Origin: Candidatus Aquidulcis sp.
Lineage (GTDB): Bacteria > Chloroflexota > Anaerolineae > UBA4142
Assembly (NCBI GenBank): GCA_020723345.1
Contig: DYJA01000043.1
Span: 1 to 50,875 of the forward strand
Length of the DNA: 50,875 nucleotides
Reading direction: 5' to 3'
Shown: positions 1 to 50,875 of the stretch, piece after piece
Layout: each line of letters opens with the position of its first letter
How positions within the stretch are numbered: the first letter of the stretch is position 1
Notes under the pieces: generated by a model
Seen by the model: only the letters and a program-made list of their open reading frames with translations
Told to the model about the DNA's origin: nothing
Databases searched by the model: none
Made by a program: the position numbers and the translations under genes

Positions 1-57
1 ACCGAATTCTACCGCATTATGCGCCCTCACTCCACCCTATGATGGGGTGTTACCGCG

Positions 58-288
58 GTGAGCCCTCACACGATCATCGCACCTTTTACAACCAAGATTC
101 GGCGCGCGCTTTTGCCATCCCATGTTCTTATTCCCGCTGGAATTGGAGGACTGGCGCAAGACTCGGTTGTGCTCTGCGAACAGATTCGCGTGGTAGATAA
201 GCGCAGAATCACCAAGGTTCTCGGCTACTTGGGCGAATCGCATCTTGACGCAATCGCCCAAGCCCTCCGAACCATCTTGGGGCTTTGA
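58..288 (+). pseudogene. MazF/PemK-like toxin, C-terminal fragment
   Basis: The 76 residues from a GTG at 58 match the C-terminal two thirds of MazF-type mRNA endoribonucleases. They show the strand SPHTIIAPFTT, the segment VVLCEQIRVVDKRRITKVLG, which is the family's usual 'DQIRTVDKRRL' stretch, and a last helix. The normal N-terminal part, with the first strands and the substrate loop, is absent. In the same frame a TGA at 40-42 blocks upstream extension, and I find no matching N-terminus in the other two frames of the 57 bases available. It is most likely a decayed toxin, though a frameshift just outside the window cannot be excluded. No antitoxin is visible. Confidence 0.6.
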
Positions 289-302
289 CAGACAAGGATA
301 CT

Positions 303-1337
303 ATGCACCTGCTCGCTTTTTTTCTGCTCGTCACCGCGCCGATGCGGATATATACGAACACCGTCCTGCCGCCGAACGGCGAGTACCATCAGCCCGTTTA
401 CATTATGGCGGACAACATCACGCTCGATTGCAATGGCTCGGCGTTCATCGGCGACAAGATCGGCGTCGGCTTGCTAATTCAAAATCGCAGGGGCGTCACG
501 ATTCGCAATTGCAAGTTTCGCAATTGGGATGTCGGCGGGTACGTCGTCAGCGGCAACCGTTTCGTTTTCGAGAACAATGATTTCAGCGATAACTTTTTGA
601 GCGATAATTCGAACATCGAGCATTTGAAACCGATGCCGCACGGCGGGTTGATCTTGAACGGCATTCAAAATTCGCGCGTCGTCGGCAACAAATCGAACAA
701 CAACGTCACGGGGATTCAGATTCTCAACTCGACGCGCATTCGGGTCGAGCGCAACACGACGAACCACGATCGCGGCTGGGGCATTTATCTGTACGGGACG
801 ACGGCGAGTCAGATTTTTTCAAACACCGTCGAGTATTGCAATCGCAGTTGTCCCGAATGGGGTCAGGATGCGGGCTGCGGCGCGGCGGGCATCGTCCTCA
901 CGATGCAATCGAATCACAACCAGATCGGCTGGAATATTTTGACCGCCGACGGCGACGGCATTTATCAAGGCAACTTGCCCGAAACCGCAAGCAACGACAA
1001 CGAAATGATGTACAACATCATTTCGAAAAGCGTGGCGAATGGCATCGAGGCGACGTTCAGTTACCGCAACTATATTCACCACAACACATTCACCAACGAC
1101 AACTACGGCGCGTGGCTGGGGTACGCGCAAAACGTGCGCTTTGAATACAACACGATTCGCGGCGCGAAAGTGAATAGCGTCCAGCACGATAACGCGCAAC
1201 ACAGTAGTTACACCGGCAACATCATCGAAGGCGCGGATATTCTGCTGCAACCTGTCGAGGGCGGCGTGTGTCAAGGCAACGGGTTCCAGGACAATAAACT
1301 CACCAACGCGCGCATCATCTTCGCCGGATGCAAATGA
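303..1337 (+). CDS. exported right-handed parallel beta-helix (NosD-like) protein
   Basis: The protein begins with a short hydrophobic segment (MHLLAFFLLVTAPM), probably a signal peptide. The rest is a regular ladder of about 22-25-residue units rich in Asn, Gly, Ile and Val, with motifs such as NNDFSDN, SRVVGNKSNNN, STRIRVERN and NYIHHNTFTNDNYG. This is the signature of NosD/pectate-lyase-like beta-helices (PbH1 repeats). Such folds are usually extracellular carbohydrate-active or surface proteins; the substrate cannot be told here. A TTG at 285 would add six residues, but ATG 303 precedes the signal peptide directly. The stop overlaps the next start by about 10 bases, so the two genes are probably co-transcribed. 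Confidence 0.8.
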   Translation: MHLLAFFLLVTAPMRIYTNTVLPPNGEYHQPVYIMADNITLDCNGSAFIGDKIGVGLLIQNRRGVTIRNCKFRNWDVGGYVVSGNRFVFENNDFSDNFLSDNSNIEHLKPMPHGGLILNGIQNSRVVGNKSNNNVTGIQILNSTRIRVERNTTNHDRGWGIYLYGTTASQIFSNTVEYCNRSCPEWGQDAGCGAAGIVLTMQSNHNQIGWNILTADGDGIYQGNLPETASNDNEMMYNIISKSVANGIEATFSYRNYIHHNTFTNDNYGAWLGYAQNVRFEYNTIRGAKVNSVQHDNAQHSSYTGNIIEGADILLQPVEGGVCQGNGFQDNKLTNARIIFAGCK

Positions 1338-2008
1338 ACGCGCGACTCGTCTGCCTCGTGGCTTTGCTCGCGCTGGTCCTGTCGCGCCCGCCGATTACAT
1401 TCGCGCAAGCGCCGACCGAAGAACCGACCAAGCGTCCATATATTTTTCCAACGCCGATTTTCGTCCCGACTTTTCCGAACGACACTCCGCCGTCGCCGAC
1501 GCGCGCCGTTCTGACAGCAACACCAAACGCGACAACCGTGCCTGACCAACCGACGGGCGATCAGACGTACACGGTTCAGCCCGGCGACTCGCTCTGGATC
1601 ATCGCGCAAAAAGTGTACGGCAACGGCGCGCGCTATCCGTTGATCGCCAACGCGAACGACATCACGACGACCACGCGCTTGCGAACCGGCATGGTCTTGA
1701 AAATTCCGAGTGCGCCCGGTCTCGTGACCATCACGCCGACCCGCGCGCCCGCAACTCCGACTCTTGCCGCCACTCGCGCGCCGGTCGCGACGCTCGTTTC
1801 CGCGTCGCCAACGCCGTCGCCAACGCCGACCGCGGCGAGTTTGATTCCCGCGTCTATCATGAGCCACGCACCCACCGTCATCAACATCATCAGCGCGCTC
1901 TTTGTGCTCGCGTCACTCGCATTTGCCGTGCTCGCGTACTTGATGTACGCGCGCGCGCGGCGACTGAAACGCATCGAGGAGGGCAAACCGCCGTTGCGCT
2001 TGCGCTGA
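1328..2008 (+). CDS. LysM-domain protein with C-terminal membrane anchor
   Basis: A signal peptide (hydrophobic VCLVALLALVLS) is followed by a Pro/Thr-rich linker, then one LysM domain at about residues 75-125 (TYTVQPGDSLWIIAQKVYG ... LRTGMVLKIP). A second linker of TPT/SPTPSPTP type and a transmembrane helix at about 175-200, ending in a basic RARRLKRIEEG tail, complete the protein. LysM binds N-acetylglucosamine polymers, so a cell-wall or polysaccharide-binding role on the outside of the membrane is expected. The start overlaps the beta-helix gene. A second ATG lies two codons downstream. Confidence 0.85.
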   Translation: MQMNARLVCLVALLALVLSRPPITFAQAPTEEPTKRPYIFPTPIFVPTFPNDTPPSPTRAVLTATPNATTVPDQPTGDQTYTVQPGDSLWIIAQKVYGNGARYPLIANANDITTTTRLRTGMVLKIPSAPGLVTITPTRAPATPTLAATRAPVATLVSASPTPSPTPTAASLIPASIMSHAPTVINIISALFVLASLAFAVLAYLMYARARRLKRIEEGKPPLRLR

Positions 2009-2175
2009 CGAAGAAACGTCGACTCGATTGCTTTGAGATCGCGTGAAGAACTGGAGCGGCTTGCCACGCAAGTCCCGCTCGTCCAGGTGCGCGGGCAGCG
2101 GATGCGTGGTTGACTCAGCGCGGTAGGGCGAGCCAGATTGTCGAAGCATGGCGAAGACACCAAGGCAGTGCGACT

Positions 2176-2204
2176 TTGACTTGCGCCGCGCCGCGCAGTA
2201 TAAT
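2176..2204 (+). promoter_or_regulatory. sigma70-like promoter TTGACT-17-TATAAT
   Basis: TTGACT (2176-2181) and a perfect TATAAT (2199-2204) are separated by 17 bases. The pair lies about 110 bases upstream of the gene starting at 2314 on the same strand. The rest of the 2009-2313 gap holds no convincing gene, only a short open stretch reading EELERLATQVPLVQVRGQRM that could be a gene remnant. Confidence 0.75.
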
Positions 2205-2313
2205 GACGCGCGAGACTGGCAATGACGCCAGCGTCGCAAATGGCTTTTGCCTGTCTCGACGCGCGTCAGCGCGCGCAGACAGGCATTTTGATTTCTGCAA
2301 AGAGGAGAATCGC

Positions 2314-3582
2314 ATGAACGACAAATTACGCCAACGACTGAAAATTCCCGCGAGCAGTTTGAACGCGATCAACGATCTCTTGCTCGATCCGAAGAGCAAA
2401 CTCGTCAACGACGTGCTCGCGGTGATCGCCAAGCACGGGACGATTGACGAGATCAATCGCAAATCGGCGGAGGCGCGCAAATTGCCGAACTTGATGAAGC
2501 GGCTGCGCGCGATGAAATCGCCGTACGTGCCCGACCTCGAATGGCTGATCGCGCAGCGCGACGCGGGCGCGTTCGTCAGCGTCGCGGATTATCGGCGCAA
2601 AGTTTTGGGCGACGCCGCCGCGACGATGAAGTTCAAAAAAGCGTACGCGGTCACGCTCGAAATCAGCGCGTTCCAGTATTTCCCGTGGCTCATCGCGGAA
2701 GCGAAACAGGCAATCGAAAAACGCGAACTGATGCCAGGTCGTTTCATCCGCGTGCGCTTTATGAAAGAATCGGAAGCGGATCAAGGCGATCTGCTCGCGG
2801 GGATGGCGGCGATGCAAGCAATCGGCGCGTCGTACGTGGACACGCTCGACACAAAAGGCACCGACGGCTCGAACGTGCATCTCGGCGGACCGGACACGAT
2901 CACCGGCTATTTCGGCGGCATCGGTCAGCCGAACGAGTACGCGCTCAAATGGCTCGACGAGTTTCTTTACTACTACACCAATTACGGAATTTACCAGGTC
3001 TTGAACATCAACGCGGGAACGATTCTCATCGGCTATTTGATTCATCGGCTCGGCATCAACAACGAGTTCAAGATTTCGGTCTTCGTCGGCAACGACAATC
3101 CGTACTTTATCGCGTGGACGCTGATGATGGCGAAGCTGTTCGCGCGCCCGGACGGCACGACGCCGCTCATCGGTTTCAATTTGAGCAACTCGGTGAACAA
3201 CGCGACGATCGAAGCGGCGGCGGACGTTCGCAAGAAATTCGGCTTTGAGGATGTCGTCCGCATCGAGCATCACATCACCGAAACGTACAAGAGCATCGTG
3301 CGCCAGCCGTACGACCGCCGCGCGGAATTGATGGAACTTGCGGATCACGTCAAGAACATTTCGGCGAAGCACGAGGGCGGCGATCCCGAAGTCGAAGCGA
3401 CGCGCGCGCATCCATCAAACTTGCTGGAGTACTTTATCCCGAAAGCGGAAGTTGAGGCGAAAGGGATGATGCCGACGCTGCTCGCGAATTACATGGACAA
3501 GCACGCGGCGTTGAATCACACCGCGGAGGAGTTGACCAAGCGGGGGTACGCGTTTGTGGCGGCGAAGAATCTGCACAAATAG
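2314..3582 (+). CDS. conserved-looking 422-aa protein of unknown function
   Basis: I do not recognise this family. ATG 2314 is chosen because AGAGGAG lies 8-10 bases upstream. The protein is soluble, with no signal peptide or membrane helix. It alternates hydrophobic strands with amphipathic helices, as in a TIM-barrel enzyme. Conserved-looking stretches are YVDTLDTKGTDGSNVHLGGP, GYFGGIGQPNEYALKW, VFVGNDNPYFIAW, GFNLSNSVNN and RIEHHITETYKSIVRQPYD. The clustered Asp, His and Gly residues suggest a phosphate- or metal-binding active site, but that is inference. It has its own strong promoter and no operon partner; the next gene is convergent. Confidence 0.75.
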   Translation: MNDKLRQRLKIPASSLNAINDLLLDPKSKLVNDVLAVIAKHGTIDEINRKSAEARKLPNLMKRLRAMKSPYVPDLEWLIAQRDAGAFVSVADYRRKVLGDAAATMKFKKAYAVTLEISAFQYFPWLIAEAKQAIEKRELMPGRFIRVRFMKESEADQGDLLAGMAAMQAIGASYVDTLDTKGTDGSNVHLGGPDTITGYFGGIGQPNEYALKWLDEFLYYYTNYGIYQVLNINAGTILIGYLIHRLGINNEFKISVFVGNDNPYFIAWTLMMAKLFARPDGTTPLIGFNLSNSVNNATIEAAADVRKKFGFEDVVRIEHHITETYKSIVRQPYDRRAELMELADHVKNISAKHEGGDPEVEATRAHPSNLLEYFIPKAEVEAKGMMPTLLANYMDKHAALNHTAEELTKRGYAFVAAKNLHK

Positions 3583-3612
3583 CGCGTTAGCGAATGGTGA
3601 GTTGAAAAACAC

Positions 3613-3640
3613 TTGACAACGCGGCGATCTGTGCTAGAAT
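3613..3640 (+). promoter_or_regulatory. sigma70-like promoter TTGACA-16-TAGAAT
   Basis: TTGACA (3613-3618) and TAGAAT (3635-3640) have a 16-base spacer. There is no protein gene downstream on this strand: the next gene (3775-4395) is convergent. The promoter therefore points straight at the candidate RNA at about 3647-3776. Confidence 0.65.
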
Positions 3641-3646
3641 AATATC

Positions 3647-3776
3647 CGAGACAGCAACTCGTTGTCTCGCAAAAAGCGGTCACGCTTTCTCCCGCCTCGC
3701 GAAAAGTCGCCATCTGTGGCGGCCTGCCCCCTCCTGTGCGTGATGGAGGATCGGGCTAGCGAGGCGGGTTTCGTTT
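3647..3776 (+). ncRNA. candidate structured small RNA (unidentified)
   Basis: The expected transcript contains three structured parts. The first is an 8-bp hairpin (GAGACAGC at 3648-3655 with GTTGTCTC at 3661-3668). The second is a 6-bp hairpin, AAAGCG (3673-3678) with CGCTTT (3683-3688). The third is a perfect 10-bp closing stem, CCCGCCTCGC (3691-3700) with GCGAGGCGGG (3759-3768), which encloses two hairpins (GTCGCCA/TGGCGGC and GCCCnCTCC/GGAGGnnnGGGC). The closing stem is followed by TTTCGTTT, as at a terminator. The layout fits a free-standing RNA of about 130 nt. It lacks the conserved cores of SRP RNA, tmRNA and RNase P RNA. The hairpins may also end transcription of the convergent gene. 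Confidence 0.5.
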
Positions 3777-4395
3777 ATCCCTTGAAATCGTACACGCGGC
3801 GGACGCGTTGTTGCAACACCTCGAACGCGTCCGCATCGCCGACGGAATCGCGCCGCAATAGCGCGCCTGCCACAATATCGGCGACTTGGATCAGCGGCTC
3901 GCTTCTGGAACGTCGAATTTGAACGCGTTTGAAATGGCGCGGAATCTCGCGCGCTTTCATAAAACGATTCAATTCCGTGTACAGTTGCTTGGCGGAACCA
4001 AATTCGTCCAGAATCAACGTCGCGCCCTCGCGCTCATCCGCTGGAATCTTTTGCAGCAACTCCGTCACAAAGAACAAATAAAACTCGTATCGTCGCATCA
4101 CCTTGAACGCGCTCGAGATATTGGTTTTGTCTACGACGATTGCCCAGCTCTCGAATGGCGCGTGCGCTAACGCCTCCAACGTGCGTGTCCTCAACTTGGC
4201 GGAGCCGAAGCGATTGAACTTGAATTCGAACTGGGTGGGCAGATGCGCTTCTTCACGCAGCCGAGCGAGCAACTGGCGTAACTCGTTGGGCTTGGGCGTG
4301 GCAATGACGGCGACGACGAAATAGCGCGACGCGCCTTTCTCAAAGGCGAAACTTATGTCGCCCGCTTCGTCACCTGCAAAGGTCAATGTAATCAT
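3775..4395 (-). CDS. DUF3800 family protein
   Basis: The N-terminus MITLTFAGDEAGDISF carries the acidic signature of DUF3800 (normally DESGD near the first strand). The C-terminal helix EPLIQVADIVAGALLRRDS matches the family's 'QLADLVAGA' motif, and a central ATLILDEFGSAKQL strand supplies another acidic pair. DUF3800 proteins have an RNase H-like look and are common in mobile and defence neighbourhoods, but their activity is unsettled. ATG 4395 is preferred over an upstream start at 4422, which would add nine unrelated residues. The candidate RNA lies immediately downstream and convergent. Confidence 0.8.
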   Translation of the reverse strand: MITLTFAGDEAGDISFAFEKGASRYFVVAVIATPKPNELRQLLARLREEAHLPTQFEFKFNRFGSAKLRTRTLEALAHAPFESWAIVVDKTNISSAFKVMRRYEFYLFFVTELLQKIPADEREGATLILDEFGSAKQLYTELNRFMKAREIPRHFKRVQIRRSRSEPLIQVADIVAGALLRRDSVGDADAFEVLQQRVRRVYDFKG

Positions 4396-4487
4396 CAATC
4401 TGCCTTTCTGCCCACGGTCCACTTATCAGCGAATCGCAAGTCCTCAACGGCAAGAGTCGTGTGGTTTGATCGCGCCGTGCGGTTGCG

Positions 4488-4657
4488 CCGAGCGATAAAT
4501 CGCGCGGCTGAAAAGACAAGCCCGATGAATCGGGCTGACGCGCAATCGGCTTGAGCCGTCCTTCGGCTACGCTCAGGATTGAAAATTTTGATTTTGCGTA
4601 GCCGTCGGATATCCGATGGCGAAAGGCGGAGTCGTAGGTGACTCCGCCTTGTGGTTT
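4488..4657. repeat. dispersed repeat, copy 1 (next to DUF2442 gene)
   Basis: This stretch is repeated at 5159-5369. Shared blocks include GCCGAGCGAT(A/G)AAATCGC, GAATCGGGCTGACGCGCAAT, GGCTTGAGCCGTCCTTCGGC, GCTCAGGATTGAAAATTTTG, and a terminal palindrome around ACTCCGCCTTGTGGTTT. Several parts are self-complementary (ATCGGATATCCGAT; GGCGGAGT...ACTCCGCC), so it would fold as RNA. It fills most of the gap between the DUF3800 and DUF2442 genes. Confidence 0.75.
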
Positions 4658-4659
4658 GT

Positions 4660-5043
4660 TCAGTGGGCTTTGACGCGCGCCCGCACGCGGCGCGACGATG
4701 CGCGGCGTCGAATGGACTTGCGCGCGGACGGTCGCGGTTTTGACACAGCGAGTTTGCGCCCCTTCGCCCACGGCGGATCGCCCTCGTAGTAGAGCGTTTC
4801 AGGCGCAATGTCCACGTCATTGGGCCACGCCAGCGTCTGCCCGATGGGATCAACAAAGACCGATGCGAACATCTTTGGATCGTTGCGGATTGGCTCGAAG
4901 ACGGGACCCCACAAGTAGGGTTCAAGATCAATTTCGCGTTCGGTGTCATCGGTGAACACAAGGTGGACGCGGAACCCCTCCAGGGGTTTGACCGAGCGGA
5001 CTCCGATTAGGTTGGGATATTTAGGGTGAGTGATGATCGTCAT
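4660..5043 (-). CDS. DUF2442 domain protein
   Basis: The first 90 residues (VRSVKPLEGFRVHLVFTDD, TEREIDLEPYLWGPVFEPIR, then FASVFVDPIGQTLAWPNDVD) match DUF2442. These small proteins usually sit beside DUF4160 genes and are suspected of toxin-antitoxin-like roles. The last 35 residues are a very basic Arg/Lys tail. ATG 5043 is chosen over an upstream in-frame start because a consensus promoter ends about six bases before it and DUF2442 begins there. No DUF4160 partner is present. The gene is bracketed by two copies of one repeat. Confidence 0.75.
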   Translation of the reverse strand: MTIITHPKYPNLIGVRSVKPLEGFRVHLVFTDDTEREIDLEPYLWGPVFEPIRNDPKMFASVFVDPIGQTLAWPNDVDIAPETLYYEGDPPWAKGRKLAVSKPRPSARKSIRRRASSRRVRARVKAH

Positions 5044-5055
5044 GATTCTGATCTG

Positions 5056-5084
5056 ATTATAACATATTTCAAGCACGTGTTCAA
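5056..5084 (-). promoter_or_regulatory. promoter TTGAAC-17-TATAAT for the DUF2442 gene
   Basis: On the minus strand TTGAAC (5084-5079) and TATAAT (5061-5056) have a 17-base spacer. The predicted start of transcription lies only a few bases before ATG 5043, so the mRNA would be leaderless or nearly so. Confidence 0.6.
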
Positions 5085-5112
5085 TGCGACGCAAAAACGA
5101 AAAAGATGATGA

Positions 5113-5148
5113 GACCTTCGCGGTTTCGGAAACGGCGAAGGTCTTTTT
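5113..5148 (+). terminator. intrinsic terminator-like hairpin
   Basis: GACCTTCGC (5113-5121) pairs with GCGAAGGTC (5135-5143). The inner GTTTC/GAAAC extends the stem, and TTTTT follows. It reads as a plus-strand terminator, although no plus-strand gene precedes it; it may limit antisense transcription into the DUF2442 promoter. Confidence 0.6.
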
Positions 5149-5158
5149 GTGTGCGGAC

Positions 5159-5369
5159 GCCGAGCGATGAAATCGCACGGCTAACGCGGGTGCAAGCCCG
5201 ACACCTGCACTTGCGTTACCGCAGGTGCAAGTGTGAATCGGGCTGACGCGCAATCGGCTTGAGCCGTCCTTCGGCTATGCTCAGGATTGAAAATTTTGAT
5301 TTTGTGTCGCCATCGGATTTATCCGATGGCGACAAGGCAGAGTTGGGGGGACTCTGCCTTGTGGTTTGC
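5159..5369. repeat. dispersed repeat, copy 2, with nested palindrome
   Basis: This is a second copy of the repeat at 4488-4657. It is longer because of a nested palindrome at 5201-5234: ACACCTGCACTTGCG faces CGCAGGTGCAAGTGT with two wobble positions. The same 15-base arm occurs inside a coding gene at 34711-34725. The two copies enclose the DUF2442 gene in direct orientation. Confidence 0.75.
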
Positions 5370-5387
5370 AAGACGTCACATTGGCAG

Positions 5388-5600
5388 TTATCTTATCTTT
5401 CCGTAGCGGTACACGTTTCTTATGTTGGCGTGGAAGAATTTGCCAAGCGAAGATGCTGCTAACAATTGCTCATACACCTCTTTGGGTACACCATAGTATT
5501 GGTATATGCCTCCTGATTTGAATTCTATCTCCAATGTCATGGTGCTGGAATCGTATCCAACCGAATGGAGATTGCTAGAATCCACAGGTAACCTATTCAT
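5388..5600 (-). CDS. KTSC domain protein
   Basis: This 70-residue protein is a complete KTSC domain: SSNLHSVGYDSSTMTLEIEF, then GGIYQYYGVPKEVYEQLLAA and SLGKFFHANIRNVYRYGKI. The family's conserved Tyr, the VP...VY turn and the S.GK.F segment are all present. KTSC domains are small, are found alone or fused to other domains, and often occur with restriction or nuclease genes; their function is unknown. AAAGGAGA sits about 8 bases before ATG 5600. The gene starts only 18 bases after the stop of the OLD-family gene on the same strand, so the two very probably form one operon. Confidence 0.85.
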   Translation of the reverse strand: MNRLPVDSSNLHSVGYDSSTMTLEIEFKSGGIYQYYGVPKEVYEQLLAASSLGKFFHANIRNVYRYGKIR

Positions 5601-5618
5601 AGTCTCGTCTCCTTTTGA

Positions 5619-7604
5619 TTACTTCGCGAATCTTGATTGCTTCAGGGCGAGTATCTTTTCGATGATGGCTTTCACGGTGTTGCTACCGCGCTCGTTTTCC
5701 TGAGCCTTGTTGATTACAGTAGCGATAATAGTAGGATTCTTTATGGCATGTTCCTTTTTGGGAATGCAGAATTGGTCTTGGCACTCTTGCAGCCATTCGT
5801 CAAATTCCCTGGTTCCAATCTCATCACGCAGAGTTGTCTCTAGATCCGTTTCAAAGCAAGCATATTGATCGTGAATTTGATGCGGCCAGTCCACAATGGG
5901 TTGTTCAAAAAGCCTGAGCAGGCGATGATTGTCTTTTGGTCTAGCTCGTTTTTCATCCTTGCCCTTGTCGCTATCCCAAATCACATAGACAGGAATTCCC
6001 AACTGACGAAAGATGATCGCTGGGCGATCCAGATTCGTTTTGCCGCCGCACGGGATCACAGAGAATCCATTACTTTCCAAGTGGTGTCCCATGCTTGTAG
6101 CAATACCGAGAATAGCAGCACGGTCATCTTCGCCTTCTACAAGCACAGCAACATCTGCGAAGAAACCCTCACTCATCCATGGTGTCATTATGGCTTGAAG
6201 ACGTGGGAGCAAAGTCGCACCAGTGTATTCCTCAGTGGGGCTTCCGTCTGCTTGCCACAAGGTTTTCGCTACATTGTCCAGCCCCGTACTGATGATTTTT
6301 GTGATTTTGGGCTTGTCTGCCCCGTTAGCAGTCTTCCGAAATAGCCTGATTTGGTCAATACGGTCAATGCCGACGAACAACGGTGAATGAGTCGCGTAAA
6401 TGACTTGCGTTTTTTCTGCCACGCCAGGTATTTTCCCCAATGCAAGATCGTGAAGGACTTGCGCTAGATGTCGCTGCCTATTGGGGTGTTGGTACAATTC
6501 GGGTTCTTCGATGGCGAGAACAAGATCAGGCAACCGTTGTTGCGTGGTTCGACTTGGTTCGATAGTATCCGCAGTAATCGCGGGCGTCGTTTGTGCCAAG
6601 GCAAGATGTTGAAGGATTGTGAGAATAAACGCTCTCTGTAGACCATGTCCAGTACGAGCGACGACAGATGAGTATCCGTCTTCAATAAGTTTAACGTCAG
6701 TTTGTGGCAAAGGAATGTCTATTTCGGATATGGGAAGCCAATGCAGGTCAATTCTTACATCAGAATCAGGAATGAACGTCTTTAGCGTTGTTGTCATTTC
6801 GCTGGCTAGGTTTGTTAACTCGGTCTTGCTTGCGGGATCAATGATCTCGGCGTACCGCTCCTGAGTTTGTTGCTTAAACCGTGCCAGTTCTTCATTCGTG
6901 GCTAGCACATTCCGAACTACCAAATTCATTAGCTCTGTAAGTACCGAACCGCGTCCTTCGGCACTATCGTCGCTTGCATCACGTACAGCAGGAATAAACA
7001 AAAAGCGCGTGAATTTTCCCAGATGCCCTTGAGCCACCTCCTTAAAACCAAAAAATTGACCGTCATCCCTTTGCCTAGAACACATCTCAGGGTGTTCGTT
7101 TTCCCATTGTCTCAAGTTTTCTTCCACCATGGCTAAATTCGACCATGGAGGAAGCACGCTAAAATCTGGTTTTGCTCGAATGCTCTCGTACGCTTCTTTT
7201 GCTGTTTTGCCTCGATCTTTGACAGTCAATGTATCCCTAATTCCTTGGAATGCTGGATTCTGGAGTGTTGCCCCATGGTACTTCCAGGTGGCTTTTCCAT
7301 CATCCAATACAAAAACCCGCTCAATGGTCAATTTTTCATCTCGCACATAACTCGCGAAAAGGTCTTTTGCCTCCGCCGATAGATTCTTGAATGTGACTGC
7401 AACGACTATTTCTGCTATCGTATCCCGACCGTAGAAATCATCTGGATCGACTTTGGGAGCAGGATGATAGAACAAGTCCAGCCCTCGCAAGAAAGCAGAT
7501 TTCCCTGATCCGTTTGCTCCAACAAGTGCAGTCAGACTCTCGCAATATAGCGTTTCATTGAGAATAGAACGAAAATTTCTGATATGGATAGATTCAATAA
7601 GCAT
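5619..7604 (-). CDS. OLD-family ATPase with C-terminal TOPRIM nuclease domain
   Basis: This 661-residue protein is an overcoming-lysogenization-defect (OLD) type ATPase/nuclease. Seen directly: Walker A GANGSGKS at residues 29-36, an ABC-signature-like stretch near 319-331 (GHGLQRAFILTIL), Walker B LVLAIEEPE at 361-369, the switch THSP near 405, and TOPRIM motifs LVEGEDD (488-494) and DSDKG (544-548). OLD proteins cleave or nick DNA and several act in phage defence. ATG 7604 is chosen because AAAGGA lies about 10 bases upstream and the ATPase fold starts there. No UvrD-like helicase or reverse transcriptase adjoins it, so it is not a Gabija or retron arrangement. By eye the gene is less G+C-rich than its surroundings, suggesting transfer. 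Confidence 0.9.
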   Translation of the reverse strand: MLIESIHIRNFRSILNETLYCESLTALVGANGSGKSAFLRGLDLFYHPAPKVDPDDFYGRDTIAEIVVAVTFKNLSAEAKDLFASYVRDEKLTIERVFVLDDGKATWKYHGATLQNPAFQGIRDTLTVKDRGKTAKEAYESIRAKPDFSVLPPWSNLAMVEENLRQWENEHPEMCSRQRDDGQFFGFKEVAQGHLGKFTRFLFIPAVRDASDDSAEGRGSVLTELMNLVVRNVLATNEELARFKQQTQERYAEIIDPASKTELTNLASEMTTTLKTFIPDSDVRIDLHWLPISEIDIPLPQTDVKLIEDGYSSVVARTGHGLQRAFILTILQHLALAQTTPAITADTIEPSRTTQQRLPDLVLAIEEPELYQHPNRQRHLAQVLHDLALGKIPGVAEKTQVIYATHSPLFVGIDRIDQIRLFRKTANGADKPKITKIISTGLDNVAKTLWQADGSPTEEYTGATLLPRLQAIMTPWMSEGFFADVAVLVEGEDDRAAILGIATSMGHHLESNGFSVIPCGGKTNLDRPAIIFRQLGIPVYVIWDSDKGKDEKRARPKDNHRLLRLFEQPIVDWPHQIHDQYACFETDLETTLRDEIGTREFDEWLQECQDQFCIPKKEHAIKNPTIIATVINKAQENERGSNTVKAIIEKILALKQSRFAK

Positions 7605-7619
7605 TCTTCTTTTTCCTTT

Positions 7620-7912
7620 CATCAAACAAAAACACCCACCGCTCGCCGCGCGTCCTCCGCAAACACAAAGGACGCGCGCCAAATGGGGCTAGGACAACGG
7701 ACAAGTGCGGATTAAACGGACGCGTTCGGATTGGGGTTGTCCGTTTAATCCGTTTGTGTCCGTTGTCATCCTGCGCGGAGATGACAACGGACAAGTGCGA
7801 AACCCAACGGACGGATACGCTCTGTCCGCTTCTTTTCGGTTTTGTCCGTTGTAATCATCCTCTCGCAAACAAAAACACCCGCCGTCAGCGCGCGTAATAA
7901 ACGCGCGCCAAG
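7620..7912. repeat. alternating repeat cluster, left part
   Basis: Two repeat types alternate. Type A is AAAAACACCC(A/G)CCG...GCGCGCCAA (7627-7683 and 7866-7912). Type B is a long palindrome based on ACAACGGACAAGTGCG and its complement (7692-7772 and 7782-7856); in the first copy GACAACGGACA...GATTAAACGGAC faces its near-perfect inverse. Matching copies lie at 8612-8890, so the VapBC-like pair is enclosed by them. The type B copies extend into the 3' end of the PIN reading frame. Confidence 0.75.
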
Positions 7913-8312
7913 CCGTTTCAGCGAATGCCATCTCATTGTTTCTTCCGTCCGCGCTCGTATGGGCTCGAACTACGATGTCACTCATCGGATAGTGCTTGAC
8001 GTTTCGGGTGATCAATTCTGCGCCCAAGACTTGAGCCGTCGCGGCAATCATGCTGTCGCCCAGTTCCAGCCGGTGGCTTGCCGCGAATTGGTTCAGGTAC
8101 TTGCCTGCCCGGCGTGCGACGGCTTCGTCGGCGGGTTGAATCGTGAACAGCGCGAGCAGTTCTTCCGTGTCCGTTTCCTCGCCTGTTCTCATTCCAGCGA
8201 GGATTTCTGTTACCGAGACCGCGGAAATGTAAAGTCTGCCGTCGGTCAAAAGCGCGCTGGCGACATATTCGGTGGCGGCAGCGACGCCGTGAAAGTGATC
8301 AATCAGGACATC
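7689..8312 (-). CDS. vapC: VapC-like PIN-domain toxin (start codon unclear, altered C-terminus)
   Basis: The PIN fold is clear. The first acidic strand DVLIDHFHG is encoded from 8312. YISAVSVTEILAGMR supplies the conserved Glu, and LELGDSMIAATAQVLGAELITRNVKHYP supplies the C-terminal acidic residue and the family's T.N..HYP ending. No ATG, GTG or TTG occurs in frame just before DVLID; the first in-frame start is TTG 8249, which would delete the catalytic Asp. The normal stop after about 130 residues is also missing, and the frame runs some 80 residues into flanking repeats. The gene overlaps the antitoxin stop by 10 bases. It may be inactive or mis-assembled. Confidence 0.7.
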   Translation of the reverse strand, partial: DVLIDHFHGVAAATEYVASALLTDGRLYISAVSVTEILAGMRTGEETDTEELLALFTIQPADEAVARRAGKYLNQFAASHRLELGDSMIAATAQVLGAELITRNVKHYPMSDIVVRAHTSADGRNNEMAFAETAWRAFITRADGGCFCLREDDYNGQNRKEADRAYPSVGFRTCPLSSPRRMTTDTNGLNGQPQSERVRLIRTCPLS

Positions 8313-8557
8313 CGCTGCAAGCGTTGTCCGCGCCGCAGACGATTGACGTACTTGACCCCATTAGCAGGAAGGTCTTTTCGCCCGCGCCAAAGTCCCGCCG
8401 TGCGCGCGAGTGTTGCGCGGACGCGGTCTTCTGAAAGCAAGACGATGCGACCATCGCGATCTACGTCCACAAGCATCTTATCGCCCACTCTTAATTTGCC
8501 CTGCAGTTCTTTAGGAACTGTCAAGCGAAAGCCCTCTTCAACCAGAACGTGAATCAT
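8303..8557 (-). CDS. vapB: AbrB/SpoVT-type antitoxin (VapB-like)
   Basis: This 84-residue protein starts with a swapped-hairpin AbrB-like domain (MIHVLVEEGFRLTVPKELQG, then LRVGDKMLVDVDRDGRIVLL). It continues with a C-terminal arm typical of antitoxins paired with PIN toxins (RATLARTAGLWRGRKDLPAN, YVNRLRRGQRLQ). It would bind its own operator through the N-terminus and block the PIN active site through the tail. AGGTGAGG lies upstream of ATG 8557. Its stop overlaps the PIN reading frame, the usual coupling in vapBC operons. Confidence 0.85.
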   Translation of the reverse strand: MIHVLVEEGFRLTVPKELQGKLRVGDKMLVDVDRDGRIVLLSEDRVRATLARTAGLWRGRKDLPANGVKYVNRLRRGQRLQRMS

Positions 8558-8611
8558 GCGACACCTCACCTGGCGTCAATTATACACCGAAACCATTTTG
8601 CCGTAAACGCC

Positions 8612-8890
8612 TGCGCCAACCAAAAACACCCACCGCCCACCGCACGTCCTCCACCAACCCACAGGACGCGCGCCAAACGGGGAGATGACAACGGACGTAA
8701 TAGGATTCAACGGACGGACCGTCGTTGTCCGTTAAATCCGATCCAGTCCGTTGTCATCCTCTCGCCCAACAAAAACACCTGCCGTCAGCGCGCTGATCCT
8801 TCGACGGCGCGGCAAATCCTGCGTCCTTCGACTACGCTCAGGACGCTCAGGATGCCGCTTCGCTCAGGACGCACGCGCCAAACAGCAGGT
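8612..8890. repeat. alternating repeat cluster, right part
   Basis: Type A copies (AAAAACACCCACCGCC near 8616, AAAAACACCTGCCGTC near 8770) and a type B palindrome (GATGACAACGGAC near 8685 facing GTCCGTTGTCATC near 8745) repeat the structure seen at 7620-7912. Inside the last type A copy are two partial copies of the CCTTCGAC-GCTCAGGA palindrome (8826-8870). The sequence from 8891 to 9064 shows no gene or repeat I can support. Confidence 0.75.
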
Positions 8891-9064
8891 GCGTTAAAAT
8901 CGTCGTCGTTTCGGTGGCACGGGCAAGCGCGGTTCATTCGTCGGCTCTCTGCAAACAACAATCGGAAACTAACCCGTGGACAAAGTAAACTTGCAAGGCA
9001 AAATATAGTGCAGAGTCTTGGAAATGCCAAAACGCGCGCGCAGTTTGTCCGCCCACGCGCATCG

Positions 9065-10642
9065 TTAGATGGACGCCACCAAGGGAATTGCCACGTTAAT
9101 GACGATAGCCGCCGTCAAGATGATGAAGAACGACACCCGGTCGAACAGACGCGACAACGCTTGGTTGCCGAGAATATCGTACACGTACAGCGAAATCGCG
9201 GACTCGACCAGGGAGAGGAAAATCACCGTCAGCCCCACGCCATTGACGACGTCCGCCAGCGTCATCACGCCGGTCGGCGGGATCAGCCCCGAGGTGATAT
9301 AGGCATTCGCCATCGCGGCGAAAACCGCGCCGACTGCCAAGCCGAAGCGTGGGTCGACATCCGTTGGTTTGATGAAAAATGGAACCAGTGCGACCAACAG
9401 CGCCAGATACAATCCCTGGAACATCCGAAGGTAGAAACCGTAATCCTCGCGGTTGAGCCACAGCCCATAGCGAATTTGCGAGGCGGTCGCGCGATAGTCC
9501 TCAAGCAAACGCGGATCGCCACGCGTGCTTTTGTAGGAGTGGGGTTTTTCCACGACCAAGTTCTTGTAGATGCTGTACCCCGGAATCTTGACCCGCGAAC
9601 CGACATTCGAGTTCTTTGTATCGGGCACAAAGATCATCGCGGCGCGCAGATATTCGGGATTCTCGACATTGATCGTCATCAGGTGATCATCGCGGGGAAA
9701 ACGCGAGACGTCGAAGAACTTTGTGATTTGCGCGACCACGCGGTACAACTCATAGTGTTCGTCTCCCTGCGTGAACGACTCTTCTTTCTCTTTATTTTGG
9801 ATTCACCCGTCCACGATTTGAAAGTTGTCGCCCGGCTTGACCGCGTCGCCCTTCCAGTTGAACCAGATGTAAAAATCCGCCGTCCACGAGTTGTCTCGGA
9901 TCGATATCGCCGCGATGCGATCTAGATAGATGCCGCTCTTCACCTCGACAGGTTTGGCGCCCGGCGGAAGAACCGTGTCGGCGGCAGTTTGTCCGGCTTC
10001 GGTTAGGTTGGGGTCAATGCGCGAGTTGTGTCGCGCGATGGCTGCCATTTTGTTGGCAACTTGGTCCGACAGAACAAAGTACCCGACGACGATGAAAAAC
10101 GCGATCAGCCCGACCGCCCACATGGCGACGAGAATCTGTCCGCTGCGAGTGATGTTGTTCTTTGAATCGGTTTGATCATTTGCGACATTCATGGTAAAAG
10201 TCAAGCCCGTCATTTTGCTAAGGCAGTCTGTCATCGCGGCGCCGCCCTTGGTGATGAGCGCGGTGGCCGTGGATGGGACGAACGTGATCACGCTTGGTCT
10301 GTCGGGGGCACCAGGTTCGCCGGCTTTGGGTGACAGCGCGCTAGACATCTCGTCACACCTGGGTATGGGAGCGCCGGACGCTACAGGTGTTCCCGGAACT
10401 ATCGCTGGCGCTGACGCAGTGGTCGGCTTTGATACTTCGGTCAGTTTGGGAACAGCACTTGATAGTACGGGAGTGAGTGTTGGTCCTGGCGCAGGCACGG
10501 TGGTTCGCGCGGCGACTGCCATTGTCGCCGTTGGAAGCAATTGAGAAATGATGTAAAACCGATGTTGCGCCAGGAATGTGTGATGAAAATCCTGGGACGG
10601 GACATAGTTGTCATAGGTCACCTCGCTGTGAGACCGTGCCAA
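9065..10642 (-). pseudogene. pentameric ligand-gated ion channel homologue with one in-frame TGA
   Basis: One reading frame runs from 10642 to 9065 with a single TGA at 9803-9805. The upstream part has a Thr/Pro-rich segment, an extra membrane helix (ILVAMWAVGLIAFFIVVGYF) and the first strands of a ligand-binding domain (GIYLDRIAAISIRDNSW, ADFYIWFNWKGD). The downstream part has VSRFPRDDHLMTI, matching the FPFD turn of Cys-loop channels. It then has four membrane helices, with IPPTGVMTLADVVNGVGL between helices 2 and 3 as in bacterial relatives of GLIC. The true start is uncertain: TTG 10642 fits the frame, but a 25-bp repeat shared with the neighbouring gene points to ATG 10614, which is out of frame. 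Confidence 0.75.
10616..10640 (-). promoter_or_regulatory. 25-bp leader repeat (copy before channel gene)
   Basis: This stretch is identical over 25 bases to 11418-11442. It contains GCGAGGTGACC, a plausible ribosome-binding site, and ends one base before an ATG in both places (10614 and 11416). It supports a common, duplicated translation-initiation region for the two genes. Confidence 0.65.
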
Positions 10643-10660
10643 TCAAGCGATCGCATACCA

Positions 10661-11416
10661 CTAATGTTTCTGGAATGTAACTCCCAGTGCGTCGAGATAC
10701 GATCTACTGCGTCCGAAAATTCCGATTACTTGCCAGCCGGATCCACCGCACATCGGATGCAGCGTTCCTCCGCTTCCCCCGTAGGGTCCAAAAGTCCGCA
10801 GATTGGTGTGGATGGTGATCGCGTCCACGTACAGGCCGGCGCGTATTTCTATGCCCTGGATGTATTCTCCTGGACTAAAGTTGATTTGATCTACATTCCC
10901 ACCTGTTCCTCCGTGTCGGTCACCAGAGACATTACCGTAGATCATTTGAATCGCATCAATCCAGATGCCGGTTCGGATGACGATGCCGGTGAGGGGTTCC
11001 TTCAAGGTCTCATTGAAAGCGTCGCCATCAGCGCTCCCGTACGGACCGCATGTCTTGATTTGTGGAGTCGGACTGATCATTCGAGTTGGTGTTGGGATAA
11101 GTGTTCGCATCGATACCGGCGCGCGGGTAACCGTTCGCGTTAGGATCGGCGTCCAAGTGTTTGTTGGCAAGGGCGTGATTGTCGTTGGAATTGCCGATGC
11201 CGGAGTAGTTGCCCAGGTTGTTCGCGTCCAAGTTGGCGAGATCGGGATTGGTGAAATCGGAGGCAGGGGAATCGTCATCAGGGCATAGCCCCCGATGCAG
11301 ACGCAGATCAAAAGCAGAAAGATAATGCCGCTGATCAACCCTCCGATGATTGCCCAGGTAGCCAAACTGCGCTGAGCAGGACGCGCGGCGCTGAGTACGA
11401 CTGGCGGAGTAGACAT
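10661..11416 (-). CDS. membrane-anchored jacalin-like lectin domain protein
   Basis: An N-terminal membrane helix (about residues 18-48, TWAIIGGLISGIIFLLLICV) is followed by a Thr/Pro-rich linker of about 70 residues. A jacalin-type beta-prism follows: KTCGPYGSADGDAFN, GIVIRTGIWIDAIQMIYG, GGTGG, GEYIQGIEIRAGLYVDAI, TFGPYGGSGGT, and VIGIFGRSRSYLDALGV at the end. The three repeating GPYGG...I.GI.IR...YVDA units are the jacalin signature, normally a sugar-binding domain. It lies 18 bases upstream of the channel gene on the same strand and shares its 25-bp leader, so a lectin/channel surface complex is possible (inference). Confidence 0.8.
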   Translation of the reverse strand: MSTPPVVLSAARPAQRSLATWAIIGGLISGIIFLLLICVCIGGYALMTIPLPPISPIPISPTWTRTTWATTPASAIPTTITPLPTNTWTPILTRTVTRAPVSMRTLIPTPTRMISPTPQIKTCGPYGSADGDAFNETLKEPLTGIVIRTGIWIDAIQMIYGNVSGDRHGGTGGNVDQINFSPGEYIQGIEIRAGLYVDAITIHTNLRTFGPYGGSGGTLHPMCGGSGWQVIGIFGRSRSYLDALGVTFQKH

Positions 11417-11417
11417 T

Positions 11418-11442
11418 GGTCACCTCGCTGTGAGACCGTGCC
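11418..11442 (-). promoter_or_regulatory. 25-bp leader repeat (copy before lectin gene)
   Basis: Identical to 10616-10640 and one base upstream of ATG 11416. It contains the ribosome-binding site of the lectin gene. Confidence 0.65.
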
Positions 11443-11525
11443 GACTAGCCAAAGACCAAGATGGCGAATTGCCTGCCGTTATTATACGTCAAGATTATTG
11501 GAGAAGCAAGGACGTTTTCATTTTC

Positions 11526-11554
11526 TTGACATTCCACTCCGTTTGACAGATAAT
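11526..11554 (+). promoter_or_regulatory. promoter TTGACA-17-GATAAT
   Basis: TTGACA (11526-11531) and GATAAT (11549-11554) have a 17-base spacer. The pair lies about 55 bases upstream of the oxidoreductase gene at 11611, and very likely drives it together with the chitinase gene. Confidence 0.7.
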
Positions 11555-11610
11555 CCCCTCAAACAAATTCACGCATCACGCAACACGCATCACGTTTCCC
11601 GGAGATCCAA

Positions 11611-12624
11611 ATGTCACGCAAACTCCGCTGGGGCATTCTCAGCACTGCCAAGATCGGCATTCGCCAGGTCATCCCCGCGATTCAGCAATCGTCCAATGGG
11701 GTCGTCGCGGCAATTGCGAGCCGCGAGACGCGGACCGCGCAAGAAGTCGCCAAGTCGCTGAACATTCCGCGCGCACTTGGTTCGTACGACGCGCTGCTCG
11801 ACGATCCGGAGATCGACGCGATCTATATTCCGCTGCCAAATCACCTGCACAAAGAGTGGAGCATCCGCGCGTTGCAACGCGGCAAGCGCGTCTTGTGCGA
11901 AAAGCCGTTCGCGCTGAACGCGGCAGAGGTAGACGAAATGATCGCGGCGGCGCGACAAAACAATCGGCTGTTGATGGAAGCGTTCATGTATCGCTTCCAT
12001 CCGCAATTCGCGTTCGCGCAAAAACTGATCGCCGATGGCGCGCTCGGCGAAATCAAAACGATTCGCGCCGCGTTCTGTTTCAACATCACCGGTCGCCCCA
12101 ACGACATTCGCTTGAAAAAAGAAATGGGCGGCGGCGCGCTGATGGATGTGGGGTCGTACTGCGTGAACATGGCGCGCTTGATCACGGGCGCGGAGCCGCT
12201 TGCCGCGCAAGCGAGCGCGGTTTTCGGCGCGCAGACCCAGGTTGACGAAACACTCGCGGCGATTTTACGTTTTCCCCACGATGTCGTCGCGCTGTTCGAT
12301 TGCAGTTTTCGCACCGATTACCGCGAGTGGCTGCAAGCGCAAGGGACGCATGGTCGCCTCGATGTTGTGCGTCCGGTCAAGCCCGTGCTCCAGCCCGGCG
12401 AAATAATCGTTTCCACGGGCGAAACCGGCGACGCGTTTGCGACGCCGACCAAGCATACCGCGCTCGCCGCGAATCACTACCAACTGATGGTCGAGCATTT
12501 TGCCGATTGCGTACTGAACGGCAAACTGTTGCGCTTTCCGCCGGAAGATGGTCGCGCGAATATGCGCGTGATCGACGCGCTGTACGAATCGGCGCGTTCT
12601 GGTCGTGTCGTCGAAATCAAGTAG
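11611..12624 (+). CDS. Gfo/Idh/MocA family NAD(P)-dependent oxidoreductase
   Basis: This 337-residue protein has a Rossmann start (LRWGILSTAKIGIRQVIPAI), the family's YIPLPNHLHKEW turn and the catalytic EKP motif (VLCEKPFALNAAEVDEM). The C-terminal substrate-binding half contains GGGALMDVGSYCVNMARLI. Members oxidise sugars or related polyols, usually with NAD(P). The substrate cannot be read from sequence, but the neighbouring chitinase and sugar transporter genes suggest carbohydrate use. GGAG lies a few bases before ATG 11611. The length is normal for the family. Confidence 0.9.
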   Translation: MSRKLRWGILSTAKIGIRQVIPAIQQSSNGVVAAIASRETRTAQEVAKSLNIPRALGSYDALLDDPEIDAIYIPLPNHLHKEWSIRALQRGKRVLCEKPFALNAAEVDEMIAAARQNNRLLMEAFMYRFHPQFAFAQKLIADGALGEIKTIRAAFCFNITGRPNDIRLKKEMGGGALMDVGSYCVNMARLITGAEPLAAQASAVFGAQTQVDETLAAILRFPHDVVALFDCSFRTDYREWLQAQGTHGRLDVVRPVKPVLQPGEIIVSTGETGDAFATPTKHTALAANHYQLMVEHFADCVLNGKLLRFPPEDGRANMRVIDALYESARSGRVVEIK

Positions 12625-12629
12625 GCAGA

Positions 12630-13916
12630 ATGCAGAAAGCAGAAAGCATAATCGGCTTGTTGTTGCTATTCTGGTTTTGCGTTGCTTGCGCGACTGAAAA
12701 AACAGTGACCGCGATTCCAACACCATCACCCGAACCGACGCGCGCGGTGACCGAAACGCGGTTGCCGACTGCGACTGTCGCGCCGACAGCCACCGCGACG
12801 CTCACGCCATCGCCAACCGCGACTGCCGCGCCAACGGCAACTGCGACGCTCACGCCATCGCCGACGCCGCGCGCGTTTCGCCTGATCGCGTACCTCGCGA
12901 GTTGGAGCACCGCACCGAGTCGCGGTTTTCGCATCGCGGATATTCCCGCCGACAAACTCACGCATCTCAACTACGCGTTCGCGTCCGTCTCGCCGCAAGG
13001 CGAATGTGTCAGCAGCGACGCGAGCGCGGACGCGCGCAATTTCCCCGAACTGCGAAAACTCAAACGGCAATTTCCACATCTGAAGATTTTCATTTCGCTT
13101 GGCGGCGCGGGCGCGCAGAATTTTGCGAACGCGGCGAAGAACGCGGAGGCGCGCCAGAAATTCGCGCAGTCGTGCGTCGCGTGGATGAAGCAGAACGATT
13201 TCGACGGAATCGATGTGGACTGGGAATTTCCCAAGAACGCGGAAGAGAAACAGAATTATGCCGCGCTGCTCGCCGAACTGCGCGCGCGACTTGGCACGCG
13301 CGATCGGCTGACGATTGCCGCGCCCGCGGGACCCGAGCAGGCCACCGGCGTCGCATGGGACAAGGTTGCGCGCGATCTCGACTGGATCAACTTGATGACG
13401 TATGATTTCGCGGGACCGTGGAGCGCGTTGACCGGCTTGAACGCGCCGCTCTACGCGTCGGCGTCCGATCCGTCGAAGAACAAAAACGCGCCGTTGTACG
13501 ACGGACACGCGGCAACGCAGGCGTACATCACTGCGGGCGTGCCGCCAGACAAAATCGTTTTCGGCGTGCCGTTTTACGGGCGCGGCTGGAAGGGTGTCCC
13601 CGACGCGAACAATGGCTTGTTCCAAAAATTCAACGGCATCCCGCAAGGGACGCGCGGCGGCGGCGCGTTCGATTATCGCGATCTGAAGAAAAATTATTTG
13701 CCGACGTACACGCGTTACTGGGACGCGGCGGCGCAAGTGCCGTGGCTCTACAATCCCGCAACGCAAATAGCGATCAGTTACGACGATCCCGAATCGCTCG
13801 CGCGCAAAACGGAGTACGTCACCGCGCACAAACTGGGCGGCGTGATGATCTGGGAAATCAGCACGGACGACGAACAAGGTTCGCTCATCAATACGATTCA
13901 CGCGCGTTTGCGCTAA
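12630..13916 (+). CDS. secreted GH18 chitinase-like lipoprotein
   Basis: The 428-residue protein opens with a signal peptide ending in a lipobox-like FCVACA, followed by a Thr/Pro-rich spacer (TATLTPSPTATAAPTA type). A glycoside hydrolase family 18 barrel starts near residue 88: LIAYLASWS, THLNYAFASV, KIFISLGGAG, and the catalytic DFDGIDVDWEFP, where the last Glu is the acid/base. WINLMTYDF, FGVPFYGRGW and GGVMIWEIS complete the barrel. It should hydrolyse chitin or related beta-1,4-GlcNAc chains at the cell surface. It starts five bases after the oxidoreductase stop, so the two are co-transcribed. ATG 12630 is chosen because it begins the signal peptide. Confidence 0.9.
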   Translation: MQKAESIIGLLLLFWFCVACATEKTVTAIPTPSPEPTRAVTETRLPTATVAPTATATLTPSPTATAAPTATATLTPSPTPRAFRLIAYLASWSTAPSRGFRIADIPADKLTHLNYAFASVSPQGECVSSDASADARNFPELRKLKRQFPHLKIFISLGGAGAQNFANAAKNAEARQKFAQSCVAWMKQNDFDGIDVDWEFPKNAEEKQNYAALLAELRARLGTRDRLTIAAPAGPEQATGVAWDKVARDLDWINLMTYDFAGPWSALTGLNAPLYASASDPSKNKNAPLYDGHAATQAYITAGVPPDKIVFGVPFYGRGWKGVPDANNGLFQKFNGIPQGTRGGGAFDYRDLKKNYLPTYTRYWDAAAQVPWLYNPATQIAISYDDPESLARKTEYVTAHKLGGVMIWEISTDDEQGSLINTIHARLR

Positions 13917-13992
13917 CCTCCAAGCTCTCTCGGGTCGAAAATTCGCGGCGGTCGGCGGTCTATCGTCGGCGGTCGCACTTTTTGGAGTCAAC

Positions 13993-15030
13993 ATGGGTAA
14001 CAAGATTCGAGTCGCCGTGAACGGGTACGGCGTCATCGGCAAACGCATCGCCGACGCGGTTGCCGCGCAGGACGACATGGAACTGGTCGGCGTTGCCGAT
14101 GTCGTCAGCGATTGGCGCGTCAAAGTCGCGGTTGCGCGCGGCTATCCGGTGTACGCGTCCACGCCACCAGCCGCCGACGCGATGCGCGCGGCAGGCATTC
14201 GCGTCGCGGGCAATCTGGACGACTTGCTGAGAAAGATCGATGTCGTCGCGGATGCGACGCCCAAGAAAATTGCCGAGGCGAATCTCGTCAAGTACCGCGC
14301 TGCGCGCGTCCAATCCATCTTCCAAGGCGGAGAAAAACATTCGCTCACCGGACACTCGTTCGTCGCGCAGGCGAACTATGCGAGCGCGCTCGGACGCGAA
14401 ACGACGCGCGTCGTCTCGTGCAACACGACGAGCATCGTCCGGACGCTCGGCGCGCTCAAGAACGCCGGGCTGTTGGAAAAAGCGCGCGGCGTGCTCGTTC
14501 GGCGCGCGACCGATCCGTGGGAATCGGATCGCAGCGGCGTGATGAACACCGTCGTGCCCGAAAAGACGATTCCATCGCATCAAGGTCCCGACGCGCAGAC
14601 GGTCATCCCCGATTTGGACGTCGTCACGATTGCCGTCGTCGCCGCGCACACCAACTGCCATCTGCATGCGTGGAGCGTCGAACTCACGCGCGCCGCGACG
14701 AAAGATGAGGTGCTTGCCGCGTTCCGCGCCGCGCCGCGCATCGCGTTCTTGAAAATGTCGGAAGGCGTCGTCGCGCTGAACTCAACTTTGGAAATGATGT
14801 CCGACCTGGGTCGTCCGCGCGGCGATATGTGGGAAGTTGGTTTGTGGGAAGATGGCTTGACGGTGACGGGCAACGAATTGTTCTACAACTACCAGGTCTA
14901 CAACCAAGCCATCGTCGTGCCGGAAACGATTGACGCGATCCGCGCACTCACTGGCATCGAGAAAAATGGCGCGGCGTCCATCGCCAAGACCGATGCCGCG
15001 CTCGGGTTGGTGCGGCAGTTCGTCGCGTAG
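13993..15030 (+). CDS. gap: archaeal-type (type II) glyceraldehyde-3-phosphate dehydrogenase
   Basis: The protein is about 345 residues. It has the nucleotide-binding VAVNGYGVIGKRIADAV, the active-site VSCNTTSIVRTLGAL with catalytic Cys, and later VAAHTNCHLHAWSVEL. This arrangement is that of the archaeal/type II enzyme rather than the common bacterial GapA (which has SCTTN). It interconverts glyceraldehyde 3-phosphate and 1,3-bisphosphoglycerate with NAD(P). Type II GAPDH occurs in several Chloroflexota. The 76-base gap upstream contains a short duplicated GGTCGGCGGTC/CGTCGGCGGTC. The gene stands alone between the chitinase and broken transporter genes. Confidence 0.9.
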   Translation: MGNKIRVAVNGYGVIGKRIADAVAAQDDMELVGVADVVSDWRVKVAVARGYPVYASTPPAADAMRAAGIRVAGNLDDLLRKIDVVADATPKKIAEANLVKYRAARVQSIFQGGEKHSLTGHSFVAQANYASALGRETTRVVSCNTTSIVRTLGALKNAGLLEKARGVLVRRATDPWESDRSGVMNTVVPEKTIPSHQGPDAQTVIPDLDVVTIAVVAAHTNCHLHAWSVELTRAATKDEVLAAFRAAPRIAFLKMSEGVVALNSTLEMMSDLGRPRGDMWEVGLWEDGLTVTGNELFYNYQVYNQAIVVPETIDAIRALTGIEKNGAASIAKTDAALGLVRQFVA

Positions 15031-15112
15031 CGCGGCGCAGGGCGGAACCCTTTCGGGCATCATTTCATACTGATTTTCGCGTGTCCAGAGCGCGCCGCGA
15101 GCAAGGAGGTTT

Positions 15113-15141
15113 TTGACAATCCCGGATATTCTCAATACAAT
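15113..15141 (+). promoter_or_regulatory. promoter TTGACA-17-TACAAT
   Basis: TTGACA (15113-15118) and TACAAT (15136-15141) are separated by 17 bases, directly upstream of the truncated permease gene. The promoter appears intact although the first gene behind it is not. Confidence 0.7.
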
Positions 15142-15829
15142 GCTGTCAATGCCGGCGATGATGCCGCAACTTTCTGATGCGGTCAGCAGGTCCATCTCCG
15201 CGCGAGCAATCGTCTTGCGGAGATGTTTTGTTAATGCGTTTGCCGGTTTCACGATCTACCGCACCTTGTTGATCTGGCCCTACGCGCTTTCGCCGAACAT
15301 CGCGGGCGTGATTGGGGGCTTGATGTTGGAGCCGACGATCGGAATGTTGACGAACGGGCTGCGCTTCATCAACATTCATTTCAACTGGCGCGGCGACGCG
15401 ATCAGCGCGCTGATCTTCATCGCGGCGGCGGCGACCTGGAAGATGCTCGGCTACAACATCATCTTTTTTCTCGACGGGATCCAGGGTTTGCCGAAATGAA
15501 TCCTGGAAGCCGGAGAAGTGGACGGCGCGAACGCGTGGACGAAATTCTGGAAGATCACTTTTCCGCTTTTATCGCCGACGACTTTTTTCTTGTTCATCAT
15601 GAACACGCTCTACGCGTTCTTCGAAGGATTCGGCTTGATTCACGTGACGACGAACGGCGGCCCCGGCTACGCGACCGATCTGATGGTGTACAAACTCTAT
15701 CGCGACGGTTTTATCGCGATGAACACCGGCTTTGCCTCCGCGCAATCCGTGGTGCTGCTGCTGATCGTCGCGTCGCTGACGTTGCTGCAGTTCCGTTACG
15801 CCGGGCGCCGCGTCTTTTATGGAGGATAG
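15140..15829 (+). pseudogene. sugar ABC transporter permease (UgpA/MalF type), N-truncated with in-frame TGA
   Basis: From about 15250 the frame encodes the second half of a UgpA-like permease: TIYRTLLIWPYALSPNIAG, then AAAATWKMLGYNIIFFLDGI, then GLPK. A TGA at 15497-15499 follows, and ILEAGEVDGANAWTKFWKIT continues in the same frame, which is the EAA loop contacting the ATPase. FGLIHVTTNGGPGYATDLMV closes the protein. The first 100 or more residues of the family are missing. The region between the promoter and 15250 encodes nothing similar, so a deletion joined the promoter to the gene. A transport role would need both defects repaired. Confidence 0.8.
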
Positions 15830-15832
15830 CCG

Positions 15833-16690
15833 ATGACCACGCTGACACTTGCTCGCAAAAAATTCTCGCCGCTGCGATTCGGGCGCGCGCTCTCCGCGCG
15901 CGCCGTCATGCTGTTCGCCGTCGCGCTCACCTTGTTCCCGATGCTGTACGCGATTCTCGTCAGCACACAGACGACGCGCGAGTATTACACCTTTCCGCCC
16001 AGTCTGTTGCCCGGCACCGGCACACTCGAGAATTTCGCAACCGCGTTCGAACGCGCCGCGCTCGCGCGCCTCGTCTTCAATACGACGTTCATCTCGCTCG
16101 CCGTCACGCTCGGCAAAATGATCTTGAGCGTCACCGCCGGATTCGCGTTCGTCTATTTCGATTTTCGCGGCAAGGGCTTTTTCTTCGACTTGATTTTTTT
16201 GACGCACATGTTACCCGTGCCCGTTCGCATCGTGCCGACGTTTCAGTTGATGGACCAGTTCGGCTGAGTCAATACGTACTGGGCGCTGACGATTCCGTTT
16301 TTCGCGAGCGCGACCGGCACGCGGTTGTTCCGTCAACTGTACATGACGATCCCCGCGTCGCTCGCGGACGCGGCGCGGCTCGACGGCGCGGGACCGCTCC
16401 AATTTCTGTGGAGCATTATCATTCCGATCTCGCGCACGAACTTGATGGCGCTCTTTCTCATCGAGTTCATTTACATGTGGAATCAATACTTGTGGCCCCT
16501 CGTCATCGCGAATGCCGAGTCGACGCGCGTGATTCAGGTCGGCTTGAAGGTCTTGATCGCAACCGACGCGGCGGTCGAATGGAATATCGTGATGGCGGGC
16601 GTCGTCGTCGCGATGGTGCCGCCGTTGATCGTGCTGCTGTTGACACAGAAAAGTTTGGTAACTGGACTATCTTTGTTCGAGGAAAAGTGA
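15833..16690 (+). pseudogene. sugar ABC transporter permease (UgpE/MalG type) with in-frame TGA
   Basis: The full length of a UgpE-like permease is present in one frame: AVMLFAVALTLFPMLYAIL, then the membrane segments AGFAFVYFDFRGKGFFFDL and MLPVPVRIVPTFQLMDQFG. A TGA occurs at 16265-16267, after which VNTYWALTIPFFASATGTRL and the EAA loop PASLADAARLDGAGPLQFLW continue. Homologues commonly have Trp or Leu at the TGA position (family knowledge from memory), so TGG to TGA is the simplest change. GGAGG precedes ATG 15833, three bases after the UgpA-like stop. No binding-protein or ATPase gene is present in the cluster. Confidence 0.8.
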
Positions 16691-16705
16691 TGCGTGAGGA
16701 GCTTA

Positions 16706-16725
16706 TCCTGAGCGAAGTCGAAGGA
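16706..16725. repeat. CCTGAGCGAAGTCGAAGG palindromic repeat
   Basis: TCCTGAGCGAAGTCGAAGGA lies between the permease and phosphatase genes. Variants occur at 8826-8870, 24707-24736 and 26905-26924, the last two inside coding genes. The surrounding gap (16691-16783) also has CACGCATCACG, as seen before the oxidoreductase gene. Confidence 0.75.
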
Positions 16726-16783
16726 TGATGCGTGGCGCGTGTCCCGTGAGTCGCGTATCACGCATCACGTTTTGTACAGGACA

Positions 16784-17578
16784 ATGGGACACATCAAGGG
16801 ATTTATTTTCGATCTCGACGGTACGGTGTATCTGAGCGATCACGCGTTGCCCGGCGCGGTGGAAACGATTGCCGAAATTCGCGCGCGCGGACTCAAATGC
16901 GTTTTCATTTCCAACAAACCGCTCGAACCGGGCAGCGCGTACGCGGCGAAATTGACGCGGCTCGGCATTCCCGCGACGCCGGAGGATGTGATCACGTCGG
17001 CGCGCGTACTGCTCGCGTATTTTCAGCGCCACGCGCCGGACGCGCGCATCTTCGTCATCGGCGAGCCGCCTTTGTGGGAAGAGATGCGCGCGGCGCGTTT
17101 GCGCTTGACCGAAGACCCGGCGCAAATCGAGTACGTCGTCGCCGCGTTCGACCGCACATTCGACTATCGCAAATGGAACATCGCGTTCCAGGCGATCAAG
17201 TTTCACGGCGCGCATTTCGTCGCGACGAACGCGGACAAATCGTGTCCCGTTGACGGCGGCGAGATTCCAGATTGCGCGGGCATCATCGCCGCGCTGGAAG
17301 CGACGACCGGCAGACAAGTGGAATTCGTCGCGGGCAAACCATCGCCGCTGATCATTCAGACCGGCGTCGAGCAGATGGGTGTGCGCGTCGAGGAATGTCT
17401 CGTCGTCGGCGACCGCCTGGAAACGGATATGGTGATGGGACGCGCGGCGGGCGCGCGCACCGCGCTCGTGCTGACCGGCGTGACCAAACGCGAACATCTC
17501 GCGCACGCCGCGGCGCAGCCGGATTACGTTTTGGAAAATATCGGCGAGATTCAGCGTGTGATATTAGGCAATCAGTGA
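16784..17578 (+). CDS. HAD-IIA family sugar-phosphate phosphatase (NagD/AraL-like)
   Basis: This 264-residue protein has the catalytic FIFDLDGTVYLS (nucleophile Asp plus Asp+2), motif II at VFISNKP, the C2-type cap characteristic of HAD-IIA, and motif IV at CLVVGDRLETDMVMG. Conserved VAGKPSPLII supplies the motif III Lys. HAD-IIA enzymes dephosphorylate small phosphates such as glycerol phosphate, sugar phosphates or p-nitrophenyl phosphate. The position behind a UgpA/E-like transporter hints at a glycerol-phosphate or sugar-phosphate substrate (inference). ATG 16784 is chosen because FIFDLDG must lie near the N-terminus. Confidence 0.9.
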   Translation: MGHIKGFIFDLDGTVYLSDHALPGAVETIAEIRARGLKCVFISNKPLEPGSAYAAKLTRLGIPATPEDVITSARVLLAYFQRHAPDARIFVIGEPPLWEEMRAARLRLTEDPAQIEYVVAAFDRTFDYRKWNIAFQAIKFHGAHFVATNADKSCPVDGGEIPDCAGIIAALEATTGRQVEFVAGKPSPLIIQTGVEQMGVRVEECLVVGDRLETDMVMGRAAGARTALVLTGVTKREHLAHAAAQPDYVLENIGEIQRVILGNQ

Positions 17579-17674
17579 ATCAGTCAATCGGTCAATCGGT
17601 CAATCGGTCAATCGGTCAATCAGTGGGTCAGTTCCTGATTGCCTGATTGCCTGATTGCCTGATTGCCTGATTAC
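17573..17674. repeat. two 8-bp tandem arrays
   Basis: An array of TCAATCGG units (about five, 17584-17620) is followed by an array of CTGATTGC units (about five, 17635-17673). The second array is partly the inverse complement of GGCAATCAG at 17566-17574, so the region can form long hairpins. The arrays fill the space between two convergent genes. Confidence 0.85.
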
Positions 17675-18993
17675 GGGTTCCCTCTCCCAACCTCTAGCAT
17701 TTCGCGCCACACATTTAACGCCTCCTCGTTGACACGCCGCGCGCGCGCTTGCAATTCGCGCGCGCGTGTCGCGTCTGCCGACGGCGGCGTGAAACGGCGC
17801 GCGAGCAGACACGCGAACCACTCGCGCGTCAGCGTGTCCTGCGCGTTTCTGTACTCTTCCGATTGCGCCAACGTCCGGCGATACGCTTGGCGCACGAATT
17901 CCGCGCGCGCGTCGGCAAGTGTGTACGGAATTTGCCACGTGGTGTCATCGCATCTTCCTTCATCGCGCAGACGATTGGCGAGCGGCGTGCCGGGATAAAT
18001 TTCGACTTGGCGAAAATCGAACGCGGTCGAACAATTCGGCAAAACGCTTTGCAGAAAATCAACCTCGGCGCGCATTGTTTCCAGCGTACTCCACGGATGA
18101 ATGATCAGTGCGCGAAAATCCGCGACGATGCCGAGCGCGTCCAGCATCGCGAGCGCGTCCGCGTTTTGTCGCGCGGTGACGCGCTTGTTGTACAAATCGA
18201 GCGTCGCTTGGTCGCCCGACTCGATGCCGGTGTACACGCGCAGCAGTCCGATTTCGCGCAGTTGGCGGAAAAGCGTTTCGTCCACGTCGTCGGCGCGGCA
18301 TTTGATCGTGAACGCGATTTGCAAATCGCGGCGCGCGAGTTCGTCCGCGAACGCGGCGACGCGTTCTCCGCGCGCGAGTCGCGGCGGCAAAAACTGTTCG
18401 TCGTCGAAAAGAAACAGGCGTGCGCCTTGCCGGTGCAGCGATTCGATTTCGTCGATGAGATGCGCGATGCCGCGCGGGCGGTACGGCGCGCCGTACGCGC
18501 GATAAAACGCGCTGGGGAGACAAAACGCGCACGCGTGATAACAACCACAACTCGCTACGACGGTCGCGAACCCGTAACCCAGGTACGACGCGATGCCGTC
18601 GTCGCGCGCGGGGAAGGGAAGGGAATCGAGATTAGAGATTAGAGATTGGCAGGAAATTGAATCGAGCGCGGGACACGCGGCGCGCAGTTCGGCGGCGGCG
18701 AGCGCGGGCAAATGTCCGGTGAGCGCGAGGTGCGCATGCGGACACGCGGCGCGCAGCGCAGTCATCAGCGCGAGGATTTCGTCCGCGCGGTCGGCAAAGA
18801 GAATCGACGCGACGATCAGGCGCGGCAGCGCGCGCTTGGCGAGCGCGACAATCGCGTCCGCGCCGTCGTTCAGGTCGACGAGATGCGCGCGCAAACCGTC
18901 GCGCCGCAAGATCGCGGCGAGATAGCGCGCCGGTAGTTTTTGCTGACCCAGGTCTTCGACGATCAGCGCGTCAACAGACGACGACGGTTCCAT
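17671..18993 (-). CDS. B12-binding-type radical SAM protein (A)
   Basis: The N-terminal half resembles a cobalamin-binding Rossmann domain (DALIVEDLGQQKLPARYLAAI ending in RLIVASILFADRADEILALM). The SAM cluster CGCYHACAFC (C-x3-C-x2-C) follows near residue 150. The C-terminal barrel shows LFLFDDEQFLPP, FTIKCRADDVDETLFRQL, VYTGIESGDQATLDLYNK and ALIIHPWSTLE, as in B12-radical SAM methyltransferase-like enzymes. The domain layout is shared with the gene at 19910-21475, so they are paralogues. Its start (ATG 18993) overlaps the 3' end of the CDP-repeat gene by 23 bases. By family it could methylate or otherwise modify an unreactive carbon; the substrate is unknown. Confidence 0.85.
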   Translation of the reverse strand: MEPSSSVDALIVEDLGQQKLPARYLAAILRRDGLRAHLVDLNDGADAIVALAKRALPRLIVASILFADRADEILALMTALRAACPHAHLALTGHLPALAAAELRAACPALDSISCQSLISNLDSLPFPARDDGIASYLGYGFATVVASCGCYHACAFCLPSAFYRAYGAPYRPRGIAHLIDEIESLHRQGARLFLFDDEQFLPPRLARGERVAAFADELARRDLQIAFTIKCRADDVDETLFRQLREIGLLRVYTGIESGDQATLDLYNKRVTARQNADALAMLDALGIVADFRALIIHPWSTLETMRAEVDFLQSVLPNCSTAFDFRQVEIYPGTPLANRLRDEGRCDDTTWQIPYTLADARAEFVRQAYRRTLAQSEEYRNAQDTLTREWFACLLARRFTPPSADATRARELQARARRVNEEALNVWREMLEVGRGNP

Positions 18994-19873
18994 CTTCGGT
19001 GACTGCGAGCGTGAGCGCGTCGACGGCAAGCCCCTCCGCGCCCCAGTCCGCGACGAGTTGCACGAGGTAACGCCCCGGCTCGGTTGGCGGAACCCAGGAC
19101 ACGTGATCGGCTTGCTCGATCAGTTTTCCGCCGGACGCGCTCCAGCGATAGCGCGCGTCCGCCCAGGGCGAATCGGCTTGGAACGTCAAGTCGTCATGCC
19201 AAACAATATCCACGAATCGAATTTCGGCGAGCGGCAAGGGAGAAGGCGGTGCAAGTTCAACCCATTCGATATTCGCGACGTCGAACTGTTTGAGTTGCAA
19301 TGGCAGCGCGCTATTCTTGTCACCGCCAACGATGAGTGTGTATGCCCCCGGCTCCGGGACGCGCACGAAAAACGAACCGTTGCGCGCCGTTGTGGCGTCA
19401 ATGATTGTCCCGGCTGATTGCACCGTGATCTTTACTTCGCCCAGCGGCTGCCCTTGCGCGTCGAAAACGTTGCCGCGCACTGCCGCGCCTTTCAACGTCG
19501 TGTCGGTTGACATTTGCAAAGCGCGCAATTGAAAGCGGCGTTGCATAGCCGGTGTGGCGGTTGCAGGTGTGCTCGTGCGCGGCGGTGGCGGCGGATCGCA
19601 AATCACCGGCGATCTGGTTGGCGTGACGCGCGGGGGCGGCGCGGGATCACAAATGACTGGCGTTCGCGGGCGCGCTGGCGTCAGTGACGGCGGCGGCGCG
19701 GGATCGCAGATGATCGGACTGGGCGGCGGTAACGGCGTGAAGGTGCGCGGCGGCGGAGGTGGATCGCAAATCAGCGGCGGACAACAACGCGTCGTCGCCG
19801 AACTGCCAGACACTACCAGCAAAGCCAGGATTGCTCTTTGCGTCTCTTTGGAAAGTTTGTGCCAGGGGAGCAT
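18971..19873 (-). CDS. exported protein with four Cys-Asp-Pro repeats and a CarboxypepD_reg-like domain
   Basis: ATG 19873 is chosen because AAGGAG lies six bases upstream. After a short N-terminus with a weak hydrophobic stretch (ILALLVVSGSSATT) come four repeats built on (L/V/I)ICDP(P/A)PPP(R/S) separated by Thr/Pro spacers, at about residues 32-105. A carboxypeptidase-regulatory-like beta domain follows (VRGNVFDAQGQPLGEVKITV ending ARNGSFFVRVPEPGAYTLIV), then a C-terminal Ig-like region (ADARYRWSASGGKLIEQ, PGRYLVQLVADWG). The protein ends in a lone Cys. Each repeat carries exactly one Cys-Asp. It sits between two B12-radical SAM genes in one operon, so the repeats may be their substrate (inference). 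Confidence 0.75.
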   Translation of the reverse strand: MLPWHKLSKETQRAILALLVVSGSSATTRCCPPLICDPPPPPRTFTPLPPPSPIICDPAPPPSLTPARPRTPVICDPAPPPRVTPTRSPVICDPPPPPRTSTPATATPAMQRRFQLRALQMSTDTTLKGAAVRGNVFDAQGQPLGEVKITVQSAGTIIDATTARNGSFFVRVPEPGAYTLIVGGDKNSALPLQLKQFDVANIEWVELAPPSPLPLAEIRFVDIVWHDDLTFQADSPWADARYRWSASGGKLIEQADHVSWVPPTEPGRYLVQLVADWGAEGLAVDALTLAVTEDGTVVVC

Positions 19874-19888
19874 GGGCATCTCCTTGTT

Positions 19889-19910
19889 GGACAAATTTGC
19901 AAATTTGTCC
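19889..19910. repeat. 22-bp perfect palindrome
   Basis: GGACAAATTTG faces CAAATTTGTCC without a spacer. The palindrome ends at the stop codon of the upstream radical SAM gene and precedes the start of the CDP-repeat gene. A relative (GGTTTGCAAATTTGCCCC) occurs at about 48182-48199, so it is a dispersed element and may also act as an RNA hairpin within the operon. Confidence 0.75.
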
Positions 19911-21475
19911 TACGTTTCAAGACTCATCGTCATTTGATCTCGCCACTTTTCCAATTCCAACTGCGCGCCCACGTCAAACAAATTGACGCGGTTCGCCCAC
20001 GCGGCGACTTGATCATTCACGCGGTTCGCGTCGTAAATATTTTCGCGCAGCGTAAAGTCGAGCATTTCGGCAAGCGTCGCGAGCGAATGATTGTTCACGC
20101 GCGCGACGAGATCGCGCAAGCGCGCGATGAGTTTTGGATCGACGCGATCGCGCATCCGATATTTGTACATCGTCACTTCGTAGCACGCGAGCGAACATTG
20201 CTTGCCGATTCCGGTGTTGTCGTAGTGCCGGTGCCGCAGCGCGGCGAACATCATCCGAAACAACAACTCGACGCGCGGATCGGCAATTGTATAATTCCAC
20301 GCGAGATAATCGCCGGTGAGACGTCCTTCGCGCGTCAAGCGTTCCAACATCGGCGTGCCGGCGTACACTTCCATCCGCCCGAAACTGAGCGGCGCTTGAC
20401 CGTCGCCCGCCATCGCGCGGAAAAAATCGAGGTTCGCGCGCACGTCTTCGATTGTGCTGTCCGGATCGAAAAAGATCAAGCCGAAATCCGCGAGCATCCC
20501 GACGCGATGGAGCGTTTCGAGCGCGCGCTGATTCTGCGCGACCGTCGTTTTCTTATTGAGCGTTCGCAAACTGTGATCGGAGCCAGATTCAACGCCGACG
20601 TACGCGCGCGTCACGCCGAGATCGAGCAAGCGGCGAAAAAGATTTTCGTCAATGTCGTCGGCGCGGCACTTTATGCTCATTATCAAATCGAGTTTGCGCC
20701 GCGCGAGTTCGCGTTCCAAATCATCAATGCGTTTGACGCGCGCGTCGCCGGGCGGAAACCACTCGTCGTCGTTGAAAATGAAAAAGCGGACGCCGGATTG
20801 GAGGTACAGCGTTTCCATTTCGTCCACGAGGTTTGGCACGCTGCGAAAACGCTGGAGCGCGCCGCGACTGCCGCCGTAAAACGCGCGGATGCTGCAAAAC
20901 GCGCAATCGCGATAACAGCCGCGACTGCCGACGATGGGCGACACGCCGATGCCGAGATGTTGCTGCGGCGGCGTATCGCGCGAGGGAAAAGGGAGCGCGT
21001 CGAGATCGGGAATGAGCGGACGCGGCGCGTTGTCGATCACGCGACCATCACGCCGAAACGACAGACCCAGGATCCGATCCCAGGTCTCCGGCGCGTCGAG
21101 TTGCTGCACGAGTTCGAGGAGCGTCAATTCACCTTCGCCGCGCACGACGGAATCGAGCGCGGGATAATCGCACAAGAGTTCGCGCGCGGTGAACGTCGCA
21201 AAGTGTCCGCCGGTCGTGATGTGCGTGCGGGGAAGGACGCGGCGCAGTTCGTCGGCGAGCGCGAGGAATTCCGGCGCGCGATACTGAAAGATGATCGAAA
21301 GTCCAACGAGGCGCGGCTGGACGATCTGGGCGCGTTGCACCACCGCGTCCATTTCGTCCGCCGTACTGAACGGCGCGATCTCGACGGTGAAGCCGTGTTG
21401 CCGCAGCACCGCCGCGAGGTAACGCGTGCTCAGGTTTTCCAGTTCTTCCGCGCCGACGAGCAGAACGTCGAGCAT
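19910..21475 (-). CDS. B12-binding-type radical SAM protein (B)
   Basis: This 521-residue protein has an N-terminal cobalamin-binding-like domain (LVGAEELENLSTRYLAAVL, VGLSIIFQYRAPEFLALA, THITTGGHFATF). The cluster GSRGCYRDCAFCSIRAFYGG follows near residue 210. Barrel motifs are FFIFNDDEWFPP, MSIKCRADDIDENLFRRL, AYVGVESGSDHSLRTLNK and GLIFFDPDSTIEDVRANLDF. It is longer than its paralogue at 17671-18993 because of an extra C-terminal region (RDRVDPKLIARLRDLVARVN). AGGAG precedes ATG 21475. It is the first gene of a three-gene minus-strand operon with the CDP-repeat protein. Confidence 0.88.
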   Translation of the reverse strand: MLDVLLVGAEELENLSTRYLAAVLRQHGFTVEIAPFSTADEMDAVVQRAQIVQPRLVGLSIIFQYRAPEFLALADELRRVLPRTHITTGGHFATFTARELLCDYPALDSVVRGEGELTLLELVQQLDAPETWDRILGLSFRRDGRVIDNAPRPLIPDLDALPFPSRDTPPQQHLGIGVSPIVGSRGCYRDCAFCSIRAFYGGSRGALQRFRSVPNLVDEMETLYLQSGVRFFIFNDDEWFPPGDARVKRIDDLERELARRKLDLIMSIKCRADDIDENLFRRLLDLGVTRAYVGVESGSDHSLRTLNKKTTVAQNQRALETLHRVGMLADFGLIFFDPDSTIEDVRANLDFFRAMAGDGQAPLSFGRMEVYAGTPMLERLTREGRLTGDYLAWNYTIADPRVELLFRMMFAALRHRHYDNTGIGKQCSLACYEVTMYKYRMRDRVDPKLIARLRDLVARVNNHSLATLAEMLDFTLRENIYDANRVNDQVAAWANRVNLFDVGAQLELEKWRDQMTMSLET

Positions 21476-21509
21476 CGTTGCTCCTGTGGTGAAGATTAGA
21501 GATTGGAGA

Positions 21510-21538
21510 TTGCCAAGCGTTTTGTTGTGTGGTAGAAT
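21510..21538 (+). promoter_or_regulatory. promoter TTGCCA-17-TAGAAT
   Basis: TTGCCA (21510-21515) and TAGAAT (21533-21538) with a 17-base spacer lie 22 bases before the MNT gene start and should drive the MNT-HEPN pair. Confidence 0.65.
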
Positions 21539-21560
21539 TGAGTCACAAAAGGAAATACAA

Positions 21561-22076
21561 ATGTCTCGTATTCAAATGTCCGAATCAGGAATGGCGATTG
21601 GTCGTCGGACCTTTCTCAATGAAGCGGTTGCCCGATTGCGTGATGCGCTTGGTGAAAATTTAATCGGCATTGTGTTATACGGTTCGTACGCGCGGGGCGA
21701 GGCGCGCCCGGAGAGCGACGTTGATCTGCTCGTCATCGCGCGGGGCTTGCCTGAGAAATGGTACGATCGCCAAATCTATTTGCACCACCCGCTGAAAGGC
21801 ATCGCGGATGCGCCGCCGATTCTCGCGCTGGGCAAGCTCCCCGAAGAATTCGAGAAGCATTTTCCCTCCCTCTATCTGGACATCGGTCTGGATGGAGTGA
21901 TATTGTACGACAAGGACGATTATACCGCACGTAAACTCGAACGCATCCGCGAAATCATCAAGGAATCGGGACTAGTGCGCGAACGTCTTGACGAGAACAA
22001 TATGTTCTGGGATTGGACGCGCGCGCCGCGGCAACATTGGGAGATCACCTGGGAGGGCTATCGTGAACTCGCGTGA
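21561..22076 (+). CDS. MNT-type nucleotidyltransferase (antitoxin of HEPN-MNT pair)
   Basis: This 171-residue minimal nucleotidyltransferase has the helix AVARLRDALGENLIGIVLYG and the catalytic GSYARGEARPESDVDLLVI (GS, then D-x-D). Beyond the core it has an extension with LALGKLPEEFEKHFPSLYLD. In HEPN-MNT toxin-antitoxin systems the MNT protein AMPylates a Tyr of the HEPN RNase and so silences it. ATG 21561 follows AAAGGAAATACAA. The stop overlaps the start of the HEPN gene, the usual translational coupling. Confidence 0.85.
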   Translation: MSRIQMSESGMAIGRRTFLNEAVARLRDALGENLIGIVLYGSYARGEARPESDVDLLVIARGLPEKWYDRQIYLHHPLKGIADAPPILALGKLPEEFEKHFPSLYLDIGLDGVILYDKDDYTARKLERIREIIKESGLVRERLDENNMFWDWTRAPRQHWEITWEGYRELA

Positions 22077-22497
22077 CGATGCCGCGTTTCGGCTTGATCT
22101 TGCCCAGGGTTATCTCACTCGCGCCGAGAGCGATGCGCGCGAGAAAAGATGGGACAGTTGCCTGGCGAACGCGCAGCAGGCGGTGGAAAACGCAGGCAAA
22201 TCCATCTTGGCGCATTTTCGTCCAACTCCTCAGGCGCATGATGTAATCGAGCCGCTTGAAAAACTGCTCAAACTTGACGGTGTGCCGCAGATGATCAAAC
22301 AACGATTGGCATCCGCGCTCGATGATTTTCGCAATATGGGAATGAAGACGCACGTTCGTGCGACCTATGGCGACGAGAGTACGCATACTCCGCCGTGGAA
22401 ACTCATTCGAGAGCAGGAAGCCCTGGGCGGTCTCGCCAAGGCGCAGCGCACGGTGACGCTTGCAGAAACGATCTTTGCGGAGATGACAAAAGGATGA
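22063..22497 (+). CDS. HEPN-domain protein (candidate RNase toxin)
   Basis: This 144-residue all-helical HEPN domain shows DLAQGYLTRAESDAREKRWD, then ANAQQAVENAGKSILAHF, then DDFRNMGMKTHVRATYGDES. The sequence RNMGMKTH is an R-x6-H catalytic motif of HEPN RNases. A Tyr five residues after the His (HVRATY) is well placed to be the AMPylation target of the partner. The start is GTG 22063, with GGGAGGG upstream and 14 bases of overlap with the MNT gene. A terminator follows. Confidence 0.85.
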   Translation: MNSRDDAAFRLDLAQGYLTRAESDAREKRWDSCLANAQQAVENAGKSILAHFRPTPQAHDVIEPLEKLLKLDGVPQMIKQRLASALDDFRNMGMKTHVRATYGDESTHTPPWKLIREQEALGGLAKAQRTVTLAETIFAEMTKG

Positions 22498-22525
22498 CGC
22501 AGGGACTAGCGCATCCACCGATGCA

Positions 22526-22562
22526 GACCTTCGAGGTTTTCCAAAATCTCGAAGGTCTTTTG
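22526..22562. terminator. bidirectional intrinsic terminator
   Basis: GACCTTCGAG (22526-22535) pairs with CTCGAAGGTC (22548-22557), followed by TTTTG. It lies between the convergent HEPN and yjbQ genes and can serve both. Confidence 0.75.
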
Positions 22563-22572
22563 TTTCCGCAAG

Positions 22573-22989
22573 TCATTCTCCCATCACTTGAACAACTAAT
22601 GTCCGCGTCCGCGGACTCGTATCGAAATCGCAAAAGACGATCTGCTGCCACGTTCCCAGCGTCAGCGCGCCGCCGACGAACGGCACCGTCAGCGACGGAC
22701 CGATCAGCGCGGCGCGAATGTGCGAATGTCCGTTGTCGTCGTGCCAGCGCGCGTGATGCCGATAGTCGCGCTCCGGCGGCGTGATCTCGTCGAGCACTTG
22801 CTTCAGATCCGCGATCACGCCGGACTCGTACTCTATCGTCGTCAAGCCGCCGGTCGAGCCGGGACAAAAAATCGTGACGATGCCCGCCGCGAGTTTCGAT
22901 TCTTTCACCGCGCGCGCGACCTCGTCGGTGATATTTTGCACGTCGTACCCGCCGCGCGCGCGGACGTGCAGTTCGCGGGTAATGACCAT
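22573..22989 (-). CDS. yjbQ: YjbQ family (UPF0047) protein
   Basis: This 138-residue protein is a complete YjbQ: VQNITDEVARAVKESKLAAG, VTIFCPGSTGGLTTIEYESG, then RDYRHHARWHDDNGHSHIRA, SLTVPFVGGALTLGTWQQIV and a final CDFDTSPRTRTLVVQVMGE. The conserved His residues and GTWQ...DFD are intact. Members have weak thiamine-phosphate synthase activity in vitro; the cellular role is not established. AGAGGA lies upstream of ATG 22989. It is downstream of the zinc-ribbon thioredoxin-like gene on the same strand. Confidence 0.92.
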   Translation of the reverse strand: MVITRELHVRARGGYDVQNITDEVARAVKESKLAAGIVTIFCPGSTGGLTTIEYESGVIADLKQVLDEITPPERDYRHHARWHDDNGHSHIRAALIGPSLTVPFVGGALTLGTWQQIVFCDFDTSPRTRTLVVQVMGE

Positions 22990-23015
22990 CGCAAATCCTC
23001 TTTAACTCGCCACCC

Positions 23016-23798
23016 TCAGTAGATCAACTGCGCGCGCGTATCCATGTCTTTGCGCGACATCGAGCCGACGCGAATCGCGCGGATCACCCCGAGGCGGTCA
23101 ATGAAAAAACTCGTTGGAAAAGCGCGAATGTTGTACTGTTTGTTCACGCGATTTTCCTCGTCCCACAAGATCGGAAAGCGGAGTCCTTGCTTTTGAACGA
23201 ACGATTCCGCGCCGGCGCGATCTTTGTCGCCGGTGTTGACCGCCAACACAATCAGTCCTTGTCGCGACGACGCGTCCAAGTAGAGCGCGTTCAAATCGGA
23301 CATTTCATTCCGGCAAGGTCCGCACCACGATGCCCAAAAATTCACGACGATCGGTTTGCCGCGCAGTCCGGTCAAACTCATCGTGCGCCCATTCGAATCG
23401 CGCAAAGCAAAGTCGGGCGCGATCTGTCCGAGTTTGACGCCGACGGTCGGCGTTGCGTTGGTGGGAATTTCGGTGAGTTGTTCGTCTTGCGCTAGATCGC
23501 TGGGGAAAAGAATCAAGAGGATCGCAAAGACGCACACGCACAAGGACAACAATCCCAGGATGCCGACGCAACCGATCGCGCACGTCCGCGTGAAATTGCG
23601 TTTGGGTTTCTCAAACGGATAGCCGCAATGCGTGCAGATTTGCGCGAACGTAAAATTGTCGGCGCTGCACTTGGGGCAGCGCTTGTACTCAACCGCCGCC
23701 GGAGCGGCGAATCCTGGGTTCAATCGCCCGCAGCGTGGACAAAACCGCGCACCTTCGTCAACGGTATTGCCGCAATTTGAGCACATTTGAATCGGCAT
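23016..23798 (-). CDS. zinc-ribbon, membrane-anchored TlpA/ResA-like thioredoxin
   Basis: This 260-residue protein begins with two zinc ribbons (CSNCG...CPRCG and CPKC...CTHCG, residues 5-60). A membrane helix follows (IGCVGILGLLSLCVCVFAIL, about 75-100), then a TlpA-like domain: APDFALRDSNGRTMSLTGL, then FWASWCGPCRNEMSDL with the redox CxxC, and a cis-Pro near AFPTSFFID. The helix places the zinc ribbons inside and the thioredoxin outside, where it could reduce disulfides or haem apoproteins. ATG 23798 is chosen because the zinc ribbon starts at residue 6 and GGTGG precedes it. Confidence 0.88.
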   Translation of the reverse strand: MPIQMCSNCGNTVDEGARFCPRCGRLNPGFAAPAAVEYKRCPKCSADNFTFAQICTHCGYPFEKPKRNFTRTCAIGCVGILGLLSLCVCVFAILLILFPSDLAQDEQLTEIPTNATPTVGVKLGQIAPDFALRDSNGRTMSLTGLRGKPIVVNFWASWCGPCRNEMSDLNALYLDASSRQGLIVLAVNTGDKDRAGAESFVQKQGLRFPILWDEENRVNKQYNIRAFPTSFFIDRLGVIRAIRVGSMSRKDMDTRAQLIY

Positions 23799-23830
23799 CG
23801 TCGCCACCTGTTGTCCTGATCGCGCAATCG

Positions 23831-26035
23831 CTAGTTCTTTTTCTTCAGTTCGTCCAAGACGCGCCACGGCGTCAACGGAAATTCGTCGCACCAGACGCCG
23901 GTCGCGTCGTGGACTGCCGCGACAATCGCCGGCGCGAGTGGAATGAACGGCATCTCTGCCATGCCGCGCGCGCCCCAAGGTCCATCGCGGTCCGGGTATT
24001 CGAGAATCACCGAATCCACCTTATCCGGCACGTCGAGAATTCCTGGGATCAAATAGGTGCTGAAATATGGCGTGAGCACGCGTCCGTCTTTCGTCTGGAA
24101 ATTTTCCTGAATCGTCCAGCCCTGCGCCTGCGCGACTGCGCCTTCGATCTGTCCTTCGATCATGCGCGGATTGATCGCCTTGCCGACATCGTCGACCGAA
24201 GTGACGCGCACGACGCGCACCTGACCCGTTTCGGTGTCGACTTCTACCTCGACCGCTTGCGCGACGTAACCGTACGCGACATTCGGTTTCGATTTGCCAG
24301 TTTCGGGATCAAAGTTCGTCGTTGGCGGCGCGAGGTACTGGTACGATGCAATCGCGGGGCGCTCCTCGTCGCTCCATTTTTTCAGCGCGAGTTCGCACGC
24401 GCCCTTGATCGCGTTGCCGCCCATGTACGTCATGCGCGAGGCGGACACGCTACCGGCGTTGCCGGTTTGCGCGGTATCGGAAACGATCATCTCGATTTTT
24501 TCGATGGGCACGCCGAGCGCGCTTGCCGCCATTTGCGCGAGCGCGGTGTGCGTCCCTTGTCCGACTTCTGCCGCCGCGTGATGCACGATCACTTTATCGA
24601 TTGTCGCGTCGCCGTGCAATTCGACGGTCGCCGCCGCGTTTTCCTGATAGCCGAACGAAAAGCCGATGTTTTTGAGCGCGCACGCGAAACCGAAACCCGT
24701 GACGCGTCCTGAGCGGAGCGGAGCGGAGTCGAAGGATGCGTGTTGCGTATTGCGCGAATTCCTCTGAGTTCCCCCAGTTCCTTTTCCCTTCCACCCAAAT
24801 TCCTTCGCGCAACGTTCGACAACTTGGGGTAGACTTACATTCCCACCGGGCAACGGCGTTTGCGTTGAGAGCAGTGATCCTGCGCGCAAAACATTTTTCA
24901 AGCGCAGTTCAACTGGATCGATACCCAGTTTTTCCGCGAGTTTGTTCATCTGCGTTTCGGCGGCAAAGTGCGCTTGCGGTCCGCCAAAGCCGCGAAACGC
25001 GCCGCTGACAATATTGTTCGTCGCGACTGTGTACGCGTCCACATGTACGTTTGGCACCGCGTACGGTCCCGTCGCGCCGAACGCGGCGTTACCCAAAACT
25101 TTCGGCGAAGTGTACATGTACGGTCCCGCGTCGGAAATGATCTGCACTTGCGCCGCGACGAGTTTGCCGTCGCGCGTCGCGCCGAGTTTGTGCGTGATCC
25201 ACATCGGATGGCGTTTGTGATGTCCGATCATGCTTTCTTCGCGCGACCAGATGATCTTGATCGGACGATTCAATTTCCACGCGGCAAGTGCGAGAATGAC
25301 CTGCACGCTCATATCTTCGCGGCCGCCGAACGCGCCGCCGGTCGCCGGATAGATCACGCGCACCTTGTCGAGCGGCAACCCCAGCGCGTGCGCGATTTGC
25401 TCCTGGTCTTCGTGCACCCACTGCCCGCCGACGACGACCGTCACGCGCCCCACATCGTCGATGGACGCGACTCCGGCTTCGGGTTGTAAGTACGCGTGTT
25501 CTTGGTACGGCGTGTGGTAATCGCCTTCCATAATCACGTCCGCTTGCGCGAAACCTTGCGCGATATCGCCTTTGCGAATCGGAATGTGCTTGATCACGTT
25601 GTTCGCGTACGCCGGATGCACTTGCGGCGCGCCGGATTTCATCGCGTCGCGCGGATCGGTGAGCGGCGGCAAGTCTGCGTACTCGACCGCGATCAAATCG
25701 CGCGCGTGTTCCGCTTGCTTTTCGGTCTCCGCGACGACGAGCGCGATCTTTTCGCCGACCCAGCGGATTTCGTCGCCGTTCAGCACGGGCGCGTCTTTCG
25801 AGCCGAGTCCAAATTCGTTGACCGGCACATCGCGCGCGGTGAAAACGCGCACGACGCCCGGCGCGGTTTGCGCTTTCGACACGTCGAGGCGCTTGATCCG
25901 CGCGTGCGGTCGCCGCGCGAACAACACTTTCATCCAAAGTTGTCCCGGCAGATTGATGTCGCCGGGAAAGAGCGCGTCGCCAGTTACTTTGGCGCGCGCG
26001 TCAATGCGGGTGATGGATTCACCGAGTTGGGTCAT
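23831..26035 (-). CDS. xanthine dehydrogenase/aldehyde oxidase family molybdenum-binding subunit
   Basis: The 734-residue protein has the small N-terminal domain (GDALFPGDINLPGQLWMKVL, ARRPHARIKRLDVSKA) and molybdopterin contacts ATGGAFGGREDMSVQVILAL, VSGAFRGFGGPQAHF and AAEVGQGTHTALAQMA. The catalytic-Glu region is ARGMAEMPFIPLAPAIVAAV. Such subunits hydroxylate purines or aldehydes and need FAD and 2Fe-2S partners, neither of which is in this window. Residues encoded near 24700-24760 (NTQHASFDSAPLRSGRV) do not fit the family and come from an inserted repeat. ATG 26035 overlaps the PolX stop (ATGA), so the two are translationally coupled. Confidence 0.88.
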   Translation of the reverse strand: MTQLGESITRIDARAKVTGDALFPGDINLPGQLWMKVLFARRPHARIKRLDVSKAQTAPGVVRVFTARDVPVNEFGLGSKDAPVLNGDEIRWVGEKIALVVAETEKQAEHARDLIAVEYADLPPLTDPRDAMKSGAPQVHPAYANNVIKHIPIRKGDIAQGFAQADVIMEGDYHTPYQEHAYLQPEAGVASIDDVGRVTVVVGGQWVHEDQEQIAHALGLPLDKVRVIYPATGGAFGGREDMSVQVILALAAWKLNRPIKIIWSREESMIGHHKRHPMWITHKLGATRDGKLVAAQVQIISDAGPYMYTSPKVLGNAAFGATGPYAVPNVHVDAYTVATNNIVSGAFRGFGGPQAHFAAETQMNKLAEKLGIDPVELRLKNVLRAGSLLSTQTPLPGGNVSLPQVVERCAKEFGWKGKGTGGTQRNSRNTQHASFDSAPLRSGRVTGFGFACALKNIGFSFGYQENAAATVELHGDATIDKVIVHHAAAEVGQGTHTALAQMAASALGVPIEKIEMIVSDTAQTGNAGSVSASRMTYMGGNAIKGACELALKKWSDEERPAIASYQYLAPPTTNFDPETGKSKPNVAYGYVAQAVEVEVDTETGQVRVVRVTSVDDVGKAINPRMIEGQIEGAVAQAQGWTIQENFQTKDGRVLTPYFSTYLIPGILDVPDKVDSVILEYPDRDGPWGARGMAEMPFIPLAPAIVAAVHDATGVWCDEFPLTPWRVLDELKKKN
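24707..24736. repeat. palindromic repeat inserted in frame in the molybdenum subunit gene
   Basis: This is an expanded variant of the CCTGAGCG-GTCGAAGG repeat, with three AGCGG units (TCCTGAGCGGAGCGG...GAAGGA), followed by GTGTTGCGTATTGCGCG. It encodes part of a roughly 30-residue stretch that does not resemble the enzyme family. Confidence 0.7.
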
Positions 26036-27813
26036 TTCCGATTCCTCTTCAACTTCTTTCGCAGTTCCTGCCACTCCAACGTATTCAGCACATCGCGCGC
26101 TTCAAGTCCACCGCGCCGCGCCATCGCGACGCCGTAGAACAAGCCGTGGAATCCGTCGGGCGAGTGCGCGTCGCTGTCAATCACGATGTTCACGCCGACC
26201 TCGCGCGCGCGGCGCACGCGCACGTCGTCGAGATCGAGGCGTTCGGGTGCGCCGTCGATTTCGAGGAGCGTGTCGGTTTCTTTCGCGACGCGGAACACTT
26301 CTTCAAGATCGAGCGCGGTCTCTTCGCGTTCGTTGACGAGCCGCGCGGTTGGGTGCAAATAGATGTCCACGTACGGATTCTGGATCGCCTTGATCACGCG
26401 CGCGGTGATTTTCTCGCGTGTTTGTTTCAGCGCGCTGTGCGTCGAGACGGTGACGAGATCGAATTGCGCGAGCAGGTCGTCTGAAAAATCAAGCGAGCCG
26501 TCCGCGCGAATTTCCATCTCGATGCTCTTGAGCACTTGGAAATCTTTCCACTTTTTGTTGAGCGCATCAATTTCTACCCACTGTTGCTTGACGCGTTCCG
26601 GCGTCAGCCCGCGCGCGATGCCCAAGCCCTGGCTGTGATCAGTGATCGCGAGATATTTCAAGCCGCGCGCGCGCGCGGCTTCCGCCATTTGTTCAATCGT
26701 GAAACTGCCGTCGCTCCAATTCGAGTGCGATTGCAGGTCGCCTTTCAAATCCTTCAACTCGATCAGATGGGGCAGTTGTTTCTTCTGCGCGAGTTCGAGT
26801 TCGTTCGTCGCTTCGCGCAATTCCGGCGGAATCCATTGCAAGCCGAGTTTTTCGTACACTTCTTGTTCCGTCGGCGTGAAGATTTCTTTTTCGCCTTTGA
26901 CCGTTCCTTCGACTGCGCTCAGGACAGGTTTGAATCCCCACTCGCTGAGCGACAAACCCTGGTCGAGCGCGATCTGGCGCAGCGCGACGTTGTGCTCTTT
27001 GCTCCCCGTAAAATATTGCAGCGCGCTGCCCCAATGTTTCGGTTCGAGGACGCGCAGGTCGACTTGCAAACCATTCTGTGCGATGATGCTCGCTTTTGTG
27101 GTTCCTTTCGCGTTTATTTCGCGGACTTGCGATAGATTGACGAACGCGTCGATGATGTTCTGCGGCGCGTCGGACGCAACGAGAATATCGAGATCGCCGA
27201 TCGTCGGGCGCATGCGGCGGAGCGAACCAGCCGGCGCGATATCGCGGATCGCATCGCCGCACGCGGCGCGCAGCGCGGCGACGATTTCTTGCGCGAACGG
27301 ATACGCGACGCCGAGCAACACGCGCGTCGAAGATTTCTTGCGCCGCGCGGCTTCGATTCCCGCGAGAATTTTTTCTTCCGACCGCGCGCCGAATCCTTTC
27401 AAGCCGCGCAGCTTGCCCGCGCGCGCCGCTTTTTCGAGTTTCGCGACATCGGTGATTTTCAATTCTTTCCAAAGGCGCGCGACGGTTTTCGGTCCGACAT
27501 CGGGAATCGTCAGCAATTCAAAGATGCCGACGGGCATGCCTTTGGAAATCTTTTTGTAATACGACATCTCGCCCGTGCGGAGCAGTTCGTCGAGTTTGTC
27601 CGCGAGCGCCTCGCCGACGCCTTGAATCGCGCGCAAGTTCTTGGGATCGTTCTGCCAGATATCGCGGATGTCGCGGCCCAGATGCTCGATCGCGTCTGCG
27701 GCGCGGCGATACGCGACGACTTTGAAAACGATCTCGCCCTGGATTTCCAAAATCGCGGCGATGCGATAGAGCAGCGCGGCGATCTCTGCGTTCGTCCATC
27801 GTGGTTCAGCCAT
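26032..27813 (-). CDS. polX: DNA polymerase X family protein with PHP phosphoesterase domain
   Basis: This 593-residue protein has an N-terminal lyase-like helical region with helix-hairpin-helix motifs (AIQGVGEALADKLDELL, TIPDVGPKTVARLWKEL, GLKGFGARSEEKIL). The polymerase X palm follows (AGSLRRMRPTIGDLDILVAS, with the catalytic D-x-D). The C-terminal PHP domain has DLQSHSNWSDGSF, YLAITDHSQGLGIARG, EMEIRADGSLDF and DSDAHSPDGFHG. Bacterial PolX fills short gaps in repair, and PHP supplies 3'-5' exonuclease or AP-endonuclease activity. AAGGAGG precedes ATG 27813. The residues LSAVEG near the middle come from an inserted repeat. Confidence 0.93.
   Translation of the reverse strand: MAEPRWTNAEIAALLYRIAAILEIQGEIVFKVVAYRRAADAIEHLGRDIRDIWQNDPKNLRAIQGVGEALADKLDELLRTGEMSYYKKISKGMPVGIFELLTIPDVGPKTVARLWKELKITDVAKLEKAARAGKLRGLKGFGARSEEKILAGIEAARRKKSSTRVLLGVAYPFAQEIVAALRAACGDAIRDIAPAGSLRRMRPTIGDLDILVASDAPQNIIDAFVNLSQVREINAKGTTKASIIAQNGLQVDLRVLEPKHWGSALQYFTGSKEHNVALRQIALDQGLSLSEWGFKPVLSAVEGTVKGEKEIFTPTEQEVYEKLGLQWIPPELREATNELELAQKKQLPHLIELKDLKGDLQSHSNWSDGSFTIEQMAEAARARGLKYLAITDHSQGLGIARGLTPERVKQQWVEIDALNKKWKDFQVLKSIEMEIRADGSLDFSDDLLAQFDLVTVSTHSALKQTREKITARVIKAIQNPYVDIYLHPTARLVNEREETALDLEEVFRVAKETDTLLEIDGAPERLDLDDVRVRRAREVGVNIVIDSDAHSPDGFHGLFYGVAMARRGGLEARDVLNTLEWQELRKKLKRNRK
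26905..26924. repeat. palindromic repeat inserted in frame in polX
   Basis: TCCTTCGACTGCGCTCAGGA is the inverse complement of the repeat at 16706-16725. Read in the polX frame it gives VLSAVEG, an insertion next to the palm domain. Confidence 0.8.
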
Positions 27814-27878
27814 CGCGCCTCCTTCCAGCGATATTGTAGGACAGATGATCGTCGTTGTCAATGCGCGCGGCGCGCAAT

Positions 27879-27906
27879 TTGACAAATCGCGCCGTTCTGG
27901 TACAAT
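27879..27906 (+). promoter_or_regulatory. promoter TTGACA-16-TACAAT
   Basis: TTGACA (27879-27884) and TACAAT (27901-27906) have a 16-base spacer and an extended TGG before the -10 box. It is divergent from polX and points at the candidate leader RNA and tRNA-Ser. Confidence 0.7.
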
Positions 27907-27911
27907 GGGCG

Positions 27912-28103
27912 CAAGAGAGTTTGAGAATGATGACCTTGTTTTGGCTGATGAATCCGCACTCGAAAGCAGTTATCGGTCTCCCTTGTTGGGGGCAGGATAG
28001 TTCGCGCCGCGCGCTGGTTGTGCGATCGTGGTCGGATAGTTGGATAGTTTCCGACTAGACGACGTGACCAGCGCGAAGGGATGCGGATCGCCTTCGCGTT
28101 TTT
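27912..28103 (+). ncRNA. candidate attenuated leader RNA upstream of tRNA-Ser
   Basis: Transcription from the promoter at 27879 would give about 190 nt ending at a terminator. An 8-bp stem, GCGCTGGT (28011-28018) with ACCAGCGC (28067-28074), encloses a hairpin GTCGGA/TCCGAC (28031-28036 and 28050-28055). Its 3' arm shares bases 28072-28074 with the 5' arm of the terminator (28072-28079), so the two cannot form together in full. A 43-codon reading frame from ATG 27930 to the stop at 28058, with several Trp codons and only a weak GAGAG before it, could be a leader peptide. I cannot assign a known RNA family. Confidence 0.4.
28072..28103 (+). terminator. intrinsic terminator 1 before tRNA-Ser
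   Basis: CGCGAAGG (28072-28079) pairs with CCTTCGCG (28091-28098), followed by TTTTT. Confidence 0.8.
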
Positions 28104-28120
28104 GTGTACTCAAAGTGACG

Positions 28121-28153
28121 CGCGAAGGTGAAGTGGATTGCCTTCGCGTTTTT
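28121..28153 (+). terminator. intrinsic terminator 2 before tRNA-Ser
   Basis: The same stem as terminator 1 is repeated: CGCGAAGG (28121-28128) with CCTTCGCG (28141-28148), then TTTTT. Two near-identical terminators 50 bases apart stand directly before tRNA-Ser. Confidence 0.8.
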
Positions 28154-28166
28154 ATTTGGCAATGTT

Positions 28167-28253
28167 GGAAGGTAGGCGAATGTTGGCTGGTCGTGTCGGT
28201 TTGCTAAACCGATTCGGGTCACACCGACGAGAGTTCGATTCTCTCACCTTCCG
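28167..28253 (+). tRNA. tRNA-Ser(GCT)
   Basis: The acceptor stem is GGAAGGT (28167-28173) with ACCTTCC (28246-28252) and discriminator G. The anticodon loop TTGCTAA reads GCT (Ser AGC/AGU). A long variable arm around ATTCGGGTCACACCGACG fits a serine tRNA. The T arm is AGAGTTCGATTCTCT. CCA is not encoded. No promoter of its own is seen other than the one at 27879. Confidence 0.93.
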
Positions 28254-28268
28254 CAGGATGATGAAAAC

Positions 28269-28796
28269 ATGGTTCCCGTTTTGATGCTCAATGCTTCGTA
28301 CGAACCTTTGCACGTGATCGATCATCGCCGCGCGCTCACGTTGATCGCGAGCGAGAAAGCGGAGTTGCTGGAACGCGCCCGCGATGGCCGCGAAATTCGG
28401 TCGCCGACAGTGCGCGTGCCGATGCCTGCGGTCATTCGGCTGCGACGCTACATCAACGTGCCGCAGCGCGGCGCGACTTGGTCGAAACAGAACGTTTTCG
28501 CGCGCGACAAGATGACGTGCGTCTACTGCGGCGCGCCGCTGACGAGCAAGACCGCGACGATCGATCACGTCCTGCCGCAGTGGTACTGCAAGCGGCACGG
28601 CATCCGCGCGAATACGTGGACGAACACGGTGACCGCGTGCCGCGCGTGTCAGGGGAAGAAAGGCGGGCGGCTGTTGCACGAATCAGGGATGAAGTTTCAC
28701 GATCCGTTGTACGAGCCGCGGCGTCCGCGCGCAAATTATCTCGTGCTGACGTGGGACGCGCATCCTGAGTGGCGCGAGTATATTCCGTTGCCGTGA
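28269..28796 (+). CDS. HNH endonuclease family protein
   Basis: This 175-residue protein has the common layout VLMLNASYEPLHVIDHRRAL at the N-terminus, then an HNH/zinc-finger core. The core shows CVYCGAPLTSKTATIDHVLP with the catalytic His, and TVTACRACQGKKGG with the second Cys pair. These stand-alone HNH proteins are widespread in Chloroflexota, Actinobacteria and Cyanobacteria as housekeeping-like genes of unknown role. The start lies 16 bases after the tRNA-Ser gene, with GGA about 10 bases before ATG 28269, so tRNA and mRNA may be one transcript. A strong terminator follows. Confidence 0.88.
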   Translation: MVPVLMLNASYEPLHVIDHRRALTLIASEKAELLERARDGREIRSPTVRVPMPAVIRLRRYINVPQRGATWSKQNVFARDKMTCVYCGAPLTSKTATIDHVLPQWYCKRHGIRANTWTNTVTACRACQGKKGGRLLHESGMKFHDPLYEPRRPRANYLVLTWDAHPEWREYIPLP

Positions 28797-28800
28797 AAAA

Positions 28801-28843
28801 ATCGCGCGCCGCCGATGTGAGTGTTACGACGTCGGCGCGCGAT
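28801..28843. terminator. terminator hairpin after the HNH gene
   Basis: ATCGCGCGCCG (28801-28811) pairs perfectly with CGGCGCGCGAT (28833-28843), five bases after the HNH stop. The downstream T-run is poor (TGAATTTG). Confidence 0.65.
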
Positions 28844-28848
28844 TGAAT

Positions 28849-28877
28849 TTGACACGCGCCGCGAGGTGTGTTATATT
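28849..28877 (+). promoter_or_regulatory. promoter TTGACA-17-TATATT for tRNA-Asp
   Basis: TTGACA (28849-28854) and TATATT (28872-28877) with a 17-base spacer lie 13 bases before the tRNA-Asp gene. Confidence 0.75.
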
Positions 28878-28890
28878 GCAAATCGTTCGA

Positions 28891-28964
28891 GGGGGCGTGG
28901 TGTAGTGGTCTAACATGCGGCCCTGTCAAGGCCGAGATCGCGGGTTCGATCCCCGTCGCTCCCG
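28891..28964 (+). tRNA. tRNA-Asp(GTC)
   Basis: The acceptor stem GGGGGCG (28891-28897) pairs with CGCTCCC (28957-28963) with one G-T wobble; the discriminator is G. The anticodon loop CTGTCAA reads GTC. The T arm is CGGGTTCGATCCCCG. CCA is not encoded. The last 13 bases are repeated at 36846-36858, marking the gene as an integration target. Confidence 0.95.
28952..28964 (+). repeat. attachment site (left), 3' end of tRNA-Asp
   Basis: CCCGTCGCTCCCG is identical to 36846-36858; the match extends upstream to CGA-2 mismatches-CCCGTCGCTCCCG. Each copy is followed within about 20 bases by a terminator, as expected when an element inserts at a tRNA 3' end. Confidence 0.7.
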
Positions 28965-28981
28965 CAGCGGCAATGTGCCGA

Positions 28982-29016
28982 AAAATGCCCGTTTTTGATG
29001 AAAAAACGGGCATTTT
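28982..29016. terminator. bidirectional terminator after tRNA-Asp
   Basis: AAAATGCCCGTTTTT (28982-28996) pairs with AAAAACGGGCATTTT (29002-29016). It can serve both tRNA-Asp and the convergent serine recombinase gene. Confidence 0.8.
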
Positions 29017-29112
29017 CGCTTCATTTTTGCCCTTTCTAGTACCCCCTCTAGTACCACCTTCGCACCCGCATCACGAACTAGCCCCTTTGTCCTATCGCTC
29101 GCCAGTGGATTT

Positions 29113-30594
29113 TCAATCCACAACCTGGTTCGTGAGACAACCCTCCGCATCGATCTCCACATCCTTGGAGTAGCGAGCCAGGAATGCAAAACGCGATTGC
29201 AGCTTGATACCTTGGATTGTCCCTCGAGTCACCCAGACTGATTCGACCAACCTGTTGAGCAATTGCTTATGGCAAGCCAGGTCGCCGGCAATCCAGTCAG
29301 AGTTGAATTGTCGCAACGTCGTTTCGGCTTTGATGAGTTCTTGCTCCACGATGGGTTGATTTTGATCGAGTTGTTGCTTGAGTGCTTTTCGTTTCGCCAA
29401 GTAATCTTCCTTCTCAATGAATCCCATGTCCCAGCGAAAGTCCAATCGTTCCATGCTTTGTTGCAGTTCATTGCGACGCTGATCGATTTGCTGATAACTT
29501 TCCTGTGATGGATGTTTCTCCGCACGCCAATTCTCGGGCAGGTGGATGCCGGAAATGACTTGAGCGACTTGCTCCTCGAGTATGTCCGCCATGACCATCC
29601 GTCGGGTACATTCATCGTCCACGGGATTGGGGCAAAGATAATACCGTTTGCCCGACGGTGATTTCTGCGCTCGCAAACGTTTTCCACATTGTTGGCAATA
29701 GAGCAAGCCCGACAACGGATAAACCGAACACTCAGATGAAACTCGGGGATAGTGACGACGTTGTCGCCGCACCTTCTGGCAGCGTTCAAAGAGATCAATA
29801 GAAACCAACGGCTCATGTTGTCCCTTGAACCACTCCGTCGGCGTGGACGAGTCGCGTGAACCGTTCGTGCTTTTGCGGTAAGGTTGATAGCGCACTTGAC
29901 CAACATAGGTTCGATTCTGTAGCATCTCCCGCACCATATCCGTCGTGAACGGCTTGCCTTGTTTGGTGACGTAACCGGCTGCGTTGAGAATTTGAGCAAT
30001 CTGATGGTCGCTGTGGCGCGTGGTTGCATAGGACTCCATCGCCAAGAGCAACCCAGGTTGTTCTTGGGGGTTTGGACGCAGAATGCCATCGCGGGTTTTG
30101 TCAGTGCCAAAAGGGGCACGATTGTTGTGTCTACCCTGGCAAGCTTTCTCATACTTTCCTTTTTTCGTTTCGCGGGAAAGATTACGCGAGTAGAGTTCGC
30201 TCCACACTTCGGTCACCGCCTCGTACACCATGCCTACAAATTCATCTTCATCTTCCGAAACCCCTTCGACGGCGAATAACTTAATGCCGTATTCGCGGCG
30301 CAGGGTCGCTTTGTAGCGAATCGCGTCACAGCGTAGGCGTGCCAGACGATCCCATTTGTGAACAATGATCGCATCGAACAACCCAGCACCCGCATCGCGA
30401 AGCATCTGCTGAAAAGCAACGCGGTGGTCAGTCATCCCCGTGTGGCACGCGTCCTCATAGATTCGAATGAGTTGACCGGCGAGCGTGTCTCGTTGTCGTG
30501 TGACCCAGGATTGGATCGCGTGCTTTTGTGCAGCCAACGAATAGTTGCCGCGCTGTTCCTCTGAACTGATTCGCACATAACCGACGTAACGCAT
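29113..30594 (-). CDS. large serine recombinase (site-specific integrase)
   Basis: This 493-residue protein starts with the resolvase-type catalytic domain: VGYVRISSEEQRGNYSL with the nucleophile Ser near residue 10, then FDAIIVHKWDRLARLRCDAI with the conserved Arg residues. The Recombinase domain follows (GYVTKQGKPFTTDMVREML, RTYVGQVRYQPY). A zinc ribbon (LLYCQQCGKRLRAQ...YYLCPNP...C) and a coiled coil (NELQQSMERLDFR to AKRKALKQQL) complete the usual large-serine-integrase architecture. GAGGAGG precedes ATG 30594. It is the first island gene beside tRNA-Asp and presumably catalysed the insertion between the two CCCGTCGCTCCCG repeats. Confidence 0.93.
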   Translation of the reverse strand: MRYVGYVRISSEEQRGNYSLAAQKHAIQSWVTRQRDTLAGQLIRIYEDACHTGMTDHRVAFQQMLRDAGAGLFDAIIVHKWDRLARLRCDAIRYKATLRREYGIKLFAVEGVSEDEDEFVGMVYEAVTEVWSELYSRNLSRETKKGKYEKACQGRHNNRAPFGTDKTRDGILRPNPQEQPGLLLAMESYATTRHSDHQIAQILNAAGYVTKQGKPFTTDMVREMLQNRTYVGQVRYQPYRKSTNGSRDSSTPTEWFKGQHEPLVSIDLFERCQKVRRQRRHYPRVSSECSVYPLSGLLYCQQCGKRLRAQKSPSGKRYYLCPNPVDDECTRRMVMADILEEQVAQVISGIHLPENWRAEKHPSQESYQQIDQRRNELQQSMERLDFRWDMGFIEKEDYLAKRKALKQQLDQNQPIVEQELIKAETTLRQFNSDWIAGDLACHKQLLNRLVESVWVTRGTIQGIKLQSRFAFLARYSKDVEIDAEGCLTNQVVD

Positions 30595-30680
30595 AGTAGT
30601 TCCTCCTCGTGATAAGATTTTGATGAGCGCGTGTGTTGCTCATCGTAGAGGAGCGTATGAAGAGCGCGGCGCACCGTCAA

Positions 30681-30709
30681 TTGGCAGTTCACAAAAATGG
30701 GGCTATAAT
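30681..30709 (+). promoter_or_regulatory. promoter TTGGCA-17-TATAAT
   Basis: TTGGCA (30681-30686) and TATAAT (30704-30709) with a 17-base spacer lie 76 bases before the SEC-C gene at 30785 and drive the island's plus-strand operon. Confidence 0.75.
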
Positions 30710-30743
30710 CTCGAAAAGCCAATACTGGGTCAACGAACTGAAT

Positions 30744-30763
30744 GGACTCACACCTGGGTTCGA
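30744..30763 (+). promoter_or_regulatory. 20-bp leader motif shared with 42622-42641
   Basis: GGACTCACACCTGGGTTCGA lies in the leader between the promoter and the SEC-C gene start. The same sequence, with one change, lies just before the gene at 42662, outside the island. It could be a shared regulatory element or a recombination footprint. Confidence 0.6.
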
Positions 30764-30784
30764 TTAACAAATCGGAGATGAGCT

Positions 30785-32740
30785 ATGACTTCCAAACCTG
30801 AACGCAAACCAGGACGCAACGAACTGTGCTGGTGTGGCAGTGGCAAAAAGTACAAAAATTGCCATCTGCGGCAAGACGAAGACGCGGCGCCGGCATCTGT
30901 GCCCACTACACCAAAGCTATCCAAGTCCATCGCATCGTTCACGCCACCTGAACCGCTGAAACCGCGCGAACCTTCGCCCGAAGAGCTGGCAGAAGAAGCC
31001 GAATGGGATCAATTCGAAAACGCAGACCTCGATGGAAAAATCGCGCTCTTCCTGGAACGATTAGAGAACAAACGTCTCGACAAGGAATATGCTTTCGAAG
31101 CGTATTTGCAAATCCGTGATGAATTGAAGCCGCGTCACGATGCCGCTGCGCGAACGCGCCTCACTGAATTGATCGAGCGAATGCGCCGCGATGCGCCTGA
31201 AGCATACAAGGACAGCGCGGTTTATCTTGAAGATCTCATCACGGTCACGGTGACGGAAGAACGCTGGGAGGTGCTGCCCAATCTGCTCGCCGAGTTTGCG
31301 GAGATTGCCGACAAAAAGCCCGATGAATTTTCACGCGTGACGAAAATGATGCTCTATCATGGGCAAACCCAGCCACTCTTGGCGGCGATGAAATCGGCAT
31401 GGCACAAGGTCTCGACCGCGCACGATATTTTGGAGTGGGGCGTCAACGAGTATTTTGGAACACTCGTGGAACTGACGGTCTACCAATATCTTGGAATGAC
31501 CACAACACCGCGCGCTGACGATCCTGGGTTGCTGGAAGTCATAGCTGCTTTCGGCGGTAAGCCAAACCAAGAATGGTTGACGACAGCGGTAGAGCATCTG
31601 AGCGCGCTCGCGCCTTCGTCTTGGCGCACCGAAGATTTTGGCGCGACGGTGGATGCGGAGACCTGGGAACACAATGTCCACGCACTGTTGTTCGATTGGA
31701 TGGCGGAGGAGCGTCGCCGCGCCAATGTCCCCTTCAGCAAAAGTGATTTGTTCAAGGAAGAGATGCAGGAGATTTTGCATCAACAGATTTCCGAGCGCGA
31801 GCCAGCGCCGAAAGGTAAACACGGCAAATCCAAAACCAAGCGCGTGACCGCACCAGGAGTTGGATCTCCGCTCATTCCGCGCCGTGATCGGTTCGAACGT
31901 ACGCTCGTGGACAAATTCAATCTCTTCGGCAGTGAACCGTACGAAGCGGGTGCGCTCGTCGAAATGTTGCCCTTGTATCTCCACTTTCTGGCGCGACTTG
32001 GCTTGATTCATCCAACCGAAATGGATGACGCGCTCACGAGCATCAAGCCCATCATTGATAACACGCTCAAGTTACTCGACAGTTACGGCGCTGACATTCA
32101 TCTGTTGCGCGCAGTCGAGTCGGCGTGGTCAGACGCGACGCTGAATTCATTGCGCGACGACCCTGACCTGGTTTCCGCGCGCGCCCTACCTGTCGTCGTT
32201 CCAGCGACCACTCCAACGATGTCCGAAGCGCAAACGTATCGCTTCAAAGTGAGTTATCGCGGCGCGGACGACGTGTGGTTCATCGTCGAAACATCTGCCA
32301 AGCACACGCTGGACGATTTGCACGCTGCGATCATTGATGCCGCCGATTTCGACGATGATCATCTGCACGCGTTTTTCTTGAGCGGGCGCGCGTGGGATAA
32401 AGACACCGAGTACGGACACGGCGACACGCGTTATTCAAGCGCAATCGCCATCGGCAAGTTGCAACTGCGTATGAAACAACGCTTTCTCTATCTGTTCGAT
32501 TTTGGCGATCAACACGAATTTGATGTGCAACTGATCGAGACAAACCCAGAATCATCGCGCGATCCCGGTCCACGCGTTATCGAGCAACACGGCAAAATGC
32601 CGCCACAATATCCAAACTGGGACGATGAATCGGCAGACGAAGATGATGGGGAGGAAAATAAATGGACCTCGCCCCCGAAGATGCGCGACTCTTCTTCAAA
32701 CTTTTTCTCGCCTTGCTCGCGTACACGAATCGTCAATTGA
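30785..32740 (+). CDS. SEC-C zinc-motif protein with C-terminal pRiA4b ORF-3-like domain
   Basis: The protein starts with a SEC-C motif (GRNELCWCGSGKKYKNC), the zinc-binding tail also found in SecA, here N-terminal. About 400 helical residues follow that I cannot assign (ENADLDGKIALFLERL, ELTVYQYLGMTTTP, LVEMLPLYLHFLARLGLI). Near residue 480 begins a plasmid pRiA4b ORF-3-like domain (YRFKVSYRGADDVWFIVE, TLDDLHAAIIDAADFDDDHL, LQLRMKQRFLYLFDFGDQHE). This pairing is common on mobile elements and its role is unknown. The 3' end overlaps the next gene by 79 bases, and the last 27 residues are probably read-through past the family's normal end. The promoter is at 30681. Confidence 0.8.
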   Translation: MTSKPERKPGRNELCWCGSGKKYKNCHLRQDEDAAPASVPTTPKLSKSIASFTPPEPLKPREPSPEELAEEAEWDQFENADLDGKIALFLERLENKRLDKEYAFEAYLQIRDELKPRHDAAARTRLTELIERMRRDAPEAYKDSAVYLEDLITVTVTEERWEVLPNLLAEFAEIADKKPDEFSRVTKMMLYHGQTQPLLAAMKSAWHKVSTAHDILEWGVNEYFGTLVELTVYQYLGMTTTPRADDPGLLEVIAAFGGKPNQEWLTTAVEHLSALAPSSWRTEDFGATVDAETWEHNVHALLFDWMAEERRRANVPFSKSDLFKEEMQEILHQQISEREPAPKGKHGKSKTKRVTAPGVGSPLIPRRDRFERTLVDKFNLFGSEPYEAGALVEMLPLYLHFLARLGLIHPTEMDDALTSIKPIIDNTLKLLDSYGADIHLLRAVESAWSDATLNSLRDDPDLVSARALPVVVPATTPTMSEAQTYRFKVSYRGADDVWFIVETSAKHTLDDLHAAIIDAADFDDDHLHAFFLSGRAWDKDTEYGHGDTRYSSAIAIGKLQLRMKQRFLYLFDFGDQHEFDVQLIETNPESSRDPGPRVIEQHGKMPPQYPNWDDESADEDDGEENKWTSPPKMRDSSSNFFSPCSRTRIVN

Positions 32741-33501
32741 AAGTAGTGGAAAACGTTTTCACCATCGACGACATCCACAAACTGGGTCAGGTAGGCACAG
32801 CCAGCACCATGAAAATACGCGATGCGTTGTATGCGCATCCCAAGTTGTTTGACCAATTCATCGCTGACAATCCCGATGATTTTTCACCTGAGGAATTGAA
32901 CCTCATCGCCAGTTGGAAGCATCGTATCTCAGGCGAGTTTTACCTGATGCGTTACTTGAAAAAGTACGCCGTCTTTATGCCTGCGAAGAAATCCGATCAT
33001 CTGTACGGAGTTCTGGGATTGTTCGATCCGATCGAGATCGTGGTACGCGGACAACCACTCCCAGTACTCTTGAAAGCAACGCTGTTGCCATTCAAAGGTC
33101 AGATCCTTTATGATGGACTCGTCGCACCCTATACGGTTCTTTTCGGCAAGGGCATTCGTACCGATCTCGATGCAACCTTTCGACGGTTGAAACAGAAAGA
33201 AGGTATTGCCGAACAATTTGTCGATGCCGATGGCAAGCCGGAGATTCGGACCAGTCTCAAAACGCCGAACAAGCCCGCGCCTGATTGGAAGCCGACGATT
33301 GATGAGATGGTTGCGCAGTCAGATAAAATGCGTCGTGCTGATACGCCAATGCAAAGCGCGGCGCTTGGGCTACTGCGCGCTGCGACACATCTGGCACAGG
33401 TATCCTACGAACAACCAACCGAAGTTGCGGGTCAATTGAAACAGGTTCGCCGTGCGCTCAGTCGTTTAGAGAGCGTGTTGTACGAAGATGGATTCGAATA
33501 G
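32662..33501 (+). CDS. uncharacterised 279-aa protein, paralogue of 39870-40787
   Basis: I know this only as a hypothetical family often found near SEC-C proteins. Its first 180 residues align clearly with the product of 39870-40787. Shared blocks are KIRDAL, NP.....E....ASWK.R..G.F, LKKY.VF, YGVLGL, LP.L..A.LLPF...I.YD and APY...FG.GIR. The C-terminus (SAALGLLRAATHLAQVSYE to QVRRALSRLESVLYEDGFE) is different from the paralogue and helical. No membrane segment, signal peptide or recognisable catalytic motif is visible. The start overlaps the SEC-C gene in another frame, so the two are expressed together. ATG 32662 follows GGGGAGG. Confidence 0.75.
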   Translation: MDLAPEDARLFFKLFLALLAYTNRQLKVVENVFTIDDIHKLGQVGTASTMKIRDALYAHPKLFDQFIADNPDDFSPEELNLIASWKHRISGEFYLMRYLKKYAVFMPAKKSDHLYGVLGLFDPIEIVVRGQPLPVLLKATLLPFKGQILYDGLVAPYTVLFGKGIRTDLDATFRRLKQKEGIAEQFVDADGKPEIRTSLKTPNKPAPDWKPTIDEMVAQSDKMRRADTPMQSAALGLLRAATHLAQVSYEQPTEVAGQLKQVRRALSRLESVLYEDGFE

Positions 33502-33537
33502 ACAAGCGCATAGATGAAAGTCCTGGGAGATGTTCAC

Positions 33538-34285
33538 ATGACCGATTACCCATCAACCGTTGCCCAACTCCTTTCGCTTGGCGACCCGCGCAACGAATTG
33601 AGGTGGCAGAATTATCTTGCTCTCGGTGTGAGTGAGCAGGACATTCCCGATCTCATTCGCATGGCGCTCGATGAAGAATTGCATTGGGCGGACTCGGAAA
33701 GCAAGCAAGTCTGGGCACCGATTCACGCTTGGCGCGCGCTCGGACAATTGCGTGCCGAAGCGGCAGTCGAACCACTCTTGCATCTCTTTCGCCGTATCGA
33801 CGAAGACAACGATGATTGGGTAGGCGAGGAGCTGCCCCAGGTTTACGGAATGATCGGTCCCGCGGCGATTCCTGCATTAGCGGTCTGTTTGGCAGATGAG
33901 TCTCAAGCTAGAACAATTCGCAAAAAACGACCCAACTCTGAATGGTTCTTTGCTTGCCGATTTACTTGATCTGCACGCGGTTGAATCGACTCCGATTATT
34001 GAACGTGCATTTGCGGCAAAAGCAATTGATGAAAACGTCGCAGGCGACTGGGAGGACGTGCAGGTCGAATTCGGCATGAAGGAAAAACGAACACGACCCC
34101 GATCGCGCTCACTGTTCGATGGTGTCTTCGACCGCCTCACGAATCGTTCGAGTCCTCCACCGCCCGCGCCTTCCAATCCACAGGTTGATGCAGCGATTGC
34201 GCGATTACGCGCCGAGGGCGTTTTGAAATCGCCAACCCAACCCCAGGTCGAGAAACCCAAAAAGAAGCATAAGAGAAAAAAGTGA
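33538..34285 (+). pseudogene. HEAT-like (DUF1186-type) protein gene with internal deletion and frameshift
   Basis: The N-terminal half is read from ATG 33538: YPSTVAQLLSLGDPRNELRW, then IHAWRALGQLRAEAAVEPLL, then LPQVYGMIGPAAIPALAVCL. It breaks at about 33895. The C-terminal half continues in another frame from 33896: LEQFAKNDPTLNGSLLADLL, then AVESTPIIERAFAAKAIDEN, then GDWEDVQVEFGMKEKR. A repeat of roughly 25-30 residues expected at the junction is missing, so a deletion of a non-multiple of three removed one HEAT-like unit. The first frame ends at 33969 after about 20 unrelated residues. An ATG at 33896 could still translate the second half. The function of intact homologues is unknown. 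Confidence 0.7.
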
Positions 34286-34308
34286 TGAAGGGTTGCATCA
34301 TCTGAATT

Positions 34309-34446
34309 GTGAACCATCCCGAACACGACGAAATGTTGGAGTGGGTCGGCGGCAAATTCGATCCCCAAAAGTTTGATCGTGATGGCGTGAATGGTATGTT
34401 GCTGGCGTTCCAGTCCACACTCGCGTCCGCCGCGCGGAAAAAGTGA
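34309..34446 (+). pseudogene. C-terminal remnant of a pRiA4b ORF-3-like protein
   Basis: The frame reads NHPEHDEMLEWVGGKFDPQK then FDRDGVNGMLLAF. This matches the end of pRiA4b ORF-3-like proteins (HPEH...WLGG.FDPE.FDLDEVN). The rest of the domain is absent here, while the SEC-C protein upstream carries the domain without this ending. The following bases to 34508 hold only small open stretches. Confidence 0.6.
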
Positions 34447-34508
34447 TCGCGTATGACGTGGACGCGATCTCGCCAGCGATCTACGAAGTAAGTGGAGTGA
34501 GGTGATCT

Positions 34509-35060
34509 GTGCGAAAACTCAAAGTTGACCTGGATGAGTTGGAGATGGCTCTCGATCATTCCTTCCCAGAACACCGCTATTATTTGGATCTCGAAACAGG
34601 CAAGGCCGTCCTTGTCACCGACGAGACAGGTCGCGCGTTGGAAGAGATTTACGCCGAGTTGCCCGAAGACGGAGAAGACGCGCAAATTGTCGAAGTGATT
34701 CGGCAACGCAACACCTGCACTTGCGTGCGGTGCAAGTGTTTGCAGGATTGGCAAATCGAGGATTTGTTGCAAGCGGATCAGGTGGAGCGGAACTATCGCA
34801 CACGCTACATTCGCATCGAGTCAGGCGATCCTCACGCGGACTATCGTGCTATGGAAGATTTCGTTTCGACAGTCAGAGATGTGCGCTTGCGAGATCAGTT
34901 GCGGCGCGCGATCAGCGGCAGGGGCGCCTTTCGCTATTTCAAAGATGTGCTGGATGATTATCCCCGCGAGCGCGAACGCTGGTTCACGTTCAAGGACGCG
35001 CAAGTGCGCCAACGCATTCTCGATTGGCTCGCCGAAGAACACATCGAGCCGATTGAATAA
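34509..35060 (+). CDS. UPF0158 family protein
   Basis: This 183-residue protein has the UPF0158 layout: LEMALDHSFPEHRYYLDLET, later DYRAMEDFVSTVRDVRLRDQ, then GRGAFRYFKDVLDDYPRERE, then RWFTFKDAQVRQRILDWLAE. The family is uncharacterised. The segment NTCTCVRCKCLQDWQIEDLL near residue 70 does not fit it. The underlying DNA (34710-34740) contains a palindrome arm, ACACCTGCACTTGCG, also present at 5201, so a small repeat has been inserted in frame. The start is GTG 34509, with GGAGTGAGGTG upstream. Confidence 0.8.
   Translation: MRKLKVDLDELEMALDHSFPEHRYYLDLETGKAVLVTDETGRALEEIYAELPEDGEDAQIVEVIRQRNTCTCVRCKCLQDWQIEDLLQADQVERNYRTRYIRIESGDPHADYRAMEDFVSTVRDVRLRDQLRRAISGRGAFRYFKDVLDDYPRERERWFTFKDAQVRQRILDWLAEEHIEPIE
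34710..34740. repeat. palindromic repeat inserted in frame in the UPF0158 gene
   Basis: CACTTGC (34718-34724) faces GCAAGTG (34732-34738). The arm ACACCTGCACTTGCG is identical to 5201-5215. In frame it encodes Cys-rich NTCTCVRCKC. Confidence 0.7.
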
Positions 35061-35136
35061 TCGGGGCAAATAAAACTATCGTGGGGCAAATTACGAAAAG
35101 GTCACTTTGTCTTATTGCAACTGAAGATGAGCTTTC

Positions 35137-35165
35137 TTTACAAGTTAGTCACGGTTGTGTATAAT
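35137..35165 (+). promoter_or_regulatory. promoter TTTACA-17-TATAAT
   Basis: TTTACA (35137-35142) and TATAAT (35160-35165) have a 17-base spacer. The first ATG of the ATPase gene lies only 3 bases beyond the -10 box and the second (35174) about 9, so the message would be leaderless. Confidence 0.7.
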
Positions 35166-35167
35166 AC

Positions 35168-36616
35168 ATGCAAATGACCATTAAAGCGGCTCCTTCACGT
35201 TTCATCGGACGCGCAGAAGAATTGAAAGACCTCCTCGCCATTGGTCACCGCGAAGGAGCACAGTTCCTCATTGTCTATGGTCGTCGCCGTGTGGGAAAAA
35301 CCACCCTTCTCCTTCAATGGGGAGAGCGTGGCAACTTGCCGACGATATACTGGCCCATTGCGCGCGCAAACGCTACGAGTCTCCGTCAGGAACTCGCTCA
35401 AGCGGTCTGGCGCACACTTTCGCCAGGAACTACCCCGCCTACATTTGAGACATGGGAAGGATTGTTCGAGAACATTGTGGTCTTGGCTGGCGAACGACGT
35501 ATTCTACTGATTATGGATGAATTCCCGTGGGCGATGGAGGCAGATCCTGCTCTGGCTTCGCGACTCCAGCATGCTTGGGATCATCTCTTCAAGAAAACCA
35601 ATTTCATTCTTGTGCTGGCTGGTTCACATATTGGAATGATGTCGCGGCTGTTCGAGTATCAATCGCCGTTGTATGGGCGCTTTACTGCGCAACTTCACGT
35701 CAAGCCGTTACCCTTTTCTTCGCTCGCCGAATTTTTGCCTCGCTACGATATTGAGAAACGAGTTGCGACGTATGCGGTGGTGGGAGGCGTACCGGCTTAT
35801 TTGGAACGGATGAAAGATTATCGCTCCCTGGCCGAAAATCTCAAAGAAGAGATCATGTCCGCAACGGGGATCTTTCGCAACGAGCCTTTCTTCTTGATTA
35901 GCGATCAGGTCAAAGAGACGCGCAATTTCATCGAAGTGATTCGAGCGATTGGGCGCGGCAATCATGTCCTGGAAGATATTGCGACGGCGGCGCATATTCC
36001 GAAGCATCAGACGATTGTATATCTCGACCGTCTTCAAGATTTGGGGATGGTTGAGCGGCGGCTACCGGCGACACTGTTGCCTGCTAAACGAAGCCGCAGT
36101 CACCAAGGACGTTATCATCTATTTGATCATTATCACCGCTTCCATTTTCGGTTCATTGATCCGAATTTGGATTTGTTAGAGAAGAAACGCTATGACCAAG
36201 TCTGGGAAAGAATTGAAAGTCAAATTCGCGCTTTCGTCGGTGGAACCGCCTTTGAGGAACTGTGTCGCGAATGGGTCTGGTCTGAAGCGGATCACAAGGG
36301 GCTTGCCTTTGTGCCAGAGATCGTAGGATCGCATTGGGGCCGTGGCATTCAGATTGATGTGGTTGCGATCGACTGGCGAAGCGAGCACATTCTCTTGGGT
36401 GAAGCAAAGTGGGAAGTAGACCAAGTCAGTGCCAAGATGCTGATAGACTTTGTGGCGAAAGCAAACAAGTATATCGAGAAAGAATTCAATGGTTGGGCAG
36501 TCCAGTTAATTTATTTCGCACGAGCTGGCTTTACGCAACCCACTCGCGAAGAAGCGTCCAAGGTCCATGTCCGCCTGGTTGATCTGAAAGAGCTTGCCAA
36601 GCGATTGGAGAAATAA
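35168..36616 (+). CDS. ATP-binding protein of the archaeal-ATPase/DUF234 type
   Basis: This protein of about 480 residues is an STAND-like AAA ATPase: FIGRAEELKDLL, Walker A YGRRRVGKTTLLLQW, Walker B RILLIMDEFPWA, sensor FILVLAGSHIGMM. A winged-helix region follows (ILEDIATAAHIPKHQTIVYL). The C-terminal DUF234-type nuclease-like domain shows FVGGTAFEELCREWVW, then QIDVVAIDWRSEHILLGEAK, resembling a D...E-x-K active site. The family is common on mobile elements; a toxin or defence role is plausible but unproven. ATG 35174 may be the true start, since the promoter's -10 box ends at 35165. Confidence 0.85.
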   Translation: MQMTIKAAPSRFIGRAEELKDLLAIGHREGAQFLIVYGRRRVGKTTLLLQWGERGNLPTIYWPIARANATSLRQELAQAVWRTLSPGTTPPTFETWEGLFENIVVLAGERRILLIMDEFPWAMEADPALASRLQHAWDHLFKKTNFILVLAGSHIGMMSRLFEYQSPLYGRFTAQLHVKPLPFSSLAEFLPRYDIEKRVATYAVVGGVPAYLERMKDYRSLAENLKEEIMSATGIFRNEPFFLISDQVKETRNFIEVIRAIGRGNHVLEDIATAAHIPKHQTIVYLDRLQDLGMVERRLPATLLPAKRSRSHQGRYHLFDHYHRFHFRFIDPNLDLLEKKRYDQVWERIESQIRAFVGGTAFEELCREWVWSEADHKGLAFVPEIVGSHWGRGIQIDVVAIDWRSEHILLGEAKWEVDQVSAKMLIDFVAKANKYIEKEFNGWAVQLIYFARAGFTQPTREEASKVHVRLVDLKELAKRLEK

Positions 36617-36845
36617 GAGCACCTGCCATAGAAGATTGGCGCATGGTAACAATCGGGCGCATTTGCTGCACTGGCTGTGTACGCTTATTTGCGAATGAAC
36701 CTCGAAGGCGATTTGCCATCGATCTCAATCCGTGCTATATTTTGGAAAGTGATAGAATGACAGCGTAACACGTTGCGGTATGTCACTGCGGGCGCGACGA
36801 ACTAATCAAAATCACGAGGAAAAAGTTGCCGCTGAGTAACCGACG

Positions 36846-36858
36846 CCCGTCGCTCCCG
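36846..36858 (+). repeat. attachment site (right) of the tRNA-Asp island
   Basis: CCCGTCGCTCCCG repeats the last 13 bases of tRNA-Asp (28952-28964). The gap 36617-36995 contains this site and the terminator after it; otherwise I see nothing supportable there. Confidence 0.7.
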
Positions 36859-36878
36859 TGAAACCATCAGAAGCAAAG

Positions 36879-36912
36879 GCAGTCGATTTTGGAGCAAAAA
36901 TCGGCTGCTTTT
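36879..36912 (+). terminator. terminator, probably the original tRNA-Asp terminator
   Basis: GCAGTCGATTTT (36879-36890) pairs with AAAATCGGCTGC (36897-36908) with one G-T wobble, followed by TTTTC. It lies 20 bases after the right attachment site, the same spacing as the terminator after tRNA-Asp itself. Confidence 0.75.
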
Positions 36913-36995
36913 CTTCATTTCTTGGCGATTTGATACAACAACCTGGCGCAGCATAGTACCACCATCGACCCCGCGAACTGACTCTGCAATTCCGC

Positions 36996-38687
36996 TCACA
37001 GATCCTCCAACTTGAGTTGGGTTATCGGACTCGCGTTTTCCGACGTAGCAATCTTGTAGCCGATGGCTTTGTAGCCAGCGCGCCGCCTGGCATACATCTT
37101 TGCCAACACTGGGACTTGGAAATCAACATAGTCGTAGATGATCACTTCTTTCTTGGTGGCGTTCAAGCGGTGCAGCCGCCCCGCATATTGTGTCAGCGTT
37201 CCACGCCAGGAGATCGGCAAAGCCAAGAACAAAGTGTCCAGTCGTTCGTCGTCGAACCCTTCACCCAAGTATCGTCCCGTTGCAACAATGACGCGTGGCT
37301 CATCCTTGGAAACATTGGCAATCTTGTCAGCCAGTTGCTTGCGCTGCTTCTTTCCCATCCCGCCCGCCATTACAAATACGTTCTGAATGTGTTGCGATAA
37401 CAGGCGAGCGAGTGTATCCAGATGTTCGCGTCGCTCGGTCAGCACGACAGGCGTGTGTTTTGCCTGCACTGCTGCAACCACATCCTCGACGATGAGCCGA
37501 TTGCGTTCGTCATCCACGGCCAGCAGCGCGTACACATCTTGGATAGGTTGCATCGTGAGGTCTTGCAGATGTGGCGGCATGCGAAAGTTGGTGGGGCGAA
37601 CGATGACCTTATGATCGAAAGGTCGTTGCTCCGCTTGTGCTCGATCACTCACTCGATAGCGTACGGGACCACACTGCATAAAGATGATGGGATGGTGTCC
37701 ATCTTTCCGCACAACTGTCGCGGATAACCCCGTCACAAACTTCGCCTTGCTCTGCCTGACCACCTGCTCAAAGCTGACTGCGGAGATGTGATGGCACTCG
37801 TCCACAATCAAGTGACCATATTCGCCAACAATATCGTTGACGGCGCCTTTCTGATACAGACTTTGCACCATCGCGACGTCGATCTTCCCAGTCGCCTTGT
37901 GCTTGCCACCACCGATTTGTCCGATTTCCTTTGGATCGAGTCCAAGAAACTGGCTCAATGCTTGAACCCATTGATCGAGTAGTTGGCGACGATGAACAAT
38001 CACGAGCGTGTTCACTTTGCGTTGAGCGATCAAGTACGCCGCCACTACTGTTTTGCCAAACGCGGTTGAAGCCGCCAAGACGCCCGTGTCATGTTGCGTC
38101 AAAGCATCTGCGGCTTGTTTTTGTTCTGGATGAAGCGTCCCGTGAAATCTGAACTCAAGCGGGGTGCCAGCGAATCGCCGATCGATGAGTGATACCTTGA
38201 CCTTGAGCGATTTGAACAGATCAAGCGACTCATGGAGGCAACCGCGCGGCAATCCCAAGTGCTTGGGAAAGTCCTCGCAACAACTGATGATGCGCGGCTT
38301 GTCGAATGTTGACAGACGCATGGCTTGCGCTTGATAGAATTCGGAATTCTGAAAAGCCGCCAAGCGAATCAAGCGGTTTCGCAGAGAGGGTGTCAGGTCT
38401 GTCTTCGGTACGTAAATCTGGTTGCCGAGCACCACCTCGATTTGCTCGGGTAGTGGACCAATGACAGGTTGCTCCTTGTGATGTCTGGACGGAGGCGTGA
38501 CCCAGGGTTGATCGTCGTTCTCATCCGTGATGGGAATGCGAATTCCCAGGATGGCGTTCCGCTTTTCCGCTTCATCAACGATGTTCTCGACTTCACGACG
38601 ATTCATTCGGCGGGTTGTCGAGAAAAAAGCCCATTGGTCTGGGTGGGGAACAGCATTATAATCATCACGATTATCGTGGACAGTCAA
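36996..38687 (-). CDS. superfamily II helicase of the TOTE conflict-system type, lacking the primase domain
   Basis: The 563 residues show an SF2 helicase: Walker A-like AASTAFGKTVVAAYLIAQR, VIVHRRQLLDQW, DEAH-type LIVDECHHISAVS, LSATVVRKDGHHPIIFMQCG, and motif VI LTQYAGRLHRLNATKKEV. The stretch HPDQWAFFSTTRRMNRREVE to LRNRLIRLAAFQNSEFYQAQ resembles the linker that in TOTE proteins joins an N-terminal primase-polymerase to the helicase. Here nothing of the primase precedes it. The reading frame opens at a TTG (38687); ATG at about 38606 (MNRREVENIVDEA) is an alternative start. It is either a stand-alone variant or a truncated gene. Confidence 0.8.
   Translation of the reverse strand: MTVHDNRDDYNAVPHPDQWAFFSTTRRMNRREVENIVDEAEKRNAILGIRIPITDENDDQPWVTPPSRHHKEQPVIGPLPEQIEVVLGNQIYVPKTDLTPSLRNRLIRLAAFQNSEFYQAQAMRLSTFDKPRIISCCEDFPKHLGLPRGCLHESLDLFKSLKVKVSLIDRRFAGTPLEFRFHGTLHPEQKQAADALTQHDTGVLAASTAFGKTVVAAYLIAQRKVNTLVIVHRRQLLDQWVQALSQFLGLDPKEIGQIGGGKHKATGKIDVAMVQSLYQKGAVNDIVGEYGHLIVDECHHISAVSFEQVVRQSKAKFVTGLSATVVRKDGHHPIIFMQCGPVRYRVSDRAQAEQRPFDHKVIVRPTNFRMPPHLQDLTMQPIQDVYALLAVDDERNRLIVEDVVAAVQAKHTPVVLTERREHLDTLARLLSQHIQNVFVMAGGMGKKQRKQLADKIANVSKDEPRVIVATGRYLGEGFDDERLDTLFLALPISWRGTLTQYAGRLHRLNATKKEVIIYDYVDFQVPVLAKMYARRRAGYKAIGYKIATSENASPITQLKLEDL
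38634..38662 (+). promoter_or_regulatory. promoter TTGGTC-17-TATAAT
   Basis: TTGGTC (38634-38639) and TATAAT (38657-38662) with a 17-base spacer lie about 60 bases before the gene at 38725. The box lies inside the 5' end of the divergent helicase reading frame, which argues for a shorter helicase. Confidence 0.55.
38666..38678. promoter_or_regulatory. 13-bp palindrome at the predicted transcription start
   Basis: CACGAT-T-ATCGTG is a perfect inverted repeat spanning the predicted start of transcription from the promoter at 38634, between two divergent genes. It is placed like an operator, but no regulator gene adjoins it. Confidence 0.45.
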
Positions 38688-38724
38688 TCACACAATCGCG
38701 CAGCGAAAAGGATGTTAGGACTCG

Positions 38725-39827
38725 ATGAGCGAATACCAGTTCTTTGACTTTCAGACCGTTGACCGACCGCTGACTGAGGAAGAGCAAGCCGAGATTCACA
38801 AACTTTCCAGTCGCGTCGCGTTGACGCCGACGCAGGCGATCTTCACGTACCAGTTCGGCGATTTTCACGGCAGACCCGAGAAGGTCTTGGAGCAATACTT
38901 TGATGCGATGCTGTACTTGGCAAACTGGGGCACACGCCGCTTGATGTTCCGCTTCCCAAAGTCGCTCATTGATCCCTCGCAAGTGCAACCCTACGAAGTC
39001 GAAGATGTCATCGAGTTTCGAGAAACTGCTGAACACGTCATACTGGATATCCGCTTTGAGGAAGGCGTGATGTTCTGGGTCGAAGGCGAAGGGCGGTTAT
39101 CCTCTTTGGCCAGATTGCGCGATGACATTCTTCACCACGACTATCGGGTACTCTATCTCGCCTGGCTCAAAGCGATCTCGCTGAATACCCTGCCCGAATC
39201 AGAACGCGAGCCGCCCGTGCCGCCAGGATTGCGCGCGCTTTCGTCCGCGTTGCGCAATTTCGCCGATCTCTTTGAGATTGATAAATACTTGCTTGCTGTT
39301 GCAGTCAAAGCGAGCGGCGAGCAAAGCCAGGTCTCCGAATCTGATTTCCGCCAAGCCATCGCGCATCTCTCCCGTGAAGAGTGTGACGACTATCTGCTGC
39401 GTTTGGCGCAGGGTGAACCGCACCTTTCGATTGCGCTCAACGCGCGACTACGCCAAGCCGAACCTTCGGTCCATTCTCCAGCGAGTGCGCGTCGCACGGT
39501 GAAGCAATTGCTGACCGACGCCGGACGCGCGCGCGAAGAGGAGAAACGACGGCAAGCGCAGGAGGCAGAGGAAAAAGGATTCAAGAATTGGATGCTTTAG
39601 CGCGGCGCGAGGGTGAAGTATGGCAAGAAGTGGAAGGACTTGCACAAAAATCAAGCGCGAAGACTTATGAGCAAGCCGTCCAACTTCTTTCGCAGTTGCG
39701 CGAGGTCGCGTCGCGACAAAAGCAGGAAGATATTTTCCAAGAACGGCTCAATGGGATTTATGAACGCTACAAGACGCGACATTCGCTGCTTGAGAAATTG
39801 CGCGCCGCTGGACTGCGTAACAGTTGA
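38725..39827 (+). pseudogene. uncharacterised protein split by a one-base frameshift
   Basis: The first frame, 38725-39600, encodes 291 residues: YQFFDFQTVDRPLTEEEQAE, then TPTQAIFTYQFGDFHGRPEK, then AMLYLANWGTRRLMFRFPKS, later VPPGLRALSSALRNFADLFE. At a run of five A (39572-39576) the frame must slip back by one. The continuation reads KRIQELDALARREGEVWQEV then YEQAVQLLSQLREVASRQKQ, and ends at 39827. With six A the gene would be one protein of about 367 residues. I recall such proteins only as hypotheticals with this two-part layout. Either the homopolymer is mis-sequenced or the gene is broken. Confidence 0.75.
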
Positions 39828-39869
39828 TCAGAGCCGAAATGTTTCTCACTCTGGTGCCGAGGAGCAAAG

Positions 39870-40787
39870 ATGATTCTGTTACCTCACGAAACCGAACGGT
39901 TTTATCGCATTTGGTGGGCATTGCTGGGTTACGTGAATACCCAACGGCATTTGATCGCTGACTTGCCCGCGCAGCCGACTCCGGGTTCGCTCCAACCCGT
40001 TGATGCCGTGAAAATCCGTGATGCGCTCTGGGCGGACGACGGTTTACGCGAGGATTTCATCGCGGCGAATCCAGCGGGACTCCCAGCCGCAGATTTGGAA
40101 ATGGTCGCGAGTTGGAAGTATCGCGTAGCCGGCAAGTTCTTTGTCGTCAAGCACTTGAAAAAGTACGGTGTGTTCCTCGACGATCGGGCACCGTCGCGCG
40201 CTTATGGCGTGCTGGGTTTGGTCAGTCCACTCGAACAGATCGTTGGACCGTATCTGCCGATACTCGTCCAAGCAGTCTTGCTTCCATTTGAAGACCGAAT
40301 CATCTATGACAGTTTGTTAGCGCCATACCGCATCACTTTTGGCGGCGGTATTCGGGCGAACCCCAAGATCTCATTGCGCGATGCCCAGGAACGCGAGGGG
40401 ATTATTACCTCTCTGACGCCGCACGCAGAACCTGCGAACGATGAAGCCCAGGCCGATGCGCGCACTCGCAATACCAGGATCATCGGCGAGTTTCGCAAAG
40501 CGCTGTACAAATCGGGCTTGAGCTCCAAGATGGTCGAGCAGCACGCGAATAACCTCCAATCGTTTGCGGACGATTATCTGCTAGCACAAGACCCACCGCG
40601 TCCCTTGCTAGAGATGCAGACCAAGGACGTTGGCGCGTATTTGAACAGTTTGAATCCCGAAAACGCGAAAAGCGCGTTCAAGTCCTTCAAGCGCTATGCC
40701 AAATTCTTGTGGGACAGCGCACGTTCGAAACCGGACGCGCTTTTGCGCTTGCAAGATTTCCTGAGATACTACGCGCTTGTACGATGA
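39870..40787 (+). CDS. uncharacterised protein, paralogue of 32662-33501, with integrase-N-like C-terminus
   Basis: The first 180 residues align with the island protein at 32662-33501 (VKIRDALWAD, MVASWKYRVAGKFFVVKHLK, KYGVFL, AYGVLGLVSPLEQI, AVLLPFEDRIIYDSLLAPYR, FGGGIR). The C-terminal 100 residues instead resemble the core-binding SAM-like domain of tyrosine recombinases (GEFRKALYKSGLSSKMVEQH, ANNLQSFADDYLLAQDPPRP, KDVGAYLNSL), but no catalytic domain follows. ATG 39870 follows GAGGAGCAAAG. The gap 40788-40898 has nothing I can support apart from the next gene's ribosome-binding site. Confidence 0.75.
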   Translation: MILLPHETERFYRIWWALLGYVNTQRHLIADLPAQPTPGSLQPVDAVKIRDALWADDGLREDFIAANPAGLPAADLEMVASWKYRVAGKFFVVKHLKKYGVFLDDRAPSRAYGVLGLVSPLEQIVGPYLPILVQAVLLPFEDRIIYDSLLAPYRITFGGGIRANPKISLRDAQEREGIITSLTPHAEPANDEAQADARTRNTRIIGEFRKALYKSGLSSKMVEQHANNLQSFADDYLLAQDPPRPLLEMQTKDVGAYLNSLNPENAKSAFKSFKRYAKFLWDSARSKPDALLRLQDFLRYYALVR

Positions 40788-40898
40788 TTCCCATTACTTG
40801 TGCCTTCGTCATCGCCGAAGCTGAAACTGGCGAGAAGTCCATCTGCGTGTCAAGCGCGAACGTCGCCTTGCTACGCGGTACTGATAAGGAGTGATCCG

Positions 40899-41240
40899 AT
40901 GCATGCTGACGGAGATTCGGCCTGGTCGAAGAAAGGGGCTACTCTGAGCGACAAGTCGGCGCGCAAAGAATTCGGCCTCACCCAGGAGGAGATTGTCGCC
41001 GCGATACGGAAGGGCAAACTTCAGTACCGCATGAACTCCATTTACGGCAACCCTTTTCTGCGGCTGGTCCGGAGTGAAGTGGAAAAATTGGTAGACGAAA
41101 AACGCGGCAGCGATTACTTGAAGAAGAAAAAACTGGAAAAAGAGCTGGCGCAGGTCAACAAGGAATTGAAGACACTGAACGCGCGAGTGGCTTCTCTCGA
41201 AAAGCGCAAGGCAGAGCTGCTGGCGATGCTTGGTGAATGA
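40899..41240 (+). CDS. small coiled-coil protein of unknown function
   Basis: This 113-residue protein has a helix-turn-helix-like start (SDKSARKEFGLTQEEIVAAI, RKGKLQYRMNSIYGNPFLRL) and a C-terminal coiled coil (LEKELAQVNKELKTLNARVA, SLEKRKAELL). AAGGAG lies 8 bases before ATG 40899. The first part may be a MerR-like or excisionase-like DNA-binding fold (inference). Its stop overlaps the next gene's start. I recall similar small proteins next to TOTE-like helicases but cannot confirm this here. Confidence 0.7.
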   Translation: MHADGDSAWSKKGATLSDKSARKEFGLTQEEIVAAIRKGKLQYRMNSIYGNPFLRLVRSEVEKLVDEKRGSDYLKKKKLEKELAQVNKELKTLNARVASLEKRKAELLAMLGE

Positions 41241-42099
41241 ACGCGCGCAGGGAATTCTCCTCCGCTTGTCGGAAGATGCCAAGCCGATTCACTCGTTGAG
41301 AGCACATTTGAAAAATCCACGGGATGAAGAACAAATCGAAGACAATCGCGGTGAACAAGATTTGGAAGAGTTCATCCGGGACTGGTACTTTGACGAACCC
41401 TCGCATGAATTCGCAAGGCAGATGGGGCTATTTCTGTTCCACTTTCTGGACGCCTTGGAGTCCACCGGGGTTTCGCCGCAGACACTCCGCAAGCATAGAA
41501 GCAACTGCGGGTTGATCGGAAAATTCGAATGTGACTATGGTTACCACAAAACGTTTTCGCCCAAGATTTTCCTCGGCGGACCCAGTTTCCTGTACGAGTT
41601 CAAGCGCAAGGTGAGTGATTCCCAATATGCGGTAAACTCGTATACGGCGACGTGGCGCAAGCTTGAGCGCTACGTCCAATCGGGTGCTGCGCTTGGGCGA
41701 CGCACGCGATCAAAGAGGAAGGCGACGCCGCGCTCACGCGCCGCGCGCGCAAGCACGCGGCGTTGGCGGCGGTGGTACTCAAGTGGAGTCGCGCGCGCAA
41801 GCGGTACGAGCGGCAAGGTCTGCTCGTTCAAGCCGAGGCGTTGGAACAAGCCGAATGCGAATGTCTGGAGGATGCTGACGCGCGCGCACGGCGACGCGAA
41901 CGCGAAGCCGCGCGCCGCGAAGAACTCGATCGCGAGTACGTGGAACGCTTCGCGGCGCGCGTGCGCGAACTCTATGCGCGATGTCCTCCTGGAAGAGAAA
42001 CCCTCATCGCCGAGCACGCGTGCCTCAAGTACAGCGGGCGCGTCGGGCGCTCGGCAGCGGCGAAGAGTTTGGACGAAGCGGCGATTCGCCTCGCCGTGA
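41233..42099 (+). pseudogene. integrase-N-like hypothetical, 3' end replaced
   Basis: From GTG 41233 about 150 residues look like a real protein: IEDNRGEQDLEEFIRDWYFD, then FLFHFLDALESTGVSPQTLR, KHRSNCGLIGKFECDYGYHK, then SPKIFLGGPSFLYEFKRKVS, DSQYAVNSYTATWRKLERYV. After position about 41690 the frame turns into an Arg/Ser-rich out-of-frame reading of the DUF2293 gene, so the natural C-terminus is lost. The SALESTGVSPQTLRKH-type helices again resemble a recombinase core-binding domain without a catalytic part. The junction indicates a deletion or rearrangement. Confidence 0.6.
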
Positions 42100-42230
42100 T
42101 CGCACATATCCGCCACGCCGAAACCGATTACGACGCATTGCTGGCGCGCGGCGATGAAAGGCACGCGGCGCGCGCCCAAGTCGAGGATAAAATCAATCGG
42201 GTGCTGGCGCGCTGGCAAACGCGCGAATGA
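41691..42230 (+). pseudogene. DUF2293 protein, 5' truncated
   Basis: In the frame starting at 41691 the product reads GDAALTRRARKHAALAAVVL, then KWSRARKRYERQGLLVQAEA, then ARCPPGRETLIAEHACLKYS, GRVGRSAAAKSLDEAAIRLA, then HIRHAETDYDALLARGDERH. The block from CPPGRE to AHIRH..TDYD is the DUF2293 signature. The usual N-terminal portion is missing and no good start precedes it; TTG 41763 is the first candidate. It was joined to the 3'-truncated gene at about 41690. Function unknown. Confidence 0.7.
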
Positions 42231-42267
42231 TTGCAAAACCCAAGTATGGTGAAATGAGGAGGAACTG

Positions 42268-42606
42268 ATGATCGAAACCGAAGACATCCCCAAAATTCCT
42301 GAACGCGACAAACGCTTTGAAGAAATCCTCGTAGATTGCTATGGGCAGAGCGAAGAACTTGCCGCGATCGAGGTGTACTTCACCGACGCCGCGCGGTTTC
42401 CCTTTGCCGCGACGTGGCGCGATCCTGATGAACCACAACACGCCGAACCTGTGACGGTCCTTGGCGTCGCGGAGGTGGACGAGCGACGCGGCGTCTTGTT
42501 GAAAGTGGAACGCGGCAACAGGGAGCGTCGCATCGTCGCGGAGCAAGTCTGGGTGGACGACAAGAAAAGCGCAAACACGGTCATCCTTGACGATTATCGC
42601 TACTGA
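42268..42606 (+). CDS. small acidic protein, CcbP calcium-binding-like
   Basis: This 112-residue acidic protein reads RDKRFEEILVDCYGQSEELA, then EVYFTDAARFPFAATWRD, later EPVTVLGVAEVDERRGVLLK, ending TVILDDYRY. The order (EI.VD.Y....E......Y......FPF.A....) and a second half of short beta strands resemble the cyanobacterial calcium-binding protein CcbP family, though the match is from memory and moderate. GAGGAGG precedes ATG 42268. The C-terminal part of the next gene's product is related, so this is a tandem pair. Confidence 0.6.
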   Translation: MIETEDIPKIPERDKRFEEILVDCYGQSEELAAIEVYFTDAARFPFAATWRDPDEPQHAEPVTVLGVAEVDERRGVLLKVERGNRERRIVAEQVWVDDKKSANTVILDDYRY

Positions 42607-42621
42607 GTCAGTGAGTTGAAC

Positions 42622-42641
42622 GGACTCACGCCTGGGTTCGA
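42622..42641 (+). promoter_or_regulatory. 20-bp leader motif shared with 30744-30763
   Basis: GGACTCACGCCTGGGTTCGA differs at one base from the motif before the island's SEC-C gene. It lies 20 bases before ATG 42662. Confidence 0.6.
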
Positions 42642-42661
42642 GTGAGAAAATGGAGGCGAAG

Positions 42662-43342
42662 ATGAAACAGGCGCATTCGGATTTTCGCGTCGGCGATTGC
42701 GTCCGAGTCAAAGATGGAGTGAAGGACCCTGATTTTGGCGCAGACATCGGCGGCTGGCAAGGCAGGATTTCGAACATTGACACAAGTGAGGACGACATCA
42801 CGGTCTCGATTCAATGGGACAGCGTCACATTGCAAAAGATGCCCGTTGCCATGATCGAGCAATGCGAAGAGCAGGGCTTGGATTGGGCAGAGATGGGGCT
42901 GGATGCCAACGAAGTTGAACCCGCGAAACCTAGAGACACCGAGCGCGATGTCGCCAAAATCAAAGAACAACTCTTGAGCGAACATGGCTGGGTGTCCCTG
43001 GGCGAGGAAGGCAAACGAATTCAAAAAGTACTCGCGGCGATGGATGCCGATGAAGACCTGGACGAGTTTGGCGCGTGGGAAGAATATCTCGAAAAGAATG
43101 TGCGATTCCCATTCGAAGCGGTGGTTGCGGAGTTTCAAGAACGCGGACCATTGCGAGGCGGCGATAAGGTCGTCGTCACAGGAATCGGCGACATTACGGA
43201 CGAAATGTACGGCATCATCGTTGACCTCAAGATGGGAAGGCGGAAATACGCCTTTCCGTTGTGCGACCTCGAAGCCACAGACAAGAAATCGGCGAACTAT
43301 CAACTGGTCAAAGATTACGCCGTCTGGTTTGCGAATCGTTGA
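42662..43342 (+). CDS. two-domain protein: SH3/KOW-like N-terminus plus CcbP-like C-terminus
   Basis: ATG 42662 is preferred over 42650 because GGAGG lies 8 bases upstream. Residues 1-60 (FRVGDCVRVKDGVKDPDFGA, DIGGWQGRISNIDTSEDDIT, VSIQWDSVTL) look like a KOW/SH3-type barrel. The middle is charged and helical. The C-terminal 95 residues (YLEKNVRFPFEAVVAEFQER, GPLRGGDKVVVTGIGDITDE, YGIIVDLKMGRRKYAFPLCD, LEATDKKSANYQLVKDYAVW) resemble CcbP-type calcium-binding proteins and the neighbour at 42268. A calcium-responsive role is only inference. It forms a run with the two genes on either side. Confidence 0.65.
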   Translation: MKQAHSDFRVGDCVRVKDGVKDPDFGADIGGWQGRISNIDTSEDDITVSIQWDSVTLQKMPVAMIEQCEEQGLDWAEMGLDANEVEPAKPRDTERDVAKIKEQLLSEHGWVSLGEEGKRIQKVLAAMDADEDLDEFGAWEEYLEKNVRFPFEAVVAEFQERGPLRGGDKVVVTGIGDITDEMYGIIVDLKMGRRKYAFPLCDLEATDKKSANYQLVKDYAVWFANR

Positions 43343-43358
43343 TCCAAGGGAGGGTTGT

Positions 43359-43502
43359 ATGTGCACTCAAGAGTGCGCGTTGTACGGTGATCTTGTGCGC
43401 CATTTGCGCGATCGCTGCGTCGAACGTATCGCTGAACTCGATCCGATTGGCGGAAAAGATGCCGCCAAAGCGTGGGCAGATCAGGTGATTCGCAGCAGTT
43501 GA
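43359..43502 (+). CDS. small hypothetical protein (47 aa)
   Basis: ATG 43359 has GGGAGGG seven bases upstream and starts 17 bases after the previous stop. The product (MCTQECALYGDLVRHLRDRC, then VERIAELDPIGGKDAAKAWA) has three Cys and an amphipathic helix. I do not recognise it. Support is limited to the good ribosome-binding site and its place in a gene run. Confidence 0.45.
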   Translation: MCTQECALYGDLVRHLRDRCVERIAELDPIGGKDAAKAWADQVIRSS

Positions 43503-43564
43503 CGGTGAACTAGGCAAAGGATATACTATCGAAGAATGATTTGTTGGTTTGCAGGAGGAATCGA

Positions 43565-43819
43565 ATGATGAATCAGGTCATTCTTGACGTTCCCAGTGAA
43601 ACGTTGTTGGCGCTCAAGGTACTGCCCGAAACCGCGGGCGACGCGCTGCGGATGGCAGCCGCCGTCAAGTTCTTTGAATTGGGGCGGCTATCATCGGGCG
43701 CCGTGGCAAGATTGGCGGGGGTGCCGCGTGTGGTTTTTCTTTCGCGCTTGGCGGATTATGGAGTGGACACATTTCGTTTAACCGAAGAAGAGCTGACCCA
43801 GGAGACCCGCCTTGTCTGA
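43565..43819 (+). CDS. UPF0175 family protein (orphan antitoxin)
   Basis: This 84-residue protein matches UPF0175: VILDVPSETLLALKVLPETA, then AAAVKFFELGRLSSGAVARL, then AGVPRVVFLSRLADYGVDTF. These are predicted DNA-binding antitoxins usually followed by a PIN-like (DUF3368) toxin. No PIN gene follows here; the next gene, 22 bases on, is the SWIM protein. GGAGGAAT precedes ATG 43565. Confidence 0.85.
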   Translation: MMNQVILDVPSETLLALKVLPETAGDALRMAAAVKFFELGRLSSGAVARLAGVPRVVFLSRLADYGVDTFRLTEEELTQETRLV

Positions 43820-43841
43820 AGTAAAATGATTGAGATGCGGG

Positions 43842-45665
43842 ATGAGCCAAATCAAAATCACCGAATCAATGATCCGCGCAGCAGCCACACCTGAAAGTTT
43901 TCAGCGCGGCAAGTCCTATTTCGAGCAAGGCGCGATTTCTAACGCAACGATTCAAGGCAACGCGGTGAGCGGCGATTGCGAAGGGACGCAGTCACCGTTT
44001 TATCATGTACGCGTCGAACTGGATGAAGCAGGCATTCGCTCCGCCGATTGCACCTGTCCCTACGAATTTGGCGGATACTGCAAACATATCGTCGCGCTGT
44101 TGTTCGTCTATGCCCACAAGCCAAAAGAATTCGCAAAGCGCGAGTTGCCTTCTGAATTGCTTGCTGATTTGTCGCGCGATGACCTGATGGAACTGCTGAC
44201 CAGATTGATCGAGCGTCAACCCGACTTGCACGATTGGGTTCACGCGGCGATTGCCGTCCCGTCTACCGACAAATCGAAAAGAACGCGCCACAAAAAAGTG
44301 GACACAGAGGTATATCGTCGCCAAGTTCGCAACATTCTGCATGGTCTTGATGGAATGAGGATGTCGGAAGCGTACTGGCACGTTGGAGGTCTGGCGGATG
44401 AACTGCGCGGCGTCAAAGACAACGCGATGAAATTCCTGGAACAGGGTGATGCGGAGACTGCGCTCGCGATTCTGCTAGCACTGCTCGACGAAGCGCACGA
44501 TGCATTCGATTACATTGACGATTCGGATGACGAGCTGGGTGCGTGTTTAAACGAGATGGGCTTGCCGCTTGCCGAAGCCACCTTGAGTTTGGAAATGAGC
44601 GCGGTCGAACGTGAACGACTGATCCAGCAATTGCAGGAACTCGACCGACATCTGAGCAACTATGGCGTCGAAGGCGCGGCAAGTATCGCGCTTCAAGCGG
44701 CGATGTATGGCTGGAACGATGTGCCACCGCCATCGCGTACGATCCCGAGTGAAGGCGAAGATGAATGGGCAGATGGCGAAGACGAGGATGAAGAATACGC
44801 TGAAGATTCCGACCATCGTTATGGGCAACCCGCGATTGCCGACAGATTCGCTTCGCTCACTACAGGCTTGACCGAAGCCAGGTTGAATGTTTTGAATCGG
44901 CAAGGCAAGACCGACGAGTATCTCGCGCTATGCAAAAAAGAGGATCGGCATCTGCGCTATGCGCTCAAGTTGTGCGAATTGAGTCGCGTAGAGGAGGCAA
45001 CTCGATTCGCGCACAAGCATTTGCAGACAGCAAGCGAGGCATTGCAGTTGGCGCAGAAACTGCGCGAATTGAAACAGATTGAAGAGGCAATCGCGATTGC
45101 TGAACGCGGGCTCGCGCTTGCGCCGCCGCGAGCGGGCTTGGGCGCGTGGCTCGGCCCGATCGAAGAATCGCGCGGGCGGACGCGTGAAGCGTTCGACGCG
45201 TTTCTCGCCGCGTTCGCTGAACTTCCGTCGCTGGAAACGTACAAAACGCTGAAACGCCTCGCTGAACCAACCTGGCACAAAACGCGCGCGCAAGTGATGG
45301 GTGTGCTGAAAAAATCGTACAGCCACCAGGTGCTTGCCGAGGTTCACCTTTTCGAAGAAGAATGGGACGAAGCGATCAAGGTCGCGGAAAAACGCGAGGC
45401 GTGGTACACGGTCATCGCGATTGTTGCTGACGGCGTGCTTGAACATCGCCCCGAGTGGGTGATTCAGGTCAGCATCAAACAAGCGGAGGATTTGATCGCC
45501 AAGACGCAGAGCAAGTATTATCGCCATGCCGCCGAGTGGCTCACGCGCGCGAAGAAGGCGTACACTCGATTGGAACGGACGCAGGACTGGCGAACATACC
45601 TTGAACAACTGAAAGAGAAGTACAAACGCCGCCCCGCGTTGCAGACAGAATTGAAACGGTTGTAA
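43842..45665 (+). CDS. SWIM zinc-finger protein
   Basis: This 607-residue protein has a SWIM domain near residues 45-90, CTCPYEFGGYCKHIVALL (C-x-C-x7-C-x-H), preceded by the usual FQRGKSYFEQGAI. The remainder is helical. An acidic linker (EGEDEWADGEDEDEEYAEDS) is followed by TPR-like helices (EYLALCKKEDRHLRYALKLC, EEAIAIAERGLALAPPRAGL). SWIM proteins are often encoded next to Snf2/SF2 helicases and may bind nucleic acid. ATG 43842 is chosen because the domain's first strand follows directly. It is the last gene of the accessory stretch. Confidence 0.9.
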   Translation: MSQIKITESMIRAAATPESFQRGKSYFEQGAISNATIQGNAVSGDCEGTQSPFYHVRVELDEAGIRSADCTCPYEFGGYCKHIVALLFVYAHKPKEFAKRELPSELLADLSRDDLMELLTRLIERQPDLHDWVHAAIAVPSTDKSKRTRHKKVDTEVYRRQVRNILHGLDGMRMSEAYWHVGGLADELRGVKDNAMKFLEQGDAETALAILLALLDEAHDAFDYIDDSDDELGACLNEMGLPLAEATLSLEMSAVERERLIQQLQELDRHLSNYGVEGAASIALQAAMYGWNDVPPPSRTIPSEGEDEWADGEDEDEEYAEDSDHRYGQPAIADRFASLTTGLTEARLNVLNRQGKTDEYLALCKKEDRHLRYALKLCELSRVEEATRFAHKHLQTASEALQLAQKLRELKQIEEAIAIAERGLALAPPRAGLGAWLGPIEESRGRTREAFDAFLAAFAELPSLETYKTLKRLAEPTWHKTRAQVMGVLKKSYSHQVLAEVHLFEEEWDEAIKVAEKREAWYTVIAIVADGVLEHRPEWVIQVSIKQAEDLIAKTQSKYYRHAAEWLTRAKKAYTRLERTQDWRTYLEQLKEKYKRRPALQTELKRL

Positions 45666-45739
45666 CCAAACATCTCCGTTCCCGCGACGTCAAGCGGGCG
45701 CGCACTTGCGCGCGCGTGTTGAAATGTGATCGTGCGGTA

Positions 45740-45768
45740 TTCCAAATTCCTCCAACTTCGTGTATAAT
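45740..45768 (+). promoter_or_regulatory. promoter TTCCAA-17-TATAAT
   Basis: A perfect TATAAT (45763-45768) with a weak -35 (TTCCAA, 45740-45745) and 17-base spacer precedes the sensor kinase gene. The gap 45666-45784 otherwise shows only a G+C-rich inverted repeat (GCGCGCACTTGCGCGC, 45699-45714). Confidence 0.6.
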
Positions 45769-45784
45769 GAAGCTGGAACAAACC

Positions 45785-47527
45785 ATGTTTGACTCCCACG
45801 CCCGCCTGCGGCGAATGGAACAAATCCTCGCCATCAGCCACGACCTCACCTCCACCTTGTCGCTGGAAGCGATTCTGCATCGCATCGTCCAAGACGCGGC
45901 GGAACTGCTCGAATGTGAGTCCGTCGGGATTTTACTGCTGGATGAAGCCGCACACCATCTGCGTTTTGTCGCCACCACCCTCTTCCAGGATCAACTCCTC
46001 GACATTCCTGTGCCGATTGACGCCTCGATTGCTGGCGCAGCTTTTACGAGCGCGCAACCGGTGATCGTCAATAACATCACAACCGATCCGCGCTATTACG
46101 CCAAAGTGGGGGAAACGACGGGCGTGACCGCGCGTTCGCTCTTGGCGGTGCCGTTGCAATTCCGCGATCACAAGATCGGCGTCCTCGAAGCGGAAAACAA
46201 AAAGAACGATAAAAAATTCGACGCGCTGGATATCGAAACACTGATCGCGCTCGCCAGTCAGACGACGATCGCGATTGAAAACGCGCGGCTGTACGAACGC
46301 GCCCAGCGCGAAATCGCGGCGCGCGAACAAGCCGAAGACGAATTGCACCGGCAGCACGATCAAATGGAAACGCGCGTGGCGCATCGCACGCGCGAGCTCG
46401 CCGCGCTCTACGACGTGTCGGTGATCGCGACGCGCGCGCAGAACCAAGAAACACTATTTCACGATTCGCTGGTGCGCGCGATGACGGCGCTCGGATGTCC
46501 GGTGGGCGCGATTCTGCTCGCGACTGAAAAGAAAACAACAACCGAGCCCACGCGCTGGCGAATTGCCACCCATTCCGGTTTTCCCCCCGATGTGCCGGTG
46601 GCTCGCGAGATGATACCTGCGACGGACGGCTTGCTCGCCACGATGTGCGCGCAACGCCAGCCCGTACTCATTTCCGATGTCTCAACCGACCTGCGCGTAC
46701 CTGCGGCGATGCACGCGCTAGGGACGCACGCTCTCTTGCTCGCGCCCTTGCTCGCCGAGGACCAAGTCTTTGGCCTCATCGGCCTGTTGCGCGATGCCCG
46801 GCAGGGATTTGGCATTGAAGAAGTTACCCTGTTGTCAATCATTGCCGGTCAGTTGAGCATCGGCGTAACAAGCCAGCGCGTTCGCCAACTCGCGCAACAA
46901 GCCGCCTTGGTGGCAGAACGTCAACGCCTCGCGCGCGATCTGCACGATTCGGTTACCCAATCGCTCTACAGCATGACCCTCTTCGCGCAAGCCATTCGCA
47001 GTTCGGCGAGTTCAGGTAACCTGCCGCTGATGCAACAGTATGTCAGCCGCATCAGCGAAATGGCGCAGCAAGCGCTCAAGGAAATGCGCTGGTTAATCTA
47101 TGAACTGCGCCCCGCCGTGGTGCAAGAATTGGGCTTGGTGGAGGCATTGCGCCGACGCTTGGAGATGGTCGAACGGCGCGCCGGCGTTCAAACCGAGTTC
47201 GTCGTCGGAGGGGTGCGCGAAATGGATGCCCCCCTGGAGAACGCGGTCTATCAAATCGTACAAGAGGCGCTCAACAACATCCTCAAACATTCTTCCGCCA
47301 GCTACGTCACGTTGCGAATGGGTATGGATGGGCGCAATCTGCGACTAGAGATCAACGACAATGGGAAAGGGTTCAATCCGGCGGCAGCCCAAACGATGGG
47401 GCTGGGACTGGATAGTATGCGAGAACGCGCCACACAGTTAGGCGGCGCGCTGACGATTCTTTCAAAGCCGGGACAGGGAACGCGCGTCCGATTGATCGTT
47501 CCAGCCGGCGAGGAGCAAACGACGTGA
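45785..47527 (+). CDS. GAF-GAF sensor histidine kinase, NarL-type (HisKA_3/HATPase_c)
   Basis: The protein is about 580 residues. It has a first GAF domain (LSLEAILHRIVQDAAELLEC to LLAVPLQFRDHKIGVLEAEN), a coiled coil, and a second GAF (ETLFHDSLVRAMTALGCPVG to QVFGLIGLLRDARQGFGIEE). The HisKA_3 box is ERQRLARDLHDSVTQSLYSM, with phospho-acceptor His. The ATPase shows N box VQEALNNILKHS and G box INDNGKGFNP...GLGLDSM. It is cytoplasmic, with no membrane helix. ATG 45785 is preferred because the promoter's -10 box ends at 45768, too close for ATG 45767. It is translationally coupled to the response regulator. Confidence 0.92.
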   Translation: MFDSHARLRRMEQILAISHDLTSTLSLEAILHRIVQDAAELLECESVGILLLDEAAHHLRFVATTLFQDQLLDIPVPIDASIAGAAFTSAQPVIVNNITTDPRYYAKVGETTGVTARSLLAVPLQFRDHKIGVLEAENKKNDKKFDALDIETLIALASQTTIAIENARLYERAQREIAAREQAEDELHRQHDQMETRVAHRTRELAALYDVSVIATRAQNQETLFHDSLVRAMTALGCPVGAILLATEKKTTTEPTRWRIATHSGFPPDVPVAREMIPATDGLLATMCAQRQPVLISDVSTDLRVPAAMHALGTHALLLAPLLAEDQVFGLIGLLRDARQGFGIEEVTLLSIIAGQLSIGVTSQRVRQLAQQAALVAERQRLARDLHDSVTQSLYSMTLFAQAIRSSASSGNLPLMQQYVSRISEMAQQALKEMRWLIYELRPAVVQELGLVEALRRRLEMVERRAGVQTEFVVGGVREMDAPLENAVYQIVQEALNNILKHSSASYVTLRMGMDGRNLRLEINDNGKGFNPAAAQTMGLGLDSMRERATQLGGALTILSKPGQGTRVRLIVPAGEEQTT

Positions 47528-48177
47528 CTCATCCGATCAGTGTACTTATCGCAGACGATCACGGCATCGTTCGGGAAGGATTGCGCGCGGTAATCAATGC
47601 CGAGCCGGACATGAAACTCATCGGCGAAGCCGTTGACGGCGAGGATGCATGCCAAAAAGTGCTCGCACTCAAACCCGATGTGATCGTGATGGACTTGATG
47701 ATGCCGCGCAAAAACGGGCTGGATGCCACTCGGGAAATCAAACACGCCATGCCACAAGCGCGGATTCTCGTCTTGACGAGTTTCGGCGACGACGAAATGG
47801 TGTTCGCGGCGATCAAAGCCGGCGCGGTCGGTTACTTGCTGAAGGATTCGTCGGCGCAGGAACTCCCGGACGCGATCCGGTGCTTGTATCGCGACGAGTC
47901 TTCGCTGCATCCTGCGATTGCGCGCAAATTGGTGATGCGTTGCGCCGACGACTCCACTGCCTCAGACGCCTTGACGGAAATGGAGATTGAAGTCTTGAAA
48001 CTGATGACGCACGGCTTGAAAAACCAGGCAATCGGCAACCGATTGAACATCAGCGAACGCACCGCGCGCTTTCACGTCAGCAACATTATGAGCAAATTGC
48101 ATCTGGAGAACCGCACCGAAGCCGCGCTGTATGCAATTCGGAGGGGGCTGGTGAGTGCAGACGCTCCGCGTCCGTAG
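47524..48177 (+). CDS. NarL/FixJ family response regulator
   Basis: This 217-residue protein has a receiver domain (VLIADDHGIVREGLRAVINA, phospho-Asp in DVIVMDLMMPRKNGLDATRE, switch residue in ILVLTSFGDDE, Lys in VGYLLKDSS) and a LuxR-type HTH (LTEMEIEVLKLMTHGLKNQA, NRLNISERTARFHVSNIMSK). It is the cognate partner of the upstream kinase: GTG 47524 overlaps that gene's stop. It presumably controls the downstream genes or itself. A strong terminator follows. Confidence 0.93.
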   Translation: MTHPISVLIADDHGIVREGLRAVINAEPDMKLIGEAVDGEDACQKVLALKPDVIVMDLMMPRKNGLDATREIKHAMPQARILVLTSFGDDEMVFAAIKAGAVGYLLKDSSAQELPDAIRCLYRDESSLHPAIARKLVMRCADDSTASDALTEMEIEVLKLMTHGLKNQAIGNRLNISERTARFHVSNIMSKLHLENRTEAALYAIRRGLVSADAPRP

Positions 48178-48207
48178 GGCGGGTTTGCAAATTTGCCCCA
48201 CTTTGAC

Positions 48208-48253
48208 AACGTGCGACACATCCTGAAAAAGGAAGTGTCGCACGTTCGTTTTT
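48208..48253 (+). terminator. intrinsic terminator after the response regulator
   Basis: AACGTGCGACAC (48208-48219) pairs with GTGTCGCACGTT (48235-48246), then CGTTTTT. A second hairpin with CGGCAAA (48258-48264) and TTTGCCG (48301-48307), enclosing GGCGGAAACGCC and followed by TTTT, stands behind it. A TATAAT at 48340-48345 may be a weak promoter for the next gene. Confidence 0.75.
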
Positions 48254-48381
48254 CAGCGGCAAAAGTGACAGACGCGTCTTGGCGGAAACGCCACTGGAAA
48301 TTTGCCGTTTTAGCCAGTGTGTCAGTGGAAAAACCGGCTTATAATTGGCAAGGGATTTGGCATAAATTTGGAGGAGACGTA

Positions 48382-48792
48382 ATGTTGTCACCTTATGAAA
48401 TCACGCTCGTCGTTATTGCGCCGCCCGGTCATCAACGCGATGGGTTGCGGGTGCTGTTGCACGGAGATAGCAAAATCGCGCTAGTGGGAGAAGCCGATGA
48501 TCTTACGTCCGGCGCGCAAGTGATCGCCCAGCGCGCGCCGGCGCTGGTTGTGTTACAAGGTGGCGACGATGGCGAAGCCGTTTGGACGGGATTACGCCAA
48601 CTCAAAACCCAATTTTCCAAGATCCACTTCGCCGCCGTGGTGCCCAATCATCAGCAAGAAGAACTCGCGCGCGCGGCAGGCGCAGACGCGGCGCTGATGG
48701 AGGGTTTTTCCTCCGAAACGATGTTTGCGGCAATCGCCCGAATGATGCAAGCGCCCGCTGACGCAAGCGTAGATGAATTGAAACACCGATGA
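48382..48792 (+). CDS. degenerate receiver (pseudo-receiver) protein
   Basis: This 136-residue protein has a receiver-like alternation of strands and helices (TLVVIAPPGHQRDGLRVLLH, IALVGEADDLTSGAQVIAQR, IHFAAVVPNHQQEELARAAG, ADAALMEGFSSETMFAAIAR). The phospho-acceptor Asp is not where expected (APALVVLQGGDDGE), and the N-terminal acidic pair and the conserved Lys are missing. It therefore probably acts as a phosphorylation-independent interaction domain. GGAGGAG precedes ATG 48382. Its stop overlaps the ABC gene's start (ATGA), tying it to the exporter. Confidence 0.75.
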   Translation: MLSPYEITLVVIAPPGHQRDGLRVLLHGDSKIALVGEADDLTSGAQVIAQRAPALVVLQGGDDGEAVWTGLRQLKTQFSKIHFAAVVPNHQQEELARAAGADAALMEGFSSETMFAAIARMMQAPADASVDELKHR

Positions 48793-50875
48793 CGCCAAGC
48801 CACTCAAACGACCTCAACGCGTTGGCGTGGGATGCGGCGCGTTTAGGACAAGCCATCGAATTGCTCGCGCGCAAGGCGCGGCTCTCGCCAGGCGCGCGCC
48901 CGGCGCAACTCCCCGCGTCCGACGAGCCGATTGCCGCCACCGACCCTGCGGCGTTGGGACAGTGGGTGAATCACTTTGCCAGTCAGTTGGGCATTGAAGC
49001 CGAGCCAGTCGATTTTACTTACGCCGATGCGGACCAATTCGTGCGTCGCATCGCACCGGCGATTTTGTGTTTGTCGCCAGAGCCCGCAACCACCGCGCGT
49101 GTCATTTCGAGCGAAGCGAGAAATCTCGATATTGCCGCGCGAGATTTCTCGTCGCCCAACCCACTCCTCGAAATGACACCGCCGCGTTTCCTCGCGCTCT
49201 TGCGATGCAACAACGGACGCGCCACGCTCCTCGCGCCGGATTTTTCGCAACGGCGCGTCCCGTCGCAACTGATTAGCCGCGCGCTCCGCGCGCCAATCGA
49301 AAATCCGCGCCGCGCGGCAACGAACGAATTGTTGGAGCGCGCCGGCGTCGCACCCGAACAACGCGAGCGCGTGAGCGCGACGATTTTGGCGGAACAGTTG
49401 AGCGGCGCGCGGCTGGAAGGCGGATGGCTCTTGCGCCTTTCGCCGGCGGCAAGCATTTGGCATCACGCGCGCCAGGCGCGCCTCTTGCAACCACTCCTCG
49501 CGATCATCGGCGCGGATTTGATTCGACAAATCTTTCTGCTCGCCGCTTGGGCAGTCGTCGGGCGCAATGTGCTGAGCGCCAGTCGAAGCATCGCCGCTAA
49601 TTTCGATTCGGCGTGGTTGGGGGTGTGGGCGTTACTCGTGTTCAGCGGCATCCCATTTCAATTGCTGATGACGCGCGCGCAAGGACAACTCGCCACGGGC
49701 TTGAGCGGCATTTACAAAACGCGCTTGCTCTACGGCACGCTGAAACTTCAGCCCGACGAAATTCGCCACCAAGGGATAGGGCAATTCCTGGGTCGTGTCT
49801 TGGAAACTCAAGCCATCGAACTTTTCGCCGTAAACGGGGGGCTGACCGCGCTCGTCGCTATGATTGACTTGGCGATTGCAGGCGCAGTACTCGCGCTTGG
49901 GATTGGAGGTTGGACGCATACCTTGCTGCTGGGCTTGTGGGTCTTGTTAACGCTTTTGCTCGGTTGGAATTACTGGCGCACGAGTCGCGCCTGGGTTGCC
50001 GCCTATCGAGGTATGACGAACGATCTGGTCGAACGAATGGTGGGGCATCGCACGCGACTGGCGCAGGAAGACCCGGCAGCGTGGCACGCAGACGAGGATC
50101 GCGAACTCGACCGGTATCTCCATCTTTCGGAACGGGTGGACAACGCGGGTAGATTGCTGGCGGCGATTCCGCGCGGGTGGATGGTCATCGGGCTAACCGA
50201 AATCGCGCTGATGCTGATCGCCACTGAACGCGGAGCGTCCACCGTTGCAGTCGCAATCAGTCTCGGCGGCGTTCTGCTCGCGTTGCAAGCGTTGACCAAC
50301 GTGATCGCCGGTGTTCAAAACGTCATCGCGGTCACGCAGGCGCGGGACCAAGTCGCGCCGTTGTTCAATGCCGCGACCCGGCGCGAGGAAATCGCGTCGC
50401 TCGTTTTGCCGGAGCAAGCCGCCCCTACGGAACGTTCCGCGTTCGCGATGTCCACAGACGAATCCGAGCAACAGCCGCTCCTCACGGCAAAAGAAATATC
50501 GTTTCGCTATCGCGAGTACGGACAACCGGTTCTCAATCGGTGCAACTTGCAAGTCAATCGCGGTGATCGTCTTTTGCTCGAAGGACCTTCGGGCAGCGGG
50601 AAAACTTCGCTGGCGGCGGTGTTGTCCGGCTTGCGCGCACCGGAAACGGGACTGTTGCTCTTGTGGGGATACGATCGCGCGAGTTTGGGCGCGGAAGCGT
50701 GGCGGCAAAGAATCGCGGTCGCGCCGCAGTTTCACGAGAACCACGTCTTCACCGGAACGTTTGCATTCAACCTGCTGATGGGACGGCGCTGGCCCCCCGC
50801 TGAGGCAGACCTTCAAGAGGCGGAAGAAATCTGCCGAGAACTTGGCTTGGGCGATTTGATCAAACGAATGCCCGC
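48789..50875 (+). CDS. ABC exporter, membrane-ATPase fusion with N-terminal extension (runs off the window)
   Basis: The frame is open from ATG 48789 to the window end (over 690 residues). The first 230 residues are a soluble extension. It includes APAILCLS and FLALLRCNNGRATLLAPDFS, faintly like the C39-type peptidase domain of bacteriocin exporters but without a visible catalytic Cys. An inserted repeat follows there at 49100-49178. Membrane helices come next (LIRQIFLLAAWAVVGRNV, VWALLVFSGIPFQLLMT, LLGLWVLLTLLLGWNYW, MVIGLTEIALMLIATE). The nucleotide-binding domain has Walker A LEGPSGSGKTSLAAVLSGL and Q-loop AVAPQFHENHVFTGTF. Export of a peptide or lipid is likely, controlled by the two-component genes upstream (inference). 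Confidence 0.85.
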   Translation, partial: MTPSHSNDLNALAWDAARLGQAIELLARKARLSPGARPAQLPASDEPIAATDPAALGQWVNHFASQLGIEAEPVDFTYADADQFVRRIAPAILCLSPEPATTARVISSEARNLDIAARDFSSPNPLLEMTPPRFLALLRCNNGRATLLAPDFSQRRVPSQLISRALRAPIENPRRAATNELLERAGVAPEQRERVSATILAEQLSGARLEGGWLLRLSPAASIWHHARQARLLQPLLAIIGADLIRQIFLLAAWAVVGRNVLSASRSIAANFDSAWLGVWALLVFSGIPFQLLMTRAQGQLATGLSGIYKTRLLYGTLKLQPDEIRHQGIGQFLGRVLETQAIELFAVNGGLTALVAMIDLAIAGAVLALGIGGWTHTLLLGLWVLLTLLLGWNYWRTSRAWVAAYRGMTNDLVERMVGHRTRLAQEDPAAWHADEDRELDRYLHLSERVDNAGRLLAAIPRGWMVIGLTEIALMLIATERGASTVAVAISLGGVLLALQALTNVIAGVQNVIAVTQARDQVAPLFNAATRREEIASLVLPEQAAPTERSAFAMSTDESEQQPLLTAKEISFRYREYGQPVLNRCNLQVNRGDRLLLEGPSGSGKTSLAAVLSGLRAPETGLLLLWGYDRASLGAEAWRQRIAVAPQFHENHVFTGTFAFNLLMGRRWPPAEADLQEAEEICRELGLGDLIKRMP
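49100..49178. repeat. palindromic repeat inserted in frame in the ABC exporter gene
   Basis: TGTCATTTCGA (49100-49110) faces TCGAAATGACA (49168-49178). The inner arms GAGAAATCTC and GAGATTTCTC are also complementary. In frame it encodes VISSEARNLDI then ARDFSSPNPLLEMT, the reading familiar from a repeat spread across many bacterial genomes. Confidence 0.8.

Follow-up and report, generated by a model that had tools for sequence, protein, structure and literature searches.

The stretch analysed here (the window) is the 50,875 nucleotides of contig DYJA01000043.1 from the 6.34-Mb draft genome of Candidatus Aquidulcis sp. (G000), and it encodes on the minus strand a tightly packed operon (21475-17671) in the order rSAM-A, CDP-repeat protein and rSAM-B. 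A preliminary description of this DNA had read it as one minus-strand operon in which two paralogous CxxxCxxC B12 radical SAM genes enclose the CDP gene, and the open reading frames and Pfam matches both agree. The features are the following:

19910 to 21475, minus strand: rSAM-A, 521 aa, class-1 cobalamin-dependent radical SAM enzyme by Pfam, cassette identity, AlphaFold and fold matches, the proposed modifier; B12-binding domain at residues 5-122, radical SAM core C187xxxC191xxC194, C-terminal helical domain at about 400-520
18971 to 19873, minus strand: CDP-repeat protein, 300 aa, the proposed substrate
19750 to 19771, minus strand: motif 1, ICDPPPP, with Cys36 of the CDP protein
19690 to 19711, minus strand: motif 2, ICDPAPP, with Cys56 of the CDP protein
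19633 to 19654, minus strand: motif 3, ICDPAPP, with Cys75 of the CDP protein
19582 to 19603, minus strand: motif 4, ICDPPPP, with Cys92 of the CDP protein
17671 to 18993, minus strand: rSAM-B, 440 aa, B12-radical SAM paralogue of rSAM-A, accessory

The last part of the CDP gene overlaps the start of rSAM-B, the ATG start of the CDP gene is preceded by AAGGAG, and the G+C content of the cassette is 61.5% compared with 56.3% in the window. Directly 3' of the operon (17569-17672) lie two 8-bp tandem arrays, CAATCGGT repeated 6.6 times and CCTGATTG repeated 4.9 times. Divergent from the operon, positions 21426-22497 hold a gene pair for a nucleotidyltransferase (PF01909) and a HEPN protein (PF05168), likely an MNT-HEPN toxin-antitoxin module judging from these domains. 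The protein encoded at positions 23016-23978 joins a TlpA/AhpC-type thioredoxin domain to a zinc ribbon and a membrane-like stretch.

The CDP protein of the window has a signal-like N-terminus (MLPWHKLSKETQRAILALLVVSGSSATTRCC), made up of basic and hydrophobic parts followed by CC, and a Pro/Thr/Arg-rich stalk bearing four ICDP(P/A)PPP units (in order ICDPPPPP, ICDPAPPP, ICDPAPPP and ICDPPPPP). The four near-identical units with one Cys each and the terminal Cys that had been described are all present, and a C-terminal Cys is common to only two of the seven relatives. Beyond the stalk follow a CarboxypepD_reg-like domain (PF13620, 9.6e-9) and, at the C-terminus, an Ig-like domain that weakly resembles BiPBP_C/PKD. 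The relatives (n = 7) are 186-311 aa long and carry two to four motif copies each, with Cys nearly restricted to the N-terminal (lipobox) Cys and the motifs. When the whole genome was searched with a degenerate DNA pattern, four motif sites were found, all of them in the CDP gene. Among the 23 motif copies of the seven homologues, I/V and D were kept in 23, and C and P in 22 each, while the codons used were mixed (TGC/TGT, GAT/GAC and all CCN). At the fixed motif positions of the four window copies, all pairwise comparisons together give 17 codon differences that are synonymous and none that is non-synonymous, and the spacers between the motifs are unequal in both length and sequence. The synonymous-only differences and the variable spacers indicate that the motif is kept at the protein level and does not reflect recent DNA duplication; the motif is, as far as its codons tell, under selection.

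A lipobox-like Cys ahead of the first motif in six of the seven repeat proteins suggests that the CDP product is probably a surface lipoprotein, and the surface location proposed earlier is consistent with this. The lipoboxes were judged by eye, using the pattern [LVIAT][AST][AGS]C near the N-terminus, as acceptable in six (LTGC, VTSC, TASC, ATGC, TLAC and TAAC) and as poor in the window (TTRC), where the Arg at -1 counts against lipidation as part of our favoured explanation. The genome of the window encodes Lgt, with two PF01790 matches (7.1e-62 and 1.2e-31). In most relatives, the lipid anchor would most likely be placed on the Cys just before the first motif. The operon had been described as lacking a peptidase and a transporter, and a comparison of the surroundings among the cassette genomes likewise found neither conserved beside the cassette; Sec export followed by lipidation would explain their absence.

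The rSAM-A product matches the B12-binding (PF02310, 2.2e-21) and Radical_SAM (PF04055, 1.6e-14) families of Pfam, and the three Cys of its CxxxCxxC cluster motif (CYRDCAFC) are invariant in 13 sequences. The AlphaFold model built with 13 sequences reached a pLDDT of 89.8 (57 with five sequences) and has a class-1 cobalamin-dependent radical SAM fold. It superimposes on OxsB with a Z of 25.6 (rmsd 4.4 over 477), on MgmA with a Z of 24.7 (rmsd 3.0 over 365 residues), on TsrM with a Z of 22.4 and on TokK with a Z of 20.3, and AprD4 and CysS are also among the closest solved structures. By its domains, cluster motif and predicted fold, rSAM-A is a class-1 cobalamin-dependent radical SAM enzyme, which would need cobalamin and SAM for activity. 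No curated cut-off was reached for the NCBIfam B12-radical SAM subfamilies BchE, ApyD, HpnR, ArsL, rSAM_ocin_1 and MgmA: the best score was 163.7 bits against 481 (BchE, for the A protein of G405), followed by 111 against 750 for ApyD and 84 against 282 for rSAM_ocin_1.

The order A-CDP-B is identical in five Chloroflexota genomes (G000, which is that of the window, G008, G012, G025 and G108), whose flanks are unrelated, so that across the compared stretches the common unit consists of these three genes alone. The A proteins of the four other cassettes are 70-77% identical to the window copy; identity was 51-55% for rSAM-B and, in the first four cassettes found, 53-68% for the CDP protein. Counting true hits for the CDP profile and full-strength hits for the A profile, both searches of the class sample (396 genomes) picked out the same five genomes. 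A further sample of 400 phylum genomes contributed two more A relatives from outside the class, in G467 and G405. In G467, A is directly followed by a 204-aa CDP protein with a lipobox-like ETAAC, two ICDPVPPP motifs and the C-terminal domain of the cassette proteins, without the CarboxypepD_reg domain and without a B gene. In G405, no fitting CDP gene is adjacent to A; the motif search of the genome found three motifs in one open reading frame on a different contig. Both ends of this frame align with the cassette CDP proteins at 41-47% identity, and it too lacks CarboxypepD_reg. Thus, A and a CDP protein occur together in all seven genomes with a close A, linked in six and unlinked in G405.

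Because the two G405 genes lie on separate contigs, the co-occurrence appears independent of linkage, although this case is not airtight, since the G405 assembly is a draft and about 8% contaminated. As physical linkage holds for six of the seven pairs, the co-occurrence may also partly reflect inheritance as one unit. The genome-wide co-occurrence of CDP proteins with the radical SAM genes, raised earlier as a check, thus held for A in seven of seven genomes, and CDP-repeat proteins common without these enzymes were not found in the 396 class genomes. Outside the class sample, CDP proteins without A were sought only with a narrow double-motif DNA pattern (spacer 20-50 nt, 400 phylum genomes), the spacer limits of which were too narrow to recover even G405 and G467; the sole other match in the phylum sample (G636) looks like chance. 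Weak CDP matches in G033, G034, G051, G052 and G091 and a second one in G000 are Thr/Pro-rich or CarboxypepD_reg-like, with no repeated motif where read, and a profile match in G149, which covers only 50 positions within a far longer frame, was not counted as a CDP protein. Single motif matches on G467:C112 and G032:C4 look like chance. No CDP relatives were found in viral contigs or plasmids, and the genome contig collection yielded only the G012 record.

Phylogenetically, A and B separate into two groups with full support for each. Where the A, B and CDP trees have support, they share one branching order, joining G000 to G008 first and G012 next, which fits a cassette travelling as a unit, within a small sample. 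Neither the motif nor a close A was found in the same-genus genomes G001 and G092; this patchy presence, with gaps even within the genus, suggests that the cassette is often lost or transferred. Two weaker A-profile matches of the class sample lie in G066 and G032. The one in G032 (L039, 7906-9808) is a B12-radical SAM protein with 40% identity, for which ApyD was the best named match (134 bits); its gene lies after a 68-aa helical open reading frame and upstream of a probable metallopeptidase gene and another B12-radical SAM gene, possibly a RiPP-like locus by its gene content.

The rSAM-B product matches PF04055 (4e-11) and PF02310 (3.3e-9) and has the cluster motif CYHACAFC. In G008, G012 and G025 rSAM-B is full length. 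Set against its relatives, the window copy is short of about 40 residues that follow the B12 domain, and its C-terminus is incomplete; in both the window and G108 about 40-65 residues are missing between the B12 and radical SAM domains, so rSAM-B may be decaying or functionally altered in these two genomes. The short sequence CAATCTCTAATCT occurs just upstream of rSAM-A (21493-21505) and inside rSAM-B (18629-18650), at the exact spot of the about 40 residues missing relative to the relatives; from its position, it looks like a small repeat that has replaced part of the rSAM-B gene. A profile search of G405 and G467 found no rSAM-B, which rules out A and B as an obligate enzyme pair and leaves A and the CDP protein as the constant core, with B accessory. 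The pairing of both radical SAM genes with the repeat protein, as originally put forward, thus stands for A and fails for B, which is absent in two genomes and shortened in two. The match in G066 (L038, 4354-8731) is an orphan rSAM-B, 71% identical to that of G025, beside a HEAT-repeat ATPase-like gene.

The conserved cassette, the co-occurrence of A with the CDP protein, the protein-level conservation of the motif, the predicted class-1 fold and the near-confinement of Cys lead us to propose that A and the CDP protein are a dedicated enzyme-substrate pair, in which the motif would be altered before export and the protein then displayed, with a probability of roughly 0.6. Since A is always accompanied by a CDP-repeat protein, it most likely alters the ICDPxPP motifs chemically. 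On the other side, two of the four motifs in G012 are degenerate (IFDPPPPP and ICDIPPSP), the orphan B of G066 stands in a genome in which neither rSAM-A nor a CDP motif was found, and Pfam reported no RiPP recognition element in A or B, an element that is often missed when divergent; these observations count against the enzyme-substrate reading.

Linkage could also be all that unites the genes of the cassette: the targets of the radical SAM enzymes would be a lipid, a cofactor or some other protein, and the CDP protein would be a surface lipoprotein with a role of its own, binding metal or forming disulfides via its Cys motifs. The orphan B, the A-like proteins with other neighbours (e.g., in G032) and the presence of lipid-modifying enzymes among the close sequence relatives would fit this. 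It is nevertheless unlikely, given that the co-occurrence holds when unlinked (G405) and without B, and that a short repeated motif is kept at the protein level beside one enzyme in several classes.

As a sub-case of the enzyme-substrate reading, A could, instead of methylating, form in each motif a PapB-like thioether from the Cys sulfur to the beta-carbon of the neighbouring Asp; no part of the motif is as constant as Cys-Asp. PapB is an enzyme of a different, non-B12 type, and neither A nor B has a SPASM match in Pfam up to E 1. We see this chemistry as a real alternative, though an improbable one. In vitro, PapB accepts Cys-Xn-Asp with n = 0-6, but favoured CX3D over CX0D when offered both (PMC9413430); a B12-radical SAM enzyme, ThnL, has been reported as thioether-forming (PMC13331322).

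Alternatively, the CDP protein could be a carrier or tether, with A (and B) building or transforming a small molecule that is held on the motif cysteines and shown at the surface. One reactive Cys per repeat with hardly any Cys elsewhere would suit such a role, as would the closeness of A to small-molecule enzymes in fold (OxsB, AprD4 and CysS) and to BchE and HpnR in sequence. However, the cassette has no conserved biosynthetic, ligase or transferase gene at its side and two genomes make do with A and the CDP protein, so we regard a carrier as improbable. Chance pairing of a low-complexity Pro-rich lipoprotein with B12-radical SAM genes is very hard to credit: Pro/Thr-rich stalks and such genes are each common in these genomes, but gene order is identical in five of them, the trees agree where supported and presence matches across 396 genomes.

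Under the enzyme-substrate reading, rSAM-A would act in the cytoplasm on the newly made CDP protein, modifying each ICDPxPPP unit once (two to four sites per chain), and rSAM-B might perform a second step or aid A. The CDP protein would then leave the cytoplasm by Sec, receive a lipid, most likely at the Cys preceding the first motif, and be presented on its Pro-rich stalk with the Ig-like C-terminal domain. We infer the motif as the site of modification, its alteration before export and the lipid anchor alike. The fuller picture is a cell-envelope system rather than a secreted peptide, in which the Cys-Asp-Pro repeats along a surface lipoprotein's stalk are iteratively modified by a B12 radical SAM enzyme, with as few as two genes and a patchy distribution over several Chloroflexota classes; we offer it tentatively, at somewhat short of even odds. 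If the motif is modified, C-methylation at Cys, Asp or Pro is the most likely reaction, with about half of the weight, and a Cys-Asp thioether is our next guess. C-methylation is the default and commonest reaction of B12-radical SAM enzymes. In bottromycin, such enzymes methylate Pro, Val and Phe (PMC5682303), and other B12-radical SAM enzymes perform ring contraction, ring formation and thioether formation (PMC13331322).

The preliminary description had likened the operon to RiPP systems. The gene pairing (linked in six of seven genomes) fits that likeness, but not in the usual sense: the long exported product (186-311 aa), with folded domains including the C-terminal one, the lack of need for a leader peptidase and the absence of a conserved peptidase or transporter rule out a classic RiPP. 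If A works on an exported lipoprotein, radical SAM protein modification would be extended to the bacterial cell surface. For most B12-radical SAM sequences the substrate is, to our knowledge, not known; here genome data alone suffice to name a likely substrate, with a defined short motif in several copies and a minimal system of two genes, which makes the reaction of A directly testable in E. coli.

The ICDPxPPP motif was not found in the literature searched, and we could match the A-CDP pair to no described system, its unusual element being the exported, repeat-bearing proposed substrate. rSAM-A shares the B12 domain, CxxxCxxC core and fold (Z 20-26) of the class-1 cobalamin-dependent enzymes OxsB, TsrM, TokK, CysS and MgmA, but is only 14-21% identical to them and is linked to a repeat-bearing exported protein. 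MgmA, the methyl-coenzyme M reductase glutamine C-methyltransferase (TIGR04014), is a B12-radical SAM enzyme acting on a large protein substrate, as proposed for A; nevertheless, rSAM-A scores 71 bits against its cut-off of 360, and the MgmA substrate is the cytoplasmic methyl-coenzyme M reductase rather than an exported repeat protein. In the ranthipeptide system PapA/PapB, one radical SAM enzyme serves several Cys/Asp motifs per chain and accepts adjacent Cys-Asp in vitro (PMC9413430), whereas the PapB motif is CX3D and PapA is a precursor peptide rather than an exported lipoprotein. The B12-radical SAM methyltransferases of bottromycin and polytheonamide (e.g., PoyC) C-methylate residues including Pro in a ribosomal chain (PMC5682303); their substrates are short processed precursors of antibiotics encoded in large clusters, whereas here a lone pair or trio of genes includes that of an exported protein.
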